This document shows, in pieces, positions 1 through 64,000 of a stretch of 64,000 nucleotides of DNA (the stretch's first letter is position 1; each line of letters begins with the position of its first letter). Source of the DNA: Clostridioides sp. ES-S-0010-02. GTDB taxonomy: Bacteria; Bacillota; Clostridia; Peptostreptococcales; Peptostreptococcaceae. A program made the translations under genes and the position numbers. Location: positions 861,317-925,316 of the forward strand of contig CP067345.1 in NCBI GenBank assembly GCA_020641055.1, in the 5' to 3' direction. Below the pieces are notes generated by a model. That model was given only the letters and a program-made list of their open reading frames with translations. It ran no database searches and was not told the origin of the DNA.

Positions 1-582
1 GAAAAGTATAACTTAGATTATCATATAAAAGCATTTGAGAGATTATGCAGTCAACTTAATGGATTTACAGAAAAATGTATAATAAGTTTTATAGATTTAT
101 ACAAGAAAACAAAAGTTAATACAAAGTCATTACATATAAAACCTATACAAATTAAAGAAATAGAAATATTGTCGAAGGAACTTTTTAGAATATCTAATAA
201 GTATAATATAACACTTGAAATATGTTGTGATGAATATAATTTAAGTAAGTTTGGCATTGGAAAAAGTAAATGTATTGATGATAAGTTAATATCAAAGATT
301 ATAGGTAGTGAAGTGAAAGTCAAAAAGGATGATACACAAAGGGATATTTGTGGATGTGTTAAGAGTATTGATATAGGGCAGTACAATACTTGTAGACATT
401 ATTGTTTATATTGTTATGCTAATTTTAATTATACACGAGTAGAAGAAAATTGTAGACTATATAATGAAGAAAATAGAGTACTTGTAGGTGCTATAAGAGA
501 AGATGAAAAAATAACTGTTAGAAATATGAAGACTATTAAAGTAGATAAAAACAATAATAATCAGATTAGTATATTTGATTAA
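1..582 (+). CDS. DUF1848 family protein, C-terminal part (5' end outside window)
   Basis: The reading frame is open from base 1, so only the last ~193 codons are present. Near the C-terminus is CGCVKSIDIGQYNTCRHYC followed by LYCYANF. This cluster of closely spaced cysteines (C-x3-C-x2-C type) resembles a radical-SAM-like iron-sulfur ligand set at the end of DUF1848 proteins. The polar tail after it (NNNNQISIFD) is also usual for that family. The biochemical role of DUF1848 is not known to me. The gene is followed by a clear terminator at 766-810 and is not in an operon with the next, convergent gene. Family call is from memory of the motif; function is open. Confidence 0.7.
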   Translation, partial: EKYNLDYHIKAFERLCSQLNGFTEKCIISFIDLYKKTKVNTKSLHIKPIQIKEIEILSKELFRISNKYNITLEICCDEYNLSKFGIGKSKCIDDKLISKIIGSEVKVKKDDTQRDICGCVKSIDIGQYNTCRHYCLYCYANFNYTRVEENCRLYNEENRVLVGAIREDEKITVRNMKTIKVDKNNNNQISIFD

Positions 583-765
583 AAGTAAATATAAAATGGT
601 TACTACTTTAATATGTTGAAAAAATATATAAAAAAGTGAATGTAAAATAAACACTATTTTAATGTGTTAAAAAAATATAAAATTGTAATAATAGAACAAG
701 TATAAATAGATGTTTTCTATAAGATAATAATTACTATAAAATGTATGGGGTTATGACAATGCTCT

Positions 766-812
766 AGAGAGAAGCAATTCAGTAATTGTACTGTTTAGCT
801 TCTCTCTTTTAA
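766..812 (+). terminator. Rho-independent terminator after the DUF1848 gene
   Basis: Arms AGAGAGAAGC (766-775) and GCTTCTCTCT (798-807) pair perfectly and are followed by TTTT. An inner hairpin CAGTA/TACTG sits in the loop. The remaining gene-free sequence (583-765 and 813-960) is very AT-rich and shows nothing else I can name. Confidence 0.85.
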
Positions 813-960
813 TATTTATTACTATTTATGGTCTTATTAAGATTCATTCATAAGTGATAAATTAGTGGCAATATAGACTCTTAATTATAGCTAAATCAGT
901 GATAAACACAGTATTTTAGAGGATAATCAATTTTTCATTTTAATTTATATAAATAAATAT

Positions 961-1815
961 CTATTTTATTGTGCTTAACATAAAAACACCAAACATGATT
1001 AAGATTATTCCAAGAAAAATAGCAAGCCACTCTCTTTTATTTTTCTTTTCTTTAAAGAAGATAATTCCTCCTAAAGTAGCTACTATAACACAACTCTGAG
1101 AAATAGAAAAACTTATCGTAACTCCCAAAGTATTGGTTGTAATAAACATACCTAAATTTGCTATTGACCACAATACTCCAGTAATTAGATTAAATAAAAC
1201 ATTTTCCTTATGTAAAGTCTCTCTAGAAAAATACTTAACAATAATTGATGCAGTTATTAACATTCCAACAGATTGAGGCAATATAATTCTATATCCTTCA
1301 ATTGAAAATATTTGATTAGCTACAACATATAATGCTAAAAACAAGGATGATAATAATGTAACTCCAATACATTTCAACATATTGCTATTAGTAGATTTTT
1401 TTGTTTGATAATTTGTGAGAAGTATACCTATTATTATACATAAGATTGATAAGGTGCCAATCAAAAACATTTTAGAACTAGTCCATTCATTAAATAAGAT
1501 TACAGCTAGTAAAGTTGTAAAAGTTAATTGTGAACCATTTGAAATTGGCATTACTTTAGATACACTAGCAATTTGAATTGCTTTAAACTGCATTAACTGA
1601 CCTAAACTCCAAAATATCCCAGAAATCATACTCACACAAAATGAAAAAAATGTAATCTCAGGATGCATAACCAAAGTTATTATAGTGGAAAATATAAACG
1701 CACTTATAGAGGTACCTAAAAGTTGTTCGTAGGGAGAACTTTTTTTGAGGTTTGCAGCTATGGGCATTAATCCCCACCCTATTACAGGAAGTAATGCAAT
1801 AATTATTGTCAGCAT
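961..1815 (-). CDS. GRP/GlcU-type sugar uptake transporter (DMT superfamily)
   Basis: A highly hydrophobic protein of about 284 residues with roughly ten membrane segments. The N-terminal GWGLMPIAANL and the FWSLGQLMQFKAIQ segment recall the glucose/ribose porter (GRP) branch of the drug/metabolite superfamily, whose members take up sugars by proton symport. The substrate cannot be read. I place the start at the ATG at 1815, not the upstream in-frame ATG at 1833, because AAAGGA lies 8 bases before 1815 and nothing similar precedes 1833. It is transcribed divergently from the PRD regulator at 1975, so they may share a control region; the mannoside PTS nearby makes a sugar substrate reasonable but unproven. 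A general EamA exporter is the alternative. Confidence 0.7.
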   Translation of the reverse strand: MLTIIIALLPVIGWGLMPIAANLKKSSPYEQLLGTSISAFIFSTIITLVMHPEITFFSFCVSMISGIFWSLGQLMQFKAIQIASVSKVMPISNGSQLTFTTLLAVILFNEWTSSKMFLIGTLSILCIIIGILLTNYQTKKSTNSNMLKCIGVTLLSSLFLALYVVANQIFSIEGYRIILPQSVGMLITASIIVKYFSRETLHKENVLFNLITGVLWSIANLGMFITTNTLGVTISFSISQSCVIVATLGGIIFFKEKKNKREWLAIFLGIILIMFGVFMLSTIK

Positions 1816-1974
1816 TAAATTATTTCCTTTCATATTAAATTTAGACAGTTTTTAATTTATCATCTAAAATTAAAGTATTCAATACATAAAAATTACCGTA
1901 TTTAATCAGGAAATATTAGTAGTTTTGTAGAAAAACATTTTCCATTAAAATAAAAACAAAGGGAAGGAGTAAGT

Positions 1975-3945
1975 TTGAAAATGTTAACTGATATGATTCA
2001 AAATCGTGAAATTAGAATAATAAAGTTTTTATTAAAAGAAGGTCATACAACTGTTAAAGCAATAGCAGATGATTTAGATGTTTCAGAAAAAACAGTTTCA
2101 AAATCTCTCAAAGAAGTAGAAATAGTACTTAAAAAGATAGGTCTTTCTCTAGTGAGAAAACCTAAAATAGGTGTTTATATTGAAGGAGATTTAAGAAAAA
2201 TACTTCCTTACCTAGATAATAAAGGAAGTCAAATTCCTACAACAAGAGAGGAGAGAGTTATATATATATACTCAATTTTGTTAAAAAGTAATGATTATAT
2301 TACTATACAACAACTTTCTGAAGAATTATATATAAGTCGAGGAACAATTGAAAGAGATTTAGCTGAGGTTGAAAAATTACTAAAAAGTGAAGGAGTTTCT
2401 ATATATAAGAAACCTAGTAAAGGAATTAAATTGAATATAAGTGAAAGAGACAAAAGACAGCTTACTGCTAAGTTTATACATAAATTTTGGAGTAGAAATT
2501 GGTATATTAAGCAAGAACAAGAAAGTTTTTATCAAGCTTTTGAGAAGATACAAGCAGATGTGAATGGTATCTTTTTTGAGGATGATTTATCTATCATTAT
2601 TGAGATTCTTAGAACTTTTAGTGAGGAAAGAAAATTTGAGTTTTCTGATTATGAATTTCAATCACTGGTTATTCATTTAGCTATAGCAGTAGAAAGAATT
2701 AGAAAAGGTGAATATATAGAAGAAAATTTATATACTAATAAGATAGAAAATAATCAAATGCCAAATACAAATTATCTAGCAAAGCAACTAGAAGAAAAAT
2801 TTTCAATATTATTGCCAAATTCTGAAATTGGATATATAAATCTGCACTTAGTAGCTGCTGACCAGCATAGAAACACTACTGAACTAAAAAGTAATTCAAG
2901 TAAACCTTATGAAGCGAATACAAACAATATCTCAAATCTTCGAGAAATTATCAAAAATACATTGTATAAGACAGCCTATGATAAAGATTTAATTGATGGA
3001 TTAACTACACATATACATTCGTCGATAAATAGATTGACATATGGTCTTAGTATCAAAAACCCATATGTAAATACAATTAAGCAAAACTTTTCTCTATCAT
3101 TTGAACAAGCTTTAAACTTGAAAAAAGTAATTGAATTTATATATGATATTCGAATAAATGATGACGAATGTGCTTATATAGCACTACATTTTGAAGCTTT
3201 TAGAGAAAGAATGAAAGAACTACCACAAAGCATTAGGGTAATTCTAGTATGTAGTACAGGGTTAGGTTCTTCTAGGTTATTATCTGCAAGGTTAAAAAAA
3301 TACTTCCCTATGGTAAAGATTGAAAAGATACTTTCTGTCCAAGAATTAGTATCTAGTAAAATTGATGCAGATTTAGTAATCAGTACTATTTATTTAGAAT
3401 TAGAAACTATTCCAACTATAGTAGTTAGCCCTATTTTAAATGAAAATGATATAAGAACTTTAGAGAAAAACATACAAAATGTTCCAAGAACTACTTCTGG
3501 AAAATCTAAATCTTTTAAAAAGTTAATATTTGAGGAAAATATTTTGTTAAATATTGAGGCATCAGATTATGAAGATGTAATTAGATGTATAACAGATAAC
3601 TTAATAAAAAGAGGTTATGCGAAAGAAGGTATAGCTGAAAGTGCAATTGAAAGAGAAAATTTATCTTACACATCTTTTCAATATATAGCTACACCTCATG
3701 CTAATCCTAGTTATATTAAAAAATCTAATATATCTGTTGCAACTTTAAAAAATCCTATTATATGGGGAAATGAAAATGTAGAAGTTGTTTTCTTTATTTC
3801 ATTAGAAAATGACAAAAATTTGGAGCTTGATGAAATATATGAAGTTTTTTATGACTTCATTGACAATAAAAAAAATATAAATAACATATTAAGTGCAACT
3901 TCACCAAAAGAAGTGTACGATTTGCTAATGGAGGAGAATATATAG
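1975..3945 (+). CDS. PRD-domain PTS transcriptional regulator (MtlR/ManR type)
   Basis: A 656-residue multidomain regulator. Two N-terminal helix-turn-helix domains (about 10-60 and 95-150) are followed by two PTS regulation domains (about 190-300 and 320-415; conserved histidines in VIHLAI, NLHLVA and ALHFEAF). An EIIB-like domain has its cysteine in VLVCSTGLGSSRLL (about 420-510), and an EIIA-like domain has its histidine in ATPHANPSY (about 515-655). Such proteins activate PTS operons and sense transport through phosphorylation. The start is TTG at 1975, set by GGAAGGAG just upstream. The stop overlaps the GTG start of the next gene by one base, so it is the first gene of the EIIA-EIIB-EIIC-mannosidase operon and probably controls it. 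Confidence 0.9.
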   Translation: MKMLTDMIQNREIRIIKFLLKEGHTTVKAIADDLDVSEKTVSKSLKEVEIVLKKIGLSLVRKPKIGVYIEGDLRKILPYLDNKGSQIPTTREERVIYIYSILLKSNDYITIQQLSEELYISRGTIERDLAEVEKLLKSEGVSIYKKPSKGIKLNISERDKRQLTAKFIHKFWSRNWYIKQEQESFYQAFEKIQADVNGIFFEDDLSIIIEILRTFSEERKFEFSDYEFQSLVIHLAIAVERIRKGEYIEENLYTNKIENNQMPNTNYLAKQLEEKFSILLPNSEIGYINLHLVAADQHRNTTELKSNSSKPYEANTNNISNLREIIKNTLYKTAYDKDLIDGLTTHIHSSINRLTYGLSIKNPYVNTIKQNFSLSFEQALNLKKVIEFIYDIRINDDECAYIALHFEAFRERMKELPQSIRVILVCSTGLGSSRLLSARLKKYFPMVKIEKILSVQELVSSKIDADLVISTIYLELETIPTIVVSPILNENDIRTLEKNIQNVPRTTSGKSKSFKKLIFEENILLNIEASDYEDVIRCITDNLIKRGYAKEGIAESAIERENLSYTSFQYIATPHANPSYIKKSNISVATLKNPIIWGNENVEVVFFISLENDKNLELDEIYEVFYDFIDNKKNINNILSATSPKEVYDLLMEENI

Positions 3946-4403
3946 TGAAAATATCAGATGTATTGAAGGAAGAGCAGATTGTTTTTAATCTTGATGCAAC
4001 TACCAAGGAAGAAACAATAAAAAAATTAAGTAGTATATTTGTTGAAAATGGGATTGTGGATAATGAAGAAGAATATGTTAAGTCTGTTTTAGAAAGAGAA
4101 GAACATGCAACTACAGGTATTGGGAATGGTATTGCTATTCCTCATGGGAAAAGTGATGCTGTTAAGAAATCTTCTATAATATTTGCAAAATCCAAAAATA
4201 AAATTGAATGGGAAGCCTTAGATGAAAAACCAGTAGATAGCATTTTCTTGTTGGCTATAAGTAACATTGATAAAGACAGTAACCACCTTGTCTTATTGTC
4301 TAAATTGGCAACTAAGTTAATGGATGATGACAATGTGGATGCATTAAAATTAGCTGATTCAGCACAAGAAGTAATTAAAATATTTAATGAGGGAGAAATG
4401 TAG
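3945..4403 (+). CDS. PTS fructose/mannitol-family EIIA component
   Basis: 152 residues, the size of a free-standing EIIA-fructose domain. The phospho-accepting histidine is H67 in GNGIAIPHGKS, next to the family TTGIGNG motif. It takes phosphate from HPr and passes it to the EIIB partner encoded next. The GTG start overlaps the regulator stop (TAGTG), implying translational coupling; GGAGGAG precedes it. EIIB begins two bases after its stop. Substrate is inferred from the linked GH38 enzyme: probably 2-O-alpha-mannosylglycerate or another alpha-mannoside, not fructose itself. Confidence 0.92.
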   Translation: MKISDVLKEEQIVFNLDATTKEETIKKLSSIFVENGIVDNEEEYVKSVLEREEHATTGIGNGIAIPHGKSDAVKKSSIIFAKSKNKIEWEALDEKPVDSIFLLAISNIDKDSNHLVLLSKLATKLMDDDNVDALKLADSAQEVIKIFNEGEM

Positions 4404-4405
4404 AG

Positions 4406-4726
4406 ATGAAAAGAAAAATTATAGCAGTAACAGCATGTGCAACAGGGGTTGCACATACATATATGGCAGCACAAGCATTAAAGAAGGCTTCAAAAAAAAT
4501 GGGTCATCTTATAAAAGTTGAAACACAAGGAGCAACTGGAATTGACAATGAATTAACTGAAAAAGATGCGCAAATTGCAGAAGTAGTAATATTTGCTGTA
4601 GATACTAAAGTTAGAAATGCTGAACGTTTTGAAGGCAAAGAAATATTAGAAGTACCAGTTAATGCACCTATAAAAGATGCAGAAAAGGTAATCAATGATG
4701 CACTAAAGTTAATTGACACTAAATAA
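4406..4726 (+). CDS. PTS fructose-family EIIB component
   Basis: 106 residues, the normal length of a separate EIIB-fructose subunit. The phospho-cysteine is C11 in TACATGVAHTYMAA, an almost canonical site. It receives phosphate from the upstream EIIA and phosphorylates sugar brought in by the EIIC that follows. Its stop TAA lies just before the next gene's GGAGGG. In E. coli MngA these A, B and C domains are fused into one protein; here they are three genes, as is common in Firmicutes. Confidence 0.93.
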   Translation: MKRKIIAVTACATGVAHTYMAAQALKKASKKMGHLIKVETQGATGIDNELTEKDAQIAEVVIFAVDTKVRNAERFEGKEILEVPVNAPIKDAEKVINDALKLIDTK

Positions 4727-4741
4727 ATGGAGGGAAATATA

Positions 4742-5842
4742 ATGTTAAAAAAGATAGTCTCTGAGTTAAAAAAGCATGTTTTAACAGGAATCTCATATAT
4801 GATTCCATTAGTAATTGCAGGTGCTATGATAATGGCAATATCTCGTGTAGGGGGTTCTTTATATAATATACCAGATATATGGGACGTTAAATATGCAGAA
4901 AGTGCTAGTAGTATTGTTAGATTATTACATGATTTAGATGGTTTTGGAGGCACTGCTTTAGGATTAATGTTTCCTGTAATTGCAGCCTTTATAGGATTTT
5001 CTATAGCTGATAAATTAGCTATAGTACCAGGACTTGTTGGAGGTATGATTGCTAAGGATATTGGAGCAGGTTTTTTAGGAGCTTTAGCAGTTGGTTTAAT
5101 CGCAGGATATACATGTTTATTTATTAAAAATAATGTTAAATTACCAAAGTCAGCAGCTTCAATAGTACCAATATTTATAGTACCAGTATTTGGAACATTA
5201 ATAACTGTTATATTAATTAATTATGTCATAGGCATTCCTTTTGCAACATTAAATACTGGCTTAGAAAATTGGTTAAATGGATTATCAGGTACAAATCAAA
5301 TATTGATGGCAGCTATTATTGGAGCAATGATGGCAGTTGACCTAGGTGGGCCAGTTAATAAAGCAGCTTTGACAACATCACTTGCATTATTAACAAGTGG
5401 GATTTACGCACCTAATACAGCAGCAATGGTAGGAATTGTTATACCACCACTAGGCTTAGGTCTTGCTACTATATTAGCAAAACAAAAATATAATAAGCAG
5501 CTGCGTGAAGCTGGTAAATCATCTCTTATAATGGGGTTGATTGGAGTTAGTGAAGGAGCAATTCCTTTTGCAGTAGAATCTCCATTAAAAGTAATACCAT
5601 CATGTGTAATTGGTACAGCAATTGCCTCAGCTATGGCAGTTGGATTAGGTTCAGTGAATGCAACTCCAATTAGTGGATTTTATGGATGGTTTACAGTAGA
5701 AAACTGGCCAATGTATGTATTATCAATTGCAGTAGGAACAGTAATTGTAGCAGGTTTAGTTATAATATTACGTGGAAATCCAGTTATCGAAGATGATGAA
5801 TTTGAAGATGATGAATTTGATGAAGCAGAATGGGAATCTTAA
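4742..5842 (+). CDS. PTS fructose-family EIIC permease (mannosylglycerate-type system)
   Basis: 366 residues and about nine hydrophobic segments, with typical EIIC-fructose features such as SYMIPLVIAGAMIMA at the N-terminus and MAVDLGGPVNKAA in the middle. It forms the membrane channel that moves and phosphorylates sugar with the EIIA and EIIB just upstream. An in-frame ATG at 4727 overlaps the GGAGGG site that serves ATG 4742, so 4742 is the likely start. The C-terminus is strikingly acidic: DDEFEDDEFDEAEWES contains a duplicated DDEFE unit. A 131-base gap leads to the mannosidase. Assignment to mannosylglycerate rests on that neighbour, so substrate confidence is moderate. Confidence 0.88.
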   Translation: MLKKIVSELKKHVLTGISYMIPLVIAGAMIMAISRVGGSLYNIPDIWDVKYAESASSIVRLLHDLDGFGGTALGLMFPVIAAFIGFSIADKLAIVPGLVGGMIAKDIGAGFLGALAVGLIAGYTCLFIKNNVKLPKSAASIVPIFIVPVFGTLITVILINYVIGIPFATLNTGLENWLNGLSGTNQILMAAIIGAMMAVDLGGPVNKAALTTSLALLTSGIYAPNTAAMVGIVIPPLGLGLATILAKQKYNKQLREAGKSSLIMGLIGVSEGAIPFAVESPLKVIPSCVIGTAIASAMAVGLGSVNATPISGFYGWFTVENWPMYVLSIAVGTVIVAGLVIILRGNPVIEDDEFEDDEFDEAEWES

Positions 5843-5973
5843 AATTCAATAAAAATTTAAGAAAAGTAATAATTTAGGTTTAATATAAATTTTATAGTTA
5901 GTATAAGTTTTGAGTATTGTTGAGTCTTGATTACAGCCTAAAAATATTAAAATGAAGAAATAGAGGAGCATAA

Positions 5974-8574
5974 ATGATAAAAGCACATATTGTTAATCAT
6001 ACACACTGGGACAGAGAGTGGTATTTTACTTCTGGAGATGCATTAGTACTTAGTGAGCAATTATTTACAGATATAATTGATGAGTTAGAGCGTAATCCAG
6101 ATGTAAGTTTTGTACTTGATGGACAACTTTCTATTTTGGATGATTATACACAAGTACATAAAGAAAAAATAGAAAGTATTAAAAAATTAATAGAAGAAAA
6201 AAGATTATATATCGGACCATGGTTTACACAAACAGATGCATTCTTCGCTAGAGGGGAATCTATTTTAAGAAATTTAATGATTGGAATATTTGAAAGTAAA
6301 AAGTATGGTGAGTATATGAAAATCGGGTATTTACCAGATACCTTTGGTTTTAATGCACAGATGCCTATTTTATTAAGACATGTAGGGATTGATAATATTT
6401 TCTTTTGGAGGGGTATCCACTTAGGAAAGCAAGTTCAATCACCGTATTTTAAATGGAAAAGTTTAAATGGAGAAAAGTATATATATGCTGTAAATATGCC
6501 ACATGGATATGGAACTGGTATGCTTTTAGAACCTTCACCAAAGTATGTCAATGGACGATTAGACCCCGCTATTGATTTTATTAAATCATATAGTGATGTA
6601 GAAGAGGTATTAATACCTTCAGGAAATGACCAATTAAATATAATAGGTGATTTTAAAAATAAAGTTGAAGAGATTAATAATATTGGAAAGTATTCTTATA
6701 TAACAAGTTCATATCAAGACTTTTTGAAATATGTAAAATCCATAGAATCATTAGAAAGCTACAGAGGTGAATTTAGAGAACCAGTGCTTGCAAGAATACA
6801 TAAATCAATTGGTTCTAGTAGAATGGATATAAAATTAGCATGTGATAAACTTGAAAATAAATTAATTAAGAGAATAGAGCCATTACTAGTAATTGCTAAA
6901 AAGAGTGGAATAGAAATAAGCAATCAATTATTAATAAACACATGGAAAAAGCTTTTAGAGGGGCAAGCTCATGATAGTTTGGCTGGTTGTGTAACTGATA
7001 CTGTAACAGATGATATTCTTCACCGTATAAGAGAAGCTAATGAAATCTGTGATAGTATTGAAAACACTATTGTAAAGAAAATTTCAGAAGGGCTTAAGTT
7101 ATCTCAAAATGATGTATTAGTGTTTAATTCAGAAGCTAAAAGATTTAATGGATATAAAGAAATACAAGTAGTGAGTGATAGTAAAAATATTTGTTTTAAA
7201 GAAAATTTAGATGCTACTATAATTGAAGAAACTTACATACAACCAAGAGAAAATGTATTGGAAGAGACACCTGCTGGTAATATATTTATTGAAGAACCAG
7301 GTTATTATATACTAAAAGTAAGAATAAATATACAACTTCCTGCACTTGGTTATAAAGTTATTAGTTTTGAAACAAGTAATAAAGAGATGTTGTCACTTAG
7401 TGAGTCTAATGATACCTTTATATCTAACGATAAATACAAGGTAATATATAAAGATGGAAGCTTGGATTTACAACTTAAAGATGGAACTTATATATCAAAC
7501 TTTTTAACTTTAAAAGATAGCGGAAATGCAGGAGATACTTATGATTTCTCACCATTACAAGACGATGACGAGATAGAACTTTTGTTTAATAATGTTTCGA
7601 CAAAAAGAACATTAGGATATGAAAAGATAGTAGTTGAAGGTACAACTTTACTACCACTTACATTGGAAGATAGAAAAGATAAAAATCTCAATGGAAAATT
7701 AAATGTAAGAGCTAGCATTATTTTATCAAAAGATAATCCATTGATAGAGGTAAAACTTCATGTCAACAATACAATATGTAATCATAGATTACGTGTTCAT
7801 GTAAAAACGGATATAAATGATAATAAAAATATAGCATCATTACCATTTGGATATATAACAAGAGAAAATGGGGTTTTAAGTAATTGGGAAAATACTTATA
7901 GTGAAATGCCTATAGATTTAGAACCTTTGGAAAGTAATATTACACTTACTAATGATAAGAGAAGTTGTACTGTCTTTACTAGAGGAATAAAGGAGTATCA
8001 ACATGTCAATGATGAAATAGCGTTGACTTTACTTGCTACTACAGATGAATTAGGAAAACCTGATTTATTATATAGACCAGGACGTGCTTCTGGAGATACC
8101 ACTAAAAAGGGACATATCAGAATTAAAACTGAAAAGGCACAAATACTTAGAGAAGTAGAGTTTTCATTTGCAATATATATGAGTTCTAAATCTTTTGATG
8201 AATCAGAAGTTGCAAGTTTAACTCATAACTATTTGCAAGAATCTATAAATTATCAATTACAGGATTATAACTTCTTTTTATATCGTATAGATAATAAGAT
8301 TCAAAGGTCAATTGTTGAAAAATCTGTGAACAGAGAGTTAGAGATAATATCTTTACCAGAAAATTATCTTGTATCAGCATGTTATCTTTCTTACTATGAT
8401 AAAGAGAAGTTTGTAATAAGGTTAGAAAATCCAACAAGTGAGAAGTTGATATTAGATGAGCAAATATTTAAAGATAGAAACGGGAAAGTTATAAATGCAA
8501 TAGAAGAATTAGAGGAACAACAAATATATGAAATAGCACCTTTTGAAGTTATTTCAATATTATTAGATTTATAA
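5974..8574 (+). CDS. mngB: GH38 alpha-mannosidase, MngB-like
   Basis: 866 residues, close to the ~880 of E. coli MngB. The N-terminal HTHWDREW gives the zinc ligands H11 and D13; D122 in LPDTFGF is the expected nucleophile and ligand; H333 in GQAHDSLAGC is the fourth ligand. This is the full catalytic set of glycoside hydrolase family 38, followed by the usual beta-rich C-terminal half. There is no signal peptide, so it acts in the cytoplasm, as expected for cleaving a phosphorylated mannoside delivered by the upstream PTS to mannose-6-phosphate plus an aglycone. GAGGAG precedes the ATG. The symbol is by analogy; another alpha-mannoside is possible. Confidence 0.9.
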   Translation: MIKAHIVNHTHWDREWYFTSGDALVLSEQLFTDIIDELERNPDVSFVLDGQLSILDDYTQVHKEKIESIKKLIEEKRLYIGPWFTQTDAFFARGESILRNLMIGIFESKKYGEYMKIGYLPDTFGFNAQMPILLRHVGIDNIFFWRGIHLGKQVQSPYFKWKSLNGEKYIYAVNMPHGYGTGMLLEPSPKYVNGRLDPAIDFIKSYSDVEEVLIPSGNDQLNIIGDFKNKVEEINNIGKYSYITSSYQDFLKYVKSIESLESYRGEFREPVLARIHKSIGSSRMDIKLACDKLENKLIKRIEPLLVIAKKSGIEISNQLLINTWKKLLEGQAHDSLAGCVTDTVTDDILHRIREANEICDSIENTIVKKISEGLKLSQNDVLVFNSEAKRFNGYKEIQVVSDSKNICFKENLDATIIEETYIQPRENVLEETPAGNIFIEEPGYYILKVRINIQLPALGYKVISFETSNKEMLSLSESNDTFISNDKYKVIYKDGSLDLQLKDGTYISNFLTLKDSGNAGDTYDFSPLQDDDEIELLFNNVSTKRTLGYEKIVVEGTTLLPLTLEDRKDKNLNGKLNVRASIILSKDNPLIEVKLHVNNTICNHRLRVHVKTDINDNKNIASLPFGYITRENGVLSNWENTYSEMPIDLEPLESNITLTNDKRSCTVFTRGIKEYQHVNDEIALTLLATTDELGKPDLLYRPGRASGDTTKKGHIRIKTEKAQILREVEFSFAIYMSSKSFDESEVASLTHNYLQESINYQLQDYNFFLYRIDNKIQRSIVEKSVNRELEIISLPENYLVSACYLSYYDKEKFVIRLENPTSEKLILDEQIFKDRNGKVINAIEELEEQQIYEIAPFEVISILLDL

Positions 8575-8600
8575 GTGTAAAAGCAAGTTTATCATTTAAT

Positions 8601-8634
8601 AATCTGGCAGATAAATATCTGTCAGATTTTTTAA
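8601..8634 (+). terminator. Terminator of the PTS-mannosidase operon
   Basis: AATCTGGCAGAT (8601-8612) pairs with ATCTGTCAGATT (8617-8628), with one G-U pair, and is followed by a run of T. It closes the operon that starts at 1975. Confidence 0.9.
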
Positions 8635-8807
8635 TTTGTATAATTTTGGGTAGATATCAAGGTATGGGTTTGATGTTGTATATAGAAATTATTAAAACAG
8701 GATAAAGAACTTAGATAAAGAATTATTATATAAGAGCTAAATTTATTTAATATAGTTAACTTTAATTTTATGTAGTTATAAATATTTTATGTAGTTATAA
8801 ATATGTA

Positions 8808-8857
8808 GTTACAAAAAAGTACCCAATTGTGATGCATTTATAAAACTGATATAGTAA
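8808..8857 (+). promoter_or_regulatory. Promoter with probable HxlR operator before the hxlR gene
   Basis: A -35 box TTGTGA (8827-8832) and a -10 box TATAGT (8850-8855) are 17 bases apart. The 23 bases ending at the -35 box (from GTTACAAAAAAGTACC) differ at one base from those before the flavin reductase gene at 10761. The repeat overlaps the -35, as expected for a repressor site, and it precedes the HxlR gene itself, implying autoregulation. The leader to 8996 is about 140 bases and AT-rich. Upstream (8740-8806) are three short tandem copies of ATGTAGTTA-type sequence of unknown meaning. Confidence 0.7.
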
Positions 8858-8996
8858 TTATATGAAACCTCAGAAATATTTTAAAACTAAAATATATATT
8901 AACAACCTTAAACTAGTAAATCTCAACACATTTGTAACATTTATAAATTAAATAAAAGCATGTCTTAATAATTAATAAAAAGAAAGAGGAGATAAA

Positions 8997-9329
8997 ATGT
9001 ATAATATAGATGATATGATATATGACTGTCCAGTAGAGGCATTATCAAGCATATTAGGTAAAAAATGGGTAGCTATAATAATATGGGAGTTACAAAAAGA
9101 TAAAAAAAGATTTGGAGAATTACAAAGAGCCATTCCAGAATGTAGTAAGAAAATGTTGACTCAACAATTAGATTTTTTAATTGAGCAAGGAATTATAATC
9201 AACAATAAAAAATCAATTAATAATATTGTAGAATCAACATATTTTTTAAGCGAGTCAGGGGTACTATTACTTCCTGTTATGGAAAAGATGATTATGTGGA
9301 GCAATAATAATTTAAATTGCGATAAGTAA
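8997..9329 (+). CDS. HxlR family winged-helix regulator
   Basis: 110 residues, the standard length of the family. CPVEALSSILGKKWVAIIIW at the N-terminus is the diagnostic HxlR start: a conserved cysteine (residue 10, in YDCPVE) followed by a GKKW motif. KRFGELQRAIPECSKKML is the DNA-recognition helix region. Members such as YodB and HypR in Bacillus sense disulfide, quinone or aldehyde stress through that cysteine. The two genes downstream encode thiol-disulfide proteins, which fits redox sensing. The GAGGAG before ATG 8997 supports the start. It is likely the repressor for the duplicated operators at 8808 and 10761. Confidence 0.88.
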   Translation: MYNIDDMIYDCPVEALSSILGKKWVAIIIWELQKDKKRFGELQRAIPECSKKMLTQQLDFLIEQGIIINNKKSINNIVESTYFLSESGVLLLPVMEKMIMWSNNNLNCDK

Positions 9330-9453
9330 GCTTTTAAATTACTTTTGAATTTACAGTGACTTAATTAGGCTATCGTGAGAATAAAAGTAAAAGCAATAAA
9401 AGGACATAATTTTTTATTGTAATAATGTAAATAGAATGAGGAGGAGCTTTAAT

Positions 9454-10752
9454 TTGCAAAATATAAATTTATTTGTGGTATTTATAGAAGGGATATTATC
9501 GTTTTTTTCGCCATGTATATTACCAATACTACCTATTTATCTAAGTATACTGTCAAATAGTAGTGTGGAAAATTTAAAAGAAGGAAAAACTAATTTTATA
9601 AAAAGTTCTCTATTTAAAAATACTATCTTATTTACTCTAGGAATTTCAACAACCTTTTTTATATTAGGTTCATCAGTAAGAGTATTGAGTATGTTTTTTA
9701 ATGAGAATAAAGACTTAATAATGTTTATAGGTGGGATTATAATTATTATCATGGGATTGTTTTATATGGGAATAATTAAGTCTTCAATACTAAATAGAGA
9801 AAAAAGATTAAATGTAAAGTTTAAAGAAATGAGAGCAATAACAGCATATTTACTTGGTTTTACATTTAGTTTTGGGTGGACACCTTGTATTGGGCCAATA
9901 TTAGCATCTGTATTAGTAATGGTTTCTAGTTCAACTAATCATTTGAATGCAAATCTTTTAATAGTAGTATATACCATTGGATTTATTTTGCCATTTATAA
10001 TTACAGCTATGTTCTATAGTAAGTTATTTAAGACTATAGATAAAATAAAATCTAATATGGAAATTATTAAAAAGATAGGTGGAGCTATACTTATAATATC
10101 AGGAATATTAATGATGATAAATGGGTTTGAAAGTGTGAGCAAGCATTTTAATGTTCCACAAAAAAATAAAGTTGAAAATAATCAAAGTGTGAATCAAGAA
10201 GATAATAAACAAGGAAATTCTAATGGCAATACACAAGAAGAGTCTGGTAACAGAGATAATAAAAAAGAATCTAATAATGAAAATAGTGATAACGGCTCTA
10301 ATGATGAAGAGAGAATAAAATCTATTGATTTTACTTTAACTGACCAATATGGTAAAACACATAAATTAAGTGATTATGAAGGTAAGGTTGTGTTTTTAAA
10401 TTTCTGGGCTACATGGTGTCCTCCATGTAAAGAGGAAATGCCTCATATAGAGCAGTTGTACAAGGATTATAAGAAAAATAATGAAGATGTAGTAATTTTA
10501 GGTGTAGCATCACCTAATTTAGGTAGAGAAGGTTCAAGAGAACATGTAATTAACTTTTTAAAAGATGAAGGCTATACTTTTCCCGTTGCACTTGATGAAG
10601 ATGGAGAATTAGCATATCAATATGGAATTAATGCTTTTCCAACTACATTTATAATTGATAAAGAAGGATATGTAACACAGTACATTCCAGGAGCAATGAA
10701 TAAAGAGACTATGATGTCTTTCATTGAAAATCAAAAAAATAAAAAGTATTAA
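9454..10752 (+). CDS. CcdA-like membrane thiol transporter fused to a TlpA/ResA-like thioredoxin domain
   Basis: About 432 residues. The first ~225 form a CcdA/DsbD-beta membrane domain with reactive cysteines C21 in FFSPCILPILP and C145 in FGWTPCIGP. A low-complexity N/Q/E/S linker follows, and the last ~140 residues are a thioredoxin fold with FWATWCPPCKEEMP (C322-x2-C325). Such fusions carry electrons from cytoplasmic thioredoxin across the membrane to reduce extracytoplasmic disulfides. I choose TTG at 9454: the in-frame ATG at 9436 begins inside GAGGAGGAG, which is the binding site. It lies between the HxlR gene and a flavin reductase, suggesting one redox circuit. No signal cleavage is needed because the first helix starts at residue 3. 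Confidence 0.88.
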   Translation: MQNINLFVVFIEGILSFFSPCILPILPIYLSILSNSSVENLKEGKTNFIKSSLFKNTILFTLGISTTFFILGSSVRVLSMFFNENKDLIMFIGGIIIIIMGLFYMGIIKSSILNREKRLNVKFKEMRAITAYLLGFTFSFGWTPCIGPILASVLVMVSSSTNHLNANLLIVVYTIGFILPFIITAMFYSKLFKTIDKIKSNMEIIKKIGGAILIISGILMMINGFESVSKHFNVPQKNKVENNQSVNQEDNKQGNSNGNTQEESGNRDNKKESNNENSDNGSNDEERIKSIDFTLTDQYGKTHKLSDYEGKVVFLNFWATWCPPCKEEMPHIEQLYKDYKKNNEDVVILGVASPNLGREGSREHVINFLKDEGYTFPVALDEDGELAYQYGINAFPTTFIIDKEGYVTQYIPGAMNKETMMSFIENQKNKKY

Positions 10753-10760
10753 TATAGAAG

Positions 10761-10810
10761 GTTACAAAAAAGTACCTAATTGTACCACCTAGAAAATCTT
10801 GTTATAGTAA
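10761..10810 (+). promoter_or_regulatory. Promoter with probable HxlR operator before the flavin disulfide reductase
   Basis: -35 TTGTAC (10780-10785), 17-base spacer, -10 TATAGT (10803-10808). The block starting GTTACAAAAAAGTACC is shared with the hxlR promoter at 8808, in the same position relative to -35 and -10. Here the site is a complete dyad, GTAC-ctaatt-GTAC, covering the -35. It gives the reductase its own promoter within the cluster. Confidence 0.72.
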
Positions 10811-10845
10811 GAGTATAAATAACAGAGGAAAGGGTTGAAATTTAT

Positions 10846-12228
10846 ATGAAAAAAACATTTGATGCAATAATAATAGGATTTGGAAAAGGTGGAAAGACAT
10901 TAGCAGGAGATTTAGCTAATAGAGGATTAAAGGTAGCTTTAGTAGAAAAGTCAAATAAAATGTATGGAGGAACATGTATAAATGTAGCATGTATCCCAAC
11001 TAAAAGCTTAGAAAATTCAGCAAACAATGTAAAAAATATAAACTCTTGGAATGATGCACAAATCGAATATGCAAAAGCTATAGAAAAAAAAGAAACTTTG
11101 GTTACAAAGCTTAGAGAAGCTAACTATAATAAATTAAATTCAAATGATAATGTAACTATATTTACAGGAATGGCGACTTTTATTGATGAAAATACAGTAG
11201 AAGTAAAAACTGAAAATGAAGTTTATGAATTAGTATCAGAGAATATATTTATCAATACTGGCTCAAAATCATTTATACCTAATATAAAAGGTATTGAAAA
11301 CAATAAGATAGTATATAATAGTGAATCTCTTATGAATTTAAGAACCTTACCTAAAAAAATGACAATTATAGGTGCTGGGTTTATAGGTTTAGAATTTGCA
11401 GGCATCTATAGTTCCTTTGGAACAGAAGTTACAATATTAAATTCAAATAATGGGATTTTACCAAATGAAGATATTGAAGATTCAGAAGAAATAATAAAAT
11501 TACTTGAAAAGAGAAATGTAAAAATTATAAATAATGCAAAGGTAAAAGAGATTAAGGAAGTTTCTAATTTAGCTACAGTAGAATATGATATAAATAGTGA
11601 ATTAAAGGAAATAACAAGTGATATAATACTTGTTGCTACAGGTAGAAAAGCAAATACTGAAGGTTTAGGACTTGAAAATGCAGGCATAGAGTTAAATGAA
11701 AGAGGATTTATTAAAGTATCAGATAACCTTAAAACTAATAAAAAACACATATGGGCTATAGGAGATATAAATGGAGGTCCTCAATTTACTTATATATCAC
11801 TAGATGACTATCGTATAATAATCAATCAATTATTTGGAAATAAGACTAGAACGACTAGTAATAGAAAAAATATACCAAATGCTATATTCATAAGTCCAGC
11901 ATTTTCAAGAGTTGGTCTTAATGTTAAACAAGCAAAGGAAAAAGGATATGATGTATTAGTAGCAAAGATGCCAGTTGAGGCAATTCCAAGAGCTAAACAA
12001 ATTGGAAAGACAGATGGATTTATAAAAATCGTAATAGATAAAAATTCCAATAAGATACTTGGTGCTAGCATGATATGTGAAGATTCTAGTGAGATTATAC
12101 ATTTAATTCAGTTAGCCGTAGATTTAGAAGTAGAATATACATATTTAAGAGACCGTGTTTATGCACATCCAACTATGACAGAGGCTCTTAATGATGTTTT
12201 ATCTCCTAATATGATAAAGGAAGTATAG
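10846..12228 (+). CDS. FAD-dependent pyridine nucleotide-disulfide oxidoreductase (RclA/mercuric reductase-like)
   Basis: 460 residues. An N-terminal FAD-binding segment AIIIGFGKGGKTLAGDLA is followed by the redox-active pair C44 and C49 in GGTCINVACIPTKS. An NAD(P) motif IIGAGFIGLEFAG is near residue 175, a second FAD motif WAIGDINGG near 305, and the C-terminal dimerisation domain ends in YAHPTMTEALND, the conserved HP pair. The set matches the glutathione/mercuric reductase family; no metal-binding N-terminal extension is present, so it is closer to RclA-like enzymes. The substrate is unknown. It shares an operator with the hxlR gene upstream, suggesting induction by reactive electrophiles or disulfide stress. 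Confidence 0.85.
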   Translation: MKKTFDAIIIGFGKGGKTLAGDLANRGLKVALVEKSNKMYGGTCINVACIPTKSLENSANNVKNINSWNDAQIEYAKAIEKKETLVTKLREANYNKLNSNDNVTIFTGMATFIDENTVEVKTENEVYELVSENIFINTGSKSFIPNIKGIENNKIVYNSESLMNLRTLPKKMTIIGAGFIGLEFAGIYSSFGTEVTILNSNNGILPNEDIEDSEEIIKLLEKRNVKIINNAKVKEIKEVSNLATVEYDINSELKEITSDIILVATGRKANTEGLGLENAGIELNERGFIKVSDNLKTNKKHIWAIGDINGGPQFTYISLDDYRIIINQLFGNKTRTTSNRKNIPNAIFISPAFSRVGLNVKQAKEKGYDVLVAKMPVEAIPRAKQIGKTDGFIKIVIDKNSNKILGASMICEDSSEIIHLIQLAVDLEVEYTYLRDRVYAHPTMTEALNDVLSPNMIKEV

Positions 12229-12280
12229 AATAAGTGTAATATATAAATAAAGCCTAAAATTATCATTATAAATAAATTTT

Positions 12281-12326
12281 AAAGAAAGGATACTATGAGA
12301 ATTTACTAATAGTATCCTTTCTTTAC
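12281..12326 (+). terminator. Terminator after the flavin disulfide reductase gene
   Basis: AAAGAAAGGATACTAT (12281-12296) pairs perfectly with ATAGTATCCTTTCTTT (12309-12324). A 16-bp stem with a 12-base loop closes the HxlR-linked cluster. Confidence 0.88.
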
Positions 12327-12463
12327 ATTATAAAGTATAAATATAGTAAAAAAGTAATTATTTTGTATTTAAGAGAGTATTAAAAGGTATAATCTAAATA
12401 TTGAATAATATAAATGGATAAGATAATATTAGCAAACTTCATATTAAGGCGGTGAAATACTCT

Positions 12464-13177
12464 ATGAATAAAATATCTAAAAGAGGCTTTGATGAGAGTG
12501 ATAAACGATGGTTTTCAAGTAAAGAACTTGTAAGACTTGTAAAGGCTCAAGAAGAAATAGAGTGGTTAATAAATAGAGATTATAAAATAGACCCAGTTGT
12601 AACTTTTGTGGGAGATAGATATCAGTTTTCAATAAGACAAAGAGATGCACTAAAGAGAGCAGTATGTACTGATGAAAAAAATAAAATAAGACAATCAAAG
12701 ATACTTTCCTTAGATAAAATAAATGAAGGAATTATATACATAGATGGTTTTAATTTGATAATAGCTCTAGAAGTAGCATTATCTGGAGGAACTCTAGTCA
12801 TAGGTAGAGATGGAAATATAAGAGATTTAGCAGGTCTTAGAGGAACATATAAAATTATAGATAAAACAGAAGAAGCTTTAAATCTAATAGGAAAGTTTTT
12901 TAATAAATATAAGGCTACAAAAATTAAATTTTACTTAGATGCACCAGTTTCTAATTCTGGAAATCTAAGATATAAGATATTAGAACATGCCAGGGTATGG
13001 AAAATTGAAACAGAAGTAGAGCTAGTAAAAAATGCAGATGTTATATTAGAAAAACTTGATAGAGTAGTTAGCAGTGATGCTGTTATAGTTGATAAATGTA
13101 TAAGTTATTTTAATGTAGCTAGAAGTATAATTGAAGAATATATTAAAGATTGTAATATTGTAAATTTAAATGGATAA
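12464..13177 (+). CDS. DUF434 family protein
   Basis: A soluble protein of about 237 residues. The N-terminal RGFDESDKRWFSSKE and the central YIDGFNLIIALEVALSGG are characteristic of DUF434-type proteins. The middle half, with acidic residues in IDGFN, FYLDAPVSNSG and KNADVILE, looks like a PIN/NYN-like nuclease fold, but that is my inference and no function is established to my knowledge. The GTG at 12452 is part of AAGGCGGTG, so ATG 12464 is the better start. It stands alone between two transcription units. It could be a nuclease or merely nucleotide-binding. Confidence 0.65.
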   Translation: MNKISKRGFDESDKRWFSSKELVRLVKAQEEIEWLINRDYKIDPVVTFVGDRYQFSIRQRDALKRAVCTDEKNKIRQSKILSLDKINEGIIYIDGFNLIIALEVALSGGTLVIGRDGNIRDLAGLRGTYKIIDKTEEALNLIGKFFNKYKATKIKFYLDAPVSNSGNLRYKILEHARVWKIETEVELVKNADVILEKLDRVVSSDAVIVDKCISYFNVARSIIEEYIKDCNIVNLNG

Positions 13178-13276
13178 TAACCTTTAATTATACAGAGTAA
13201 GTTTAAAAATAGAAGAACGAATATATATCGAATTTCATAAAGTATTGTAAAAAGACATATGAGAGGATGGGTATGT

Positions 13277-14128
13277 GTGAAGCTATTTAAAATAAACATT
13301 AAAAAATACAGAGCACCTATATATAAATATGCTTTAGTAAATGTAAATTTGAGGTCTGCGAAATCTACAAGTTCAAGTATTATAACTGTAATACCTAAAG
13401 GTTCTAAATTAGAGGTTCTAGATGAAGAAGATGATTGGATTAAAGTAATCTACAATTTTCAAGAAGGGTATGTATACAGCGATTTAATATCAGTAAGCGA
13501 ATATGCTTGGAGTAATTTAAATTTAAGAGAAGATAAGTCTACAACTTCTACTATAATTACAGTAATTCCTGAAAAGTCTAGAGTCGAAGTTCTACAGGTA
13601 GAAGGGGACTGGAGTAAAGTTATATATGATGATAAAACAGGTTATGTTTTTAATTATTTCTTGTCAAGTGATGGAAATAAACCTAATGAATTAGATTATA
13701 AGTATTTTTACACTGATATGACTAAATTTGTTAATGAAAATAACATTAAAAGTACTAGTGACTATCTAATTACCACAGACCTTAAAAATAAATACACTTA
13801 TATTTTTAAGAAAGATAATGGAGGTTGGGGTCAATTATATAAATGGGAATGTACTATAGGTAAACCTGAAACTCCAACTATAACAGGTATTTTTTATATA
13901 AGTGGGAGAAAACCTTCTTTTGGAACAGATGAGTATTCAGTTAAGTACGCTACTAGAATTAAAGGTGGGTATTATTATCATTCTGTGTTATATAATTCAA
14001 CAGGAAGTTATATAATAGATGCTAGGCTTGGTGAAGCTCTTAGCCATGGATGTATAAGACTAAGTACAGAAAATGCTAAGTGGATATATGACAATATACC
14101 AGACACAACAACAGTTATAATTCATTAA
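13277..14128 (+). CDS. L,D-transpeptidase with two SH3 domains (Ldt_Cd3-like)
   Basis: About 283 residues. Two bacterial SH3 repeats (about 12-70 and 72-130; each has NLR followed by IITVIP) precede a YkuD catalytic domain from about 165 to the end. The catalytic signature is SHGCIRLS, with the nucleophilic cysteine after HG. Such enzymes make 3-3 peptidoglycan cross-links, which dominate in C. difficile. Architecture and neighbourhood match the third described enzyme, Ldt_Cd3. I use GTG 13277 because AGAGGA lies 9 bases upstream; ATG 13259 has no visible binding site. With either start there is no signal peptide or membrane helix, odd for a cell-wall enzyme. A convergent terminator follows. 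Confidence 0.85.
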   Translation: MKLFKINIKKYRAPIYKYALVNVNLRSAKSTSSSIITVIPKGSKLEVLDEEDDWIKVIYNFQEGYVYSDLISVSEYAWSNLNLREDKSTTSTIITVIPEKSRVEVLQVEGDWSKVIYDDKTGYVFNYFLSSDGNKPNELDYKYFYTDMTKFVNENNIKSTSDYLITTDLKNKYTYIFKKDNGGWGQLYKWECTIGKPETPTITGIFYISGRKPSFGTDEYSVKYATRIKGGYYYHSVLYNSTGSYIIDARLGEALSHGCIRLSTENAKWIYDNIPDTTTVIIH

Positions 14129-14192
14129 AAATACTATTTATTAATTTTAAAGAGTTTGAAATTAAATTAAAAATATGGATTTAGTTTAGATA

Positions 14193-14242
14193 ATAAGAGA
14201 GTGTCTATAATCAAATAAAAATATTTTGAGACACTCCCTTAT
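14193..14242. terminator. Bidirectional terminator between ldt and the alcohol dehydrogenase gene
   Basis: ATAAGAGAGTGTCT (14193-14206) and AGACACTCCCTTAT (14229-14242) pair over 14 bases with one mismatch. It sits between two converging genes and can serve both. Confidence 0.75.
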
Positions 14243-14276
14243 AAATATACATAATTAATTTATAAGTGTGATTATA

Positions 14277-15422
14277 TTAAGAGATTTTCTTAAATAATTC
14301 TATAATTTTGTCTTTATCAAAGAAAACAGGATTGGCTCCAGCACAAGCATCTTTCATAGAATTTTCAGCAAGCAACTCAAAATTAGGATTATCAACACCA
14401 ACATCTTTTAAAGATTTTGGAATTCCTACCTCTTCTGAAAGAGCTTTTATTTTATCTATTACAAAATCAACACATTCCTTATCTGATTTGCCATGTATAT
14501 TCATTCCAATAATCTCAGCTATTGGACGGAATTTAGAAGGTGCAGATTTAGCATTTTCTTCTTCAACTATTGGTAGCAACATAGCATTACATACTCCATG
14601 AGGTAAATCATATAAACCTCCTAATTGATGAGCCATAGCATGTACATTTCCAAGACCTGCATTACTAAAAGCAATTCCATTTAGAAAACAAGCATAACAC
14701 ATTTGTTCTCTAGCATCTATATCATTACCATCTTTAACAGCTCTAGGAAGATATTCAAATATCTGCTTTATAGAATATAGCGCAGTTGAATCTGTAACAT
14801 CATAAGCTCCATTAGCCACTACAGCTTCTATAGCATGAGTCAGTGCATCCATACCAGTAGCTGCTGTCAAATTAGCTGGCTTACTAATCATTAATTCTGG
14901 GTCATTAACTGTCATTGTAGCTAGTGCATTTGTATCAACCATTATCATTTTTACATGCCTATCTTCATCCGTTATAACATAATTTATTGTAACTTCAGCT
15001 GATGTACCAGCAGTAGTAGTTATAGCAACTATAGGAAGACATTTTTTAGAAGTTTTATTTACACCTTCATAATCTCTAATGTCACCGCCATTGGTAGCTA
15101 ATATAGAAATAGCTTTACCACAATCTTGTGGAGAACCACCACCTATAGTTATAACGAAGTCGCAATTTTCTGATTTTAGTATTTCAAGTCCATTATTGAC
15201 ATTAGTCACAGTTGGGTTTGGTTTAACTTCATCATAAATAGCAAAGTTCACACCTATTTGAGACAACATATCTGTTACTTTTTTTACAGTACCATTTGAA
15301 GTTAGAAATTTATCGCTAACGATAAATGCTTTTTTAGTGCCTAAGGATTTAATTGAGTCTTTAGATTCAATAAGACACCCTTTTCCAAGTAAGTTTATTG
15401 GTGGTACATAATAGATACTCAT
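14277..15422 (-). CDS. Iron-containing (group III) alcohol dehydrogenase
   Basis: 381 residues, the usual length. The NAD-binding GGGSPQDCGKA and the metal-ligand segments GMDALTHAIEA and AMAHQLGGLYDLPHGVCNA (Asp plus three His) are intact. The protein resembles lactaldehyde/1,3-propanediol and butanol dehydrogenases. AAAGGAG lies 10 bases before the ATG. About 125 bases upstream is a site shared with the kdgT operon promoter (15546-15569 and 16922-16945), so it probably belongs to the sugar-acid regulon despite its opposite orientation. I infer that it reduces an aldehyde released by the aldolase of that pathway to spare NADH. Substrate is not readable from sequence. Confidence 0.9.
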   Translation of the reverse strand: MSIYYVPPINLLGKGCLIESKDSIKSLGTKKAFIVSDKFLTSNGTVKKVTDMLSQIGVNFAIYDEVKPNPTVTNVNNGLEILKSENCDFVITIGGGSPQDCGKAISILATNGGDIRDYEGVNKTSKKCLPIVAITTTAGTSAEVTINYVITDEDRHVKMIMVDTNALATMTVNDPELMISKPANLTAATGMDALTHAIEAVVANGAYDVTDSTALYSIKQIFEYLPRAVKDGNDIDAREQMCYACFLNGIAFSNAGLGNVHAMAHQLGGLYDLPHGVCNAMLLPIVEEENAKSAPSKFRPIAEIIGMNIHGKSDKECVDFVIDKIKALSEEVGIPKSLKDVGVDNPNFELLAENSMKDACAGANPVFFDKDKIIELFKKIS

Positions 15423-15545
15423 AGTTAAAATCTCCTTTTTTGAATTAATTTTTATGTATAATATACATACCTACAATAGTCTTATACTAATTCACATATT
15501 AGATATTGGTTTTTGAGGTTAAAATATATATTGTGAGTTTTTATA

Positions 15546-15569
15546 TAAGAACTAAGTTCGTAATTACGA
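15546..15569. promoter_or_regulatory. Probable IclR operator upstream of the alcohol dehydrogenase gene
   Basis: TAAGAACTAAGTT followed by TAATTACGA. The reverse complement of the site downstream of the kdgT promoter (16922-16945) shares TAAGAACTAAGTT and the closing TTACGA at the same spacing. Only these two copies were seen, both near the IclR gene. Confidence 0.6.
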
Positions 15570-15638
15570 TTATGATTAGAATTTAACATAGTATTTTTAT
15601 CATGTCAATAAAAATATTAAAAATAAAAAAGAGCATAA

Positions 15639-15679
15639 AAAAACAAAGTTGCTGTAATTAAGTCAGCAACTTTGTTTTT
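15639..15679 (-). terminator. Terminator of the iclR gene
   Basis: AAAAACAAAGTTGCTG (15639-15654) pairs perfectly with CAGCAACTTTGTTTTT (15664-15679) around a 9-base loop. Read on the minus strand the hairpin ends in a T run, directly after the iclR stop. Confidence 0.88.
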
Positions 15680-15685
15680 ATCAAT

Positions 15686-16462
15686 CTAATTTATTATAAT
15701 ATCTTCATTACGTTCTTCCATCATAGATTGAATATTTTTTTGTGCATTTAGAAGTAATTTTTTTATCAGTTCTATTTTTTCTTCACTAGACCTAAAAAGT
15801 GGAAGTGTTACGCTAACAGCGGCCCTTATACATCCGTTTTTTCTTATTGGTACAGCAAGGCATTTTAGGTATTCCATTGATTCTTCACATTCTGAAGCTA
15901 TTTGAGTTTCACGAACTTCAAGAAGCTGGTCATATAAAATATCAAAGTCAGTAATTGATTTTTTTGTAAATCCTTTTAATCCGTCTGGATATAAATTTAT
16001 TAGTTTTTCCTTATCAAAATCACATAAAAGTGCTTTACCAAGACCTGTACAATTAGCAGGTATCTTTTTACCAACATAAGAAATAAGTCTAATTGGCTCT
16101 GGAGAGTCAACTTTTCCAATATAAAGAACTTCGTTATTGTCGAGTATACCAAGTTGACAAGTTTCAGAACAAGAATTAACTATATTAGTCATTTCATCAA
16201 TTATGTAGTTAAAAATAGTTCTTTTTTCAAAAAACGAAGACCCCAATGTGTAAGAACGTATACCTATGGAATATTTAGACGTATTTTTATCAATAGTAAT
16301 GTATTTTCTAGCATTAAGTGTATGAACTATAGGAAAGATACTACTTTTTGGAGCATTGATAGCATCTGCTATTTCTGTAAGAGTATATCCATTCTCAGAT
16401 TCAGCTAATGCTTCTAAAATATCTAATATCCTAGCTGTTGGGCGATGATTATCTGAAGTCAT
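15686..16462 (-). CDS. IclR family transcriptional repressor
   Basis: 258 residues. The N-terminal winged helix (RILDILEALAESENGYTLTE, then NAPKSSIFPIVHTL, about residues 9-60) is followed by the IclR ligand-binding domain of about 180 residues, containing YVGKKIPANCTGLGKALLCD, the family signature. IclR proteins regulate carboxylate and sugar-acid catabolism by binding a pathway intermediate. GGGGGAAATTT precedes the ATG. The gene is divergent from the kdgT operon, and the shared operator pairs nearby suggest it represses both that operon and the alcohol dehydrogenase. A dyad GCATACTGT/ACAGTATGTGC (16514-16566) just before it may reflect autoregulation. Confidence 0.9.
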   Translation of the reverse strand: MTSDNHRPTARILDILEALAESENGYTLTEIADAINAPKSSIFPIVHTLNARKYITIDKNTSKYSIGIRSYTLGSSFFEKRTIFNYIIDEMTNIVNSCSETCQLGILDNNEVLYIGKVDSPEPIRLISYVGKKIPANCTGLGKALLCDFDKEKLINLYPDGLKGFTKKSITDFDILYDQLLEVRETQIASECEESMEYLKCLAVPIRKNGCIRAAVSVTLPLFRSSEEKIELIKKLLLNAQKNIQSMMEERNEDIIIN

Positions 16463-16880
16463 AAATTTCCCCCTATCTTTGTTAATTTAAAGTGTTAGAA
16501 TATGTTGATTTTAGCATACTGTGTGATAATTTACAATGTAGAAATAAAATATATGACAGTATGTGCAAATAAGCTTTAATTATAAATATTTATAGATGAT
16601 TTTTTTGATGAAAATTCATACTAAAAACTTGAAATAATTTCCAAAATATACCTGAGAAAGTGAACTGTATTTAGCTATATAATTTAAGATAAGACAATAA
16701 TAATCGTATTTTATATGAAAATATCGAAATATTGTGAATTTAGATTATATAAATTGGGATATATAGATGTGAAATGAGAAAAATTACTTTTTATATTTTG
16801 CATATAATGAAGATAATTGCTAACTATTGCTATATTATCAGATAATTTGAAAAAATTTTGACAAAAATTTATTTTTTTTA
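16463..16880. other. Gene-free, AT-rich divergent control region (iclR/kdgT)
   Basis: No open frame of note. The only structure I see apart from the kdgT promoter is an imperfect dyad GCATACTGT (16514-16522) / ACAGTATGTGC (16556-16566) near the iclR start. The rest is low-complexity A/T sequence. Confidence 0.5.
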
Positions 16881-16967
16881 TTGACTCATAATTGGGAAAA
16901 TGCTATCATTAATTCAAAGATTCGTAAATAAAAACTTAGTTCTTAAATACGAACCGAAACGGCCGTT
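16881..16967 (+). promoter_or_regulatory. kdgT operon promoter with IclR operator and a palindrome
   Basis: -35 TTGACT (16881-16886), 17-base spacer, -10 TATCAT (16904-16909). Just downstream, TTCGTA (16921-16926) and TACGAA (16948-16953) bracket the sequence shared with the alcohol dehydrogenase upstream region. A separate 10-bp palindrome AACGGCCGTT lies at 16958-16967. A repressor bound here would block transcription just after initiation. Confidence 0.7.
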
Positions 16968-17030
16968 AAAATTAAAGCTAAAAAATTTAATACAAGTAAT
17001 TAAATATCATGTTTTAGGAGGAGTAACTTT

Positions 17031-18005
17031 ATGATAATGGATTTTATTAAAAAAATTCCTGCAGGTATGATGATAGTTCCAATGTTTATAGCAGCTTTCA
17101 TTAATACATTTTGCCCAGATATTGTACAAATAGGTTCATTTACAACAGCAGTATTCTCAAGTGTTGGCTCTGCAACTATAATAGGGGTTCAACTAGTATG
17201 TCTTGGAACTCAGCTTCAATTTAAAGAAATGCCAAAAGTATTAAAAAGAGGAGGAATACTTCTTGGTTCTAAATTTGCTATAGGTGCTTTAATAGGCATA
17301 CTTATAGGAAAATTATTTGGAATGGATGGAGTATTAGGTCTTACAACTTTGGCAGTTATAAGTGCAGTTACAAATAGTAATGGTAGTATATATCTTTCAT
17401 TAATGACTTCATATGGAGATGAAACAGATTGTGCAACTATGAGTTTACTTACTTTGAATGATGGTCCATTTTTTACATTGATAGCTCTTGGGACTTCAGG
17501 ACTTGCAAATGTTCCATTAATGTCATTATTAGCTGCAATCGTACCAATACTTGTTGGTATGATAATAGGTAATTTTGACAAAAAGATGAAAGAATTTTTA
17601 GAACCAGGATGTAATTTATTAGTACCCTTTGTAGGTTTTGCACTTGGAAGTAGCATAAATCTTGCAAGTATATTAAAAGGAGGACTATCTGGAGTATTAC
17701 TTGGATTAATATCTGTGTTTGTAGGAGGTATATTTATAGTATTCTGTGATAGATTTATAGGTAAACGTCCAGGGTATGCAGGATGGGCTGTAGCTACAAC
17801 TGCAGGGAATGCAATTGCTGTTCCTGCTGCTGTTGCATTAGTTGACCCAACATGGCAACCATATGTTGCAACAGCTACAACTCAAGTAGCAGCTGCAGTA
17901 GTTGTTACTGCAATATTAGTTCCTCTTATAACTAGCTGGTGGGCGAAGAAATATGGATGTCCTAAATTCCCAAAACAAAAAGATGATGGGACAATAGTAG
18001 CCTGA
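17031..18005 (+). CDS. kdgT: 2-keto-3-deoxygluconate permease (KdgT family)
   Basis: 324 residues and about ten membrane helices. MDFIKKIPAGMMIVPMFIAA at the start and AGWAVATTAGNAIAVPAA near the C-terminus are classic for the KdgT family of proton-coupled ketodeoxygluconate transporters. AGGAGGAG precedes the ATG. It is the first gene of a five-gene operon of sugar-acid enzymes under a promoter with an IclR-type operator. The substrate may be 2-keto-3-deoxygluconate or a related aldonate/ketodeoxy acid; the dehydratase downstream suggests the imported acid may not yet be dehydrated. Confidence 0.9.
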   Translation: MIMDFIKKIPAGMMIVPMFIAAFINTFCPDIVQIGSFTTAVFSSVGSATIIGVQLVCLGTQLQFKEMPKVLKRGGILLGSKFAIGALIGILIGKLFGMDGVLGLTTLAVISAVTNSNGSIYLSLMTSYGDETDCATMSLLTLNDGPFFTLIALGTSGLANVPLMSLLAAIVPILVGMIIGNFDKKMKEFLEPGCNLLVPFVGFALGSSINLASILKGGLSGVLLGLISVFVGGIFIVFCDRFIGKRPGYAGWAVATTAGNAIAVPAAVALVDPTWQPYVATATTQVAAAVVVTAILVPLITSWWAKKYGCPKFPKQKDDGTIVA

Positions 18006-18082
18006 TGAATACAGATATATAATTGCTAAGATGATTTTGTATATTAATAAAACTATATTATTTATAAAGGAGAATAAAGATA

Positions 18083-18388
18083 ATGATAAATGCAGTGATA
18101 ATTGATGAAAAAGATAATGTTGCAGTGGCTATTGAGGCAATATCTAAGAATAGTGAAATTAATTTTAAATTAAAAGATAAAACGATAAAGACAATAACAG
18201 CTTTAGATGATATAACTATTTATCATAAATTGGCTATAAAGGATATGGCTGAGGGAGATAAAGTTACTAAATATGGAGAACACATAGGAGAAGCTAATCA
18301 AGAAATAAAAATTGGTCAACATGTACATATTCACAATGTTAAAAGTGTTAGAGAAGATTTAGATAAACAAATTGTATCGAACATATAA
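18083..18388 (+). CDS. UxaA-family hydro-lyase, small subunit (SAF domain)
   Basis: 101 residues corresponding to the N-terminal SAF domain of altronate/galactarate dehydratases. The sequence has KLAIKDMAEGDKVTKYGEHI, the motif that precedes the catalytic part in UxaA, and ends HVHIHNVKS as small subunits do. Together with the next gene it should form a two-chain, iron-dependent dehydratase acting on a sugar acid. Similar two-chain enzymes also include sulfolactate sulfo-lyase (SuyA/SuyB), so the lyase substrate is uncertain. GGAG precedes the ATG. A 150-base gap separates it from the large subunit. Confidence 0.85.
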   Translation: MINAVIIDEKDNVAVAIEAISKNSEINFKLKDKTIKTITALDDITIYHKLAIKDMAEGDKVTKYGEHIGEANQEIKIGQHVHIHNVKSVREDLDKQIVSNI

Positions 18389-18540
18389 AGTAACATTTAT
18401 AATTCAATAAAAGTCATATTTAGTATTAAATGATTAAATAAGTAGGATTATAGTTATCTAATTAGCAATAAGAATAAAATTTATAGTACAAGAAAATCAA
18501 ATAAAGTATGATAAATAGACTATTTTAGGAGGAAATCAAT

Positions 18541-19701
18541 ATGAAATTTTATGGATATAAAAGACCAGATGGAAGAGTTGGCATAAGAAATCACATATTA
18601 ATATTACCTACAAGTGTGTGTGCATCAGATACAACGAGAATTATAGCCTCACAAGTTCAAGGAGCTGTTACTTTTAATAATCAAAATGGCTGTTCTCAAG
18701 TAAGTTCAGACCAACAATTAACTATGGATGTTATGGCTGGATATGCAGCAAATCCTAATGTATATGGTGTGATAGTTGTGTCTTTAGGTTGTGAAAATTG
18801 TCAAAATGACTTGGTAGTTGATGCAATAAAAGAGAGAACAAATAAACCAATAAAGACTCTTGTAATACAAGAAGAACATGGAACTTTAAAAACTATAGAA
18901 AAAGCTGTTCGTTGTGCTAGAGAAATGGCACAAGAAGCTTCTATACTTAGAAAAGAAGAATTCCCAATATCTGAACTTATATTAGGGACTGAATGTGGTG
19001 GGTCTGACCCAACAAGTGGGCTAGCTGCTAATCCGCTAATAGGAGAATTAAGTGATAGACTTGTTGATTTAGGGTCTACTTCAATTTTAAGTGAAACTAC
19101 TGAATTTATAGGAGCAGAACATATATTAGCTAGAAGAGCAGTAAATGAAGAAGTAAAAGAAAAAATACTACATATAGTACATAGATATGAAAATTCATTA
19201 AAATTAGTTGGAGAAGAAGTTAGAGAAGGAAATCCATCTCCTGGAAATATAGCTGGTGGACTTACAAGTTTGGAAGAAAAATCACTAGGCTGTATACACA
19301 AAGGTGGGCACAGAGTAATAAGTGAAGTATATGATTATGCAAAGCAAATTGATAAGAAGGGTCTTGTAATAATGGATACACCAGGAAATGATGCCTCATC
19401 TGTTGCGGGTATGGTTGCAGGAGGCGCTCAAGTAGTAGTATTTAGTACAGGGAGAGGGACTCCATCAGGAAATCCAATAGCTCCAGTAATAAAAATAACT
19501 GGAAATAAAATAACTTTTGCAAATATGGAAGATAATATGGATTTTGATGCTAGTCCAGTTATATATGGACCACAGACAATGGAAGAATTGACAGATGATT
19601 TATTAAATCTAGTTGTAGATGTAGCAAATGGTAAGCAATCAAAAGCAGAATCACTTGGATATACTGAAATGGCAATAGCTAGAGTATGTAATTATGTATA
19701 A
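18541..19701 (+). CDS. UxaA-family hydro-lyase, large subunit (altronate/galactarate dehydratase-like)
   Basis: 386 residues, matching the catalytic C-terminal part of UxaA/GarD. It begins FYGYKRPDGRVGIRNHILI, the family signature, and has conserved cysteines in NQNGCSQ, SLGCENCQND, GTECGGSDP and KSLGCIHKGG that serve the metal site and fold. It dehydrates an aldonate or aldarate to a 2-keto-3-deoxy acid (or eliminates sulfite in SuyB-type enzymes). AGGAGG precedes the ATG. Linkage to KdgT, a DapA-type aldolase and an FAH-family enzyme favours the sugar-acid role. Confidence 0.87.
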   Translation: MKFYGYKRPDGRVGIRNHILILPTSVCASDTTRIIASQVQGAVTFNNQNGCSQVSSDQQLTMDVMAGYAANPNVYGVIVVSLGCENCQNDLVVDAIKERTNKPIKTLVIQEEHGTLKTIEKAVRCAREMAQEASILRKEEFPISELILGTECGGSDPTSGLAANPLIGELSDRLVDLGSTSILSETTEFIGAEHILARRAVNEEVKEKILHIVHRYENSLKLVGEEVREGNPSPGNIAGGLTSLEEKSLGCIHKGGHRVISEVYDYAKQIDKKGLVIMDTPGNDASSVAGMVAGGAQVVVFSTGRGTPSGNPIAPVIKITGNKITFANMEDNMDFDASPVIYGPQTMEELTDDLLNLVVDVANGKQSKAESLGYTEMAIARVCNYV

Positions 19702-19753
19702 AATATAAGACTTAAAAAAGTATGCACTTAGAATTTTACTAAAGGGTGATAGT

Positions 19754-20656
19754 ATGAAGTTTGTTAGTTTTAGTAGTATAGAAGATACATCTAAAAAGGT
19801 AGGAATTCTCTCAAAGGATGAATTGTTTGTTATTGATGTCAATTCCATAAGTCTTAGTAAATTTTTTATAGATGTAAATGATTTAATTCAAGGTATATCT
19901 CAGGATGATATTATTAAGTTAAAAAATATTATAAGTGAAGAATCATTTAATAACTATAATGTTTTTAAAAAAGAGGAGTGCACTATACATGTTCCTATAG
20001 AAAAGCCAATACACGATATTTTATGTGTAGGAGTAAACTATAAAGAACATCTTGAAGAAACTCAAACTCATTTTGATAGTAGCTTTGAAGAACCTGAGAA
20101 AACAGTCTATTTTACAAAACGTGTGACAAAGGCGATAGGTCCAGAAGATGAGATAGATGCTCACTTTGATATAAATAATCAGTTGGATTATGAGGTTGAA
20201 CTTGGAGTAGTAATAGGTAAAACAGGTGTTAATATAGAAAAAGAAGATGTAGAAGATTATATCTTTGGTTACACTGTGATAAATGATATTTCTGCTAGAA
20301 AGTTGCAAAAAGAACATGTTCAATGGTTTAGGGGAAAGGGATTAGATACATTTACATCTTTAGGGCCATGTATCTTACATAAAAGTGCAGTTTCTTTTCC
20401 AGTAAAACTTAATGTATATAGTAGAGTAAATGATGAAGAAAGACAAAATTCTAATACAGAGTTATTCATATCAGATATCTCAGATATAATTTCAGAACTT
20501 TCAAAAGGGATGACTTTAGAGGCAGGGGATATTATAGCAACTGGAACACCCTCTGGAGTAGGGATGGGCTTTTCTCCTCCTCTATATATGAATAGTGGAG
20601 ATGTAATTGAATGTGAGATTGAAAGTATTGGAATATTGAAAAATTATGTTAAGTAA
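19754..20656 (+). CDS. Fumarylacetoacetate hydrolase family protein
   Basis: 300 residues with an N-terminal ~85-residue extension and a C-terminal FAH catalytic fold. Family motifs are CVGVNYKEHLEE, QLDYEVELGVVIGK (carboxylate metal ligands) and TPSGVGMGFSPP near the end. Members hydrolyse or decarboxylate 2,4-diketo acids such as acylpyruvates; some act on 2,4-diketo-3-deoxy sugar acids. In this operon a diketo-deoxy acid derived from the dehydratase product is a plausible substrate, which is inference. It follows the large dehydratase subunit by 52 bases with a GGGTGAT binding site. Confidence 0.85.
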   Translation: MKFVSFSSIEDTSKKVGILSKDELFVIDVNSISLSKFFIDVNDLIQGISQDDIIKLKNIISEESFNNYNVFKKEECTIHVPIEKPIHDILCVGVNYKEHLEETQTHFDSSFEEPEKTVYFTKRVTKAIGPEDEIDAHFDINNQLDYEVELGVVIGKTGVNIEKEDVEDYIFGYTVINDISARKLQKEHVQWFRGKGLDTFTSLGPCILHKSAVSFPVKLNVYSRVNDEERQNSNTELFISDISDIISELSKGMTLEAGDIIATGTPSGVGMGFSPPLYMNSGDVIECEIESIGILKNYVK

Positions 20657-20739
20657 ATGTTTTATTATATATAATCTTAAAACATAGGCTATAAGCATAT
20701 TAAATGAACATATCAAAATAAATTTTAGGAGTTTAAATT

Positions 20740-21633
20740 ATGAAAGCAGAATTTTTGACACCAGTTGTTACAATATTTGATGAAGACGGAAATTTAGATA
20801 GAGAAGGAAACAAAAAAGTATATGATTACCTTATAGATGGGGGAGTAGATGGTCTAGTTATAATGGGAAGTACTGGAGAGTTCTTTAATATGTCTATGGA
20901 TATGCAAAAAGAACTTATAGATTTAGTGGTTAATCATGTCGATAAGAGGGTTAAAGTGTTTATAGGTACAAGTCGTATGTGTGCAGATGAGTCTATAGAA
21001 CTTTCAAATTATGCACATAATAGTGGAGCAGATGGAGTTATGATAATAAGTCCTTATTATTTCTCGCTTGATGATGATAGTATTGAACTTTTTTATAGTA
21101 AGATAGCTGAGAACACAGATGCTGAAATATACCTATATAATTATCCAGATAGAACTGGTTATGATTTAAGTCCAGAACTTACATTAAAGCTTGCAAGAAA
21201 GCATGAAAACATAGTTGGATATAAAGATACAGTAACTTTAATGGGACATACTAGAGATTTAATAAATACTATGAAAACAGAGTTCCCAAACTTTAAGATA
21301 TACAGTGGATATGATGAAAATTTTATACACAACTTAATGTCTGGAGGAGCAGGATGTATAGGAGGATTATCAAATCTAATTCCAGAAGTATGTTCTAAAT
21401 GGGCTGAAGCTTATAATAATAAGGATATGGATAAAGTTATCGAAATTCAAAAATATATTAATAAAGCAATGGATTTTTATTTAATAACAAATCCATTTAT
21501 ACCAGCAATGAAGAAAGCTATGAATATTAGAGGATTAGAAATAAGTGACTACGTAACTGCTCCATTTATAAAACCAGATGAAAATCAAGTATGTAAAATT
21601 AAAACTTTGATGGATGAATTAAATATAAACTAA
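20740..21633 (+). CDS. DapA/NAL family aldolase or dehydratase of sugar-acid catabolism
   Basis: 297 residues, a TIM-barrel class I aldolase. The Schiff-base lysine is K162 in VGYKDTV; the partner tyrosine is in LYNYPDRTG; the N-terminal GSTGEFFNMS is the substrate carboxylate loop. Dihydrodipicolinate synthase itself is unlikely, because the gene is the last of a KdgT-UxaA-FAH operon. It more likely cleaves a 2-keto-3-deoxy acid to pyruvate and an aldehyde, or is a 5-dehydro-4-deoxyglucarate-type dehydratase. The aldehyde could feed the coregulated iron alcohol dehydrogenase. A terminator follows. Confidence 0.87.
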   Translation: MKAEFLTPVVTIFDEDGNLDREGNKKVYDYLIDGGVDGLVIMGSTGEFFNMSMDMQKELIDLVVNHVDKRVKVFIGTSRMCADESIELSNYAHNSGADGVMIISPYYFSLDDDSIELFYSKIAENTDAEIYLYNYPDRTGYDLSPELTLKLARKHENIVGYKDTVTLMGHTRDLINTMKTEFPNFKIYSGYDENFIHNLMSGGAGCIGGLSNLIPEVCSKWAEAYNNKDMDKVIEIQKYINKAMDFYLITNPFIPAMKKAMNIRGLEISDYVTAPFIKPDENQVCKIKTLMDELNIN

Positions 21634-21639
21634 GAAGAT

Positions 21640-21688
21640 AAAGAGGGTTTTAGATTGATTTTTATAGTCATTTTAAGCCCTCTTTTTG
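21640..21688 (+). terminator. Terminator of the kdgT operon
   Basis: AAAGAGGG (21640-21647) pairs with CCCTCTTT (21678-21685), followed by TTT. The T/A-rich loop flanks allow an extended stem. Confidence 0.8.
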
Positions 21689-21709
21689 AGTGGATATATT
21701 AAATCAACC

Positions 21710-21738
21710 TTGCAAAGTAATTAACAATAAACTACAAT
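21710..21738 (+). promoter_or_regulatory. Promoter of the cobalamin-riboswitch operon
   Basis: -35 TTGCAA (21710-21715), 17-base spacer, -10 TACAAT (21733-21738). It puts the transcript start shortly before the riboswitch. Confidence 0.6.
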
Positions 21739-21767
21739 TATCTTAATGAAAAATTAAATGTAAATAA

Positions 21768-21990
21768 TACTAGGGTACTATTTTAGTTTAATAGGGAAAG
21801 TGATGTAAATTCACTACAGCCCCCGCTACTGTATACGGATACAAAATCAAATCCACTGAGATTCATAATAATTTTGGGAAGGTTGATGGAGGACAGGCCG
21901 TGAGTCAGGAGACCTGCCCAGTATTACATAAATACAATTTAGGGTGGAGATTGTAGTTTATAATAAAATGAGATATCAATTCATTTTTTA
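21768..21990 (+). promoter_or_regulatory. Cobalamin (B12) riboswitch
   Basis: The leader contains the conserved elements in order: AATAGGGAA near 21791, ACAGCCCCCGCTACTGTA near 21817, CCACTGAGA, GGGAAGG, and the B12 box GAGTCAGGAGACCTGCC at about 21902-21918. A further TACAAT/ATTGTA hairpin follows (21930-21957). It should bind adenosyl- or another cobalamin and stop expression of the transporter operon when B12 is plentiful, using the terminator at 22004. Confidence 0.93.
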
Positions 21991-22003
21991 TAAAATTGAT
22001 ATA

Positions 22004-22040
22004 GAAGCTTCTCCTTTCTAATTTAGGAGAGGTTTTTTAT
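22004..22040 (+). terminator. Riboswitch-controlled terminator
   Basis: CTTCTCCT pairs with AGGAGAGG around a short loop and is followed by TTTTTT. Its position, after the B12 box and before the first gene, makes it the expression platform. Confidence 0.8.
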
Positions 22041-22138
22041 TTTGCTAAAAAGCTATATTTATAAAATTAATTTTAGTAAAATATTTTTTTAAAATATGTG
22101 TAGCCACTCATAAAAAATAAAATAATGGAGTGAAAGTG

Positions 22139-23269
22139 ATGAAATTCAAGTCAAATGTTTTAAAGCAGTTTTTTTTAGTTGTAATGGTAATTTTTTTGGC
22201 AGGAGGTATTGTAGGTTGTAGCAAAAAAGACAAAACTAATGAACAAGTTAGTAATGGGAAAAAATTAGAATTAAAATATGCAAGTGGATTTAGTGTTGAG
22301 AATTTAGAAGATGGAATTAAAAAGGTTGTTGATGGAGATAATAGAGAACTAATTTTGATTCCTAAAAAGATAAAAATACCTGAAAAATACAAGAATGCAA
22401 ATATAGTTAGAACACCTGTGGATAATGTATTGATAGTATCTACAACACAAGCTTGTTCTTTAAGGACAATAGGTGAGTTAGATAGTATAAAAGCAGTAAC
22501 AACAGAAGAACAATATTGGACTATCAAAGAAATTAAAAATTTAATGAAGGATGGGAAGATACATTATGTTGGTTCAAATTTAGCACCAGATTATGAAAAA
22601 ATAGTAGACTTAAATCCTGACTTGACTATAGTGAGTAGTGGTTTATCAGAAGCGGATACAAAATTTATAGATAAATTAGAAAAATTGGGACTTAACTATG
22701 TTGTAGATAATGAATATAAGGAACAAAATCCATTTGGAAGAATGGAGTGGACAAGCTTGATAGCTGCATTTTATGATAAAGAGGATATAGCTACTAGTGA
22801 ATTAGATAAAACAGTACAAAAAATAGAAGAGGTTAGTAAAAAAATAAAAAACAAAAGTAAACCTAAAGTTGTATGGGCATCTGTATATGAAGGGAATGCT
22901 TATATAGCACCTAAAAATTCATATGTAGATAATATGATAAACATGGCAGGTGGAATAAATGCTTGTGCTTCAATCGATTCAAATGAAGGGCGAGTAAGTA
23001 TTGAGCAATTACATGAAGTGGCAAAAGATGCAGATATATTTGTATATTCATCAAGTTCAGATTATGCACCAAACTTAGAGTCTATAAAATCTAGTGCACC
23101 AGTGTTATCTGATTTAGATGTTGTCAAAAATGGAAATTTATGGGTGTTTGCTCCGGATTATTATCAATCAGTGGATAAGACAGATGAATTAATAGTGGAT
23201 TTAGTTGAAATATTTCATCCAGGTACTACAGGTGAAAAGATTAAGCATTATATAAATTATGATAAATAA
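22139..23269 (+). CDS. Corrinoid ABC transporter, substrate-binding lipoprotein (BtuF-like)
   Basis: About 376 residues. A basic start and hydrophobic stretch end in a lipobox GGIVGC, so it is a lipoprotein anchored outside the membrane. The rest is a TroA-like (cluster A-II) binding fold, with IVSSGLSEADTKFIDKLEKL in the first lobe and a C-terminal FHPGTTGEKIKHYI typical of BtuF/FepB-type proteins. ATG 22139 is preferred to GTG 22130 because GGAG lies 8 bases before it. The cobalamin riboswitch upstream identifies the cargo as B12 or another corrinoid rather than a siderophore. Confidence 0.88.
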   Translation: MKFKSNVLKQFFLVVMVIFLAGGIVGCSKKDKTNEQVSNGKKLELKYASGFSVENLEDGIKKVVDGDNRELILIPKKIKIPEKYKNANIVRTPVDNVLIVSTTQACSLRTIGELDSIKAVTTEEQYWTIKEIKNLMKDGKIHYVGSNLAPDYEKIVDLNPDLTIVSSGLSEADTKFIDKLEKLGLNYVVDNEYKEQNPFGRMEWTSLIAAFYDKEDIATSELDKTVQKIEEVSKKIKNKSKPKVVWASVYEGNAYIAPKNSYVDNMINMAGGINACASIDSNEGRVSIEQLHEVAKDADIFVYSSSSDYAPNLESIKSSAPVLSDLDVVKNGNLWVFAPDYYQSVDKTDELIVDLVEIFHPGTTGEKIKHYINYDK

Positions 23270-23341
23270 TAAATAAGATTAAATTAACAAGAAAACTTTA
23301 TAAATTTGAGTTAATCTAGTTTTATTAAGAGGAGTATATAG

Positions 23342-24367
23342 ATGGACTTTACCAATAAAAACAGAATTAAAAAGACTACTATATTTATAACCTTAATTGT
23401 AGGTATAATACTTACTTTTTTGATATGTGTAGCATTTGGTTCTGTAAAAATCGAATTTAAAGAAATAATAGATGTTGTATTAAGAGGAATGGATAGTACA
23501 GAACACTATAAAATAATTTATAATATAAGGATTCCTAGAGTCCTTGCAACTATGGTGGGAGGTGCATGTTTAGCAGTATCTGGTATTTTACTACAGATAT
23601 TTTTTAAAAACCCAATAGTTGAACCATATATATTAGGGGTGTCTTCAGGAGCGACTTTATCAGTAGCACTTATGATTTTAGGAGGATATACATTAGGATT
23701 TGAAAGTATAAATTCAATGAGTATATTTATAGCAGCATTTGTAGGAGCTTTAATTGTAATGTCTATAGTTATTCTATTTGCCAGCAAAGTAAAAAATATA
23801 ACAACACTTTTGGTGATAGGAATTATGACTGGCTATGTATGTAGTGGAATTACAAATATATTACAATCATTTGCAAATAATGAAAAATTGAAGGAATTTA
23901 CTATGTGGTCTATGGGTAGTTTTTCCGGATTTACATGGGAAAAAGTAGAAATACTTATGATAGTTGGGATATTAGGTCTTTTGATGACTATATTCATAAT
24001 AAAACCTTTAAATGCTTTTTTACTAGGAGAAGAATATGCAAAGAGTATTGGTGTAAATATAAAATTTTTTAGATTTTTGGTAGTATTTATATCTAGTATA
24101 CTAGCGGCAATAGTATCAGCATTTGCAGGTCCTATAGGATTTATTGGTCTTGCAGTACCACAAATCTCAAAATTGATATTTAAAACATCAGACAATAGAG
24201 TATTGATACCAGTAGTAATTCTTTTAGGAAGTATAGTTACAGCTCTTTGTGATTTAGTATCCAGAGTAATTTTGTCACCAATAGAATTACCAATAAGTGC
24301 AATAACTTCATTATTAGGTGCTCCAATTGTAATAATGTTATTGATGAAAAGGAAGGATAGGGCTTAG
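23342..24367 (+). CDS. Corrinoid ABC transporter permease (BtuC/FecCD family)
   Basis: 341 residues with about ten membrane helices. YNIRIPRVLATMVGGACLAVSG is the hallmark N-terminal region of FecCD permeases, and the coupling-helix region GEEYAKSIGVN faces the ATPase. GFIGLAVPQ and the C-terminal LLGAPIVIMLLM are also typical. It forms the translocation pore with the binding protein upstream and the ATPase that starts two bases after its stop. Cargo is inferred from the riboswitch. Confidence 0.92.
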   Translation: MDFTNKNRIKKTTIFITLIVGIILTFLICVAFGSVKIEFKEIIDVVLRGMDSTEHYKIIYNIRIPRVLATMVGGACLAVSGILLQIFFKNPIVEPYILGVSSGATLSVALMILGGYTLGFESINSMSIFIAAFVGALIVMSIVILFASKVKNITTLLVIGIMTGYVCSGITNILQSFANNEKLKEFTMWSMGSFSGFTWEKVEILMIVGILGLLMTIFIIKPLNAFLLGEEYAKSIGVNIKFFRFLVVFISSILAAIVSAFAGPIGFIGLAVPQISKLIFKTSDNRVLIPVVILLGSIVTALCDLVSRVILSPIELPISAITSLLGAPIVIMLLMKRKDRA

Positions 24368-24369
24368 AC

Positions 24370-25566
24370 ATGTTGAAAACTAACAATTTAAGTGTTGGAT
24401 ATGATAAAAAAGTGGTTGTAAGTGATATAAACATAGAGGTGAAAAAAGGAGAAATATTATGTCTTTTGGGAAGCAATGGAGCTGGGAAAACTACTATATT
24501 AAGGTCTCTATCTAAACTTATAACACCGATAAAAGGTGAAATATATTTAAACGATATGGATATAAGGCATATATCCAGAAAGACATTGTCTAAAATGATG
24601 GCTTTAGTACTTACAAATAGATTATTAGGAGATTTAATGACTGTACAAGATGTAGTTAATATGGGGAGATATCCTTATACAGGATTTTTTGGAAATCTCT
24701 CTAAAAAAGATTTAATGATGGTGGATGATTCATTAAAATCTGTAAATGCCCTTCATTTAAAAAAAAGATATTTTGATGAACTTAGTGATGGTGAAAAACA
24801 AAAAGTCTTGGTTGCAAGAGCATTAGTTCAAGAGCCAGAAATAATCATATTAGATGAACCTACAACCCATTTAGATATAAAGCATAGATTGGAACTTATG
24901 AATATACTAAAAAAACTAAGTAAGGAAAAATCAATATCAGTAATACTTTCATTACATGAAATAGATATAGCACTAAAAAGTTGTGATAAGGTTGCTCTTG
25001 TAAAAAATAACAAAGTTATAGCTTATGGTCAGCCAGAAGATATGGTAGACGAAAATATGATAAATTCACTCTATGAATTAGAGGATAAAAATTTTAATAG
25101 TTTATTAGGTGCAGTAGAAATTAGCAATAAATCAAAAAATGAAGTTTTTATAATTGGTGGAGGTGGTAAAGCAACACCAATCTACAGAGCTTTTACTAAA
25201 AGAGGCATAGGTATATATTCTGGCATAATACATGAAAATGATATTGATTATGAAATTGGTAGGACTATGGGCATAAAGTTGTTTACAGAAAAGCCATTTG
25301 AGTCAATAAGTGATGAAAGTTTCGATTTGGCTATTAGAAATTTAAATAATTCTAAGATTATAATAGACACAGGATTTAGCGTAGGAGAAACTAATAAAAG
25401 AAATATAGATATTATAAAAGAGGCTTTAAAAATAAATAAAAAAGTTTATTCATTTAGAAATAAAAGTGAGAGTAATAAGTATTATAAGAGTCTGAGTAAT
25501 AATATAGAATATGTAGATAAAGTTTCTAAAATGGTGGATAGTATTGATATAAATAATTTACTGTAA
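24370..25566 (+). CDS. Corrinoid ABC transporter ATPase with an extra C-terminal domain
   Basis: 398 residues, about 140 longer than a plain BtuD/FecE ATPase. Residues 1-255 carry Walker A GSNGAGKTT, signature LSDGEKQKVLVARAL and Walker B IIILDEPTTHLD. Residues ~260-398 form a separate domain starting EVFIIGGGGKATPIYRAF, with IHENDIDYEIG and IIIDTGFSVGETN, looking like a Rossmann-type alpha/beta domain with a glycine-rich loop. I do not recognise a proven function for it; a role in corrinoid handling is inferred from context. It ends the riboswitch operon and is followed by a strong terminator. Confidence 0.88.
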   Translation: MLKTNNLSVGYDKKVVVSDINIEVKKGEILCLLGSNGAGKTTILRSLSKLITPIKGEIYLNDMDIRHISRKTLSKMMALVLTNRLLGDLMTVQDVVNMGRYPYTGFFGNLSKKDLMMVDDSLKSVNALHLKKRYFDELSDGEKQKVLVARALVQEPEIIILDEPTTHLDIKHRLELMNILKKLSKEKSISVILSLHEIDIALKSCDKVALVKNNKVIAYGQPEDMVDENMINSLYELEDKNFNSLLGAVEISNKSKNEVFIIGGGGKATPIYRAFTKRGIGIYSGIIHENDIDYEIGRTMGIKLFTEKPFESISDESFDLAIRNLNNSKIIIDTGFSVGETNKRNIDIIKEALKINKKVYSFRNKSESNKYYKSLSNNIEYVDKVSKMVDSIDINNLL

Positions 25567-25605
25567 ATTGTAACTTATGGCATATTTAGAAATGATAAAA
25601 TATAT

Positions 25606-25666
25606 AAAAGAGTATCATAAGGAGATTTTTAAAGTGCATTTTTTAAATCTCTAGATACTCTTTTTT
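25606..25666. terminator. Bidirectional terminator between the B12 operon and the pentapeptide gene
   Basis: AAAAGAGTATC (25606-25616) pairs with GATACTCTTTT (25654-25664), with a second inner stem GGAGATTTTTAAA / TTTAAATCTCT. The genes on both sides converge on it. Confidence 0.85.
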
Positions 25667-25769
25667 AGAAAATATTTATTTAGTAATACATTTTTTTATT
25701 GTGTATTTTCAATTACACACTTCAATAAAAAAATAATACTTTACAGATAACCAACAGCTTCTTCTCTAG

Positions 25770-26465
25770 TTAAAAAAAGTGAATTCCTGTAGTTGATTCT
25801 TTCCATCTATTTTCATGAAAATTTTCAGCTACCACCATTTCTCCTACTCTATATATAAAATTTTCATCAGCATATGCACGAGCAGTTTTAAAAGATTCTT
25901 TGCCATCTATACTTGTAATCGACAGTACTTTTGCTTTATCACATCTACAAGCATTTGATGTAGCAGATACTCTTTTTGCGTCACTTGGTATTAATAATTG
26001 TACCATTCTAAAATTAAAACATTTTTTATAGCCTATAAACGCTCCTGTTTCAGGACAGTATAATTTAAAAAAACGAGTACTTTCATCTGATATTACTCCA
26101 TCCAATGTAGCATATTCTAAATTAGAATTTTCTAGATTAGTACCTCTAATATCTGAGTTAGATAAATTACAAAATCTAAAATTTGCACCACTTAAGTCTG
26201 TATTTTTTAATATAGAATTTTTTAATGAACAATCTGAAAAATAAGAATTCTTAAAGCTAGAGTTTTCTAAATCTGCATTTTCTAAATTTAAATTGATAAG
26301 GTCAGACCAGGAAAAGTCAATATTACTTAAATAATATCCTCTTAAATCCATATTTTCTAATCTTACTTCTTTTAAATCAGCTCTTTCTCCATCGTTATTA
26401 TTTTTAAGCCATAAATAATGTTTCTCAAGTGTTTTTTCTAATTCTTGTTTAGAAATAGTTTTCAT
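25770..26465 (-). CDS. Pentapeptide-repeat protein with DUF5758-like C-terminus (3' end frameshifted)
   Basis: 231 residues. Residues ~35-130 are pentapeptide repeats of the A(N/D)LxN type (NLENADLENSS, LKNTDLSGANF) that should fold as a right-handed quadrilateral helix. The last ~95 residues include LLIPSDAKRVSATSN and VGEMVVAENFHENRW, matching the domain I know as DUF5758. AAGGTGA precedes ATG 26465; the GTG at 26480 overlaps that site. The frame stops in a run of seven A on the plus strand (25772-25778); with eight, it would continue HFFLTREEAVGYL to a stop at 25741. The present gene therefore appears to have lost about ten terminal residues. Confidence 0.8.
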   Translation of the reverse strand: MKTISKQELEKTLEKHYLWLKNNNDGERADLKEVRLENMDLRGYYLSNIDFSWSDLINLNLENADLENSSFKNSYFSDCSLKNSILKNTDLSGANFRFCNLSNSDIRGTNLENSNLEYATLDGVISDESTRFFKLYCPETGAFIGYKKCFNFRMVQLLIPSDAKRVSATSNACRCDKAKVLSITSIDGKESFKTARAYADENFIYRVGEMVVAENFHENRWKESTTGIHFF

Positions 26466-26697
26466 TAAAATCACCTTCACAAATTTATTTTTATATATTT
26501 AGTAGCAAAATAGTCATATATTTAATTATATAACAATGAATAAAAAACTTCTAAATAATATATAAAATATTAAATATATTATTGAAGATTTATTATCTCT
26601 AGTAACATATAAACACTGGGTAAACATTTTTATGGTTTTATTTAAAGAATAAAATAATATCAGTAATACAATAATAAAAGTTTAGATATAAAAAAAT

Positions 26698-26753
26698 TTG
26701 TGTATATACTATATGTAGTATATAATAGATAAAGCACTAACTATATGTAGTGC
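26698..26753 (+). promoter_or_regulatory. nrdEF promoter with two NrdR boxes
   Basis: -35 TTGTGT (26698-26703), 17-base spacer, -10 TATAAT (26721-26726). Two copies of ACTATATGTAGT lie at 26708-26719 (in the spacer) and 26740-26751, 32 bases apart, about three helical turns. This matches the NrdR box arrangement found upstream of ribonucleotide reductase genes. The second copy sits inside a hairpin AAGCACTA/TAGTGCTT (26732-26755) followed by a T-rich tract. Confidence 0.85.
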
Positions 26754-26890
26754 TTTTGTTTTTGAAAAATACTTATTATGCCCTATAATTATAGGTTGTT
26801 TTTGGAATTTACGCTGATAAATATTAAAAGAAATAATAAGTAAATTAAATGAAATTATAGCACAAGATTATGTTAAAAGGACGGTAAATA

Positions 26891-28990
26891 ATGAATTGGA
26901 TAGAGCTTAACAATCAAGTGATAATTAAAAATGAACAAGGGAAATATCAACTGGAAAAGGATAAGGAAGCCCTAAGTAGTTACATAGAAGAATTTATAAA
27001 TCCAAAGTTAAAGAAATTTAATAATCTAGAAGAAAGATTGAAGTATCTAATGGATGAAGGTTATTATTTAGAAGAAGTAATACATAAATATAGCATGGAT
27101 TTTATTAAAAAGATATACAAACTTATTGAGGAACATAAATTTAAGTTTCAATCATATATGAGTGCAAATAAATTTTATCAAAATTATGCATTAAAAAGTA
27201 ATGATGGAAAAGAGATATTAGAAACATATAATGAAAAAGTATTAATTGTAGCTTTAACATTAGGAAATGGTGATGAGAGTCTAGCTTTAAACTTGGCAGA
27301 CAAAATAGTAAAACAAGAATTTCAACCAGCTACACCTACATTTTTAAATGCTGGAAGAAAGAGAGCAGGAGAAATGGTATCATGTTTTTTACTATCTGTA
27401 GAAGATAGCACAGAAGGTATTTCATATGCGATATCTTCATCAAATCATTTATCAAAAATAGGTGGAGGAGTTGCGTTAAACTTATCTAAGCTTAGAGCAT
27501 CAGGTGAATCTATTAAAGATATAGAAGGTGCAGCTGGAGGTGTTGTTGGAGTAGCTAAAATGTTGGAACAATCATTCAGCTATTTTAATCAGATGGGAGC
27601 TAGACAAGGTTCTGGTGCAGTTTATCTCACAGTATTTCATCCTGATTTTGAATTATTGATGGATACTAAAAAGATAAATGCTGATGAAAAAATAAGACTT
27701 GCTACATTATCGCTGGGAGCTATTATACCTGATAAATTTATGGAGTTAGCAGAAAAAAATGAAGTAGCTTATGCATTTTATCCTCATACTGTGTATAAAA
27801 AGTATGGAGTTTACCTTGATGAGATAGAAATGAGTGAGTGGTATGATAGATTAGTTAATGATGAAGATATAAGAAAAAAAGAAATAAATCCTAGACAAAT
27901 GTTGACTAAAATAGCACAAATGCAACAAGAAAGTGGATATCCATATGTAGTGTATATAGATACAGCCAATAGGGAACATACATTGAAAGAGGTTGGTATG
28001 GTAAAAATGTCTAACTTGTGTTGTGAAATCTTCCAGTATCAAACATCTTCAGAAATAGAAGGCTATGGTGGAGAAAATAAATGGGGTCAAGATATAAGTT
28101 GTAATCTTGGTTCTTTAAATATAGCAAATGTTATGGACAATAAAACTATAGAAAGCACAGTTGAGACATCAATAAGAGCATTGACATTTGTAGCGGACAA
28201 AACAAACATAAAGCCAGTACCAACTGTAAATAATAGTAATAGCAAATCTCATTCTATAGGATTGGGAGCTATGAATTTGCATGGATACTTAGTAAGAGAA
28301 AATATTTTATATACTTCAGAGGATGCTGTAGAGTTTTCTGATGTATTTTTTGCAATGATTAGATATTATTCAATTAAAGCATCTATGAAAATAGCTATAG
28401 AAAAAAATCAAACTTTTGAAGGGTTTGAAAAATCAGAATATGCTAAGGGAAGAAAAAGCAAGGTATTATCAAAATACTATGAACAATCTTATCTACCTAA
28501 GCTAGAAAAGGTAAAAGCATTATTTGAAGGTATTTATATACCAACAAAAGAAGATTGGACAAAATTATTGGATGAGGTCAAAGAAAAAGGTATATATAAT
28601 GCATATTTAATGGCAGTAGCCCCAACTCAAAGCATTAGTTATGTCCAAAATGCAACATCAAGTATAATGCCAATTACTGAGCCAGTAGAAGTAAGAACAT
28701 ATGGAGATTCAACTACAATATATCCAATGCCATTTTTAACTAATGAAAATATGTTGTATTATCAATCAGCATATAGAATGGATATGAGGAAAGTTATAGA
28801 TTTAGTATCAACAGTTCAACAACATGTTGACCAAGGAATATCAACAACATTGTTTGTTACAGATGAAAAGACAACTAGAGATATAGCTAGACATTACATA
28901 TATGCATATAAAAAAGGTCTTAAAAGTTTATATTACACAAGAACAAAGATGACAAGAGATACTCATGAGTGTCTAGTATGTTCAGTATAG
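26891..28990 (+). CDS. nrdE: Class Ib ribonucleotide reductase, large (alpha) subunit
   Basis: 699 residues. It starts WIELNNQV like NrdE proteins, with the class Ib N-terminal domain and no ATP-cone, so overall activity control by dATP at that site is absent. Active-site cysteines are visible in MVSCFLLSV and SNLCCEIFQ, the radical-transfer tyrosines lie in the C-terminal half, and the C-terminal redox pair is in HECLVCSV. With NrdF it reduces ribonucleoside diphosphates to deoxyribonucleotides. Two NrdR boxes precede it. The partner gene follows by 12 bases. No nrdI or nrdH is in this window. Confidence 0.95.
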   Translation: MNWIELNNQVIIKNEQGKYQLEKDKEALSSYIEEFINPKLKKFNNLEERLKYLMDEGYYLEEVIHKYSMDFIKKIYKLIEEHKFKFQSYMSANKFYQNYALKSNDGKEILETYNEKVLIVALTLGNGDESLALNLADKIVKQEFQPATPTFLNAGRKRAGEMVSCFLLSVEDSTEGISYAISSSNHLSKIGGGVALNLSKLRASGESIKDIEGAAGGVVGVAKMLEQSFSYFNQMGARQGSGAVYLTVFHPDFELLMDTKKINADEKIRLATLSLGAIIPDKFMELAEKNEVAYAFYPHTVYKKYGVYLDEIEMSEWYDRLVNDEDIRKKEINPRQMLTKIAQMQQESGYPYVVYIDTANREHTLKEVGMVKMSNLCCEIFQYQTSSEIEGYGGENKWGQDISCNLGSLNIANVMDNKTIESTVETSIRALTFVADKTNIKPVPTVNNSNSKSHSIGLGAMNLHGYLVRENILYTSEDAVEFSDVFFAMIRYYSIKASMKIAIEKNQTFEGFEKSEYAKGRKSKVLSKYYEQSYLPKLEKVKALFEGIYIPTKEDWTKLLDEVKEKGIYNAYLMAVAPTQSISYVQNATSSIMPITEPVEVRTYGDSTTIYPMPFLTNENMLYYQSAYRMDMRKVIDLVSTVQQHVDQGISTTLFVTDEKTTRDIARHYIYAYKKGLKSLYYTRTKMTRDTHECLVCSV

Positions 28991-29002
28991 GGAGAGAAAT
29001 AT

Positions 29003-29974
29003 ATGACATTTAAATTACATAAAACACATGATGCAGTTAATTGGAATAAAGAAGAAGATGGATTCACACAGGCTTTTTGGGAACAAAATGTAAAACAATT
29101 TTGGCTTCCTGAAGAAATATCTGTCTCTAAAGATATTAAGGTATGGAATGAATTAGATGATAATGAAAAAGACTTATATAAAAAAGTGTTAGGTGGACTG
29201 ACCTTATTGGATACAAAGCAAGGGAATAATGGAATTCCATCAATGATGGGTTTAACAGATAATCTTCAAAGAAAAGCAGTTTTATCTTTTATGGGTACTA
29301 TGGAAGAAATACATGCAAAAAGTTATTCTTCCATATTTATGACTTTGCTTTCTAACTCCGAGATAGATGATTTATTTGAATGGATAGAAACAGAGCCAAC
29401 ATTACAACGAAAGGCTGATTTAGTTCTAGCTCAATATGAAAATACTACAAACCAAAAGAATTTATATTTATCAATGGTTACAAGCGTGTTTTTGGAGAGT
29501 TTCTTGTTTTATTCAGGATTCTTTTATCCATTGTATCTGTCTGGTCAAGGAAAAATGGTGGCTAGTGGAGAAATAATATCACTTATTCTTAGAGATGAAT
29601 CTTTACATGGTAAATACATAGGGCTTCTTGCACAAGAGATATACAATTCATTTAATAATACTGATAAGAAAAAATTAGAAGATAAGATGTATTCTATACT
29701 TGCTAGTCTTATGGAAAATGAGATAGAGTATACAAATGTAATATATAAAGATAGTGGACTTGAAGAAGAGGTTGTAGATTTTTTGAAATACAATGCAAAT
29801 AGAGCTTTAGAAAATTTAGGATTTGAAAGACTCTATAATGTAAATGCTATCAATCCAATTGTGTTAAATGGACTTAGTACTGAAACTAAAACACATGATT
29901 TCTTTTCAACTAAAGGTAATGGATATCAAAAAGGGGTCTATGAAGAGTTAGAAGATGAAGATTTTATAATATAA
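29003..29974 (+). CDS. nrdF: Class Ib ribonucleotide reductase, small (beta) subunit
   Basis: 323 residues. The dimetal ligands can be picked out: Asp in TLLDTKQGN, Glu and His in TMEEIHAKSYSSIF, and Glu and His in RDESLHGKYIG. Helix organisation and length fit NrdF. It houses the tyrosyl radical generated on a dimanganese or diiron centre and passes it to NrdE. It shares the NrdR-controlled promoter with nrdE. The flavodoxin NrdI, needed for manganese activation, must be encoded elsewhere. Confidence 0.95.
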   Translation: MTFKLHKTHDAVNWNKEEDGFTQAFWEQNVKQFWLPEEISVSKDIKVWNELDDNEKDLYKKVLGGLTLLDTKQGNNGIPSMMGLTDNLQRKAVLSFMGTMEEIHAKSYSSIFMTLLSNSEIDDLFEWIETEPTLQRKADLVLAQYENTTNQKNLYLSMVTSVFLESFLFYSGFFYPLYLSGQGKMVASGEIISLILRDESLHGKYIGLLAQEIYNSFNNTDKKKLEDKMYSILASLMENEIEYTNVIYKDSGLEEEVVDFLKYNANRALENLGFERLYNVNAINPIVLNGLSTETKTHDFFSTKGNGYQKGVYEELEDEDFII

Positions 29975-29989
29975 TTTATTTTATAAAAT

Positions 29990-30007
29990 GTGACACGCTG
30001 ATGTCAC
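29990..30007. promoter_or_regulatory. Dyad operator before the GyrI-like gene
   Basis: GTGACA (29990-29995) and TGTCAC (30002-30007) form a perfect inverted repeat with a 6-base spacer. A possible -10 GATAAT is at 30018-30023. The nearby WYL-domain regulator is the natural candidate to bind it, which is inference. Confidence 0.55.
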
Positions 30008-30058
30008 CTTTAGCATGATAATATCAATGTATAAAATGTATATACGGAGGTATTTTTT

Positions 30059-30685
30059 ATGAAATATGAATGGAGAAAAAAAGATAAAGAGTTATATTTA
30101 CCTAAGAAGAATCCTGTGATAGTTGAAGTACCAGAGCAGAAATTTATCATGTTAAAAGGCAGTGGAGACCCAAATACTAAAGAATTTACTGAAGCAATAG
30201 GAGTACTTTACTCTTTGGCATATGCAATAAAAACTATGCCTCAAAAGGGAATTGTACCAGAAGGGTATTTTGATTATACTGTTTTTCCTTTAGAAGGTAT
30301 ATGGAATAAGGGAGAAAAAAGCAAATGTTCAGATATACTTATTAAAGAAGATTTGATTTATACTATAATGATACGTCAGCCAGATTTTGTTACACAAGAC
30401 CTGTTAAATAAAGCTATTGATATATTAAAAAAGAAGAAACCACATAATCTTCTTGAAAAAGTTAGATTTGGGTCTATTAATGAAGGTCTATGTGTTCAAA
30501 TGCTTCATATAGGCTCATATGATGATGAACCAGAAAGCTTTGACATTATGAGTGAATTTTGTAAAAAAAATAAGCTTCTAAGAAAATCTTATATACATCG
30601 TGAAATTTATATAAGTGATGCTAGAAAAGTATCTCCTGAGTCATTGAAAACTGTTTTGCGTTTTGAAGTAGAAAGGGAAATGTAA
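30059..30685 (+). CDS. GyrI-like small-molecule-binding domain protein
   Basis: 208 residues. The opening YEWRKKDKELYLPKKNPVIV followed by VPEQKFIMLKGSGDPN is typical of stand-alone GyrI-like proteins, which bind hydrophobic small molecules in a SOUL/BmrR-type fold. Aromatic and acidic residues (YFDYTVFPLEGIW, then a C-terminal KTVLRFEVER) resemble the ligand pocket of that fold. GGAGGT precedes the ATG. It is followed 63 bases later by a WYL-domain regulator; pairs like this are common in Firmicutes and may form a sensor and regulator unit. Ligand unknown. Confidence 0.82.
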   Translation: MKYEWRKKDKELYLPKKNPVIVEVPEQKFIMLKGSGDPNTKEFTEAIGVLYSLAYAIKTMPQKGIVPEGYFDYTVFPLEGIWNKGEKSKCSDILIKEDLIYTIMIRQPDFVTQDLLNKAIDILKKKKPHNLLEKVRFGSINEGLCVQMLHIGSYDDEPESFDIMSEFCKKNKLLRKSYIHREIYISDARKVSPESLKTVLRFEVEREM

Positions 30686-30748
30686 GCATTATATTATGAT
30701 ATTAGATTGCTTTATTTTTATACTATAATAAAGTAATGAGGTGATTAT

Positions 30749-31648
30749 ATGAAAAGTAATAGATTATTTGAAATTATTTATATCCTGTTAGATAAGAAAA
30801 GAGTAACTGCAAAGGAGTTAGCTGAACACTTTGAAGTATCTAGGCGAACTATTTGTAGAGATATTGAAATATTGTCATCTTCTGGTATTCCAATTTATAC
30901 TGATAAAGGTAGAAATGGTGGTATAGGTATTTTAGATAATTTTACTTTTGATAAATCTATTTTATCTGAGCAAGAGCAGAAAGAAATTCTAGCATCACTA
31001 GAGGGTTTAAATATGCTTAAATATCCAGATATGAATTCTACATTAGCAAAACTTAGAGCCTTGTTTTGTAAATCAGATTTAAATTGGATAACTGTTGATT
31101 TTTCTCATTGGTGTAGTAATGATGTAGAAAAAGATAAATTTATAAAGATAAAATCAGCTATATTAGATTGTAATATTATAACTTTTGAGTATATAAATAC
31201 TTATGGAAAGATAACTAAACGTTGTGTAGAGCCACTTATGCTTTGGTTTAAAGAAAAGTCATGGTATATTAAAGCTTATTGTCGTCAAAAAAATGATTAT
31301 AGAATTTTTAAGGTCGTAAGGATGAAGAATATCTGTATTTGTGAGCAGACATTTATACGAAGCATACCAATTGAAGTGGGAGAGATAAAAGAAGATAAGA
31401 ATAAAAATATTATTTTAAAATTGAAAATTTCTAAAGATATAGCATATAGAGTTTATGATGAATTTGATATTGATAATATATTATACGATAACGATGGAAA
31501 TTTTATTGTAAATGTACAGTATCCTCAAAATGATTGGATTTATGGATATGTGCTCTCTTTTGGAAATCACATTGAAGTATTAGAACCCATAGATGTTAGA
31601 GATAAGATTTTACAGATTGTTGATGATATTAAAATAAAATATTTATAA
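30749..31648 (+). CDS. YafY-type HTH/WYL transcriptional regulator
   Basis: 299 residues. Residues 1-60 are an HTH_11 domain (RLFEIIYILLDKKRVTAKEL, then SRRTICRDIEILSSSGIPIY). A WYL domain lies around 135-230 with WYIKAYCRQKNDYRIFKVVR, and a WCX-like C-terminal region follows. WYL domains bind nucleic acid or small ligands and tune the HTH. GAGGTG precedes the ATG. Together with the GyrI-like gene upstream and the dyad at 29990 it suggests a small autoregulated unit. A terminator follows. Confidence 0.88.
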   Translation: MKSNRLFEIIYILLDKKRVTAKELAEHFEVSRRTICRDIEILSSSGIPIYTDKGRNGGIGILDNFTFDKSILSEQEQKEILASLEGLNMLKYPDMNSTLAKLRALFCKSDLNWITVDFSHWCSNDVEKDKFIKIKSAILDCNIITFEYINTYGKITKRCVEPLMLWFKEKSWYIKAYCRQKNDYRIFKVVRMKNICICEQTFIRSIPIEVGEIKEDKNKNIILKLKISKDIAYRVYDEFDIDNILYDNDGNFIVNVQYPQNDWIYGYVLSFGNHIEVLEPIDVRDKILQIVDDIKIKYL

Positions 31649-31655
31649 TTATTGT

Positions 31656-31690
31656 AAAAAGTGAAGTATTAATTAGACTTCACTTTTTTA
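31656..31690 (+). terminator. Terminator after the WYL regulator
   Basis: AAAAAGTGAAGT (31656-31667) pairs with ACTTCACTTTTT (31677-31688) around a 9-base loop. The region from here to 31917 is AT-rich with no recognisable gene. Confidence 0.87.
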
Positions 31691-31917
31691 GTTTACTGGT
31701 AAAACCCAGTTTGATTTTTGTATAATATGTATATTTTTACATGTGTAACATTGACATCAAATTATCGAAACTAATTATATATTTGTCATTATAAGTAGAT
31801 TAATAGTAAAATGTATATCTTATTGTTAAAATAAATTGAATGTATTATTTTAATATTGTAAGTAAAAAAGTGAAAAATTGTAAATAAACATTATTTTTTA
31901 AAGAAAAAATTAATATA

Positions 31918-31967
31918 TTGACAAAAATAAAGTACTCATTTAAACTAATAGTTGAGAATAATATTCA
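31918..31967 (+). promoter_or_regulatory. Promoter with Fur-like box before the H-cluster-like/ABC operon
   Basis: -35 TTGACA (31918-31923), 17-base spacer, -10 TAAACT (31941-31946). At the expected start site is TGAGAATAATATTCA (31953-31967), close to the Fur 7-1-7 element TGATAATNATTATCA (12 of 14 defined positions). In such AT-rich DNA a chance match is possible, so iron control is a prediction. Confidence 0.5.
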
Positions 31968-31989
31968 ATATTAAATAATAGGAGGAGCT

Positions 31990-32619
31990 ATGAATAAATA
32001 TCTTCTAATAAATCCAGTAGCAGAAAAAATGTATGAGGAAAAGTTTAATACTATTAAAGAAACTTTGATAAAAAAAGGGTACATAATGGTTGAATGTGAG
32101 GCACAATTAGAATATGTAAAGAATCAGTACAAAGAATATGCAAAAAAGACTGAAAACACGATATTAGATTGTAGATGTCCAGAAAGCATAAATCTTTTAA
32201 AAAGAAATAATTTGATAGATGGTTTTGAAGTTCCTATGATAGAACCAATATTAGTAAGGACTTGTAGAGTTTTATACGAAAAATATATTAAGAGTAAAGA
32301 GGATATGTTAATAGTAACCTGTCCATGTACACAATTAAGAGATTTTGCTAGTGAAAAATTTAAGTATAAAGATAATGCTCTATTTTATACATGGAAGGAA
32401 TTTGCTGAAAAAGAAGGTATAAAATCACTTGGAAAAATAGATGAATCTCCAATTCCATTAGGGTATTTTAAGGATTCTTTTGAAAAAGTTCTTGAAGTGT
32501 CAAGCGAAGATGAAATATTAAGTAAAATACAAGAAATTAAAAATGGCTCTGAGGATAAGTATGATATAGTAGAAATGTTTTATTGTAAAGATGGATGTAA
32601 TAATGGAGATGGTTTGTAA
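31990..32619 (+). CDS. Small cysteine-rich protein with [FeFe]-hydrogenase H-cluster-like motifs
   Basis: 209 residues, no membrane segment or signal peptide. Three spaced motifs echo the H-cluster loops of iron-only hydrogenases: ILDCRCPES (C61, C63) for TSCCPxW, VTCPCTQLRD (C111, C113) for MPCxxKxxE, and VEMFYCKDGCNNGDG (C199, C203) for ExMxCxxGCxxGGG. The order and the final C-x3-C are preserved, but the protein is far shorter than a hydrogenase and has no ferredoxin domains, so it is more likely a metal-cluster sensor or ligand-processing protein than a hydrogen-producing enzyme. AGGAGG precedes the ATG. Its TAA is followed at once by the ABC permease gene, so they are one operon. Function unknown. 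Confidence 0.75.
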   Translation: MNKYLLINPVAEKMYEEKFNTIKETLIKKGYIMVECEAQLEYVKNQYKEYAKKTENTILDCRCPESINLLKRNNLIDGFEVPMIEPILVRTCRVLYEKYIKSKEDMLIVTCPCTQLRDFASEKFKYKDNALFYTWKEFAEKEGIKSLGKIDESPIPLGYFKDSFEKVLEVSSEDEILSKIQEIKNGSEDKYDIVEMFYCKDGCNNGDGL

Positions 32620-33402
32620 ATGGGCAATAAAATTAATGATAAACTTTTAAGGTTAATAAAAAGTGTTTTGATATTTTTTATAATTCTTGTATTGTGGAAA
32701 ATTACAAATTATCTTGGTATTTGGAGTGAATATATATTACCACCACCTGAAAAAGTGTATAGTACATTTTTAAATATGATAAATGATGGTTCAATATTTG
32801 TTAATGTATATGCAAGTATGAAAAGAGTTTTGATAGGGTTTGTAATAAGTACAATTATAGGTGTTCCTTTAGGTATATTCTTTGGAATTTATGGTAAAGT
32901 TTATGAGTACTTTAAATCATTAATAAATTTTTTGAGAAATACACCACCACTTGCTTTAATACCAATGCTTATATTGTGGTTTGGTATAGGTGAAGAATCA
33001 AAAATAATAATTATAATTTTGGCATCTTTTTTCCCAATCTTTACAAGTACATTAAAGGGGATTAGAAATTGTGATTCAAAGTTAATTGAAGTAGGTAGAG
33101 TATTTGAATTGTCAAAGCTTCAGATAATATTTAGAATAATTATTCCTAATGCAATTCTCGATATTGCTATTGGTCTAAAGTTAGCACTTGGATATAGTTT
33201 TAGAGCAATTATAGGAGCTGAGCTTGTAGCTGCTTCATCTGGTCTTGGATACTTAATATCTGATGGAAAAGAAATGTCTAGGACAGATGTTGTTATTGTA
33301 GGAATAATTGTAATTGGACTTCTAGGAATAATTACAGACTATATATTTTCAATTATTGTAAAAAAGGTAAGTAAGGGAAAGATGGTGGAAGCATATGAGT
33401 AA
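32620..33402 (+). CDS. NitT/TauT-type ABC transporter permease (SsuC-like)
   Basis: 260 residues and six or so membrane helices. YILPPPEKVYSTF near the N-terminus and the EAA-type coupling region VGRVFELSKLQIIFRIIIPNA are standard for the nitrate/sulfonate/taurine and HMP/thiamine-precursor permease family. Its ATG directly follows the stop of the cysteine-rich gene with no gap, and its 3' end overlaps the ATPase gene by eight bases. The operon context suggests transport of a compound related to the H-cluster-like protein, possibly iron-linked. Substrate not readable. Confidence 0.9.
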   Translation: MGNKINDKLLRLIKSVLIFFIILVLWKITNYLGIWSEYILPPPEKVYSTFLNMINDGSIFVNVYASMKRVLIGFVISTIIGVPLGIFFGIYGKVYEYFKSLINFLRNTPPLALIPMLILWFGIGEESKIIIIILASFFPIFTSTLKGIRNCDSKLIEVGRVFELSKLQIIFRIIIPNAILDIAIGLKLALGYSFRAIIGAELVAASSGLGYLISDGKEMSRTDVVIVGIIVIGLLGIITDYIFSIIVKKVSKGKMVEAYE

Positions 33403-34264
33403 TACAGTATGTAATTCTGGGTATATAATCAGAAATCTATCTAAAAGTTATAAAGTTGATAATGAAGAACATGTAGTGCTTAGTGATATTTCTTTAGATA
33501 TAGACAGAAGTCATATAACTGTAATTTTAGGTGAAAGTGGATGTGGGAAGACTACTTTACTTAGGGCAATTGCATCACTTGAAGATATAAATAGTGGTGA
33601 TATTAGGTTTGTAAAAGATAATAAAGAGTATAAACCTAATGTTGGTTTTGTATTTCAAGAAAGTAGATTGATGCCTTGGCTAAATGTGAGCGAAAACATA
33701 GCTTTTCACAATCAACAAAAAAGTAATCTTTTAAATAAAATATTCAATAAATTAAATCACTCAAAAAGTACCATTAATAAAGATAGGCATGATAATAATA
33801 TTTATTTAAATGAGAAGAACAAAGTAAGTGAATCAAATAAGCAAGACAGTATTGATATAGAAAAATATCTTAAAATGATGAACTTACAGAAGTTTAAAAA
33901 TTCTTATCCAAATGAGCTTTCAGGAGGTATGGCACAGAGAGTAAGTATAGCTAGAGCACTTTCTTTTAATCCAGATATGTTGTTTATGGACGAGCCTTTT
34001 TCAGCACTAGATTATTTTACAAGGATTGATATGCAAAATGAAGTTGTAAGAATACATAAGTCAACCAATAAAGGTGTAATATTTGTAACTCATGATATTG
34101 ATGAAGCATTAAAGATAGGCAAGAAAATAGTTGTTTTTACAAATGAAAGAAAAATAGAAGAATTTAATATAGAGGATGATTATAATAGAGATTTAACTTC
34201 AAATTACTATATTAAATTAAAAAAAGATATTTTAATGACAATGAAATCAAATAAAGGCATTTAA
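33395..34264 (+). CDS. NitT/TauT-type ABC transporter ATPase (SsuB-like) with an internal insertion
   Basis: 289 residues. Walker A is GESGCGKTTLLR, the Q-loop FVFQESRLMPWLNV, the signature LSGGMAQRVSIARAL and Walker B MLFMDEPFSALD, followed by the switch histidine in VTHDIDEA. Between the Q-loop and the signature (about residues 110-160) is an extra polar stretch of roughly 45-50 residues rich in N, K, S and D, which SsuB/TauB proteins normally lack. It looks disordered and may be a tethered loop. The start overlaps the permease by eight bases, so translation is probably coupled. Confidence 0.9.
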   Translation: MSNTVCNSGYIIRNLSKSYKVDNEEHVVLSDISLDIDRSHITVILGESGCGKTTLLRAIASLEDINSGDIRFVKDNKEYKPNVGFVFQESRLMPWLNVSENIAFHNQQKSNLLNKIFNKLNHSKSTINKDRHDNNIYLNEKNKVSESNKQDSIDIEKYLKMMNLQKFKNSYPNELSGGMAQRVSIARALSFNPDMLFMDEPFSALDYFTRIDMQNEVVRIHKSTNKGVIFVTHDIDEALKIGKKIVVFTNERKIEEFNIEDDYNRDLTSNYYIKLKKDILMTMKSNKGI

Positions 34265-34295
34265 AGAAATTAATAATATTTTAAGGAGTAAAAAT

Positions 34296-35255
34296 ATGAA
34301 ATTAAAAAAACTATTGATAGGTATAACAATATTGACACTTGCGACAGCATCTTTAGCTGGATGTGCAAAAAAGAATGATAGTGAAAATCTTTCAGAAATA
34401 AATTTAACTTATGTAAAATCACCACTAAATGTACCTTCTATAATTCAAAAACAGGATGATTTATTTGGGAAAGAATTTAAAAAGAATAATATAAAAGTTA
34501 ATTTTCATGAAATTACTACAGGACCAGAGCAAACACAGGCTTTAGCTGCTGGAGAAATAGACTTTTTACACGCATTAGGTGGTACATCAGCTTTGATAGC
34601 TGCATCTAATGGAGTGGAATTAAAGATACTAAACACTTATAGTAGGTCACCAAAAGGATTTATGATTTTAACAAATAATGATTCAATAAAATCAGCAGCA
34701 GATTTAGAAGGTAAGAAAGTAGCAGGACCAAAAGGGACTATATTACATCAAGTATTAATTGCAGCACTTGATAAAGAAGGATTAAGTATGGATGGTGTAG
34801 AGTTTGTTAACATGGGTATTCCAGAAGCATCAGCAGCTCTTTCTGATGGTAGTGTTGATGCTGCATTGATTGCTGGACCAGCAGCTCTTAAAGCCATGAA
34901 GTCTGGAAGTAAACTTGTAGCAAATGGTGAAGGTTTAGTAGATGGCATAATAGTAACTGCTGTTAGTACGGATTTTGCTGAAAAACATCCAGAGGTAGTT
35001 GAAAGATTTATGAAAGTTGAAAAAGAAACTTTAGAATATGTAGATAATAACTTTGATGAAGCTATGGAAAAGGTAGCAAAAGAAGTTGATTTAAGCGTTG
35101 AAGAAACTAAAGAATTATATGCTTGGTATGATTTTAGTTTAGATATAACAGACAAAGATATATCTTCTCTTGAGGAGACACAAGACTTCTTAATAAAAAA
35201 TGGATTACAAGAGAAAAAAGTAAACATAAAAGAATTAATATATAATGCTAAGTAG
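34296..35255 (+). CDS. NitT/TauT-type substrate-binding lipoprotein (SsuA/NMT1-like)
   Basis: 319 residues. A basic N-terminus and hydrophobic stretch end in a lipobox ASLAGC, so it is an extracellular lipoprotein. The mature part has TYVKSPLNVPSIIQKQDDLF, AALAAGEIDFLHALG-type elements and EGKKVAGPKGTILHQVL, typical of the SsuA/ThiY/NMT1 binding-protein family for sulfonates, nitrate, bicarbonate or HMP. AAGGAG precedes the ATG. It closes the operon starting at 31990. There is no TPP riboswitch, which argues against thiamine precursors. Confidence 0.9.
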   Translation: MKLKKLLIGITILTLATASLAGCAKKNDSENLSEINLTYVKSPLNVPSIIQKQDDLFGKEFKKNNIKVNFHEITTGPEQTQALAAGEIDFLHALGGTSALIAASNGVELKILNTYSRSPKGFMILTNNDSIKSAADLEGKKVAGPKGTILHQVLIAALDKEGLSMDGVEFVNMGIPEASAALSDGSVDAALIAGPAALKAMKSGSKLVANGEGLVDGIIVTAVSTDFAEKHPEVVERFMKVEKETLEYVDNNFDEAMEKVAKEVDLSVEETKELYAWYDFSLDITDKDISSLEETQDFLIKNGLQEKKVNIKELIYNAK

Positions 35256-35279
35256 TAGTGATAATAGTGTTAAAAGTTT

Positions 35280-35307
35280 AAGTTACCTTATTTAAGGTAA
35301 CTTTTTC
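35280..35307 (+). terminator. Terminator of the H-cluster-like/ABC operon
   Basis: AAGTTACCTTA (35280-35290) pairs with TAAGGTAACTT (35293-35303), followed by a short T run. Confidence 0.88.
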
Positions 35308-35774
35308 TATTCTATTGATAAAAATATATGCTAATGGTATGTTTATATAGCGAAGAGATATGTTTTAATTTTAAATTATTAGAGTGTTTTTAAATATATA
35401 ATATATTTATTTACAGATAGAAGAAGATATTTTTATAGTATTTTATATAAGGTATTTTATAATACAATTATATTAATAAAGTTAACAATAATATTTTATT
35501 ATATATAGATACAAAGATATCATGCTTAATATAGATAGTATACAGGTATAAATGTAATATATAATATTATGTAAATAAGTGTATATCAAACAAAAAATTA
35601 GAAAATTATAAGTATAAATATTACCAATATTCGTTAATAAATATTAATATATTGTATTTTGAAATTTAATAAATTGATAGATATCTGAGTAGGTATCTAT
35701 ACTATACATAAAGCCATATGTGAAAGTTATATGAATATATGGTAAATAAGAAAACTAAAATATGGAGGAATTAT
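35308..35774. other. Gene-free AT-rich stretch before the two-component system
   Basis: About 470 bases dominated by A and T with no credible coding frame. The one structure I see is an imperfect dyad TAGATATC (35678-35685) / GGTATCTA (35692-35699), which lies 75 bases before the response regulator gene and could be an operator. Confidence 0.5.
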
Positions 35775-36467
35775 ATGAGTCATAAAATATATATTGTAGA
35801 AGATGATATATCAATAAGTACATTACTTAAAGATTATATAGAGAAATATGGATTTGAAGTAATGGTTGAAGAAAACTTTGATAATATAATTACTACATTT
35901 GTAAATTTCAAGCCAGACTTAGTGCTTTTAGATGTAAATTTACCAAAATTTGATGGATTCTATTGGTGTAGATGTATTAGACAACAGTCAAATATTCCTA
36001 TAATTTTTGTATCAGCTAGAGATAGTAATTTAGACCAGATTAGAGCTTTAGAAAGTGGAGCTGATGACTATATAACAAAGCCTTTTTATTATGATGTAGT
36101 AATGGCAAAGATAAAAAGTCAGATAAGAAGGGTATATGGTGAATATTCGCCTAAAATAGATGAGAGAATATTAGAACTAGATGGATTAAAATTTTATCCA
36201 GAAAGGTTAGAGATAGAGTTAGAGGATAAGACTTTGGTTATCACCAAAAAAGAAGGAATATTACTTGAGTGTCTTATAAAAAAATACCCTAAAGTAGTAA
36301 GTAGAGATTATCTATTAGAAAAGATATGGGATGATATTGAGTTTGTAGAGGAAAATACTCTAAATGTAAATGTTAGCAGAATAAGAAAAAGATTTGAGGA
36401 GTTAGGTATAAATGATGCTGTTCAAACTGTACGAGGAGTAGGATATAAATTAAATAAAAATTGGTAA
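35775..36467 (+). CDS. OmpR-family response regulator of a Bce-type two-component system
   Basis: 230 residues. Receiver domain 1-115 with the acidic pair in YIVEDD and phospho-aspartate D53 in LLLDVNLPKFDG, then a winged-helix output domain about 130-228 ending VRGVGYKLNKNW. An in-frame ATG at 35739 exists, but GGAGG lies 6 bases before 35775. The kinase follows nine bases after the stop. By position and kinase type it should activate the UppP and BceAB-like genes downstream through a site such as the one at 37598. Confidence 0.92.
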   Translation: MSHKIYIVEDDISISTLLKDYIEKYGFEVMVEENFDNIITTFVNFKPDLVLLDVNLPKFDGFYWCRCIRQQSNIPIIFVSARDSNLDQIRALESGADDYITKPFYYDVVMAKIKSQIRRVYGEYSPKIDERILELDGLKFYPERLEIELEDKTLVITKKEGILLECLIKKYPKVVSRDYLLEKIWDDIEFVEENTLNVNVSRIRKRFEELGINDAVQTVRGVGYKLNKNW

Positions 36468-36476
36468 GGAGAAAAT

Positions 36477-37469
36477 ATGAAATTATTATTTAAAGATTGT
36501 AAAGGCTATATTTTTATATATTATTTAGGAATATCTATGACAATTATTTATTGTAGTCTTATGAAATTTATTAGTGTAGAAGAAGCTTTGTATATCTTAT
36601 TGTTTAGTACTTTTATATTATTATGTTTTTTGGTATATAAATATTATAAAAACAGAGAAGTATATACTATATTTACAAAAGGTATAAGCTCTTTAGATGA
36701 ATCCTTTTTATATTTAGGGAACTCTTTTTTCGGAGAAAACATATCAGTTATTTTAAAACAACAACATAGATTATATCAATCAATGATTCAAGAACATAAA
36801 AAAATACATAGTGAACACTTAACTTTTATCAACCAATGGATTCATCAAATGAAAACTCCAATATCAGTTATAAGTCTTCAACTTCAGGAATATGAAGGTG
36901 AAGAAGTTACTGAAAATATAAAAAAAGAGATAGATAGACTTAATAAAGGCTTAAACATGGCCATGTATTTCGCAAGAGTGGATGAATTTCAGAAAGATTT
37001 TGTGGTTGAAAAAGCTAATTTGAATGATATCATAGTAGATACTATAAATGAGGAAAAGAGATTATTCATAAAGAATGGTATAATTCCTAAAATACATATA
37101 GATAAATCTATTTATATTTATACAGATATAAAATGGATGAAATTTATAATAAATCAGTTAATTACAAATGGAGTTAAATATTCCAAAGATTACAGTAAAG
37201 ATTTAATTATAAAATCTGAAGAAAATAATAAGTCTATAATTTTAAGTATAATAGACAAAGGTGTTGGAATTGTATCTAAAGATATAAAAAGAGTATTTGA
37301 CCCATTTTTTACAGGAGAAAATGGACGTAAATTTGGAGAATCCACAGGTATGGGACTCTATTTAGTAAAAAAAGTATGTGACAACTTAGGTCATATGGTC
37401 AATATAAAATCAGAAGTTGGGAAAGGAACTGAAGTTTCAATAATATTCAGTAAAGATAATATAAACTAA
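36477..37469 (+). CDS. BceS-like intramembrane-sensing histidine kinase
   Basis: 330 residues. Two membrane helices within the first ~65 residues are separated by only a few residues, leaving no extracellular sensing domain, as in BceS-type kinases that rely on their ABC transporter as sensor. The phospho-histidine is H123 in WIHQMKTPISV; the ATPase domain has N-box NQLITNGVKYSKD and GVGIVSKDIKRVFDPFF, then STGMGLYLVKK. It most likely responds to bacitracin-, lantibiotic- or defensin-like peptides. AAGGAG precedes the ATG. Confidence 0.92.
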   Translation: MKLLFKDCKGYIFIYYLGISMTIIYCSLMKFISVEEALYILLFSTFILLCFLVYKYYKNREVYTIFTKGISSLDESFLYLGNSFFGENISVILKQQHRLYQSMIQEHKKIHSEHLTFINQWIHQMKTPISVISLQLQEYEGEEVTENIKKEIDRLNKGLNMAMYFARVDEFQKDFVVEKANLNDIIVDTINEEKRLFIKNGIIPKIHIDKSIYIYTDIKWMKFIINQLITNGVKYSKDYSKDLIIKSEENNKSIILSIIDKGVGIVSKDIKRVFDPFFTGENGRKFGESTGMGLYLVKKVCDNLGHMVNIKSEVGKGTEVSIIFSKDNIN

Positions 37470-37597
37470 TAAGAGGCTATTTTAAGATGGATTAATATTG
37501 TATTTATAATTTAAATATCTTGTTAAAATTAATATGTCCATATATTTTAATGAGATTTATAATTATACAATCTAATTTTAAAATAGTTTATTTTTTG

Positions 37598-37623
37598 CAA
37601 ACATTACATAGATGTAATGTTTG
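37598..37623. promoter_or_regulatory. BceR-type operator upstream of uppP
   Basis: CAAACATTACAT (37598-37609) and ATGTAATGTTTG (37612-37623) form a perfect 12-bp inverted repeat with a 2-base centre. Its core, TTACA-TAGA-TGTAA (37604-37617), fits the TNACA-N4-TGTAA pattern reported for BceR-like regulators. A further half-site TGTAATGTTTG follows at 37624-37634. Located 113 bases before uppP. Confidence 0.75.
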
Positions 37624-37735
37624 TGTAATGTTTGTAGATAGTGAAACTTTCTAATGTCAATTAAAATTAGTATAAGAAATGACATAAGAAAAGAAATTTT
37701 AAGAAGATTATATAGTAAAGAAAGGGTGTTTATCA

Positions 37736-38587
37736 ATGAGTTTGGATATCATTTTTATATTAAAATCAATAATAATAGCTATAGTGGAGGGACTTACAGA
37801 ATTTATTCCAGTATCATCTACAGGTCATATGATTTTGGTGGGAAGTTTGATAGATTTTAAAGGTCAATTTGCTGAAATGTTTGAAGTTGTAATACAACTT
37901 GGAGCTATCCTAGCAGTAGTAGTACTTTATTGGAAAAAAATAAAGAATAGTGTTATAGAGTTTTTTAAATTCATATTTACTGGAGGAAAGGAAGGAAAAA
38001 CTGGATTTAAGTTTGGAATAAATGTTATTGTAGGTTGCATACCATTTGGAATTGTGGGAGTTATATTTTATGATAACATAAAAGCATTGTTTAATTTACA
38101 ATCTGTAATTGTAGGGTTTATAGTTGGAGGAATTTTATTATTAGTTGTAGAAACTCTATTCAGAAAAAAGAAGCACTCAACAGATAATATAGATAAAATT
38201 ACTCCGGCACAAGCTTTGAAGATTGGTGTATTACAAGTTTTATCTGCGTGGCCGGGAATGTCAAGAAGTGCATCCACTATTATGGGTGGATGGATAGCAG
38301 GGCTTAATTCTCCTACAGCAGCGGAATTTTCTTTTTTCTTAGCTATACCAGCAATGGTAGCTTCTTCAGGACTAGATTTATTTGAATTTGATTATTCAAT
38401 AATGACACCAACTTTATGGATTGCTTTAATTGTTGGGTTTATAGTAGCTTTTCTTGTGTCTATAGTAGTTATGGAAAAGTTCGTAAATTTTTTAAAGAAA
38501 AAACCAATGAGAGTATTTGCTGTATATAGAATAGTGGCAGGTATAGTACTTGCTGTATTAGCTTTTACTAACATAATTAGTATATAA
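37736..38587 (+). CDS. uppP: Undecaprenyl-diphosphatase UppP (BacA)
   Basis: 283 residues and about eight membrane helices. The two active-site signatures are present: EGLTEFIPVSSTGHMIL near residue 17 and GMSRSASTIMGGW near 175. It recycles undecaprenyl pyrophosphate, the lipid carrier of peptidoglycan synthesis and the target of bacitracin; extra copies raise resistance. Placed between the two-component genes and the BceAB-like transporter, and 113 bases after a BceR-type operator, it is probably an inducible resistance gene and not the housekeeping copy. GGGTG precedes the ATG. Confidence 0.95.
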   Translation: MSLDIIFILKSIIIAIVEGLTEFIPVSSTGHMILVGSLIDFKGQFAEMFEVVIQLGAILAVVVLYWKKIKNSVIEFFKFIFTGGKEGKTGFKFGINVIVGCIPFGIVGVIFYDNIKALFNLQSVIVGFIVGGILLLVVETLFRKKKHSTDNIDKITPAQALKIGVLQVLSAWPGMSRSASTIMGGWIAGLNSPTAAEFSFFLAIPAMVASSGLDLFEFDYSIMTPTLWIALIVGFIVAFLVSIVVMEKFVNFLKKKPMRVFAVYRIVAGIVLAVLAFTNIISI

Positions 38588-38690
38588 ACTAAAATAAATT
38601 CAGTCTTTATATAAAATTTCTTTAATTAATATGAGTAGTATTTAATATATACTGCATGTCATTTTATAACTTATAAAGGAGCTATAAATA

Positions 38691-39437
38691 ATGAAAACTT
38701 TAATTGTGAGTAATTTGAGCAAGGTATATGGTAAAAAAATGATTTTTAATGCATTAAACAATATAAGTTTTAGTATAGATGATGGAGAATTTGTAGGAAT
38801 TATGGGACCATCTGGAAGTGGAAAGACCACTCTTTTAAATATGATTTCTACTATAGATAAGCCAACTACAGGAAAAATAGAATTAAAAGGTAAAAATCCA
38901 TTATCACTAAAAGGTGAAGAACTTGCATTATTTAGACGAAGAGAATTGGGGTTTGTATTTCAAGATTTTAATCTATTGGATACTTTAACTATTGGCGAAA
39001 ATATAGTATTGCCATTGACATTGGATAAGGTAAGTGTAAAAGCGCAAGATGAGAAGCTAAATGAAGTATCTAAAATTTTAGGTATAGAAGATTTATTAAA
39101 TAAAAGAACTTTTGAAGTGTCTGGCGGTCAAGCTCAGAGAACTGCTATTGCTAGGGCCTTAATCAATAAACCATCAATACTCTTGGCAGATGAGCCAACA
39201 GGTAATTTAGATTCAAAGTCATCCAAGACTGTAATGGAACTATTTCAAAAGATAAATAAAGACAATAAAGTCACTACTATGATGGTAACTCATGACCCAT
39301 TAGCAGCAAGCTATTGTAATCGTATTTTATTTATAAAGGATGGAGCTATATACAATGAAATATATAAGGAAAATAGTAGAGAACAATTTTATCAAGAAGT
39401 AATGGATGTGCTTACATTATTGGGAGGAGATAATTAA
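38691..39437 (+). CDS. BceA-like antimicrobial-peptide transporter ATPase
   Basis: 248 residues. Walker A GPSGSGKTTLLN, Q-loop FVFQDFNLLDTLT, signature VSGGQAQRTAIARAL, Walker B ILLADEPTGNLDS: the MacB/BceA class. It energises the large permease whose ATG overlaps its TAA by one base. AAGGAG precedes its ATG. Together with the adjacent kinase it would form the flux-sensing detoxification complex that frees lipid II cycle intermediates from peptide antibiotics. Confidence 0.93.
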   Translation: MKTLIVSNLSKVYGKKMIFNALNNISFSIDDGEFVGIMGPSGSGKTTLLNMISTIDKPTTGKIELKGKNPLSLKGEELALFRRRELGFVFQDFNLLDTLTIGENIVLPLTLDKVSVKAQDEKLNEVSKILGIEDLLNKRTFEVSGGQAQRTAIARALINKPSILLADEPTGNLDSKSSKTVMELFQKINKDNKVTTMMVTHDPLAASYCNRILFIKDGAIYNEIYKENSREQFYQEVMDVLTLLGGDN

Positions 39438-41353
39438 TGAACATAAAACAATTTGCCATTAATAATATTTCAAGAAATATTAAAGCATATCTAGGATATT
39501 TAACAAGTATTGTTATATCCTCGTCACTACTTTTTTCTTTTATTATGTTTACAGGTCATCCAGATTTAGATATATCTCAATTTCCTGACTATTTAAAAGA
39601 AGGGCTTAAGATGAGTAAAATAATTGCATATTTGTTTTTATTCTTCTTTGTATTTTATTCAGTGAGTGTTTTTCTTAAAAGTAGATATAAAGAGTTTGGA
39701 ATACTCTATATTACAGGTATATCAAAACGACAAGTAATGAAATTGGTTCTTATAGAAAATATAGTAATAAATATAGTATCTTCTGTAATTGGAATAATAG
39801 TAGGTTTAATTTTTTCAAAGGTATTTTTAGTAGTTATGTCTACCTTTTTAGAATTATCACCTCTAAACTTTTATATACCATTAAATGCAATGTTTTCCAC
39901 TTTAATTTATTTTATGGTTTTAGCTATATTAACATCTATATTTACTTCTTTTATAATTAAAGAAAATCAAGTATTGAGGTTACTTAAAGGTACAAAAACT
40001 CCAAAACCAGAGCCTAAAACATCACTAATACTTGCTATATTAAGTATTTGCCTGTTTGTAATAGCATATTATAGTGCTGTTACATCAACTGACCAGTATA
40101 CAACTTATTTACGATTAGTTCCAGTTACATCTCTTACTATAGTAGCAACTTATTTATTCTTTTCTCAATTTAGTGTGTACTTTATAAAAAAATTGAAGAT
40201 GAAGAAAAGTTTTTATAGAAGAAATACAAATATGCTTTGGATTTCAAATTTAATTTATAAGGTAAAGGATAATGCTAGGATATTCTTTTTGATAACTATA
40301 ACTTCTGCAGTGGCATTCACTGCTATAGGTACAGTTTACTCATTTTGGAAAGATGTAAAACGTCAAATTAATTTAATATACCCTAACACAATATATTATT
40401 CAACAATGACTCTGCATAATGACACTAATAAACCTGATAGTAAAGAGAAAGATAAGGAAAGAATGAGTTTTATAGAAAGTAAGTTAAAAAAAGAAGGTAT
40501 AGATTATGAAAGAGTTAATGGTGAGTTTAAAACTGTATTTCCTAAGAAAAGTGATTTTAATGTAAGAATAATTAAAGAATCCAAGTACTTAGAAATTACG
40601 AAGAGTATAGGGGTTAAGCCTATAAATTTTGAAGATAATGAATGTATATCATTATTTTCATCAGGACTACCTGGTAATAAAAAGGGAAAAGAAAATGTCA
40701 TTATAGGGAATATAAGCTTAAGAGTGGCAAAACAGGTAGATGAATGTGTTATGCCAGCATATTATAAAAATATGTATGTGGTAAAGGATAATTTTTATGA
40801 TAGTATAAAATCAAAATTTATAGTAGATAGATTCTCAGCATTTGAAGTAAAAGATTCAAGTGAAACTATAGATGTATGTAAACAATTCGAAGATAAATTT
40901 GATAATGAGTCTGGAATGCAACCATATTTGTTTTTCTCCAAAGAATTAATGATAGAAACTGGTAAACTAACATATTCTACATTTATGTTTTTAGCAATAT
41001 TTATAGGTTTAATTTTCTTTGTTACTACAAGCAGTTTCTTATATAATAAGTTTTATATGGATTGTCAAGTTGACAAGAAAAAGTATGAACAGTTAAATAA
41101 ATTGGGGATGACATATAAGGAGATTAAGAGAGCTTCAACCATTGAGATTGGGATTGTGTTTTTGTTACCTTATGTAGTAGCTGTTATACATTCGATATTT
41201 GCACTTACTGCACTGAAAAATTCATTTGATATAGAGGTTGCGTCATCTGCGATTTTAGTAATGGGAAGCTTGTTTATAGTTCAAATAGTGTATTTCTTAC
41301 TTGTAAGAAATAGTTATTTAAAAGAGATAAGATTAAATTTAGTCAATTTTTAA
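39437..41353 (+). CDS. BceB-like antimicrobial-peptide transporter permease
   Basis: 638 residues. Ten predicted membrane helices with FtsX-type segments; a large extracellular domain lies between helices 7 and 8 (about residues 305-515), the hallmark of BceB-type permeases. QFAINNISRNIKAYLGYLTS is a typical N-terminus. The extracellular domain determines which peptide is recognised and cannot be assigned from sequence alone. It is the last gene of the module; a terminator follows at 41395. Confidence 0.93.
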   Translation: MNIKQFAINNISRNIKAYLGYLTSIVISSSLLFSFIMFTGHPDLDISQFPDYLKEGLKMSKIIAYLFLFFFVFYSVSVFLKSRYKEFGILYITGISKRQVMKLVLIENIVINIVSSVIGIIVGLIFSKVFLVVMSTFLELSPLNFYIPLNAMFSTLIYFMVLAILTSIFTSFIIKENQVLRLLKGTKTPKPEPKTSLILAILSICLFVIAYYSAVTSTDQYTTYLRLVPVTSLTIVATYLFFSQFSVYFIKKLKMKKSFYRRNTNMLWISNLIYKVKDNARIFFLITITSAVAFTAIGTVYSFWKDVKRQINLIYPNTIYYSTMTLHNDTNKPDSKEKDKERMSFIESKLKKEGIDYERVNGEFKTVFPKKSDFNVRIIKESKYLEITKSIGVKPINFEDNECISLFSSGLPGNKKGKENVIIGNISLRVAKQVDECVMPAYYKNMYVVKDNFYDSIKSKFIVDRFSAFEVKDSSETIDVCKQFEDKFDNESGMQPYLFFSKELMIETGKLTYSTFMFLAIFIGLIFFVTTSSFLYNKFYMDCQVDKKKYEQLNKLGMTYKEIKRASTIEIGIVFLLPYVVAVIHSIFALTALKNSFDIEVASSAILVMGSLFIVQIVYFLLVRNSYLKEIRLNLVNF

Positions 41354-41394
41354 TGGATATAATTAACTAATAACAAAAAGGTTTAAAATTAATT

Positions 41395-41440
41395 AATATT
41401 ACTGAAATTATAAATGTTTATTTTTTCAGTAATATTTTTT
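41395..41440 (+). terminator. Terminator of the Bce-like module
   Basis: AATATTACTGAAA (41395-41407) pairs with TTTCAGTAATATT (41424-41436), followed by T residues. Confidence 0.87.
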
Positions 41441-41597
41441 ATTGTATTAATTATTAAGATTCTATACGAATATGACATAATAAATGTCAAAATTATAAAA
41501 ATATTCTACTTATATAAAGTATAAAGAGGTTATATGCACATATCTGTAGAAATAAATAATATAAAATATTAATTAATGTTATTAGGGGGTGTTATTT

Positions 41598-41800
41598 ATT
41601 AGTAAATTAGCTAATGCATTGAGAATGATGATATTAATTCAAAGTAGAGGTAAAATGAAATGCAAAGAGTTAGCAGAAGAGTTGGAAGTAAGTGAAAGGC
41701 AAATAAAAAGTTAGATTATTAGATAATGAAGTTTCAATTCTAGATATGATAAATTCACAACTAAAGTATAATAATGATATTTATAAAAATCATGGATAGT
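41598..41800 (+). pseudogene. Remnant of an HTH_11 (YafY-type) regulator
   Basis: From 41598 one frame reads SKLANALRMMILIQSRGKMK then CKELAEELEVSERQIKS and stops at 41712-41714. That is the first two thirds of a YafY-type winged helix, comparable to the start of the intact regulator at 30749. A GGGGG site lies just upstream, but only ATT or GTG could serve as start. A short out-of-frame open stretch (to about 41800) follows without a WYL domain. I read it as a decayed, truncated gene next to the foreign block. Confidence 0.55.
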
Positions 41801-42035
41801 AAAGATAAACAACTGAAACCAGCATATAATATATAGTTTGCTTAAGTTCAGTATAATAAGCAACCAACACTACAACATTAATAATATTTTTAGCTCTATT
41901 TGTTAAGTATGTTTTTGTTTATAATAGAGACTTTATGTAAAGTAATTAAAAATATACTTGTTAATACAAGTAAAAAGGAGTTATCACAGAATAAATTTAA
42001 TTTGCTTATACAACATTCATCCAAAATTTTTTACT
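41801..42035. other. Gene-free AT-rich stretch at the left edge of the signalling block
   Basis: No credible coding frame or named site. It joins the decayed regulator to the operator of the TetR gene and may hold the left boundary of the acquired block, but I see no direct repeats or attachment site. Confidence 0.4.
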
Positions 42036-42100
42036 TACTAAAATTTAATAATAGTAAATTTTAGTAAATTATTGACTTTTATAGAAATTTACAATATCAT
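42036..42100 (+). promoter_or_regulatory. Promoter of the tetR gene with a perfect palindrome
   Basis: TACTAAAATTTA (42036-42047) and TAAATTTTAGTA (42055-42066) form a perfect 12-bp inverted repeat with a 7-base centre. It directly precedes -35 TTGACT (42072-42077) and -10 TATCAT (42095-42100), spaced 17. The geometry suggests autoregulation by the TetR protein encoded next. Confidence 0.65.
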
Positions 42101-42149
42101 GAGTTAAGTATAGTTATATTTATGCATATTGTTGGAAAGGAGGGTTTTA

Positions 42150-42785
42150 ATGGCTAATGAAGAAATCCGTGAGGAAAATATAAAAAAAGTATTAAATTGT
42201 GCTATTGAATGCTTTAAAATTCATGGTCTGGAAGCAACTACAGTTACAATGGTCGCAAAAAAAGTTGGTCTTACAACTCGTTCTCTCCAAAGATACTTTG
42301 GTAACAAAAATAATTTGGTGATGCAGGCTATGGCCTTATTGCTAAATCAATCATATATTGAAATTAAAAATTCTTTTGAGAGTAAAGAATTTTTATCTAA
42401 AACAGGCTTTGAACAAATAATAGAAATCCTAAAAATAAGAGCAGAACATGTTAAAAAGCATTTTGAAGTTACAATCAACCTTACTGAGTTAGAAGTGTAT
42501 TTTTCTAAAAATAATTTAAATCTAGAAATATTTAGAAATTACATGGGAGGTTCTGGATATGTGGATATTGCATTGTCTAAATCTCTTGATCTTGCTTTAA
42601 ATGATTCATCTATTAGAAGTGATATAGATAAAATTGCTGCTATTGATGTTCTATCAACAACATATAAGGGTTTGTTGCAAAGAATAGCTTTTTTATATAA
42701 CAATAAAGAAATAAAAAATGAAGTAAGCCCTGATAGATTAATAGATTCATTTATCAAAGTTATAACTTTATATTTAAAAGGCTAA
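42150..42785 (+). CDS. TetR family transcriptional regulator
   Basis: 211 residues. The N-terminal HTH runs about 8-55: VLNCAIECFKIHGLEATTVT, then KKVGLTTRSLQRYFGNKNNL, with RSLQRYF in place of the usual GSLYHYF. The C-terminal ligand domain is not assignable. An in-frame TTG at 42129 overlaps AAAGGAGG, so ATG 42150 is the start. It is the first gene of the block containing GATC tetranucleotides (one in this gene at 42588), which are absent from the rest of the window. It may control the c-di-GMP and kinase genes that follow, though they have a separate leader. Confidence 0.88.
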   Translation: MANEEIREENIKKVLNCAIECFKIHGLEATTVTMVAKKVGLTTRSLQRYFGNKNNLVMQAMALLLNQSYIEIKNSFESKEFLSKTGFEQIIEILKIRAEHVKKHFEVTINLTELEVYFSKNNLNLEIFRNYMGGSGYVDIALSKSLDLALNDSSIRSDIDKIAAIDVLSTTYKGLLQRIAFLYNNKEIKNEVSPDRLIDSFIKVITLYLKG

Positions 42786-42815
42786 CACTGTATGATGGTG
42801 ATATGGTGTTTTTTT
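42784..42815 (+). terminator. Terminator after tetR
   Basis: AACACTGTAT (42784-42793) pairs with ATATGGTGTT (42801-42810), with G-U pairs, and is followed by a T run. Confidence 0.75.
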
Positions 42816-42945
42816 ATAAGTAATCCTGTCGCATATAAGGACATATACGAATAAGAAAAAAGAAAAGATGCAATCAAAAGAATTTAACATTATTTTATGT
42901 TGATATGACATTTTTAAAAAACAATACTAAAAGGAGATATATAGT

Positions 42946-45678
42946 ATGAAAAATTTGAATCCATGTTTAAATGGAGAAAATATTATTATACCTGCTCTTA
43001 AAAATATCCTTATTGTTGATGATAATAAGGTCAATCGACAAATACTCAATAAAATTTTGAGTAGCCAATACAACATAATTGAAGCAGAAAATGGAGAAGT
43101 TGCATTATCTATTCTGCATCAAAATCATGAAAATATATCTGTAGTTTTGCTTGATATTATTATGCCTGTTTTAAATGGTTATGAGTTACTTAAACGAATG
43201 CATGAGGACATTTTTTTGTCTAAAATTCCTACTATTGTAACAAGTGGTCAAAATAGTGAAGATGCTGAGATTAAAGCCTTATCTTTAGGTGCAAATGATT
43301 ATATCATTAAGCCATATAAACCAGAGATTATCAAGCAGCGTGTCTCTAACACAATATATCTTAGAGAAACATCTGCATTTATAAACTTAGTACAAAACGA
43401 TTCGTTGACTAGCACATTTAGCAAAGAATATTTTTATATGTGTGTTGCAGAAACACTTCAAAGCAATCCACAAAAACAATACGATCTCATTTGTTTAGAT
43501 ATTGAACGATTCAAGCTGGTTAATGATATGTATGGTATTAAAGTCGGTGATGATCTGTTAAAGCATGTTGGAAAGACGCTCATTAGTATTGTCAATGAAT
43601 ATGGTATTTGTGGACGTATAGCAGCAGACGAATTTATTTGTTTAGTTCCTCATTGTGAAGAATATCAAAATGAATATTTTAAAAATATAACTGAAATGAT
43701 TAATGGTTTTTCTGATACAATAAAAATAAATTTAATTTTACGTTATGGAATTTACTGTATTGAAGATAGATCTACTCCTATCAATATTATGTGTGACAGA
43801 GCTAACCTAGCAAAAGAATCTATAAAAGGTAAATACGATACTTATTTTGCTTATTATGATGATAATATCAGACAAAAACTTTTAGATGAACAAATGATTG
43901 TTTCAGATATGAAAAATGCTTTGATAGAAAATCAATTCAAGGTATATTTTCAGCCTAAATATGATTTAAAGACACAAGAAATTGTAGGAGCTGAGGCATT
44001 AGTTCGCTGGATTCATCCTACCAAAGGTTTTATGCTTCCTAGTAATTTTATTCCCATTTTCGAAAAAAATGGATTTATTACTGATCTTGATATTTATGTA
44101 TGGGATCAATGTTGTCAAAAGATAAGAGCATGGATAGATCGGGGATACACTTCAATTCCAATTTCCATTAATGTATCTCGTGCTGACATTTATAATCCTA
44201 GTATAGTAGAAATTTTGATTTCTATGATTCAAAAATATAAGCTTAGTCCCAAAAATCTACATTTGGAAATCACAGAAACTGCTTATACTGAAAATCCAGA
44301 ACAACTGATTGAAGTAGTATTAAAACTGAAAAAGATAGGATTTATTATTGAGATGGATGATTTTGGAACAGGTTATTCCTCACTTAATATGCTCTCTGAG
44401 CTTCCAATTGATGTTTTAAAACTAGATATGCGATTTATTAAAAGAGAAGAAAAGAAAAATAATGACAGAAGTATTTTAAGTTTTATTATAAGTCTTGCAA
44501 AATGGATGGATTTAAAGGTTATAGCAGAAGGTGTAGAAACTGAAGTTCAAGTACAGCTTTTAAAAGCATTGAACTGTGAGTATGCACAAGGGTATTATTA
44601 CTCAAAGCCACTGCCACAGGAACAGTTTGAACAACATTTATTAAAATCTCATATACAAGTAGTGAATAAAAATAAAAAAGAATGTCAACATTTTGTTAAG
44701 AATTTTAAAGATAAAAAAAATATTATGCTTGTTTTAGATCCTGATTCTGTTGATTTTTCAAGGCTTAAAAAAGATTATAAATATCAATTTTTTGTAGAAC
44801 ATGTACATAGAGCATCTGATGCCATAGACTTTATTATCGAATTAGAAGAAAAAATTTCAGTTCTTATAGTAAGTATTTCTAAATATATCAGGCCTAAGCA
44901 AATGTTGCAAATACTTGATGTCTGCAAGAAAATCAATGTTACAGTAATCGTATTGTATGATAAGATATATGATAAAAAAAATAAAATCCTAAACATGGAT
45001 ATATATGACTATGTTGAAAGGCCATATGATTTACTACAGTTAAATCTACGTATTCAAAATGCTATTGCATTTGCTAAAATGAAAAAATTTGAATATGAAA
45101 AAGAAGTTAACTCAACTATTATAGAAATGAGAAAACGTGCTGAACATGATGCGTTGACAGGTCTATTAAACCGTGCTGAATATGAAGTACGAATTGATAA
45201 TTTTTTTCATAATAATTACAATCCAAGTGGTATTTTTGTAATATTAGATATAGACAATTTCAAGTCTATTAATGATACCTATGGACATGTAGTTGGCGAT
45301 AAGGTATTATACATGGTTGCTGAAATGATAAAACATATTTTTCCAGAAACAGATATCATTGGACGCATTGGTGGCGATGAATTTTCCTTGTTTATTCCCT
45401 ATACCATTCCATTTTTGCAATTGCAGGAAAAGATGATTCACATATGTAAACCTAATAATTTAGATGTCAATAATATCACTATTTCTTGTTCGGCAGGCGT
45501 TTGCCTTACTCCTGATTATGGTATTAATCGTAAAGAACTTTATAAAAATGCAGATATTGCACTTCTATTAGCAAAGCGACATGGTAAAAGCAAATTTGAA
45601 ATATTTAGTCAAGGTATGAAATTGCCAACACCTTCTTCTCTTGAAAACAAGAGCAAATACTTGCTGACAATGTTTTAG
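42946..45678 (+). CDS. Multidomain c-di-GMP protein: REC, degenerate GGDEF, EAL, pseudo-REC, GGDEF
   Basis: 910 residues without membrane segments. A receiver (about 18-135) has phospho-aspartate D70 in VVLLDIIMPV. The first GGDEF domain reads AADEF and is probably inactive as a cyclase. The EAL domain (about 315-560) keeps EALVRW, EITET, DDFGTGYSS and AEGVE, so phosphodiesterase activity is likely. A second receiver-like domain (about 580-690) lacks an acceptor aspartate. The last GGDEF domain (about 725-890) has intact GGDEF with no RxxD inhibitory site. It may make and break c-di-GMP under phosphorelay control. Seven GATC sites and many CGN arginine codons set it apart from neighbours. AAGGAG precedes the ATG. 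Confidence 0.9.
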   Translation: MKNLNPCLNGENIIIPALKNILIVDDNKVNRQILNKILSSQYNIIEAENGEVALSILHQNHENISVVLLDIIMPVLNGYELLKRMHEDIFLSKIPTIVTSGQNSEDAEIKALSLGANDYIIKPYKPEIIKQRVSNTIYLRETSAFINLVQNDSLTSTFSKEYFYMCVAETLQSNPQKQYDLICLDIERFKLVNDMYGIKVGDDLLKHVGKTLISIVNEYGICGRIAADEFICLVPHCEEYQNEYFKNITEMINGFSDTIKINLILRYGIYCIEDRSTPINIMCDRANLAKESIKGKYDTYFAYYDDNIRQKLLDEQMIVSDMKNALIENQFKVYFQPKYDLKTQEIVGAEALVRWIHPTKGFMLPSNFIPIFEKNGFITDLDIYVWDQCCQKIRAWIDRGYTSIPISINVSRADIYNPSIVEILISMIQKYKLSPKNLHLEITETAYTENPEQLIEVVLKLKKIGFIIEMDDFGTGYSSLNMLSELPIDVLKLDMRFIKREEKKNNDRSILSFIISLAKWMDLKVIAEGVETEVQVQLLKALNCEYAQGYYYSKPLPQEQFEQHLLKSHIQVVNKNKKECQHFVKNFKDKKNIMLVLDPDSVDFSRLKKDYKYQFFVEHVHRASDAIDFIIELEEKISVLIVSISKYIRPKQMLQILDVCKKINVTVIVLYDKIYDKKNKILNMDIYDYVERPYDLLQLNLRIQNAIAFAKMKKFEYEKEVNSTIIEMRKRAEHDALTGLLNRAEYEVRIDNFFHNNYNPSGIFVILDIDNFKSINDTYGHVVGDKVLYMVAEMIKHIFPETDIIGRIGGDEFSLFIPYTIPFLQLQEKMIHICKPNNLDVNNITISCSAGVCLTPDYGINRKELYKNADIALLLAKRHGKSKFEIFSQGMKLPTPSSLENKSKYLLTMF

Positions 45679-46029
45679 ATGTTATATTTGCTTGTGATGC
45701 TATAAACAATAAAGTCATTTATATCAATGAAACAGCGTGTAAACTGATTGGAAAAGATAAAGAGAGTTTTATAGGTCAAAAATGTTACCAATTATTTTGC
45801 TATCAATATTGCAACTGTGATATTGTGAATATCTTAATCAAAGGTTTGATTTTTATGAGGAAATTAGAACTATTATCACACTTATGAATATACCAAAGAA
45901 TAAAAATTATAAAAGAGAAATATAAGCTTGGTATATGAATTTCAATTTGAGAAATCAGATATAATAGATTTGTTTAAAGAATTGTCTAAGGAGATAAAAT
46001 GGTATGAATATAGAAGAGGAAAAAAATAA
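45666..46029 (+). pseudogene. Frameshifted PAS-like tail of the REC-GGDEF-EAL protein
   Basis: After the stop of the previous gene, coding-like sequence continues in three successive frames. From 45666 it reads ADNVLDVIFACDAINNKVIY and GQKCYQLFCYQYC, a cysteine-rich PAS pattern. From 45836 it reads NQRFDFYEEIRTIITLMN. From 45913 it runs through SLVYEFQFEKSDIIDLFKEL to a stop at 46027-46029, overlapping the next gene's start. A lost base around 45650-45675 would explain why the upstream protein ends abruptly after its GGDEF domain. So the ancestral protein was about 115 residues longer. Sequencing error is possible but would need three events. Confidence 0.7.
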
Positions 46030-49000
46030 CTTAATAGATGATAGTCAATATCAACTTGAACTATATCGTTCATCAAGCTTGGGTGGAGTTTATACTGTCA
46101 AAATGGATGATAAGTTTACTTTATTATATGGAAATGACCTGTACTTTCAGCTACATGGATATCAGAAGGAAAAATTACTAAATAAAAGCTGTACCATTTT
46201 TATTCATCCAGAAGACCTTAAAAATGTGCAAGAGGCTCTTTTTAAGGCAAAGAAAGCGAATAGTAAAACAGCTGAATGGGAAATGCGTATTTTGACTGGT
46301 GATGGAAAAATTAAGCATACACTTGTAAGTGGACGTTTTAATATTCGAAATTATGAGAAAGTATTTGATGGCTACATTACTGATATCACAAAGCAAAAAC
46401 AAATGGAGGAGAAGATATTACAGTTAACCGAAATTGAAACAGATCTACGTAAGCAAATAGATCTTTATCGTACTACAGATCTTGGTGGTGTTTTCACTGT
46501 AGTAGTAGATGAAAATTTCACACTACTTTATGGAAATGATAAGTACTATAAAATACATGAATATACAAAAGAGAGCATGCTAGAACGTATTCACAATCAT
46601 TGTTCAGAATATGTTCATCCTTATGACTTACCTATAGTGCATGAGATTATTCACACTGCATTAAACTCTGGGAAAGATTACGTGGAGTGGGACATGCGTG
46701 TTATAACTGGCAATGGAAATATTCGATATATTCTTTGTAGTGGTGTATTTGATAATAAAGATGGAGTAACTCTTATGAATGGTGTAGTAATGGATATTAC
46801 CAAACAAAAAAGGATCGAACAAGCATTGCGTGAGAGTGAAGAGAAATTTAGGATTGCAACTGAAAATTCTGATGTAGCGTTTTGGTCATACAATTTTGAG
46901 AAAAAAGAAATTTTCCAAACACAATCATCAAAATTTATGCATGGATATGACAACATTGTAAAAAATGTGCCTGAATCACTAGTTGAAGAGGGCTATATTC
47001 GTAGCGATTCTATCAAAGAATATTTAGAAATGTACTATAAAATGAGAAATGGAGCCAAAACTGTTTCTGGTGAATTTTGGATGAAGAATTTAGATACTAA
47101 TGGATGGTGGTGTGAACATATAGACTATACTACTGTTTTTGATGAAACTGGAAAACCAGTTTATGCCCACGCCATAGGTAAAGATGTTACCACTAAAAAA
47201 CTTGCAGAAAGTCGCTATAATGAGGAAATTTCATACAAAAATGCACTTATATCTGAAGATATAGTTGCAAGTATGCGTGTTGACCTTACATCTGGTTTGG
47301 TAGAGGAAGTCGATTCACCATATGAGGAAATAATTGAAAATTATTTTGGAAAAAACTATAGTGAGTGTGTTGCTATCTTGTCTGATTTACTTATTAATGA
47401 TGAACAGAAAAACGATTTTTTATCATCAATGCAGACAGATATTTTGGTTGAAGATTTTAAAAATGGAGAGACCAAAAAAAATTTCCATGTACAACGTAAA
47501 ATGCCAGATAATACATATCGTTGGGTGTCTACTACCATTAAACTCTTTCAAAAACCAAATAGTGACCATATTGTTGGTTTTCTATATAGTTATGATATTA
47601 ATAATGAAATACTATTTCATCAAATTATGGATCTAATTTCACATACCAACTATGATTTTGTAGGTTACATCAATGCGATTAATGCTAGTTATATTTTATT
47701 CGCTGATAATGGTAAAAAAGTTTTATCCAAGAACACGAAAAAAAGTTATGAAAGTACTATTTCTGAATACTTTTCAAAATATTTAGATAGAAAACAGCAT
47801 GATGAAATAATAAATAAACTATTACTTTCTGTTGTTACAAAAGAACTAGAGACTAAAAATGTTTATACTATTGAATATACTATTAAGGTTGAAAATGGTG
47901 TAGAGAAAAGAAAACAATTAAAATTTGCCTATATTGATAAACAAGCACAAACGCTTTTTTACACGCAAAGTGACATTACTGAGATTATAAATAATGAAAA
48001 GAAGCATCAAGAAATTCTTCATGATGCTTTGGTAGCAGCAAAACAGGCAAATAAAGCAAAAACTGAATTTTTATCCCATATGAGCCATGAAATACGCACT
48101 CCTATGAATGCAATTATTGGTATGTCTACATTGGCTGCACAGGTTGTCAATGATACTGAACAGGTTTCTGATTGTTTATCTAAGATAGGTATTTCAGCAC
48201 GTTTTCTACTGTCATTGATTAATGATATTCTGGATATGAGTCGTATTGAAAGTGGTAAGCTTTCTGTAAAACAAGAAAAAATACCATTTGAAGAATTTAT
48301 AAATGGTATTAACGCCATAAGCTATACGCAGGCACAAGATAAAGGTGTTGATTATGATGCTATTGTTACAAGCTTTACCGAAAATTACTATATTGGTGAT
48401 GCCATGAAACTTCAACAGGTATTGGTTAATATTATCAGTAATGCAATCAAATTTACACCAAAAGGTGGTAAAGTACAGTTTATTATAAGTCAAGAAAAAC
48501 AAACCAAGGATTTTGCAAACATGAAATTTATTATTAATGACACAGGTGTAGGTATTAGTGAAGATTTTATCAATCATATTTTTGAGCCATTTACACAACA
48601 GCATATGGGTTCTACAGCCATGTATGGTGGAACTGGATTAGGTCTTGCTATTTGCAAACACCTTGTAGAACTAATGGGTGGAGAAATCAGTGTAAATAGT
48701 ATTGAGGGAGTTGGTAGTGAATTTGTAATTGAACTAAAGTTAGGAGTGAGCGAAGAGAGTCATAAAAAATCCATAAAAAAATCTCAAGTTCACTTTAATA
48801 AAATGAAGGCACTTATTGTAGATGATGATATTATCATCTGTCGACATACAGAGCAAATTTTAGAAGATATGGGTTTAAAAGCAGATTATGTAGATTCAGG
48901 GATGAGTGCCATTAAACGAGTGCAAGAACTTTGGAATAAAGATGTATATTATGATATTATATTAGTTGACTGGAAGATGCCTAATATGGATGGGATTGAG

Positions 49001-49612
49001 ACAACTCGCGCATTAAGAAAAATTGTAGGTCAAAATGTTACTATAATCATCATGACAGCTTATGATTGGCTTTCAATAGAAAAAGAAGCAAAAAGTGCAG
49101 GAGTTAATATGCTGATTAGTAAGCCATTATTTCGTGATTCTATTTCATCTGCATTTGAAAAAATATATATGAAAAAAGATGAAGAAATTGTGCCACCAAA
49201 TGAATGTGTATATGATTTTACTGGTAAACGAGTATTGCTTGTAGAAGATCATATGCTAAATATTGAGGTAGCCAAACGATTACTTAATTCTAAAAATTTA
49301 GAAGTTGATGTTGCAGAAAACGGATTGCTTGGTATTGAGGCATTTGCTTCTGCACCAGCAGGATACTATGATGCTATCCTTATGGATATACGTATGCCAG
49401 TTATGGATGGACTTTTAGCTGCAAAATCTATTCGTCAAATGCGTAAGAAAAATGCAGCAACTATTCCTATAATTGCCATGACTGCTAATGCTTTTGATGA
49501 AGATATAGAGAAAACAAAGGAAGCAGGAATGAATGCCCATATTGCTAAACCTGTAGAGCCAAAGAAATTATTCAGTACCATAAATAATTTCTTTTCTTGT
49601 GAGAATAAATAA
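46004..49612 (+). CDS. Large hybrid sensor histidine kinase (PAS repeats, HisKA, HATPase, two receivers)
   Basis: 1202 residues, no membrane helices. Two closely related N-terminal PAS domains (about 20-130 and 150-265; both carry LGGV followed by FTLLYGND) look like an internal duplication. A third PAS (about 280-400) and two less clear sensor domains follow. HisKA has H695 in SHMSHEIRTPMNA; HATPase has NIISNAIKFTP and GGTGLGLAICKHLVELMGG. Two receivers follow with D989 in LVDWKMPNMDG and D1128 in LMDIRMPVMDG. A separate Hpt protein is encoded next, so this is a multistep phosphorelay, and the receiver of the c-di-GMP protein upstream is a plausible final target. Six GATC sites lie in this gene. 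Confidence 0.9.
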   Translation: MNIEEEKNNLIDDSQYQLELYRSSSLGGVYTVKMDDKFTLLYGNDLYFQLHGYQKEKLLNKSCTIFIHPEDLKNVQEALFKAKKANSKTAEWEMRILTGDGKIKHTLVSGRFNIRNYEKVFDGYITDITKQKQMEEKILQLTEIETDLRKQIDLYRTTDLGGVFTVVVDENFTLLYGNDKYYKIHEYTKESMLERIHNHCSEYVHPYDLPIVHEIIHTALNSGKDYVEWDMRVITGNGNIRYILCSGVFDNKDGVTLMNGVVMDITKQKRIEQALRESEEKFRIATENSDVAFWSYNFEKKEIFQTQSSKFMHGYDNIVKNVPESLVEEGYIRSDSIKEYLEMYYKMRNGAKTVSGEFWMKNLDTNGWWCEHIDYTTVFDETGKPVYAHAIGKDVTTKKLAESRYNEEISYKNALISEDIVASMRVDLTSGLVEEVDSPYEEIIENYFGKNYSECVAILSDLLINDEQKNDFLSSMQTDILVEDFKNGETKKNFHVQRKMPDNTYRWVSTTIKLFQKPNSDHIVGFLYSYDINNEILFHQIMDLISHTNYDFVGYINAINASYILFADNGKKVLSKNTKKSYESTISEYFSKYLDRKQHDEIINKLLLSVVTKELETKNVYTIEYTIKVENGVEKRKQLKFAYIDKQAQTLFYTQSDITEIINNEKKHQEILHDALVAAKQANKAKTEFLSHMSHEIRTPMNAIIGMSTLAAQVVNDTEQVSDCLSKIGISARFLLSLINDILDMSRIESGKLSVKQEKIPFEEFINGINAISYTQAQDKGVDYDAIVTSFTENYYIGDAMKLQQVLVNIISNAIKFTPKGGKVQFIISQEKQTKDFANMKFIINDTGVGISEDFINHIFEPFTQQHMGSTAMYGGTGLGLAICKHLVELMGGEISVNSIEGVGSEFVIELKLGVSEESHKKSIKKSQVHFNKMKALIVDDDIIICRHTEQILEDMGLKADYVDSGMSAIKRVQELWNKDVYYDIILVDWKMPNMDGIETTRALRKIVGQNVTIIIMTAYDWLSIEKEAKSAGVNMLISKPLFRDSISSAFEKIYMKKDEEIVPPNECVYDFTGKRVLLVEDHMLNIEVAKRLLNSKNLEVDVAENGLLGIEAFASAPAGYYDAILMDIRMPVMDGLLAAKSIRQMRKKNAATIPIIAMTANAFDEDIEKTKEAGMNAHIAKPVEPKKLFSTINNFFSCENK

Positions 49613-49719
49613 TAAATTGAGAGTTAACTAAGTTTATACAAGAAGAAGGATAAGAATAATATCGTGGTTTGGAGATGATGAGTAATATATATAATCTTAC
49701 TTAGATAAAGGAGTGTATA

Positions 49720-50088
49720 ATGATAATGAGTATGTTTATAGATAAACTTTCAACATATGGTGTAAATATTGAAAAGGTCATGGAACGATTTGTAAATGAC
49801 GAGAACTTATACTACACTTGTCTCTTGTCTTTTATAGAAGATACCTCTTTTGACAAACTTGGTGAGGCAATAGAAAATAGAGATTTCAGCTATGCTTTTG
49901 AGCAATCTCATACCCTAAAGGGTGTGTCTGGTAATCTAGGACTTACAGGAATTTTTAAATCTGTATGTATAATTGTAGAGTCTCTAAGACACAATGAATA
50001 CGATAATCTACAACAACTTTTCCAAATTGTTCTTGCAGAAAAAGAAAAGTTAGAACAACTATTAAGTACCCTTATAGTAGACAGTTAA
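49720..50088 (+). CDS. Histidine phosphotransfer (Hpt) protein
   Basis: 122 residues, all helical by appearance. The phospho-histidine is H64 in EQSHTLKGVSGNLGL, the standard Hpt motif. It should shuttle phosphate between the receivers of the hybrid kinase just upstream and a response regulator, most likely the REC-GGDEF-EAL protein of the same block. AAAGGAG precedes the ATG; a second in-frame ATG two codons later is possible. It has no GATC sites, but it is short, so this does not exclude shared ancestry with the block. Confidence 0.88.
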   Translation: MIMSMFIDKLSTYGVNIEKVMERFVNDENLYYTCLLSFIEDTSFDKLGEAIENRDFSYAFEQSHTLKGVSGNLGLTGIFKSVCIIVESLRHNEYDNLQQLFQIVLAEKEKLEQLLSTLIVDS

Positions 50089-50307
50089 AATAATAAAATT
50101 GATACTATGAGGGTATTAAATTTTTATGTCAATAAAATCTAAAATAAACCTTGAGGTAAAAACTAAATCAGTTGAAAATAATGATAATTACCAATTGAGT
50201 TCATTTAAATATAAAGTTTTATATTAACTAAGTTATATCTAAATAAAATATACTTGCACTATAAATATGACAAAAAATCAATATAAAAATGAGGTGAAAT
50301 AAAATTT

Positions 50308-50736
50308 ATGATAAGAAAATCAAATGATAAAGACATAAGTAAAATCATGGAAATATGGGAAGAAAGCACAATCAAAGCACATGACTTTATAAGTAAAGAA
50401 TACTGGAAAAATAACTATAATACTGTCAAAAGTGAATATATACCCATATCAGATACATTTGTATATGATGATGGCGAAAAAATAAAAGGATTTATAAGCA
50501 TAATAGAAAAAAGCTTTATAGGGGCCTTATTCATAAACTCAAACTATCAAAGTCTAGGAATAGGAAGTAAACTCTTAGACTATGCAACTAAAGAATATAA
50601 AAATTTAAACCTAGCAGTATACAAAGACAATAAAAAAGCAGTTGTATTTTATAATAAAAAAGGATTTAATATAATAAAAGAGCAAATAAATGAAGACTCA
50701 GGATTTAAAGAATACATAATGGAATATAGTAAATAA
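50308..50736 (+). CDS. GNAT family N-acetyltransferase
   Basis: 142 residues. The acetyl-CoA-binding motif A is visible as LFINSNYQSLGIGSKLLDYA (Q-x-x-G-I-G), followed by NLAVYKDNKKAVVFYNKKGF, the usual motif B with an FYxKxGF ending. The opening IRKSNDKDISKIMEIWEEST is like YjaB/YjdJ-type proteins. The acceptor is unknown. GAGGTGA precedes the ATG. It stands alone after the signalling block; AT-rich spacers on both sides carry no site I can name. Confidence 0.87.
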   Translation: MIRKSNDKDISKIMEIWEESTIKAHDFISKEYWKNNYNTVKSEYIPISDTFVYDDGEKIKGFISIIEKSFIGALFINSNYQSLGIGSKLLDYATKEYKNLNLAVYKDNKKAVVFYNKKGFNIIKEQINEDSGFKEYIMEYSK

Positions 50737-50923
50737 CATTAATATATTCTATTAGAAGAATAATAAATGTATTTGTTATTCAGTTAGTATATTTGTAAAA
50801 ATAATTTTTTAAATTATAAATTATATGTACTTGAGATATTAAAAATATAATGATATGGGAGGATAAAGTGAGGATAAAGTAATGAATAAAAGAGCATTTA
50901 TGCATTATATTAGAATAAGAGGA

Positions 50924-51018
50924 TAGCGCACAAGTTGTGGCTATTTTACAAAAACCTATAACATGATTTTATATAAGATAGAAAAATATACCTTATATAA
51001 GTAGCCATAATTTCGTGC
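50924..51018. repeat. Nested imperfect inverted repeat
   Basis: An outer arm AGCGCACAAGTTGTGGCTA (50924-50942) pairs imperfectly with TAGCCATAATTTCGTGCT (51001-51018), and an inner arm TTATATAAG (near 50970) pairs with CTTATATAA (50991-50999). The whole 95-base element could fold as a long hairpin. It abuts the broken RlmA gene and may be a small mobile or structural element, or a scar of the event that broke the gene. Confidence 0.45.
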
Positions 51019-51576
51019 TGTTTAAATTGAATAGTAATACTAAAACTATTTATGATAAAGAATTATTTGAATCAAGACATGAAATATATAATTCTAAAGT
51101 ATATGATAATTTAATAGAAGAAATAAAGTATGTAATGCATAACCACATTTTAGATGCTAGATGTGGAGAAGGATATTTCTTAAATAAATTATATGAAGAT
51201 AAAAATATTAAATATAATTTCTCCTGCAAATTATAAGGAATTTACAAGGGTTTTAACTGATGATGGGATAATAGCAAAGATTGTTCCAAAATCAAATTAT
51301 TTAAAAGAAATAAGGACAAGTATACATGGAAATATAAAGAATAATGATTATGACAATAAAAACATTGTAGCTGTATTTAAAAAACATCTAAATGTGGTTT
51401 ATGAAAATAGAATCAATTATAAAACTGATATAAGTGTGTTAAATTTAATGAATTTAGTCAAAATGACTCCTTTAACATCAACATTAGATGAAGAAGAGAT
51501 TTTAAGGTTGATAAAGTCAGGGATATCTAATATAACAATTGATTTAAGAGTTATGGTCGGTACATTAAAGAGATAG
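51015..51576 (+). pseudogene. Broken RlmA-type 23S rRNA (guanine-N1) methyltransferase
   Basis: Two pieces in different frames. The first (51015-51236) reads TIYDKELFESRHEIYN and HILDARCGEGYFLNKLYED, the methyltransferase motif I region. The second (from about 51205) reads ISPANYKEFTRVLTDDGIIA, the motif typical of RlmA after the active-site region, and ends normally at 51576. The part between motif I and the PANYxEF segment is missing, and no zinc-binding N-terminus (C-x2-C) is seen upstream, so about half of a ~270-residue gene has been lost. The inverted repeat at 50924 lies where the 5' part should be. Confidence 0.7.
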
Positions 51577-51616
51577 AAAATAAAATTTGTCCAAAATTAA
51601 TAAAAATTATATTACT

Positions 51617-51668
51617 AAAAATTGCTATGAAATTAGTCTAATAATATCTAATTTCATAGCAATTTTAA
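51617..51668. terminator. Strong hairpin between the rlmA remnant and the zinc-ribbon gene
   Basis: AAAATTGCTATGAAATTAG (51617-51635) pairs perfectly over 19 bases with CTAATTTCATAGCAATTTT (51648-51666). Genes on both sides converge, so it can act bidirectionally. Confidence 0.88.
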
Positions 51669-51793
51669 TTACCATTAAAGTGTCTATGCAAAAAGCATTT
51701 AAATTATATCTCCAAATATGTCCACAAAAATTTCTATAATAATATTTAATAACATAGTATTCTTATTTGAAATTATTTTTAAAATATAAAATA

Positions 51794-52573
51794 TTAAAGC
51801 TTAAAATATTCTCGTTGAGAAGAATCTATTTCAGAACCACAATTGCTACAACAATAAGACGTTGAAACATACCCAAATTCTTCAGTATTCTCATTAAACT
51901 CCATTTTTTTCTTTGCAATAATTCCTACTTTAGTTAAGCTAGAACCACAATTATCACAGTTTTGAATTTTACATATACTATACAATTTGTCAGTAGTTAC
52001 ATTCTCTATTAATTTATCACAATTACAACATTTAATAGAAGAAATCTCATTAGATACTTCAATCGGTTCAGCATCTTGAAAAGAAAATTTATATGTTATA
52101 TCATTTGACACTCTATAGCCTGTATCAAAAATATTTGTATTACAATTTGGACACATATATTTTGGAATATATACATCTTTTTTTTCAAAAGTGTCCTTTT
52201 CAGTATTGCGATTTGAATCATCTAAAGAGGAGTTTTCACCTATGGTATATTTTTTATTTAAGTTTAAAAGGTAATTGTAAATCTTTTTATCTTTCTTTTG
52301 TTTTGCTGTGTATAAAAAATGACTCATTATATCTGGATAGTCTTTATTTTTTGATGGCATATTTAAATCTATATAATTGTTTTCAATTGCAAAAGATAGT
52401 ATATTGTAATAATCATATTTTACTGCAAAAAATAATAACATTTCATCAAAAACTTTATCTACTATCTTATCAGAAATACTTATCCAAAAATCTGGGGATT
52501 CTAGATAAACTTTTTTACTAAGTTCATCTAGTTCTTTATCTATGTTGTTTAATTGATTTTCATTAGTTTTCAT
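51794..52573 (-). CDS. Zinc-ribbon protein with helical N-terminal region
   Basis: 259 residues. The first ~115 are helical with ankyrin-like spacing (YYNILSFAIENNYIDLNMPS). The last ~125 hold four CxxC-type pairs (MCPNCNTNIF, IKCCNCDKL, NCDNCGSSL, CCSNCGSEI), consistent with two or more zinc ribbons. I do not recognise a named family or function; it may bind nucleic acid or protein. AAGGAAGTG lies before the ATG. It is monocistronic and convergent with the rlmA remnant. A structural metal-binding role is what the sequence supports, no more. Confidence 0.7.
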   Translation of the reverse strand: MKTNENQLNNIDKELDELSKKVYLESPDFWISISDKIVDKVFDEMLLFFAVKYDYYNILSFAIENNYIDLNMPSKNKDYPDIMSHFLYTAKQKKDKKIYNYLLNLNKKYTIGENSSLDDSNRNTEKDTFEKKDVYIPKYMCPNCNTNIFDTGYRVSNDITYKFSFQDAEPIEVSNEISSIKCCNCDKLIENVTTDKLYSICKIQNCDNCGSSLTKVGIIAKKKMEFNENTEEFGYVSTSYCCSNCGSEIDSSQREYFKL

Positions 52574-52735
52574 ATTGTCACTTCCTTGTTAATTTATTAT
52601 ATGAAATAAAATCTCATATAAAATATATCATATTATAATTTACAAGTATAGGGCAAATAGATTTGTTTATAAGTAAAATTTTATAAATAACCATTAAAAC
52701 ATAAAGGATTAGAAGCAAGTTTACTTATAAATTGA

Positions 52736-52789
52736 ATGTAAACCTATATAATGTTTTAGGTTGACAAAAAAACAGCTTTCTTTTATACT
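52736..52789 (+). promoter_or_regulatory. BirA operator and promoter of the bioY operon
   Basis: ATGTAAACC (52736-52744), 14-base spacer, GGTTGACAA (52759-52767): a close match to the Gram-positive BirA site TTGTTAACC-N14/15-GGTTAACAA. The right half contains -35 TTGACA (52761-52766); -10 TATACT is at 52784-52789 after 17 bases. Biotin-bound BirA would cover the -35. Confidence 0.9.
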
Positions 52790-52867
52790 AAAACAAAGCT
52801 TTAATAGAAGATTTGTATATGTACATATAAACTAAATTGAATAAGACATATGAAGGGAATTATGAAA

Positions 52868-53413
52868 ATGAAAAATAATAGAGTAAATATTCAAGATTTA
52901 ACTAAAATGTCAATATGTGTAGCATTATTATGTATATCATCATACATATATATACCATTACCATTTACACCAGCAGGAGTAACAGCACAAACAATAATGA
53001 TAAATCTAATAGCTTTAATATTAACACCAAGACAAGCATTTAGTACAGTTGGTGTATACATAATGATAGGTTTAATTGGAATACCTGTATTTGGAGGAGG
53101 AGCATCTGGAATTGGTAAATTACTAAGTCCAACAGGTGGTTTTTATTTTGGATTCTTATTTGCAGCACTAATTATTAGCTTATTAAAAGGTAAAAATAAT
53201 GATATTAAGAGATATATACCAATAACAATTTTTGTTGGTATGCCTATTATATATTTTATGGGAACAGTATTTATGTGTTACTTTAATCAAATGACGGTAG
53301 AAGCAGCACTTTTTGCAGCTGTTGTACCATTTTTAATTGGAGATACAATAAAAGCAATTATTGCATCTTTTTTAGGTGTTAAATTAAATAACGTACTAAA
53401 AAGAAATCTATGA
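52868..53413 (+). CDS. bioY: Biotin ECF transporter S component BioY
   Basis: 181 residues and about six membrane helices. YIPLPFTPAGVTAQTIMINL and GGFYFGFLFAALIIS are the BioY signatures (the P-x-T/P-x-T-x-Q motif and the G-F-x-x-G-x-x segment). It binds biotin and works with the shared ECF ATPase/T units encoded elsewhere. AAGGGA lies about 9 bases before ATG 52868; earlier in-frame ATGs at 52850 and 52862 are too close to or upstream of that site. A BirA operator precedes it. The next two genes follow with short gaps. Confidence 0.95.
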   Translation: MKNNRVNIQDLTKMSICVALLCISSYIYIPLPFTPAGVTAQTIMINLIALILTPRQAFSTVGVYIMIGLIGIPVFGGGASGIGKLLSPTGGFYFGFLFAALIISLLKGKNNDIKRYIPITIFVGMPIIYFMGTVFMCYFNQMTVEAALFAAVVPFLIGDTIKAIIASFLGVKLNNVLKRNL

Positions 53414-53432
53414 TGAAGAGAGGATATAATGT

Positions 53433-54569
53433 ATGGAAGATGTTTTTATACTAGGAGGATTAAGAAGTCATATTGGTCTAAAAAATGGAATTTTTCAATG
53501 TGTTCAACCAGAATTACTAGGAGCAAAGGTTTTAAAACACCTAATTGAAAAGTATGAGATTGATAAGATTGATGAGATTATATGTGGAAATGCAGTTGGT
53601 ACAGGAGGAAATATCACAAGATTAATGACTTTAACAGCGGGAATAGAAAGTAAAGTTCCTGCTTTTACTGTAGATATGCAATGTGCTTCTGCTATGATGA
53701 GCTTAGATATAGCATTTTCAAAGATTAAATCTGGGCAATGCGATTTAATTATTGCAGGAGGTTTTGAGAGTAGTTCTCTACAACCAATGCGTACATATCA
53801 TAAAAACGATAGGAGGTATAATATTAATAATCCAAGCTATGCAGTTGCTCAATTTTCTCCAGATAATAATAGTGAGAATAGTATGCTTGAAGGTGCAGAA
53901 AGAGTGGCAAAGCTATATAAAATTGAGAAAGCAGAATTAGATTATTGGGTGAAAGAAAGTCATAGAAGAGCAAAAAACACAAGAGAAGAAAAATTTCTTG
54001 AAGATATTATATTTCCTATAGATAGCAATACATATGATGAAGGTATACGTGATAAAATGAGCCAAAGATTATTAGATAGGATACCTTCAATTTTAGGAAA
54101 GGGAAGTATTACAAATGCAGCAAATGCATGTCTTATTAATGATGGGGCTTCATTTCTTATTCTGTGTTCTAAAAAATATTTAGAGAATACAAAAAAGAAT
54201 CCAAAGGCTAAAGTTATCAATTCTTGTACAATAGGAACAGAGCCACAATTAAGTCCAACATCTGCTATAAAAGCTATGGAGAGGCTTTTGGATATAGAAA
54301 AGCTTAACTATATGGACATATCTGCTATTGAATTTAATGAAGCATTTGCAGTTATAGATGTTTTATTTCAAAGAAAATATCCAGAATTAATTGATAGATA
54401 TAATATATTTGGAGGGGCTTTAGCATATGGTCATCCATATGGTGCTTCTGGTGCAATTATTGCGTTACATCTTTTAAAAGCACTTGAAAAGACTAATGGA
54501 AAGTATGGAATTTGCTCTATAGCAGCTGCTGGAGGATTGGGTTCTGCTTTATTGATTGAAAGGGTGTAG
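53433..54569 (+). CDS. Thiolase family acyltransferase (YhfS-like)
   Basis: 378 residues. The nucleophilic cysteine is in VDMQCASAMMSLDIA, followed by GGFESSS; the catalytic histidines lie in FNEAFAV (N-E-A-F) and GGALAYGHPYGASGA. The usual C-terminal CxGxGQG motif is altered to CSIAAAGGLG, keeping the second cysteine. It is placed 19 bases after bioY under a BirA operator. Bacillus subtilis has the same trio (BioY-like yhfU, acyl-CoA ligase yhfT, thiolase yhfS), also BirA-controlled. It probably acts on an acyl-CoA linked to biotin or pimelate precursor metabolism; the exact reaction is unknown to me. Confidence 0.85.
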   Translation: MEDVFILGGLRSHIGLKNGIFQCVQPELLGAKVLKHLIEKYEIDKIDEIICGNAVGTGGNITRLMTLTAGIESKVPAFTVDMQCASAMMSLDIAFSKIKSGQCDLIIAGGFESSSLQPMRTYHKNDRRYNINNPSYAVAQFSPDNNSENSMLEGAERVAKLYKIEKAELDYWVKESHRRAKNTREEKFLEDIIFPIDSNTYDEGIRDKMSQRLLDRIPSILGKGSITNAANACLINDGASFLILCSKKYLENTKKNPKAKVINSCTIGTEPQLSPTSAIKAMERLLDIEKLNYMDISAIEFNEAFAVIDVLFQRKYPELIDRYNIFGGALAYGHPYGASGAIIALHLLKALEKTNGKYGICSIAAAGGLGSALLIERV

Positions 54570-54572
54570 ATT

Positions 54573-55964
54573 ATGAATTACTATGAACTTTTAAAAGTAA
54601 AAAGAAACAACTATAAAGATAAAGATTTTTTGATTATAGATGGAGAAAAATATACTTATGACAATATATTAAGAGATAGTGAGGAGATTGGGAGACAGAT
54701 TTCTATAGGTGAAAATATTCCTGTTTTAATTTATTCTAAAAATATAAAGTTCCAATTAGTAAGTTTTTTAGGTGTTAACTATTCAAATAATGTTCCTATC
54801 ATTTGTCATTATAATCTTTCTAAAATAGTATTAAGTGATATTTTAATAAAGAATAATATTTCAATTGTTATATCCGATGAGAATATAGATATAAATGATT
54901 TATCTAATGGTAGTTGCAATAGAATATTAAAGGTAGCTAATTCTTCTACAGAACATTATAGTATAAATGTATATCAATATAATAATATTTTAAACTATTT
55001 AGATAAAGAGATTTGTATGGGAGCTTTATCTTCAGGCTCTACAAATGTACCAAAAGTATTATATAGAACATATGAAAGCTGGGCTGGATTTTTTCCTATA
55101 CAAAATGAAATTTTCCATATTTCTGAGGACTCTATTTTATTTATCAATGGAACACTTAGTTTTACAGGAAATCTAAATTCTATAATGTCAGTACTATATG
55201 AAGGTGGTAGTGTTGTAATAAATTCAGGTTTAAATTGTAAAACATGGATAAATGTAATAAAACAATATAATATAACTAATATATATCTTATACCTACAAA
55301 GCTTCAGTTACTGGTTAAATATTTAAGTGAGATAATAGTTAAGGTTAGAAGTGTTTTTACAGGTTCTCAATTGTTGTTTGAGGATACAGCAATAAAAATA
55401 AAAAAATATATGCCAGATTCTGAAATCATTTTATATTATGGAGCAAGTGAATTAAACTACATTACATATTTGTGTTATGATGAATTGATTGAGAAACCAC
55501 TAAGTGTAGGTAAACCATTTCCAAAAATAGATGTATATATTAAGGATGGAATAATTTTTGTAAATACCAAATATGCAGTATATAATGCATCAGAGCCTTA
55601 TTCTGTCAATGACATTGGATATTTTGATGATGATGGATATTTGATATTTGAAGGAAGAAGTGATGATGTTGTAAACATTGGTGGATTTAAAGTCAGTTCT
55701 ATCAAACTTGAAAATATAGTAAAAAGAATTCCTCAAGTTGAAGATGCAGTTGCATTACCTTATTTAGATACTATAAGGGGAAGTCAAATTGCATTATTTG
55801 TAACAACCATAGGTAAGATTACAAAAAAGGATTTATTGATTATGATTAGAAATTATTTAATTAGAAATGAAATTCCAAGAAAAATTATTTTTTTAGATTC
55901 ATTACCATATACATCTTCTGAAAAGATAGATAGATTGGCACTATTAGAAATGTTAGAAGTATAA
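54573..55964 (+). CDS. AMP-dependent acyl-CoA ligase (YhfT-like)
   Basis: 463 residues, a little shorter than usual FadD-type ligases. Adenylation motifs are visible: GALSSGSTNVPKVL (P-loop, A3), YYGASELNYIT (A5), YFDDDGYLIFEGRSDDVVNI (A7-A8), and the C-terminal catalytic lysine in TSSEKIDRLAL (A10). Its ATG starts three bases after the thiolase stop. The BirA-controlled order bioY-thiolase-ligase suggests activation of a fatty or dicarboxylic acid connected with biotin supply. Substrate unknown. Confidence 0.87.
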   Translation: MNYYELLKVKRNNYKDKDFLIIDGEKYTYDNILRDSEEIGRQISIGENIPVLIYSKNIKFQLVSFLGVNYSNNVPIICHYNLSKIVLSDILIKNNISIVISDENIDINDLSNGSCNRILKVANSSTEHYSINVYQYNNILNYLDKEICMGALSSGSTNVPKVLYRTYESWAGFFPIQNEIFHISEDSILFINGTLSFTGNLNSIMSVLYEGGSVVINSGLNCKTWINVIKQYNITNIYLIPTKLQLLVKYLSEIIVKVRSVFTGSQLLFEDTAIKIKKYMPDSEIILYYGASELNYITYLCYDELIEKPLSVGKPFPKIDVYIKDGIIFVNTKYAVYNASEPYSVNDIGYFDDDGYLIFEGRSDDVVNIGGFKVSSIKLENIVKRIPQVEDAVALPYLDTIRGSQIALFVTTIGKITKKDLLIMIRNYLIRNEIPRKIIFLDSLPYTSSEKIDRLALLEMLEV

Positions 55965-55983
55965 TATTTAATAATTTTAGTGA

Positions 55984-56010
55984 ACCAATATATTGATAAA
56001 AACATATTGT
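55984..56010 (+). promoter_or_regulatory. Probable sigma-K promoter of spoVFAB
   Basis: ACC (55984-55986), 16-base spacer, CATATTGT (56003-56010), matching the sigma-K pattern AC-N16/17-CATANNNT. Dipicolinate synthase is a late mother-cell function under sigma-K, so the site is where one is expected. Confidence 0.65.
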
Positions 56011-56033
56011 ATATAGTAAAGGAGGCTTACAAT

Positions 56034-56909
56034 ATGTCAAATCAATACGATATAACTGTTATAGGCGGAGACCTGCGACAAGTGTACATGGTAAAAAAAC
56101 TAATTAATAAAGGATATTCTGTAGTTATATATGGAATAGCAAATGAAATTATAAATGGAATCGCTGGAAAAGCAACTTCACTAGCTGAAGCACTATCCAA
56201 AAGTTCCATTATTTTATGTCCAATTCCATTTACAAAAAATCAATTTAGTATTGAAAATACTGATGGTTGTCTCGATGCTACTATTGATAACTTGTTAATT
56301 AACTTATCTCCTAATCAAATACTATTTGGAGGAAACATACCAACTAAAGTTTACAAATTTTGTGAGCAACACTCTATTCAGGTTTATGATTTTATGAAGA
56401 TGAATGATGTTGCTATTTTAAATGCAGTTGCTACAGCTGAAGGAGCTATAGCAGAAGCGATTAAAAGAAGTCTAATCAATATGCACCAAAGTAACTGTCT
56501 AGTACTAGGCTTTGGAAGGTGTGCACAAATACTTGCTAAAAAATTATATGCTTTAGATGCAAATGTATGTGTTGGAGCAAGAAATAATGATGCAAGGAGT
56601 ACGGCTAATGCATTTGGGTATTCTAGTATTTCTTTAAATCAACTTGATGAAAATCTTTTAAAGTTTGATTATATTTTTAATACCATACCAGAATGTATTT
56701 TAACAAAAGAAAAATTAGAAAAAGTATCAAGAGAAGTAACTATTATAGATATAGCTTCTTCTCCTGGTGGATTAGATTATTCTGTTACACAAAATTTAGG
56801 TATTAATGCAAATCTTTGTCTTGGGCTTCCTGGTAAATACTCACCAAAGACATCTGGTGAAATTCTTGTTAACGCTATAGAAAATATTATAAATGAAAGA
56901 AGGGATTAG
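56034..56909 (+). CDS. spoVFA: Dipicolinate synthase subunit A
   Basis: 291 residues. The opening YDITVIGGDLRQVYMVKKL and the central CLVLGFGRCAQILAKKLYAL (NAD(P)-binding Rossmann motif) are diagnostic of DpaA/SpoVFA. It oxidises dihydrodipicolinate (or its precursor form) to dipicolinic acid in the mother cell; the acid is then loaded into the spore with calcium. The start is ATG 56034, set by AAAGGAGG; an ORF extension upstream to 55980 has no such support. The next gene starts two bases after its stop. Confidence 0.95.
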   Translation: MSNQYDITVIGGDLRQVYMVKKLINKGYSVVIYGIANEIINGIAGKATSLAEALSKSSIILCPIPFTKNQFSIENTDGCLDATIDNLLINLSPNQILFGGNIPTKVYKFCEQHSIQVYDFMKMNDVAILNAVATAEGAIAEAIKRSLINMHQSNCLVLGFGRCAQILAKKLYALDANVCVGARNNDARSTANAFGYSSISLNQLDENLLKFDYIFNTIPECILTKEKLEKVSREVTIIDIASSPGGLDYSVTQNLGINANLCLGLPGKYSPKTSGEILVNAIENIINERRD

Positions 56910-56911
56910 AG

Positions 56912-57502
56912 ATGAGACTTGAAGGACTTACAATTGGAGTAGGATTTACTGGTTCGTTTTGTACTTATGATAAAATATTTATAGAGTTAGAGAATTTGGT
57001 AAAAGCAGGAGCAAATGTACACACTATATTTTCAGATGTATCACAAAATATAGATTGTAGATTTGGAAATTCTGAGGAATTTATGAAAAAAGCATATGAA
57101 CTGACAGGAAATAAACCTATTGTTACAATTGAAGAAGCAGAACCATTTGGACCTAAAGGAATTGCTGATATTATAATAATAGCCCCTTGTACTGGAAATA
57201 CTGCTGCTAAGCTAGCAAATGGCATTACAGACTCTCCAGTATTGATGGCAGCAAAAGGTCATCTTCGCAATGATAAACCACTTGTAGTATCAATATCAAC
57301 TAATGATGCTCTAAGTTTTAATTTCAAAAACATTGGAACTCTTCTTAACTCTAAAAACATATATTTTGTACCTTTTGGTCAAGATAATTGTAATGCAAAG
57401 CCTAATTCTATGATTGCACATACAGAGTTAATAATTCCAACAATAGAGCTTGCTCTTGATAATAAACAGTTACAACCTGTTATAAAAAGTCCACATCAAT
57501 AG
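56912..57502 (+). CDS. spoVFB: Dipicolinate synthase subunit B
   Basis: 196 residues, a flavoprotein-like (UbiX/PAD family) fold. GVGFTGSFCTYDKIF and IIIAPCTGNTAAKLANGITD are characteristic of SpoVFB/DpaB. It forms the active dipicolinate synthase with the subunit A encoded just upstream. Presence of both genes shows that this organism makes endospores by the classical spoVF route. A stem-loop follows at 57548. Confidence 0.95.
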   Translation: MRLEGLTIGVGFTGSFCTYDKIFIELENLVKAGANVHTIFSDVSQNIDCRFGNSEEFMKKAYELTGNKPIVTIEEAEPFGPKGIADIIIIAPCTGNTAAKLANGITDSPVLMAAKGHLRNDKPLVVSISTNDALSFNFKNIGTLLNSKNIYFVPFGQDNCNAKPNSMIAHTELIIPTIELALDNKQLQPVIKSPHQ

Positions 57503-57547
57503 ATTAATGATGTAATCTGATATACATGTATATTTAGTAATATTAAC

Positions 57548-57580
57548 AAAGTCCAGCAATCTTATTTGCTGGACTTTAAC
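57548..57580 (+). terminator. Stem-loop after spoVFB
   Basis: AAAGTCCAGCAA (57548-57559) pairs perfectly with TTGCTGGACTTT (57566-57577). The T tract after it is weak, so it may act mainly as an mRNA-stabilising end. Confidence 0.7.
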
Positions 57581-57963
57581 TTGTAATATATTAAGTATAT
57601 TTTATTTCACAGTATATAAAAATTATCAGTGTGTATATCTCTAATTATAATACATATTATAACTGTTTGTATATCTCAGAGTATTTAATTTACTCTTTAA
57701 GTCTTTATTTTCTTCTTAATGTATTTTTTTTTATAACTTTTATACAATACTATACTTGAAAAAAATCTTTTGATTTTTTCATTAAAAAAATGAAAAGATA
57801 AGTGTTAAAATAATAACGTTATCCTTAAGTATTGAGATGAATTTATTCACGATTTATATAAAAAATAAAGTAATATATAATTAATCTAGATATTTGTAAA
57901 GTATATTATTATTAATATAAATAATATAATACTAAACAAAAAATAAAATGTTAAAAAAATAAC
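57581..57963. other. Gene-free AT-rich stretch before the adhE promoter
   Basis: About 380 bases with no coding frame. An ATAACGTTAT palindrome (57811-57820) is the only noticeable symmetry, and I cannot tie it to a regulator. Confidence 0.45.
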
Positions 57964-58008
57964 TTGAAAATGCAAAGACAACATGCTATACTGTTAATAA
58001 ATTAACAG
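57964..58008 (+). promoter_or_regulatory. adhE promoter with Rex operator
   Basis: -35 TTGAAA (57964-57969), 17-base spacer, -10 TATACT (57987-57992). CTGTTAATAAATTAACAG (57991-58008) overlaps the -10 and fits the Rex site TTGTTAANNNNTTAACAA with both half-sites TGTTAA/TTAACA intact. High NAD+/NADH would keep the gene off; excess NADH would release Rex. Confidence 0.88.
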
Positions 58009-58044
58009 AAAAAGAAGATTATACTATTCTAGGAGGGCATTGAA

Positions 58045-60699
58045 ATGGCTAATAAAGAACAGACTATAATAGAAAATAAAAGGGGAGAAGAAGCTATGGC
58101 AGATAATGCATGCGTTGTAAATAATGTTGAAAATTTAGTTAAAAAATTAGCAAAAATTAGAGAAGCTCAAAGAATCTTTGCTACATACACTCAAGAGCAA
58201 GTAGATAAGATTTTTTTAGCAGCATCTTTAGCAGCTAATAAGCAAAGAGTTCCTCTAGCTATAATGGCACAAAAAGAAACTGGTATGGGAATTGCTGAGG
58301 ATAAAGTTATAAAGAATCACTATGCATCAGAATATATATACAATGCATATAAAGAAACTAAAACTTGTGGTGTTATAGAGAGAGATGAAGCCTTTGGTAT
58401 GACTAAAATAGCTGAGCCAATAGGAGTTGTTGCAGCAGTTATACCTACAACTAATCCAACTTCTACTGCTATATTTAAATCACTTTTAGCTCTAAAAACT
58501 AGAAATGGAATAATATTTTCTCCACATCCAAGAGCAAAAAATTCTACTATAGAGGCAGCAAAGGTAGTTCTTGAAGCTGCTGTTCTGGCTGGAGCTCCTG
58601 AAGGTATAATCGGATGGATTGATGAGCCATCTTTGGAATTAACTACGACTGTTATGAAGGAAGTTGACTTAACTCTTGCTACAGGAGGTCCTGGAATGGT
58701 TAAATCAGCATATTCATCTGGAAAACCAGCTATTGGAGTCGGTGCAGGTAATACACCAGCAATAATTGATGACAGCGCAGATATAAAAACTGCTGTAAAT
58801 TCAATTCTTGTATCTAAGACATTCGATAATGGTATGATATGTGCTTCTGAACAATCAGTTATAGTATTGGAAAATATATATAATGAAGTTAAAAAAGAAT
58901 TTAAAGAGCGTGGTGCTTACTTATTAAATAAAGAAGAAACAGAAAAATTAAGAAATGTAATTTTAGTAAATGGGGGATTAAACTCTAAAATCGTTGGTCA
59001 AACAGCTTGCACAATAGCAACATTAGCAGGTTTTGAAGTTCCAGTTGATGCTAAAGTTTTAATAGGTGAGGTTGAATCAGTTGAAATAGAAGAAGCTTTT
59101 GCTCATGAAAAACTTTCACCAGTACTTGCAATGTATAAAGCAAACAACTTTGATGATGCAGTTAGTAAAGCAGAAAAATTGGTAGAAGATGGAGGGTTTG
59201 GTCATACATCTTCATTATATATTGATGATGTAAATCAGAGAGAAAAGCTTGATAAATTTACTAAAGCTATGAAAACTTGTAGAATTTTAATTAATACTCC
59301 TTCTTCTCAAGGGGGTATAGGTGATTTATATAATTTTAAACTAGCTCCTTCTCTTACTTTAGGATGTGGTTCTTGGGGAGGAAATTCAGTATCTGAAAAT
59401 GTAGGAGTTAAGCACTTACTTAATATTAAGACAGTAGCTGAGAGGAGAGAAAATATGCTTTGGTTTAGAGCACCAGAAAAAGTTTATTTTAAAAAAGGTT
59501 GTTTAGGAGTGGCGTTAAAAGAACTTAAAGATGTAATGAATAAAAAGAGAGCTTTTATTGTAACAGATACATTCCTTTACAATAATGGATATACTAAGAC
59601 AGTTACTGACTTATTAGATGAAATGAACATCAAGCATACTACTTTCTTTGAAGTTGAACCAGACCCAACTTTAGAATGTGCTAAGATAGGTGCTAAAGCT
59701 ATGAGAGAGTTTAATCCAGATGTAATAATATCTATAGGTGGAGGAAGTGCAATGGATGCAGGTAAGATAATGTGGACATTATATGAGCATCCAGAAGTAG
59801 ATTTCCAAGACCTAGCAATGAGATTTATGGATATAAGAAAAAGAGTGTATGCGTTCCCTAAAATGGGTGAAAAAGCTAGTTTTGTAGCTATACCAACATC
59901 AGCAGGGACTGGTTCAGAAGTAACTCCATTTGCAGTTATAACTGACCAAGATACAGGTGTTAAATATCCATTAGCTGATTATGAGTTGATGCCAAATATG
60001 GCTATAGTTGATGCGGATATGATGATGAATATGCCAAAAGGATTAACTTCTGCTTCTGGTATTGATGCTTTGACTCATGCATTAGAAGCATATGTATCTA
60101 TGCTTGCAACTGACTATACAAATGGTCTAGCTTTACAAGCTATTAAGAGCATATTTGAATATCTTCCACGTGCATACGATAATGGAGCAAAAGACTCAGA
60201 AGCAAGAGAAAAAATGGCAAATGCTTCTACAATGGCAGGAATGGCTTTTGCAAATGCATTTTTAGGTGTTTGTCACTCTATGGCTCACAAGTTAGGTGCT
60301 TTCCATCATGTACCACATGGTGTTGCAAATGCTCTTTTAATAACAGGTGTTATGAAATTTAATTCTTCTAATGCACCAAAGAAAATGGGAGCTTTCTCTC
60401 AATATAAGTATCCAGAGGCATTAAAGAGATACGCTGAAATAGCTTCATTCTTGGGATTAAAAGGAAATTCTGATGAAGAAAAATTCCAAAGTTTATTGAT
60501 AGCTATTGAAGATTTAAAGAGTAAAGTTGGTATTCCTAAAACTATAAAAGAATTTGGTGTTGAGGAATCTAAATTTATAGATTCACTAGATGAAATGGTG
60601 ATTCAAGCCTTTGATGACCAATGTACAGGTGCGAATCCAAGATATCCTCTTATGAATGAAATAAAAGAAATGTATTTAAATTCATATTATGGAAAATAA
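58045..60699 (+). CDS. adhE: Bifunctional aldehyde-alcohol dehydrogenase AdhE
   Basis: 884 residues, the full AdhE length. The N-terminal aldehyde dehydrogenase half (to about 470) has GVVAAVIPTTNPTST and the catalytic cysteine in FDNGMICASEQSV. The C-terminal iron alcohol dehydrogenase half has ISIGGGSAMDAGKIM, GIDALTHALEAYVS and HSMAHKLGAFHHVPHG with the iron ligands. It converts acetyl-CoA or butyryl-CoA to the alcohol through a channelled aldehyde and forms long spirosomes. GGAGGG precedes the ATG. Expression should follow redox state through the Rex operator. A terminator follows. Confidence 0.97.
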   Translation: MANKEQTIIENKRGEEAMADNACVVNNVENLVKKLAKIREAQRIFATYTQEQVDKIFLAASLAANKQRVPLAIMAQKETGMGIAEDKVIKNHYASEYIYNAYKETKTCGVIERDEAFGMTKIAEPIGVVAAVIPTTNPTSTAIFKSLLALKTRNGIIFSPHPRAKNSTIEAAKVVLEAAVLAGAPEGIIGWIDEPSLELTTTVMKEVDLTLATGGPGMVKSAYSSGKPAIGVGAGNTPAIIDDSADIKTAVNSILVSKTFDNGMICASEQSVIVLENIYNEVKKEFKERGAYLLNKEETEKLRNVILVNGGLNSKIVGQTACTIATLAGFEVPVDAKVLIGEVESVEIEEAFAHEKLSPVLAMYKANNFDDAVSKAEKLVEDGGFGHTSSLYIDDVNQREKLDKFTKAMKTCRILINTPSSQGGIGDLYNFKLAPSLTLGCGSWGGNSVSENVGVKHLLNIKTVAERRENMLWFRAPEKVYFKKGCLGVALKELKDVMNKKRAFIVTDTFLYNNGYTKTVTDLLDEMNIKHTTFFEVEPDPTLECAKIGAKAMREFNPDVIISIGGGSAMDAGKIMWTLYEHPEVDFQDLAMRFMDIRKRVYAFPKMGEKASFVAIPTSAGTGSEVTPFAVITDQDTGVKYPLADYELMPNMAIVDADMMMNMPKGLTSASGIDALTHALEAYVSMLATDYTNGLALQAIKSIFEYLPRAYDNGAKDSEAREKMANASTMAGMAFANAFLGVCHSMAHKLGAFHHVPHGVANALLITGVMKFNSSNAPKKMGAFSQYKYPEALKRYAEIASFLGLKGNSDEEKFQSLLIAIEDLKSKVGIPKTIKEFGVEESKFIDSLDEMVIQAFDDQCTGANPRYPLMNEIKEMYLNSYYGK

Positions 60700-60734
60700 A
60701 TTTACTATAAAACTTACTATAAAATAAATAAACT

Positions 60735-60785
60735 AAAATCCTGTATACATTAGATATATAATATCATTGTATATGGGATTTTTCA
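60735..60785 (+). terminator. Terminator of adhE
   Basis: AAAATCCTGTATACA (60735-60749) pairs with TGTATATGGGATTTT (60769-60783), with G-U and mismatch positions, followed by T. Confidence 0.8.
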
Positions 60786-60970
60786 TTTAAAAAAACATAA
60801 ATAGTTTTGAAACTTTAATTCAAAATTCAATTAAATAATGTTATTATAATAATTAGAATGAATCTATATGTAATATTTGGGTATATTTGTATGTAAGATA
60901 AGTAATAAATTTGTATTAATAAAGATATAAATAGGGATATAAAGTGTTGACTAATTAAGGGAGGGGTAAG

Positions 60971-63190
60971 ATGACTAAAAGAAATAAAAGTGTTACATTA
61001 ATTATAATTCTTTTAATGGCATCATTATTTCTGATATTAGGATATCTATATATAGAAGATACAAGAAAACTTCTTATATCAGAGGCAGAAGTACATATAA
61101 AAGAAGTTGCGATACAAGGTTCTCAGTTAGCACAAAGACAAATTGAAAAAGATTTAGATATTTTAAATATTTTTTCAAGTTATTATACTTCAAATCCTAA
61201 CATGTCTAATGAAGAAAAAATAAAAAAGCTTTTAGATGAAATGGAAAACCAAAAATTTTATACTATGGCAATTGTTGATATAAATGGGAATGCAGAAAAT
61301 ACTAAGGGTAATAAGTTTTCTGTTAAGGATAGAGAATTCTTCAAAAATTCAATTAATGGTAAAAAGTATGTTTCAAGCCCATATATTGATGAAGTAAATA
61401 AGTCTGTAAAAAAGATTACTATCTCAGTACCAATATTAAATAATGATAAAGTAGTTGGAGTTTTGTATTGTACTTATGATGTCAATACTCTAATGAAACT
61501 TATAAATGTATCTTTTTATGAAAATAATAGTATATCTTATGTTGTAAAAAATAATGGGACAGTTATACTTCATCCTCAACAAGATAGATTATCAAGAAAT
61601 ATTTATGAATTGTTAAAGCAGGATAATGATATTAAAGATGTAAATCAATTAAAAAAACAATTAGAAGAAAATAAAACAGGTGCTGCAATCTTAAATATGT
61701 CAGGAGAAAGACGATACCTAGGATATGCTACTATGGATAATGGAAAGAAAAAAGATAATTATATAAAGGATTGGAACTTGATTTTTTCAATTCCAGAAAA
61801 TGTTATATTCCGTAATTCTGAGCAAATTATTAAGAGAGCTGTATATGCAGTATTATTGATTATATTTGTGTTTATTGCAATTATTTTCTATATAATGTAC
61901 ATAAAAAAATCTAATGAAAAAGAAATATTAAGTTTAGCATATGAAGATAGAGTTACACATATAGGAAATCAAAATAAATTTTATAGAGAATGTAGTAAGT
62001 ATCTTTTAAATAAACCATCTTTAAATTATATTATAGTATATTTTGATATTGATAATTTTAAAATGATTAATGATACTTTTGGATATGAATTTGGTGATAA
62101 TCTATTAATTACTATAGCAAGTGCTTTAAAAGAGGAACTAACAGAAGGTGAAATATATGCACGGCTTTCAAGTGACTATTTTGCTATTTTTTGTGAATAC
62201 AAAAATGGAAGAAATAAAATTATAAAAAAAATTGATAGTATACGAAGTAATATTGAAAATAATCTAAATACAGTATTTGAAATTTCTCTTTGTGTGGGTA
62301 TTTACTTCGTAGAAGAAGGAGAAGTAGATGCTCAAAAGGCTGTAAATAAAGCTAATATGGCAAGGTCTATTGCCAAAGGTAAAAATATAAACTATGCTAT
62401 TTATAATGAAGATGTTAGAAATAAGCTTAGTGAGGAATCTATAATTTTAGATGATATAAAGACAGCATTAGTAAAGAATCAATTTGAAGTTTATTATCAA
62501 CCTAAGTTTTCACTTGTAAATGGTGAGATGATAGGAAGTGAAGCACTGATAAGATGGAATCATCCTGAACATGGGTTTATAAGTCCAGCTATATTTATTC
62601 CAATAGCAGAAAAAAGTCAATTGATTTTAAAAATAGGTAGATTTGTATTTGAAAGAGTTTGTAGCGATTTATCTAAATGGGAAAAACAAGGGAAAAAATT
62701 AGTACCAGTTTCAGTAAACCTATCTAGAGTTGAGTTATATCAACCAGATATTGTAAAATTTATCAATAGTACTATCCAAACATATAACATACATTCAAAT
62801 TTAATTGAATTAGAGATAACAGAAACTGTAGTTATTAATGAATTAAATATACTAAAAAGTGTTTTAAATGAATTAAGGAAGCATGGATTTTCAATTTCTA
62901 TGGATGATTTTGGAACAGGTTATTCTTCTATTAGTTGTCTAAGGGACATGCCAATTGATGTATTAAAATTAGATAAGTCTTTTCTTAATGGTATTGAAAA
63001 TGATGAGAAAAGTCGTAATATAGCAAAGTCTATAGTATCTCTAGCAAAATCATTAGATTTAATTGTAATTATAGAAGGCGTTGAGAGTAAGAAACAGGCT
63101 GAGTTAATGAAGCAATTTGGATGTGATTTAGTTCAGGGGTTTTATTTTGCAAGACCAATGCCAGTTCAAAATTTTATGAAATTACTTTAA
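60971..63190 (+). CDS. Membrane c-di-GMP phosphodiesterase (dCACHE, degenerate GGDEF, EAL)
   Basis: 739 residues. A signal-anchor helix (about 8-28), an extracellular double-CACHE sensor (about 35-275), a second membrane helix (about 292-315), a GGDEF domain whose signature is replaced by SSDYF in ARLSSDYFAIF, and an EAL domain (about 490-735). The EAL catalytic set is intact: SEALIRW, ELEITET, DDFGTGYSS, VLKLDKSF, EGVES and VQGFYFARPM. It should degrade c-di-GMP in response to an external small ligand, with the dead GGDEF possibly sensing GTP. GGGAGGGG precedes the ATG. The order after adhE agrees with C. difficile. Confidence 0.92.
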   Translation: MTKRNKSVTLIIILLMASLFLILGYLYIEDTRKLLISEAEVHIKEVAIQGSQLAQRQIEKDLDILNIFSSYYTSNPNMSNEEKIKKLLDEMENQKFYTMAIVDINGNAENTKGNKFSVKDREFFKNSINGKKYVSSPYIDEVNKSVKKITISVPILNNDKVVGVLYCTYDVNTLMKLINVSFYENNSISYVVKNNGTVILHPQQDRLSRNIYELLKQDNDIKDVNQLKKQLEENKTGAAILNMSGERRYLGYATMDNGKKKDNYIKDWNLIFSIPENVIFRNSEQIIKRAVYAVLLIIFVFIAIIFYIMYIKKSNEKEILSLAYEDRVTHIGNQNKFYRECSKYLLNKPSLNYIIVYFDIDNFKMINDTFGYEFGDNLLITIASALKEELTEGEIYARLSSDYFAIFCEYKNGRNKIIKKIDSIRSNIENNLNTVFEISLCVGIYFVEEGEVDAQKAVNKANMARSIAKGKNINYAIYNEDVRNKLSEESIILDDIKTALVKNQFEVYYQPKFSLVNGEMIGSEALIRWNHPEHGFISPAIFIPIAEKSQLILKIGRFVFERVCSDLSKWEKQGKKLVPVSVNLSRVELYQPDIVKFINSTIQTYNIHSNLIELEITETVVINELNILKSVLNELRKHGFSISMDDFGTGYSSISCLRDMPIDVLKLDKSFLNGIENDEKSRNIAKSIVSLAKSLDLIVIIEGVESKKQAELMKQFGCDLVQGFYFARPMPVQNFMKLL

Positions 63191-63213
63191 AAATAAAATT
63201 TATTTTTTCATAT

Positions 63214-63272
63214 AAAACACTATTATATATGCTTGGATTTAATAAATGCTTGCTAGATAATTAGTGTTTTTA
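63214..63272 (+). terminator. Terminator after the phosphodiesterase gene
   Basis: AAAACACTA (63214-63222) pairs with TAGTGTTTT (63262-63270), with further inner pairing, followed by T-rich sequence. Confidence 0.7.
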
Positions 63273-63433
63273 TTTTGTAAGATTCAGATATGAGGAAAGT
63301 AATTATCTTTTATAAAAATCTGTTAAAAATAAATTATTTTGGATATAAATATGTTATTAACAAAAGAATAGTACTATAATGTATAGATGATAAAAAACTT
63401 AAATAAAAATTTAATGATAGGAGTTGTTTGAGT

Positions 63434-64000
63434 ATGATAGATATAAGCATTGATAAAAAACTTAAGGACAAATGGCCTGATGCAAAATTAGGATGTATCC
63501 AAGCAAAAGTAGTAGTAAATAAAAGCTCAGAAAAGTTAATAAATGGGATAAATGAGTTTTGTGATATTTTGAATCAAAAGCTAGAAATTGAAGATATTAC
63601 GAAATTGGATAAGATTAAAGATGCAAGAGATGCATATAAAGAACTTGGTAAAAATCCAAGTAGATATAGAACGTCTTCAGAAGCATTAGTTAGAAGAATT
63701 GTTCAAGGTAAGGGTCTATATACAATAAATAATATAGTTGAAATAAATAATCTAATATCTATAAAATCATTATATCCAGTTGGTACATATAATGTAAGTA
63801 AACTACATCCACCAATATGTTTTACTGTAGGTGATGAAGGCGAGCAGTATAAAGGTATTGGAAAAGAGTTGATAAATATAGAAAATCTACCTATATTATC
63901 TGATTCATTAGGTAAATTTGGAAGCCCAACTAGTGATTCCGAGAGAGCTATGATAACAACAGATGCAATTGAAATACTAATTTGTATATTTTCATTTAGT
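63434..64000 (+). CDS. B3/B4 tRNA-binding domain protein (3' end outside window)
   Basis: The first 189 codons are present and the frame is open at base 64000. It starts MIDISIDKKLKDKWPDAKLG. The middle segment GKNPSRYRTSSEALVRRIVQ and then LYTINNIVEINNLIS is the recognition pattern of the B3/B4 domain shared with phenylalanyl-tRNA synthetase beta chains. Stand-alone members may edit or bind tRNA, but a proven role is unknown to me. GGAG lies about 10 bases before the ATG. The complete gene is expected to be about 220-240 residues. Confidence 0.85.
   Translation, partial: MIDISIDKKLKDKWPDAKLGCIQAKVVVNKSSEKLINGINEFCDILNQKLEIEDITKLDKIKDARDAYKELGKNPSRYRTSSEALVRRIVQGKGLYTINNIVEINNLISIKSLYPVGTYNVSKLHPPICFTVGDEGEQYKGIGKELINIENLPILSDSLGKFGSPTSDSERAMITTDAIEILICIFSFS

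Follow-up and report, generated by a model that had tools for sequence, protein, structure and literature searches.

A GATC-containing foreign signalling block in place of the native CRISPR-Cas locus of Clostridioides sp. ES-S-0010-02

In the window (the whole 64,000-base stretch of DNA analyzed here), every GATC tetranucleotide lies inside one span of 6,663 bases, in a cluster of signalling genes, which raises the question of where this cluster came from and what it displaced.

Distribution of GATC in the window, the genome and the genus

An exact count over the window returned 14 GATC sites, each at a position listed by the initial annotation, which had placed all of them in one block and none elsewhere (Table 1). 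Its expectation of well over a hundred sites elsewhere was also sound, as about 138 are expected in the window from trinucleotide counts (137.8; 152 with independent bases). GATC was the most depleted of the 4-mers in the window (ratio 0.10), followed by CGCG (0.39, on just 2.6 expected). Synonymous-codon shuffling predicted 70.8 ± 6.0 sites in the 44 neighbouring genes, where none was present, and 19.2 ± 3.1 in the four block genes, which hold 14. At the rate of the sampled genome, at least 14 sites per 8 kb would have a probability of about 6e-11. The absence of GATC from the rest of the window is partly luck, because the rate of the genome as a whole would predict more than zero there (P ~2e-4), and among 60 sampled stretches just 6 were GATC-free.

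Table 1. Positions in the window of the features at the site of exchange
Feature	Position	Strand	Evidence or remark
Stump of WYL-family regulator gene, opening gene of the native type I-B cas operon	41589..41790	+	Aligned to 7/7 congeners, 88-95% identical within pieces
IS1182-family insertion sequence relic (transposase gene pieces and outer end)	41801..42016 (limits approximate)	+	Identity of 76-86% with copies in G000, G001, G004, G006 and G007
TetR-family regulator, first block gene	42129..42785	+	Pfam PF00440, E 1e-8; 1 GATC
REC-EAL-GGDEF protein (predicted c-di-GMP turnover), 3' end decayed	42946..45678	+	Pfam; 7 GATC
Hybrid histidine kinase (PAS domains, HisKA, HATPase, two REC)	46004..49612	+	Pfam; 6 GATC
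Hpt phosphotransfer protein	49720..50088	+	Pfam PF01627, E 1.7e-7; last codons inside the transposase-like relic
Transposase-like repeated sequence	50069..50177	+	Intergenic copies in G000 (L225) and G001 (L232), with 83% and 79% identity, respectively
Probable final spacer of the former array; its 38 bases equal one spacer in length	50178..50215	+	The G001 array has spacers of 37-38 nt
Last, degenerate repeat of the lost CRISPR array	50216..50243	+	3 mismatches in 28
GATC sites	42588, 43483, 43552, 43769, 44083, 44104, 44137, 44737, 46442, 46460, 46478, 46813, 47630, 49247

The strong avoidance of GATC that had been proposed for the host genome extends well beyond the window. In 60 stretches of 20 kb, which represent 28% of the genome, 226 sites were found vs 2729 expected, and 177 vs 2661 after removal of 500-bp pieces with a GC content of at least 0.40. 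GATC thus reached 0.067 of expectation in this sample, whereas the fifteen other 4-base palindromes ranged from 0.52 to 1.01 in the same DNA. All seven congeners avoid the word (5 sites vs 201 expected in their pooled cas-region loci), and so do all six phage stretches of the genus, with 4 sites altogether vs about 275 expected. Two of three control phages were undepleted (Marinitoga, 43 vs 63.5 expected; Enterococcus, 102 vs 118.2), the third, THSA-485A, being depleted itself (10 vs 48.8). Other genomes, 17 of the family and 3 of the order, showed mild depletion (0.34-0.80, or 0.34-0.77 for the family genomes alone; one 20-kb sample each). Clostridioides may not be alone in avoiding GATC strongly, since low ratios were also obtained outside the genus for G026 (0.17) and G051 (0.24), both from a 6-base count. 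No description of GATC avoidance in Clostridioides was found in the titles and abstract openings among the literature matches listed, a set with subscription journals mostly outside it.

A foreign block between the remnants of a CRISPR-Cas locus

A comparison of eight genomes of the genus, one per species and including ES-S-0010-02, revealed a type I-B CRISPR-Cas locus at the corresponding site in all seven congeners, as judged from Cas1, arrays, and flanks. In G001 the complete gene set of this type was identified (cas6, cas8b, cas7, cas5, cas3, cas4, cas1, and cas2), and Cas8b (PF09706) was present in seven of the eight genomes, ES-S-0010-02 being the one that lacks it. What is left of the locus in this organism frames the signalling genes, the order from left to right being the WYL stump, the IS1182-family relic, the block, the transposase-like relic, one spacer length, and the last repeat. 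The stump has lost about 96 bp internally, carries an in-frame stop, and is then cut off; an intact copy of the gene (L115:4587-5540) encodes Pfam WYL, WCX, and HTH_11 domains. On the right, sequence common with the seven congeners resumes at 50,204-50,219. A candidate second repeat at 49,606-49,634 (72% like 50,206-50,234) matched about 14 of 28 repeat letters by hand and was treated as chance. A foreign signalling block has taken the place of the native CRISPR-Cas locus, and as the overall explanation of this site we give this reading a probability of about 0.85.

The foreign DNA extends from about 42,017 to 50,068, and its composition sets it apart. The initial annotation had pointed to many CGN arginine codons in comparison with the neighbours, and 47 CGN were indeed counted beside 28 AGR codons in the block vs 57 and 377 in the rest (CGN shares of 47/75 and 57/434), while ATA accounted for 77 of 255 isoleucine codons in the block vs 964 of 1631 in the rest. 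As DNA, the block is absent from all seven congeners, short matches aside. A threshold of E 1e-120 left the kinase in 2 of 71 family genomes, namely ES-S-0010-02 itself and, as a partial 36% match, G001. Its nearest relatives, sought outside the species as had been recommended, are nearly full-length proteins with 51-54% identity at 12 loci of Hespellia, Anaerostipes, other Lachnospiraceae, and Eubacterium barkeri. These observations (no counterpart in congeners, a codon usage unlike that of the neighbours, and a kinase whose closest relatives belong to Lachnospiraceae and Eubacterium) establish the block as foreign and agree with the earlier proposal that it was acquired from a genome without GATC avoidance, which its donor would have been. 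Because the best identity is just 54%, with no close donor found, and the relatives' loci have a GC content of 36-59% vs 28-32% for the block genes, any donor lineage is a guess.

Several other traits of a genomic island were looked for. Integrase and transfer genes were not found among the Pfam matches of the block genes, and no long direct repeats were seen flanking the block. The block had no DNA match on plasmids, and protein searches returned weaker kinases only, among the matches listed (at least 5000 records). PADLOC found no defence-gene match among the block proteins, and three pattern matches to the REC-EAL-GGDEF protein in viral contigs included no relative.

A phosphorelay is probable from the domains and from family knowledge: the PAS domains of the hybrid kinase would probably sense a signal, and its REC domains would hand phosphate on, by way of the Hpt protein, to the REC-EAL-GGDEF protein, with altered c-di-GMP as the result. 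In this scheme Hpt is a protein separate from the kinase. The Hpt gene contains no GATC, none being expected there, and relatives of Hpt lie near kinase homologues at two loci (L153 and L144). Downstream of the REC-EAL-GGDEF gene, a PAS-like piece was recognized by eye in another frame, and a homologue (L150) continues to 1,138 codons.

Course and age of the exchange

The native type I-B locus would have been deleted in the ES-S-0010-02 lineage after its split from G001, the nearest congener compared, and a foreign two-component and cyclic-di-GMP block of about 8 kb would have occupied its place. Insertion sequences would have taken part in this exchange, as suggested by relics at the block edges. 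The left one belongs to the IS1182 family: a partial copy of it elsewhere (L234) matched the NCBIfam IS1182 transposase at E 1e-22 and 80 bits, below the curated cut-off of 270. The right one is only a candidate, resembling by eye the opening stretch of a transposase gene of IS3 type. Both are short, old relics that could be of earlier date than the exchange. It is possible that insertion sequence activity first deleted CRISPR-Cas and that the block arrived afterwards, to settle between its remnants or within them; the elements at the two edges differ and both are degraded, as such a course would leave them, but no intermediate with the scar and without the block occurs among the eight genomes, and we rate this variant of the replacement somewhat below even odds. 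The opposite direction, with the block ancestral and the other species having swapped it for CRISPR-Cas, can draw on the fact that only one of eight genomes lacks the cas locus, so that direction rests on remnants and composition, but it is hardly credible, as it is contradicted by the cut regulator gene and last repeat retained in ES-S-0010-02, by the foreign codon usage and GATC content of the block, and by one cas locus at one site common to seven congeners.

The initial annotation, which made no mention of a CRISPR-Cas locus, had also described the arrival of the block as recent, which is doubtful in view of the divergence of the edge relics from their other copies and the lost 3' end of the REC-EAL-GGDEF gene. 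Dating of the block by GATC decay was tried and rejected, since 14 is within two standard deviations of 19.2 and the donor level is not known. The block holds about as many GATC as its own codon usage predicts, and therefore removal of the word here is slow or does not take place.

The suggestion that the missing word can sharply date and delimit acquired DNA holds in one direction. Support came from another GATC-rich stretch, L064, whose first 13.3 kb has no GATC and is 94% identical to G001, followed by an IS1182 copy with 3 GATC; the next 5.65 kb (GC 0.20; one LanC-like gene and one ABC gene) contains 5 sites vs 10.5 expected, and its congener matches, among those listed, were all partial and reached about 1.1 kb at most. 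On the other side, native-looking genes contain the word (alaS has a single site, and seven occur across the flagellin locus), and it is almost nil in two prophage-gene stretches and a strain-specific second CRISPR-Cas locus. GATC is therefore a one-sided marker: richness points to foreign DNA, while poverty is no proof of native origin.

Cause of the avoidance and comparison with known systems

Selection against GATC, of the kind that restriction exerts, would have acted on the genus (most likely Clostridioides) and on its phages; the depletion of the word in host and phages beyond composition is what a Type II GATC system predicts. Restriction and methylase genes of four families (DpnII, C5, D12, and DpnI) were searched for. 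DpnII was detected in none of the eight genomes, and C5 methylases were found in two, ES-S-0010-02 not being one of them. The latter has two D12 (Dam-like) methylase genes, both adjoining phage genes, and a further weak D12 match is a 189-aa protein common to all seven congeners. DpnI was found in none of the eight, and the control set for this search matched nowhere. The GATC-cutting restriction system suggested earlier was thus not recovered: among these four families, neither a GATC restriction enzyme or core methylase nor a cognate methylase and nuclease pair was found in the genome. That Clostridioides has, or until recently had, an unrecognized GATC-attacking defence without a core GATC methylase of known type, which cleared chromosomes and phages of the genus, and that loss of native CRISPR accompanied uptake of GATC-rich foreign DNA, is a combined proposal that we consider unlikely. 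More improbable still is a mutational or compositional bias in place of selection by a defence system; the outcome of the four-family search, the mild depletion in other family genomes, and the low ratios of G026 and G051 would be consistent with it, but it is opposed by the specificity for one palindrome among sixteen in the same DNA, the codon shuffles in neighbouring genes, and the near-absence of the word from six phage stretches. What excludes GATC from Clostridioides and its phages, given no tested-family GATC system outside prophages here, is open to test.

Compared with known restriction-site avoidance under Type II systems, the likeness is that one 4-base palindrome is specifically missing from chromosome and phages, and the differences are that no matching nuclease or core methylase was detected here among the families searched and that the avoidance is genus-wide. 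A cassette of Hpt, hybrid kinase, and diguanylate cyclase genes on the Clostridioides plasmid CP103805 is the same kind of signalling set and, like the block, has more GATC than the chromosome (8 vs 19.5 expected in 4.8 kb), but it is plasmid-borne, its gene order is different, and its kinase aligns with 58% of the query at 34% identity. In C. difficile, the full type I-B cas operon (CD2982-CD2975 in strain 630) has the same gene set as the G001 locus, and presumably lies at the same site as here. In ES-S-0010-02 this operon is gone and the signalling block sits between its remnants, a clean case, with legible scars, of an adaptive immune locus of all seven congeners swapped for foreign signalling genes.

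The site of the block in congeners

When the site of the foreign signalling block was aligned with seven congeners, common sequence ran to window position 41,790 and resumed at 50,204-50,219, the shared flanks enclosing 9,678 bases in the nearest congener (G001) versus 8,425 in the window. In G001 this interval carries genes for a WYL regulator, Cas6, Cas8b, Cas7, Cas5, Cas3, Cas4, Cas1 and Cas2, behind which lies an array of seven repeats that closes with a degenerate one; arrays of the same repeat lie at this site in the other six congeners. Cas1 is encoded here in all seven, and among the eight genomes of the genus the present one alone had no match to Cas8b (PF09706).

Scars remain on both sides of the block. 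On the left, an IS1182-family relic follows the start of the WYL gene, which lacks about 96 bp and carries an in-frame stop. On the right, the end of the Hpt gene overlaps repeated sequence resembling the start of another transposase gene, past which come 38 bases (a spacer length) and the last degenerate repeat. The WYL stump, the IS relic, the spacer-length piece and the last repeat show clearly which way the exchange went, with the CRISPR locus lost in this genome. Further to the right, DNA alignment showed that an RlmA-like rRNA methyltransferase gene, intact in G001 (see table), survives only as a broken remnant; the ORF left there had no Pfam match.

The initial annotation had considered the block a recent arrival, but a very recent one is disfavoured because the relics are degraded and the REC-EAL-GGDEF gene ends early. 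The exchange must nevertheless postdate the divergence from G001, to which the main flank pieces are 93-95% identical.

GATC avoidance and its cause

Exact counting bore out the 14 GATC sites previously listed in the block, with no others in the window, for which trinucleotide counts predicted 137.8. With synonymous codons shuffled within genes, 70.8 ± 6.0 sites were expected in the 44 neighbouring genes, which have none, and 19.2 ± 3.1 in the four block genes, which have 14; GATC in the block is close to the level natural to it, and the surroundings have been cleared. Codon usage of the block is also unlike that of its neighbours, as had been claimed (CGN in 47 of 75 arginine codons, versus 57 of 434 in the rest of the window).

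Strong avoidance by the host genome was likewise confirmed. Sampling 28% of the 4.26-Mb genome, as 60 separate 20-kb stretches, gave 226 GATC versus 2729 expected; after removal of 500-bp pieces with GC of at least 0.40, intended to exclude rRNA, there were 177 versus 2661 (ratio 0.067), with ratios of 0.52 to 1.01 for the remaining fifteen 4-base palindromes. Three GC-rich pieces aside, no 6.7-kb piece of the sample had more than 8 sites, versus the block's 14. At the scale of whole genomes, the present genome has 266 copies of AGATCA and the seven congeners have 196 to 279 each, versus 2431 to 2914 copies of its reversed word in these eight, a rough control because the reversed word contains CTAG; two genomes of other genera were likewise low by this comparison (0.17 and 0.24). 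GATC ratios were 0.34 to 0.80 in single 20-kb samples from 17 further family genomes and three of the order. In samples of 25-30 kb, six phages of the genus, not six independent cases because phiC2 and phiCDKH02 are closely related, had 1, 0, 2, 1, 0 and 0 GATC versus 37 to 51 expected apiece, while two of three control phages were near normal (0.68 and 0.86) and one was depleted (0.20).

This pattern is best read as selection by a defence that targets GATC, and the candidate agents are a lost system, a system in some strains only, or one of an unrecognised kind. DpnII-type nucleases were found in none of the eight genomes of the genus, and C5 methylases in two, the present genome not among them; a DpnI search also had no match in the eight, nor in the control set. 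Two D12 methylase genes of the present genome adjoin RusA and RecT phage genes; one is truncated, and the complete one has DpnM and Dam as nearest solved relatives. Despite this resemblance, almost no GATC occurs in the stretches around the two genes. A weak D12 match in the present genome is a 189-aa protein, which the seven congeners share.

Coordinates of features (L, locus handles)
Feature	Locus	Genome position	Remark
D12 adenine methylase genes	L112:7524-8750, L087:8890-9969		beside RusA phage genes
Different type I-B cas locus	L082:4073-15174	1,992,073-2,003,174	Csh1/Cas5h type
RlmA-like gene remnant	window 51026-51576		
RlmA-like gene, intact	L115:15340-16299		G001
Second GATC-rich stretch	L064:13344-20000	652,344-659,000	IS1182 copy, then very AT-rich DNA
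Flagellin / FliD / hook-associated locus	L111:8088-13593	about 4.055-4.061 Mb	7 GATC in 5.5 kb
Hpt, hybrid kinase, diguanylate cyclase cassette	L217:5574-10377		Clostridioides plasmid CP103805; raised GATC

GATC as a marker of acquired DNA

The proposal that GATC marks acquired DNA held in part: a second GATC-rich stretch conformed to the prediction, but some acquired or probably acquired stretches are GATC-poor and some native-looking genes contain GATC. Two stretches with prophage genes had 1 versus 35.4 and 0 versus 28.7 expected sites, and a second type I-B CRISPR locus, for which congeners showed no counterpart, had 2 versus 21.9; all three are acquired or probably acquired. For one stretch with prophage genes, all seven matching records were Clostridioides phages. 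Rich GATC thus points to foreign DNA, whereas its absence proves nothing. The AT-rich part of the second GATC-rich stretch contains LanC-like and ABC transporter genes, with only partial congener matches among the matches listed. The flagellin locus has unusually many GATC for this genome.

The second CRISPR locus carries the only Cas1 of the genome, away from the window's site, where alone the seven congeners have theirs. In its array a 30-nt repeat occurs 30 times. Of the spacers, two are similar to Clostridioides phages phiCD27 and AR1074-1; a third match was to a virus from a lemur sample.

Relatives of the block and of the lost locus

The block encodes TetR, REC-EAL-GGDEF, hybrid kinase and Hpt proteins. 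Near-full-length kinase relatives (51-54% identity) occur in Hespellia, Anaerostipes, other Lachnospiraceae and Eubacterium barkeri (at least 12 loci, among 80 retained of 103 confirmed kinase loci). Among 16 kinase loci checked, five had a REC-EAL-GGDEF relative above 120 bits (L138, L141, L144, L147 and L150) and two an Hpt relative (L144 and L153). At E 1e-120 or better, the kinase was found among 71 family genomes only in the present genome and, as a partial match, in G001. The scan of named genomes is best at close relatives, and the donor may have escaped it. The kinase matches in a G001 contig and in C. difficile plasmid CP103805, which carries a cassette of its own (see table), end at the identical base, 28,192. 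After its early end, the REC-EAL-GGDEF gene is followed by a PAS-like piece in another frame; the L150 homologue extends to 1,138 codons.

Judging by the neighbouring genes, this site is probably also where the C. difficile chromosome carries its full cas operon. The G001 gene set matches this operon as described in the available text of PMC10732046. According to the available portions of PMC10732046 and PMC10806358, neither of which mentions an exchange of the cas operon for foreign DNA, the full operon is missing in about 10% of C. difficile strains (PMC10732046) and two strains have no cas genes (PMC10806358); therefore, loss of the operon is already known.
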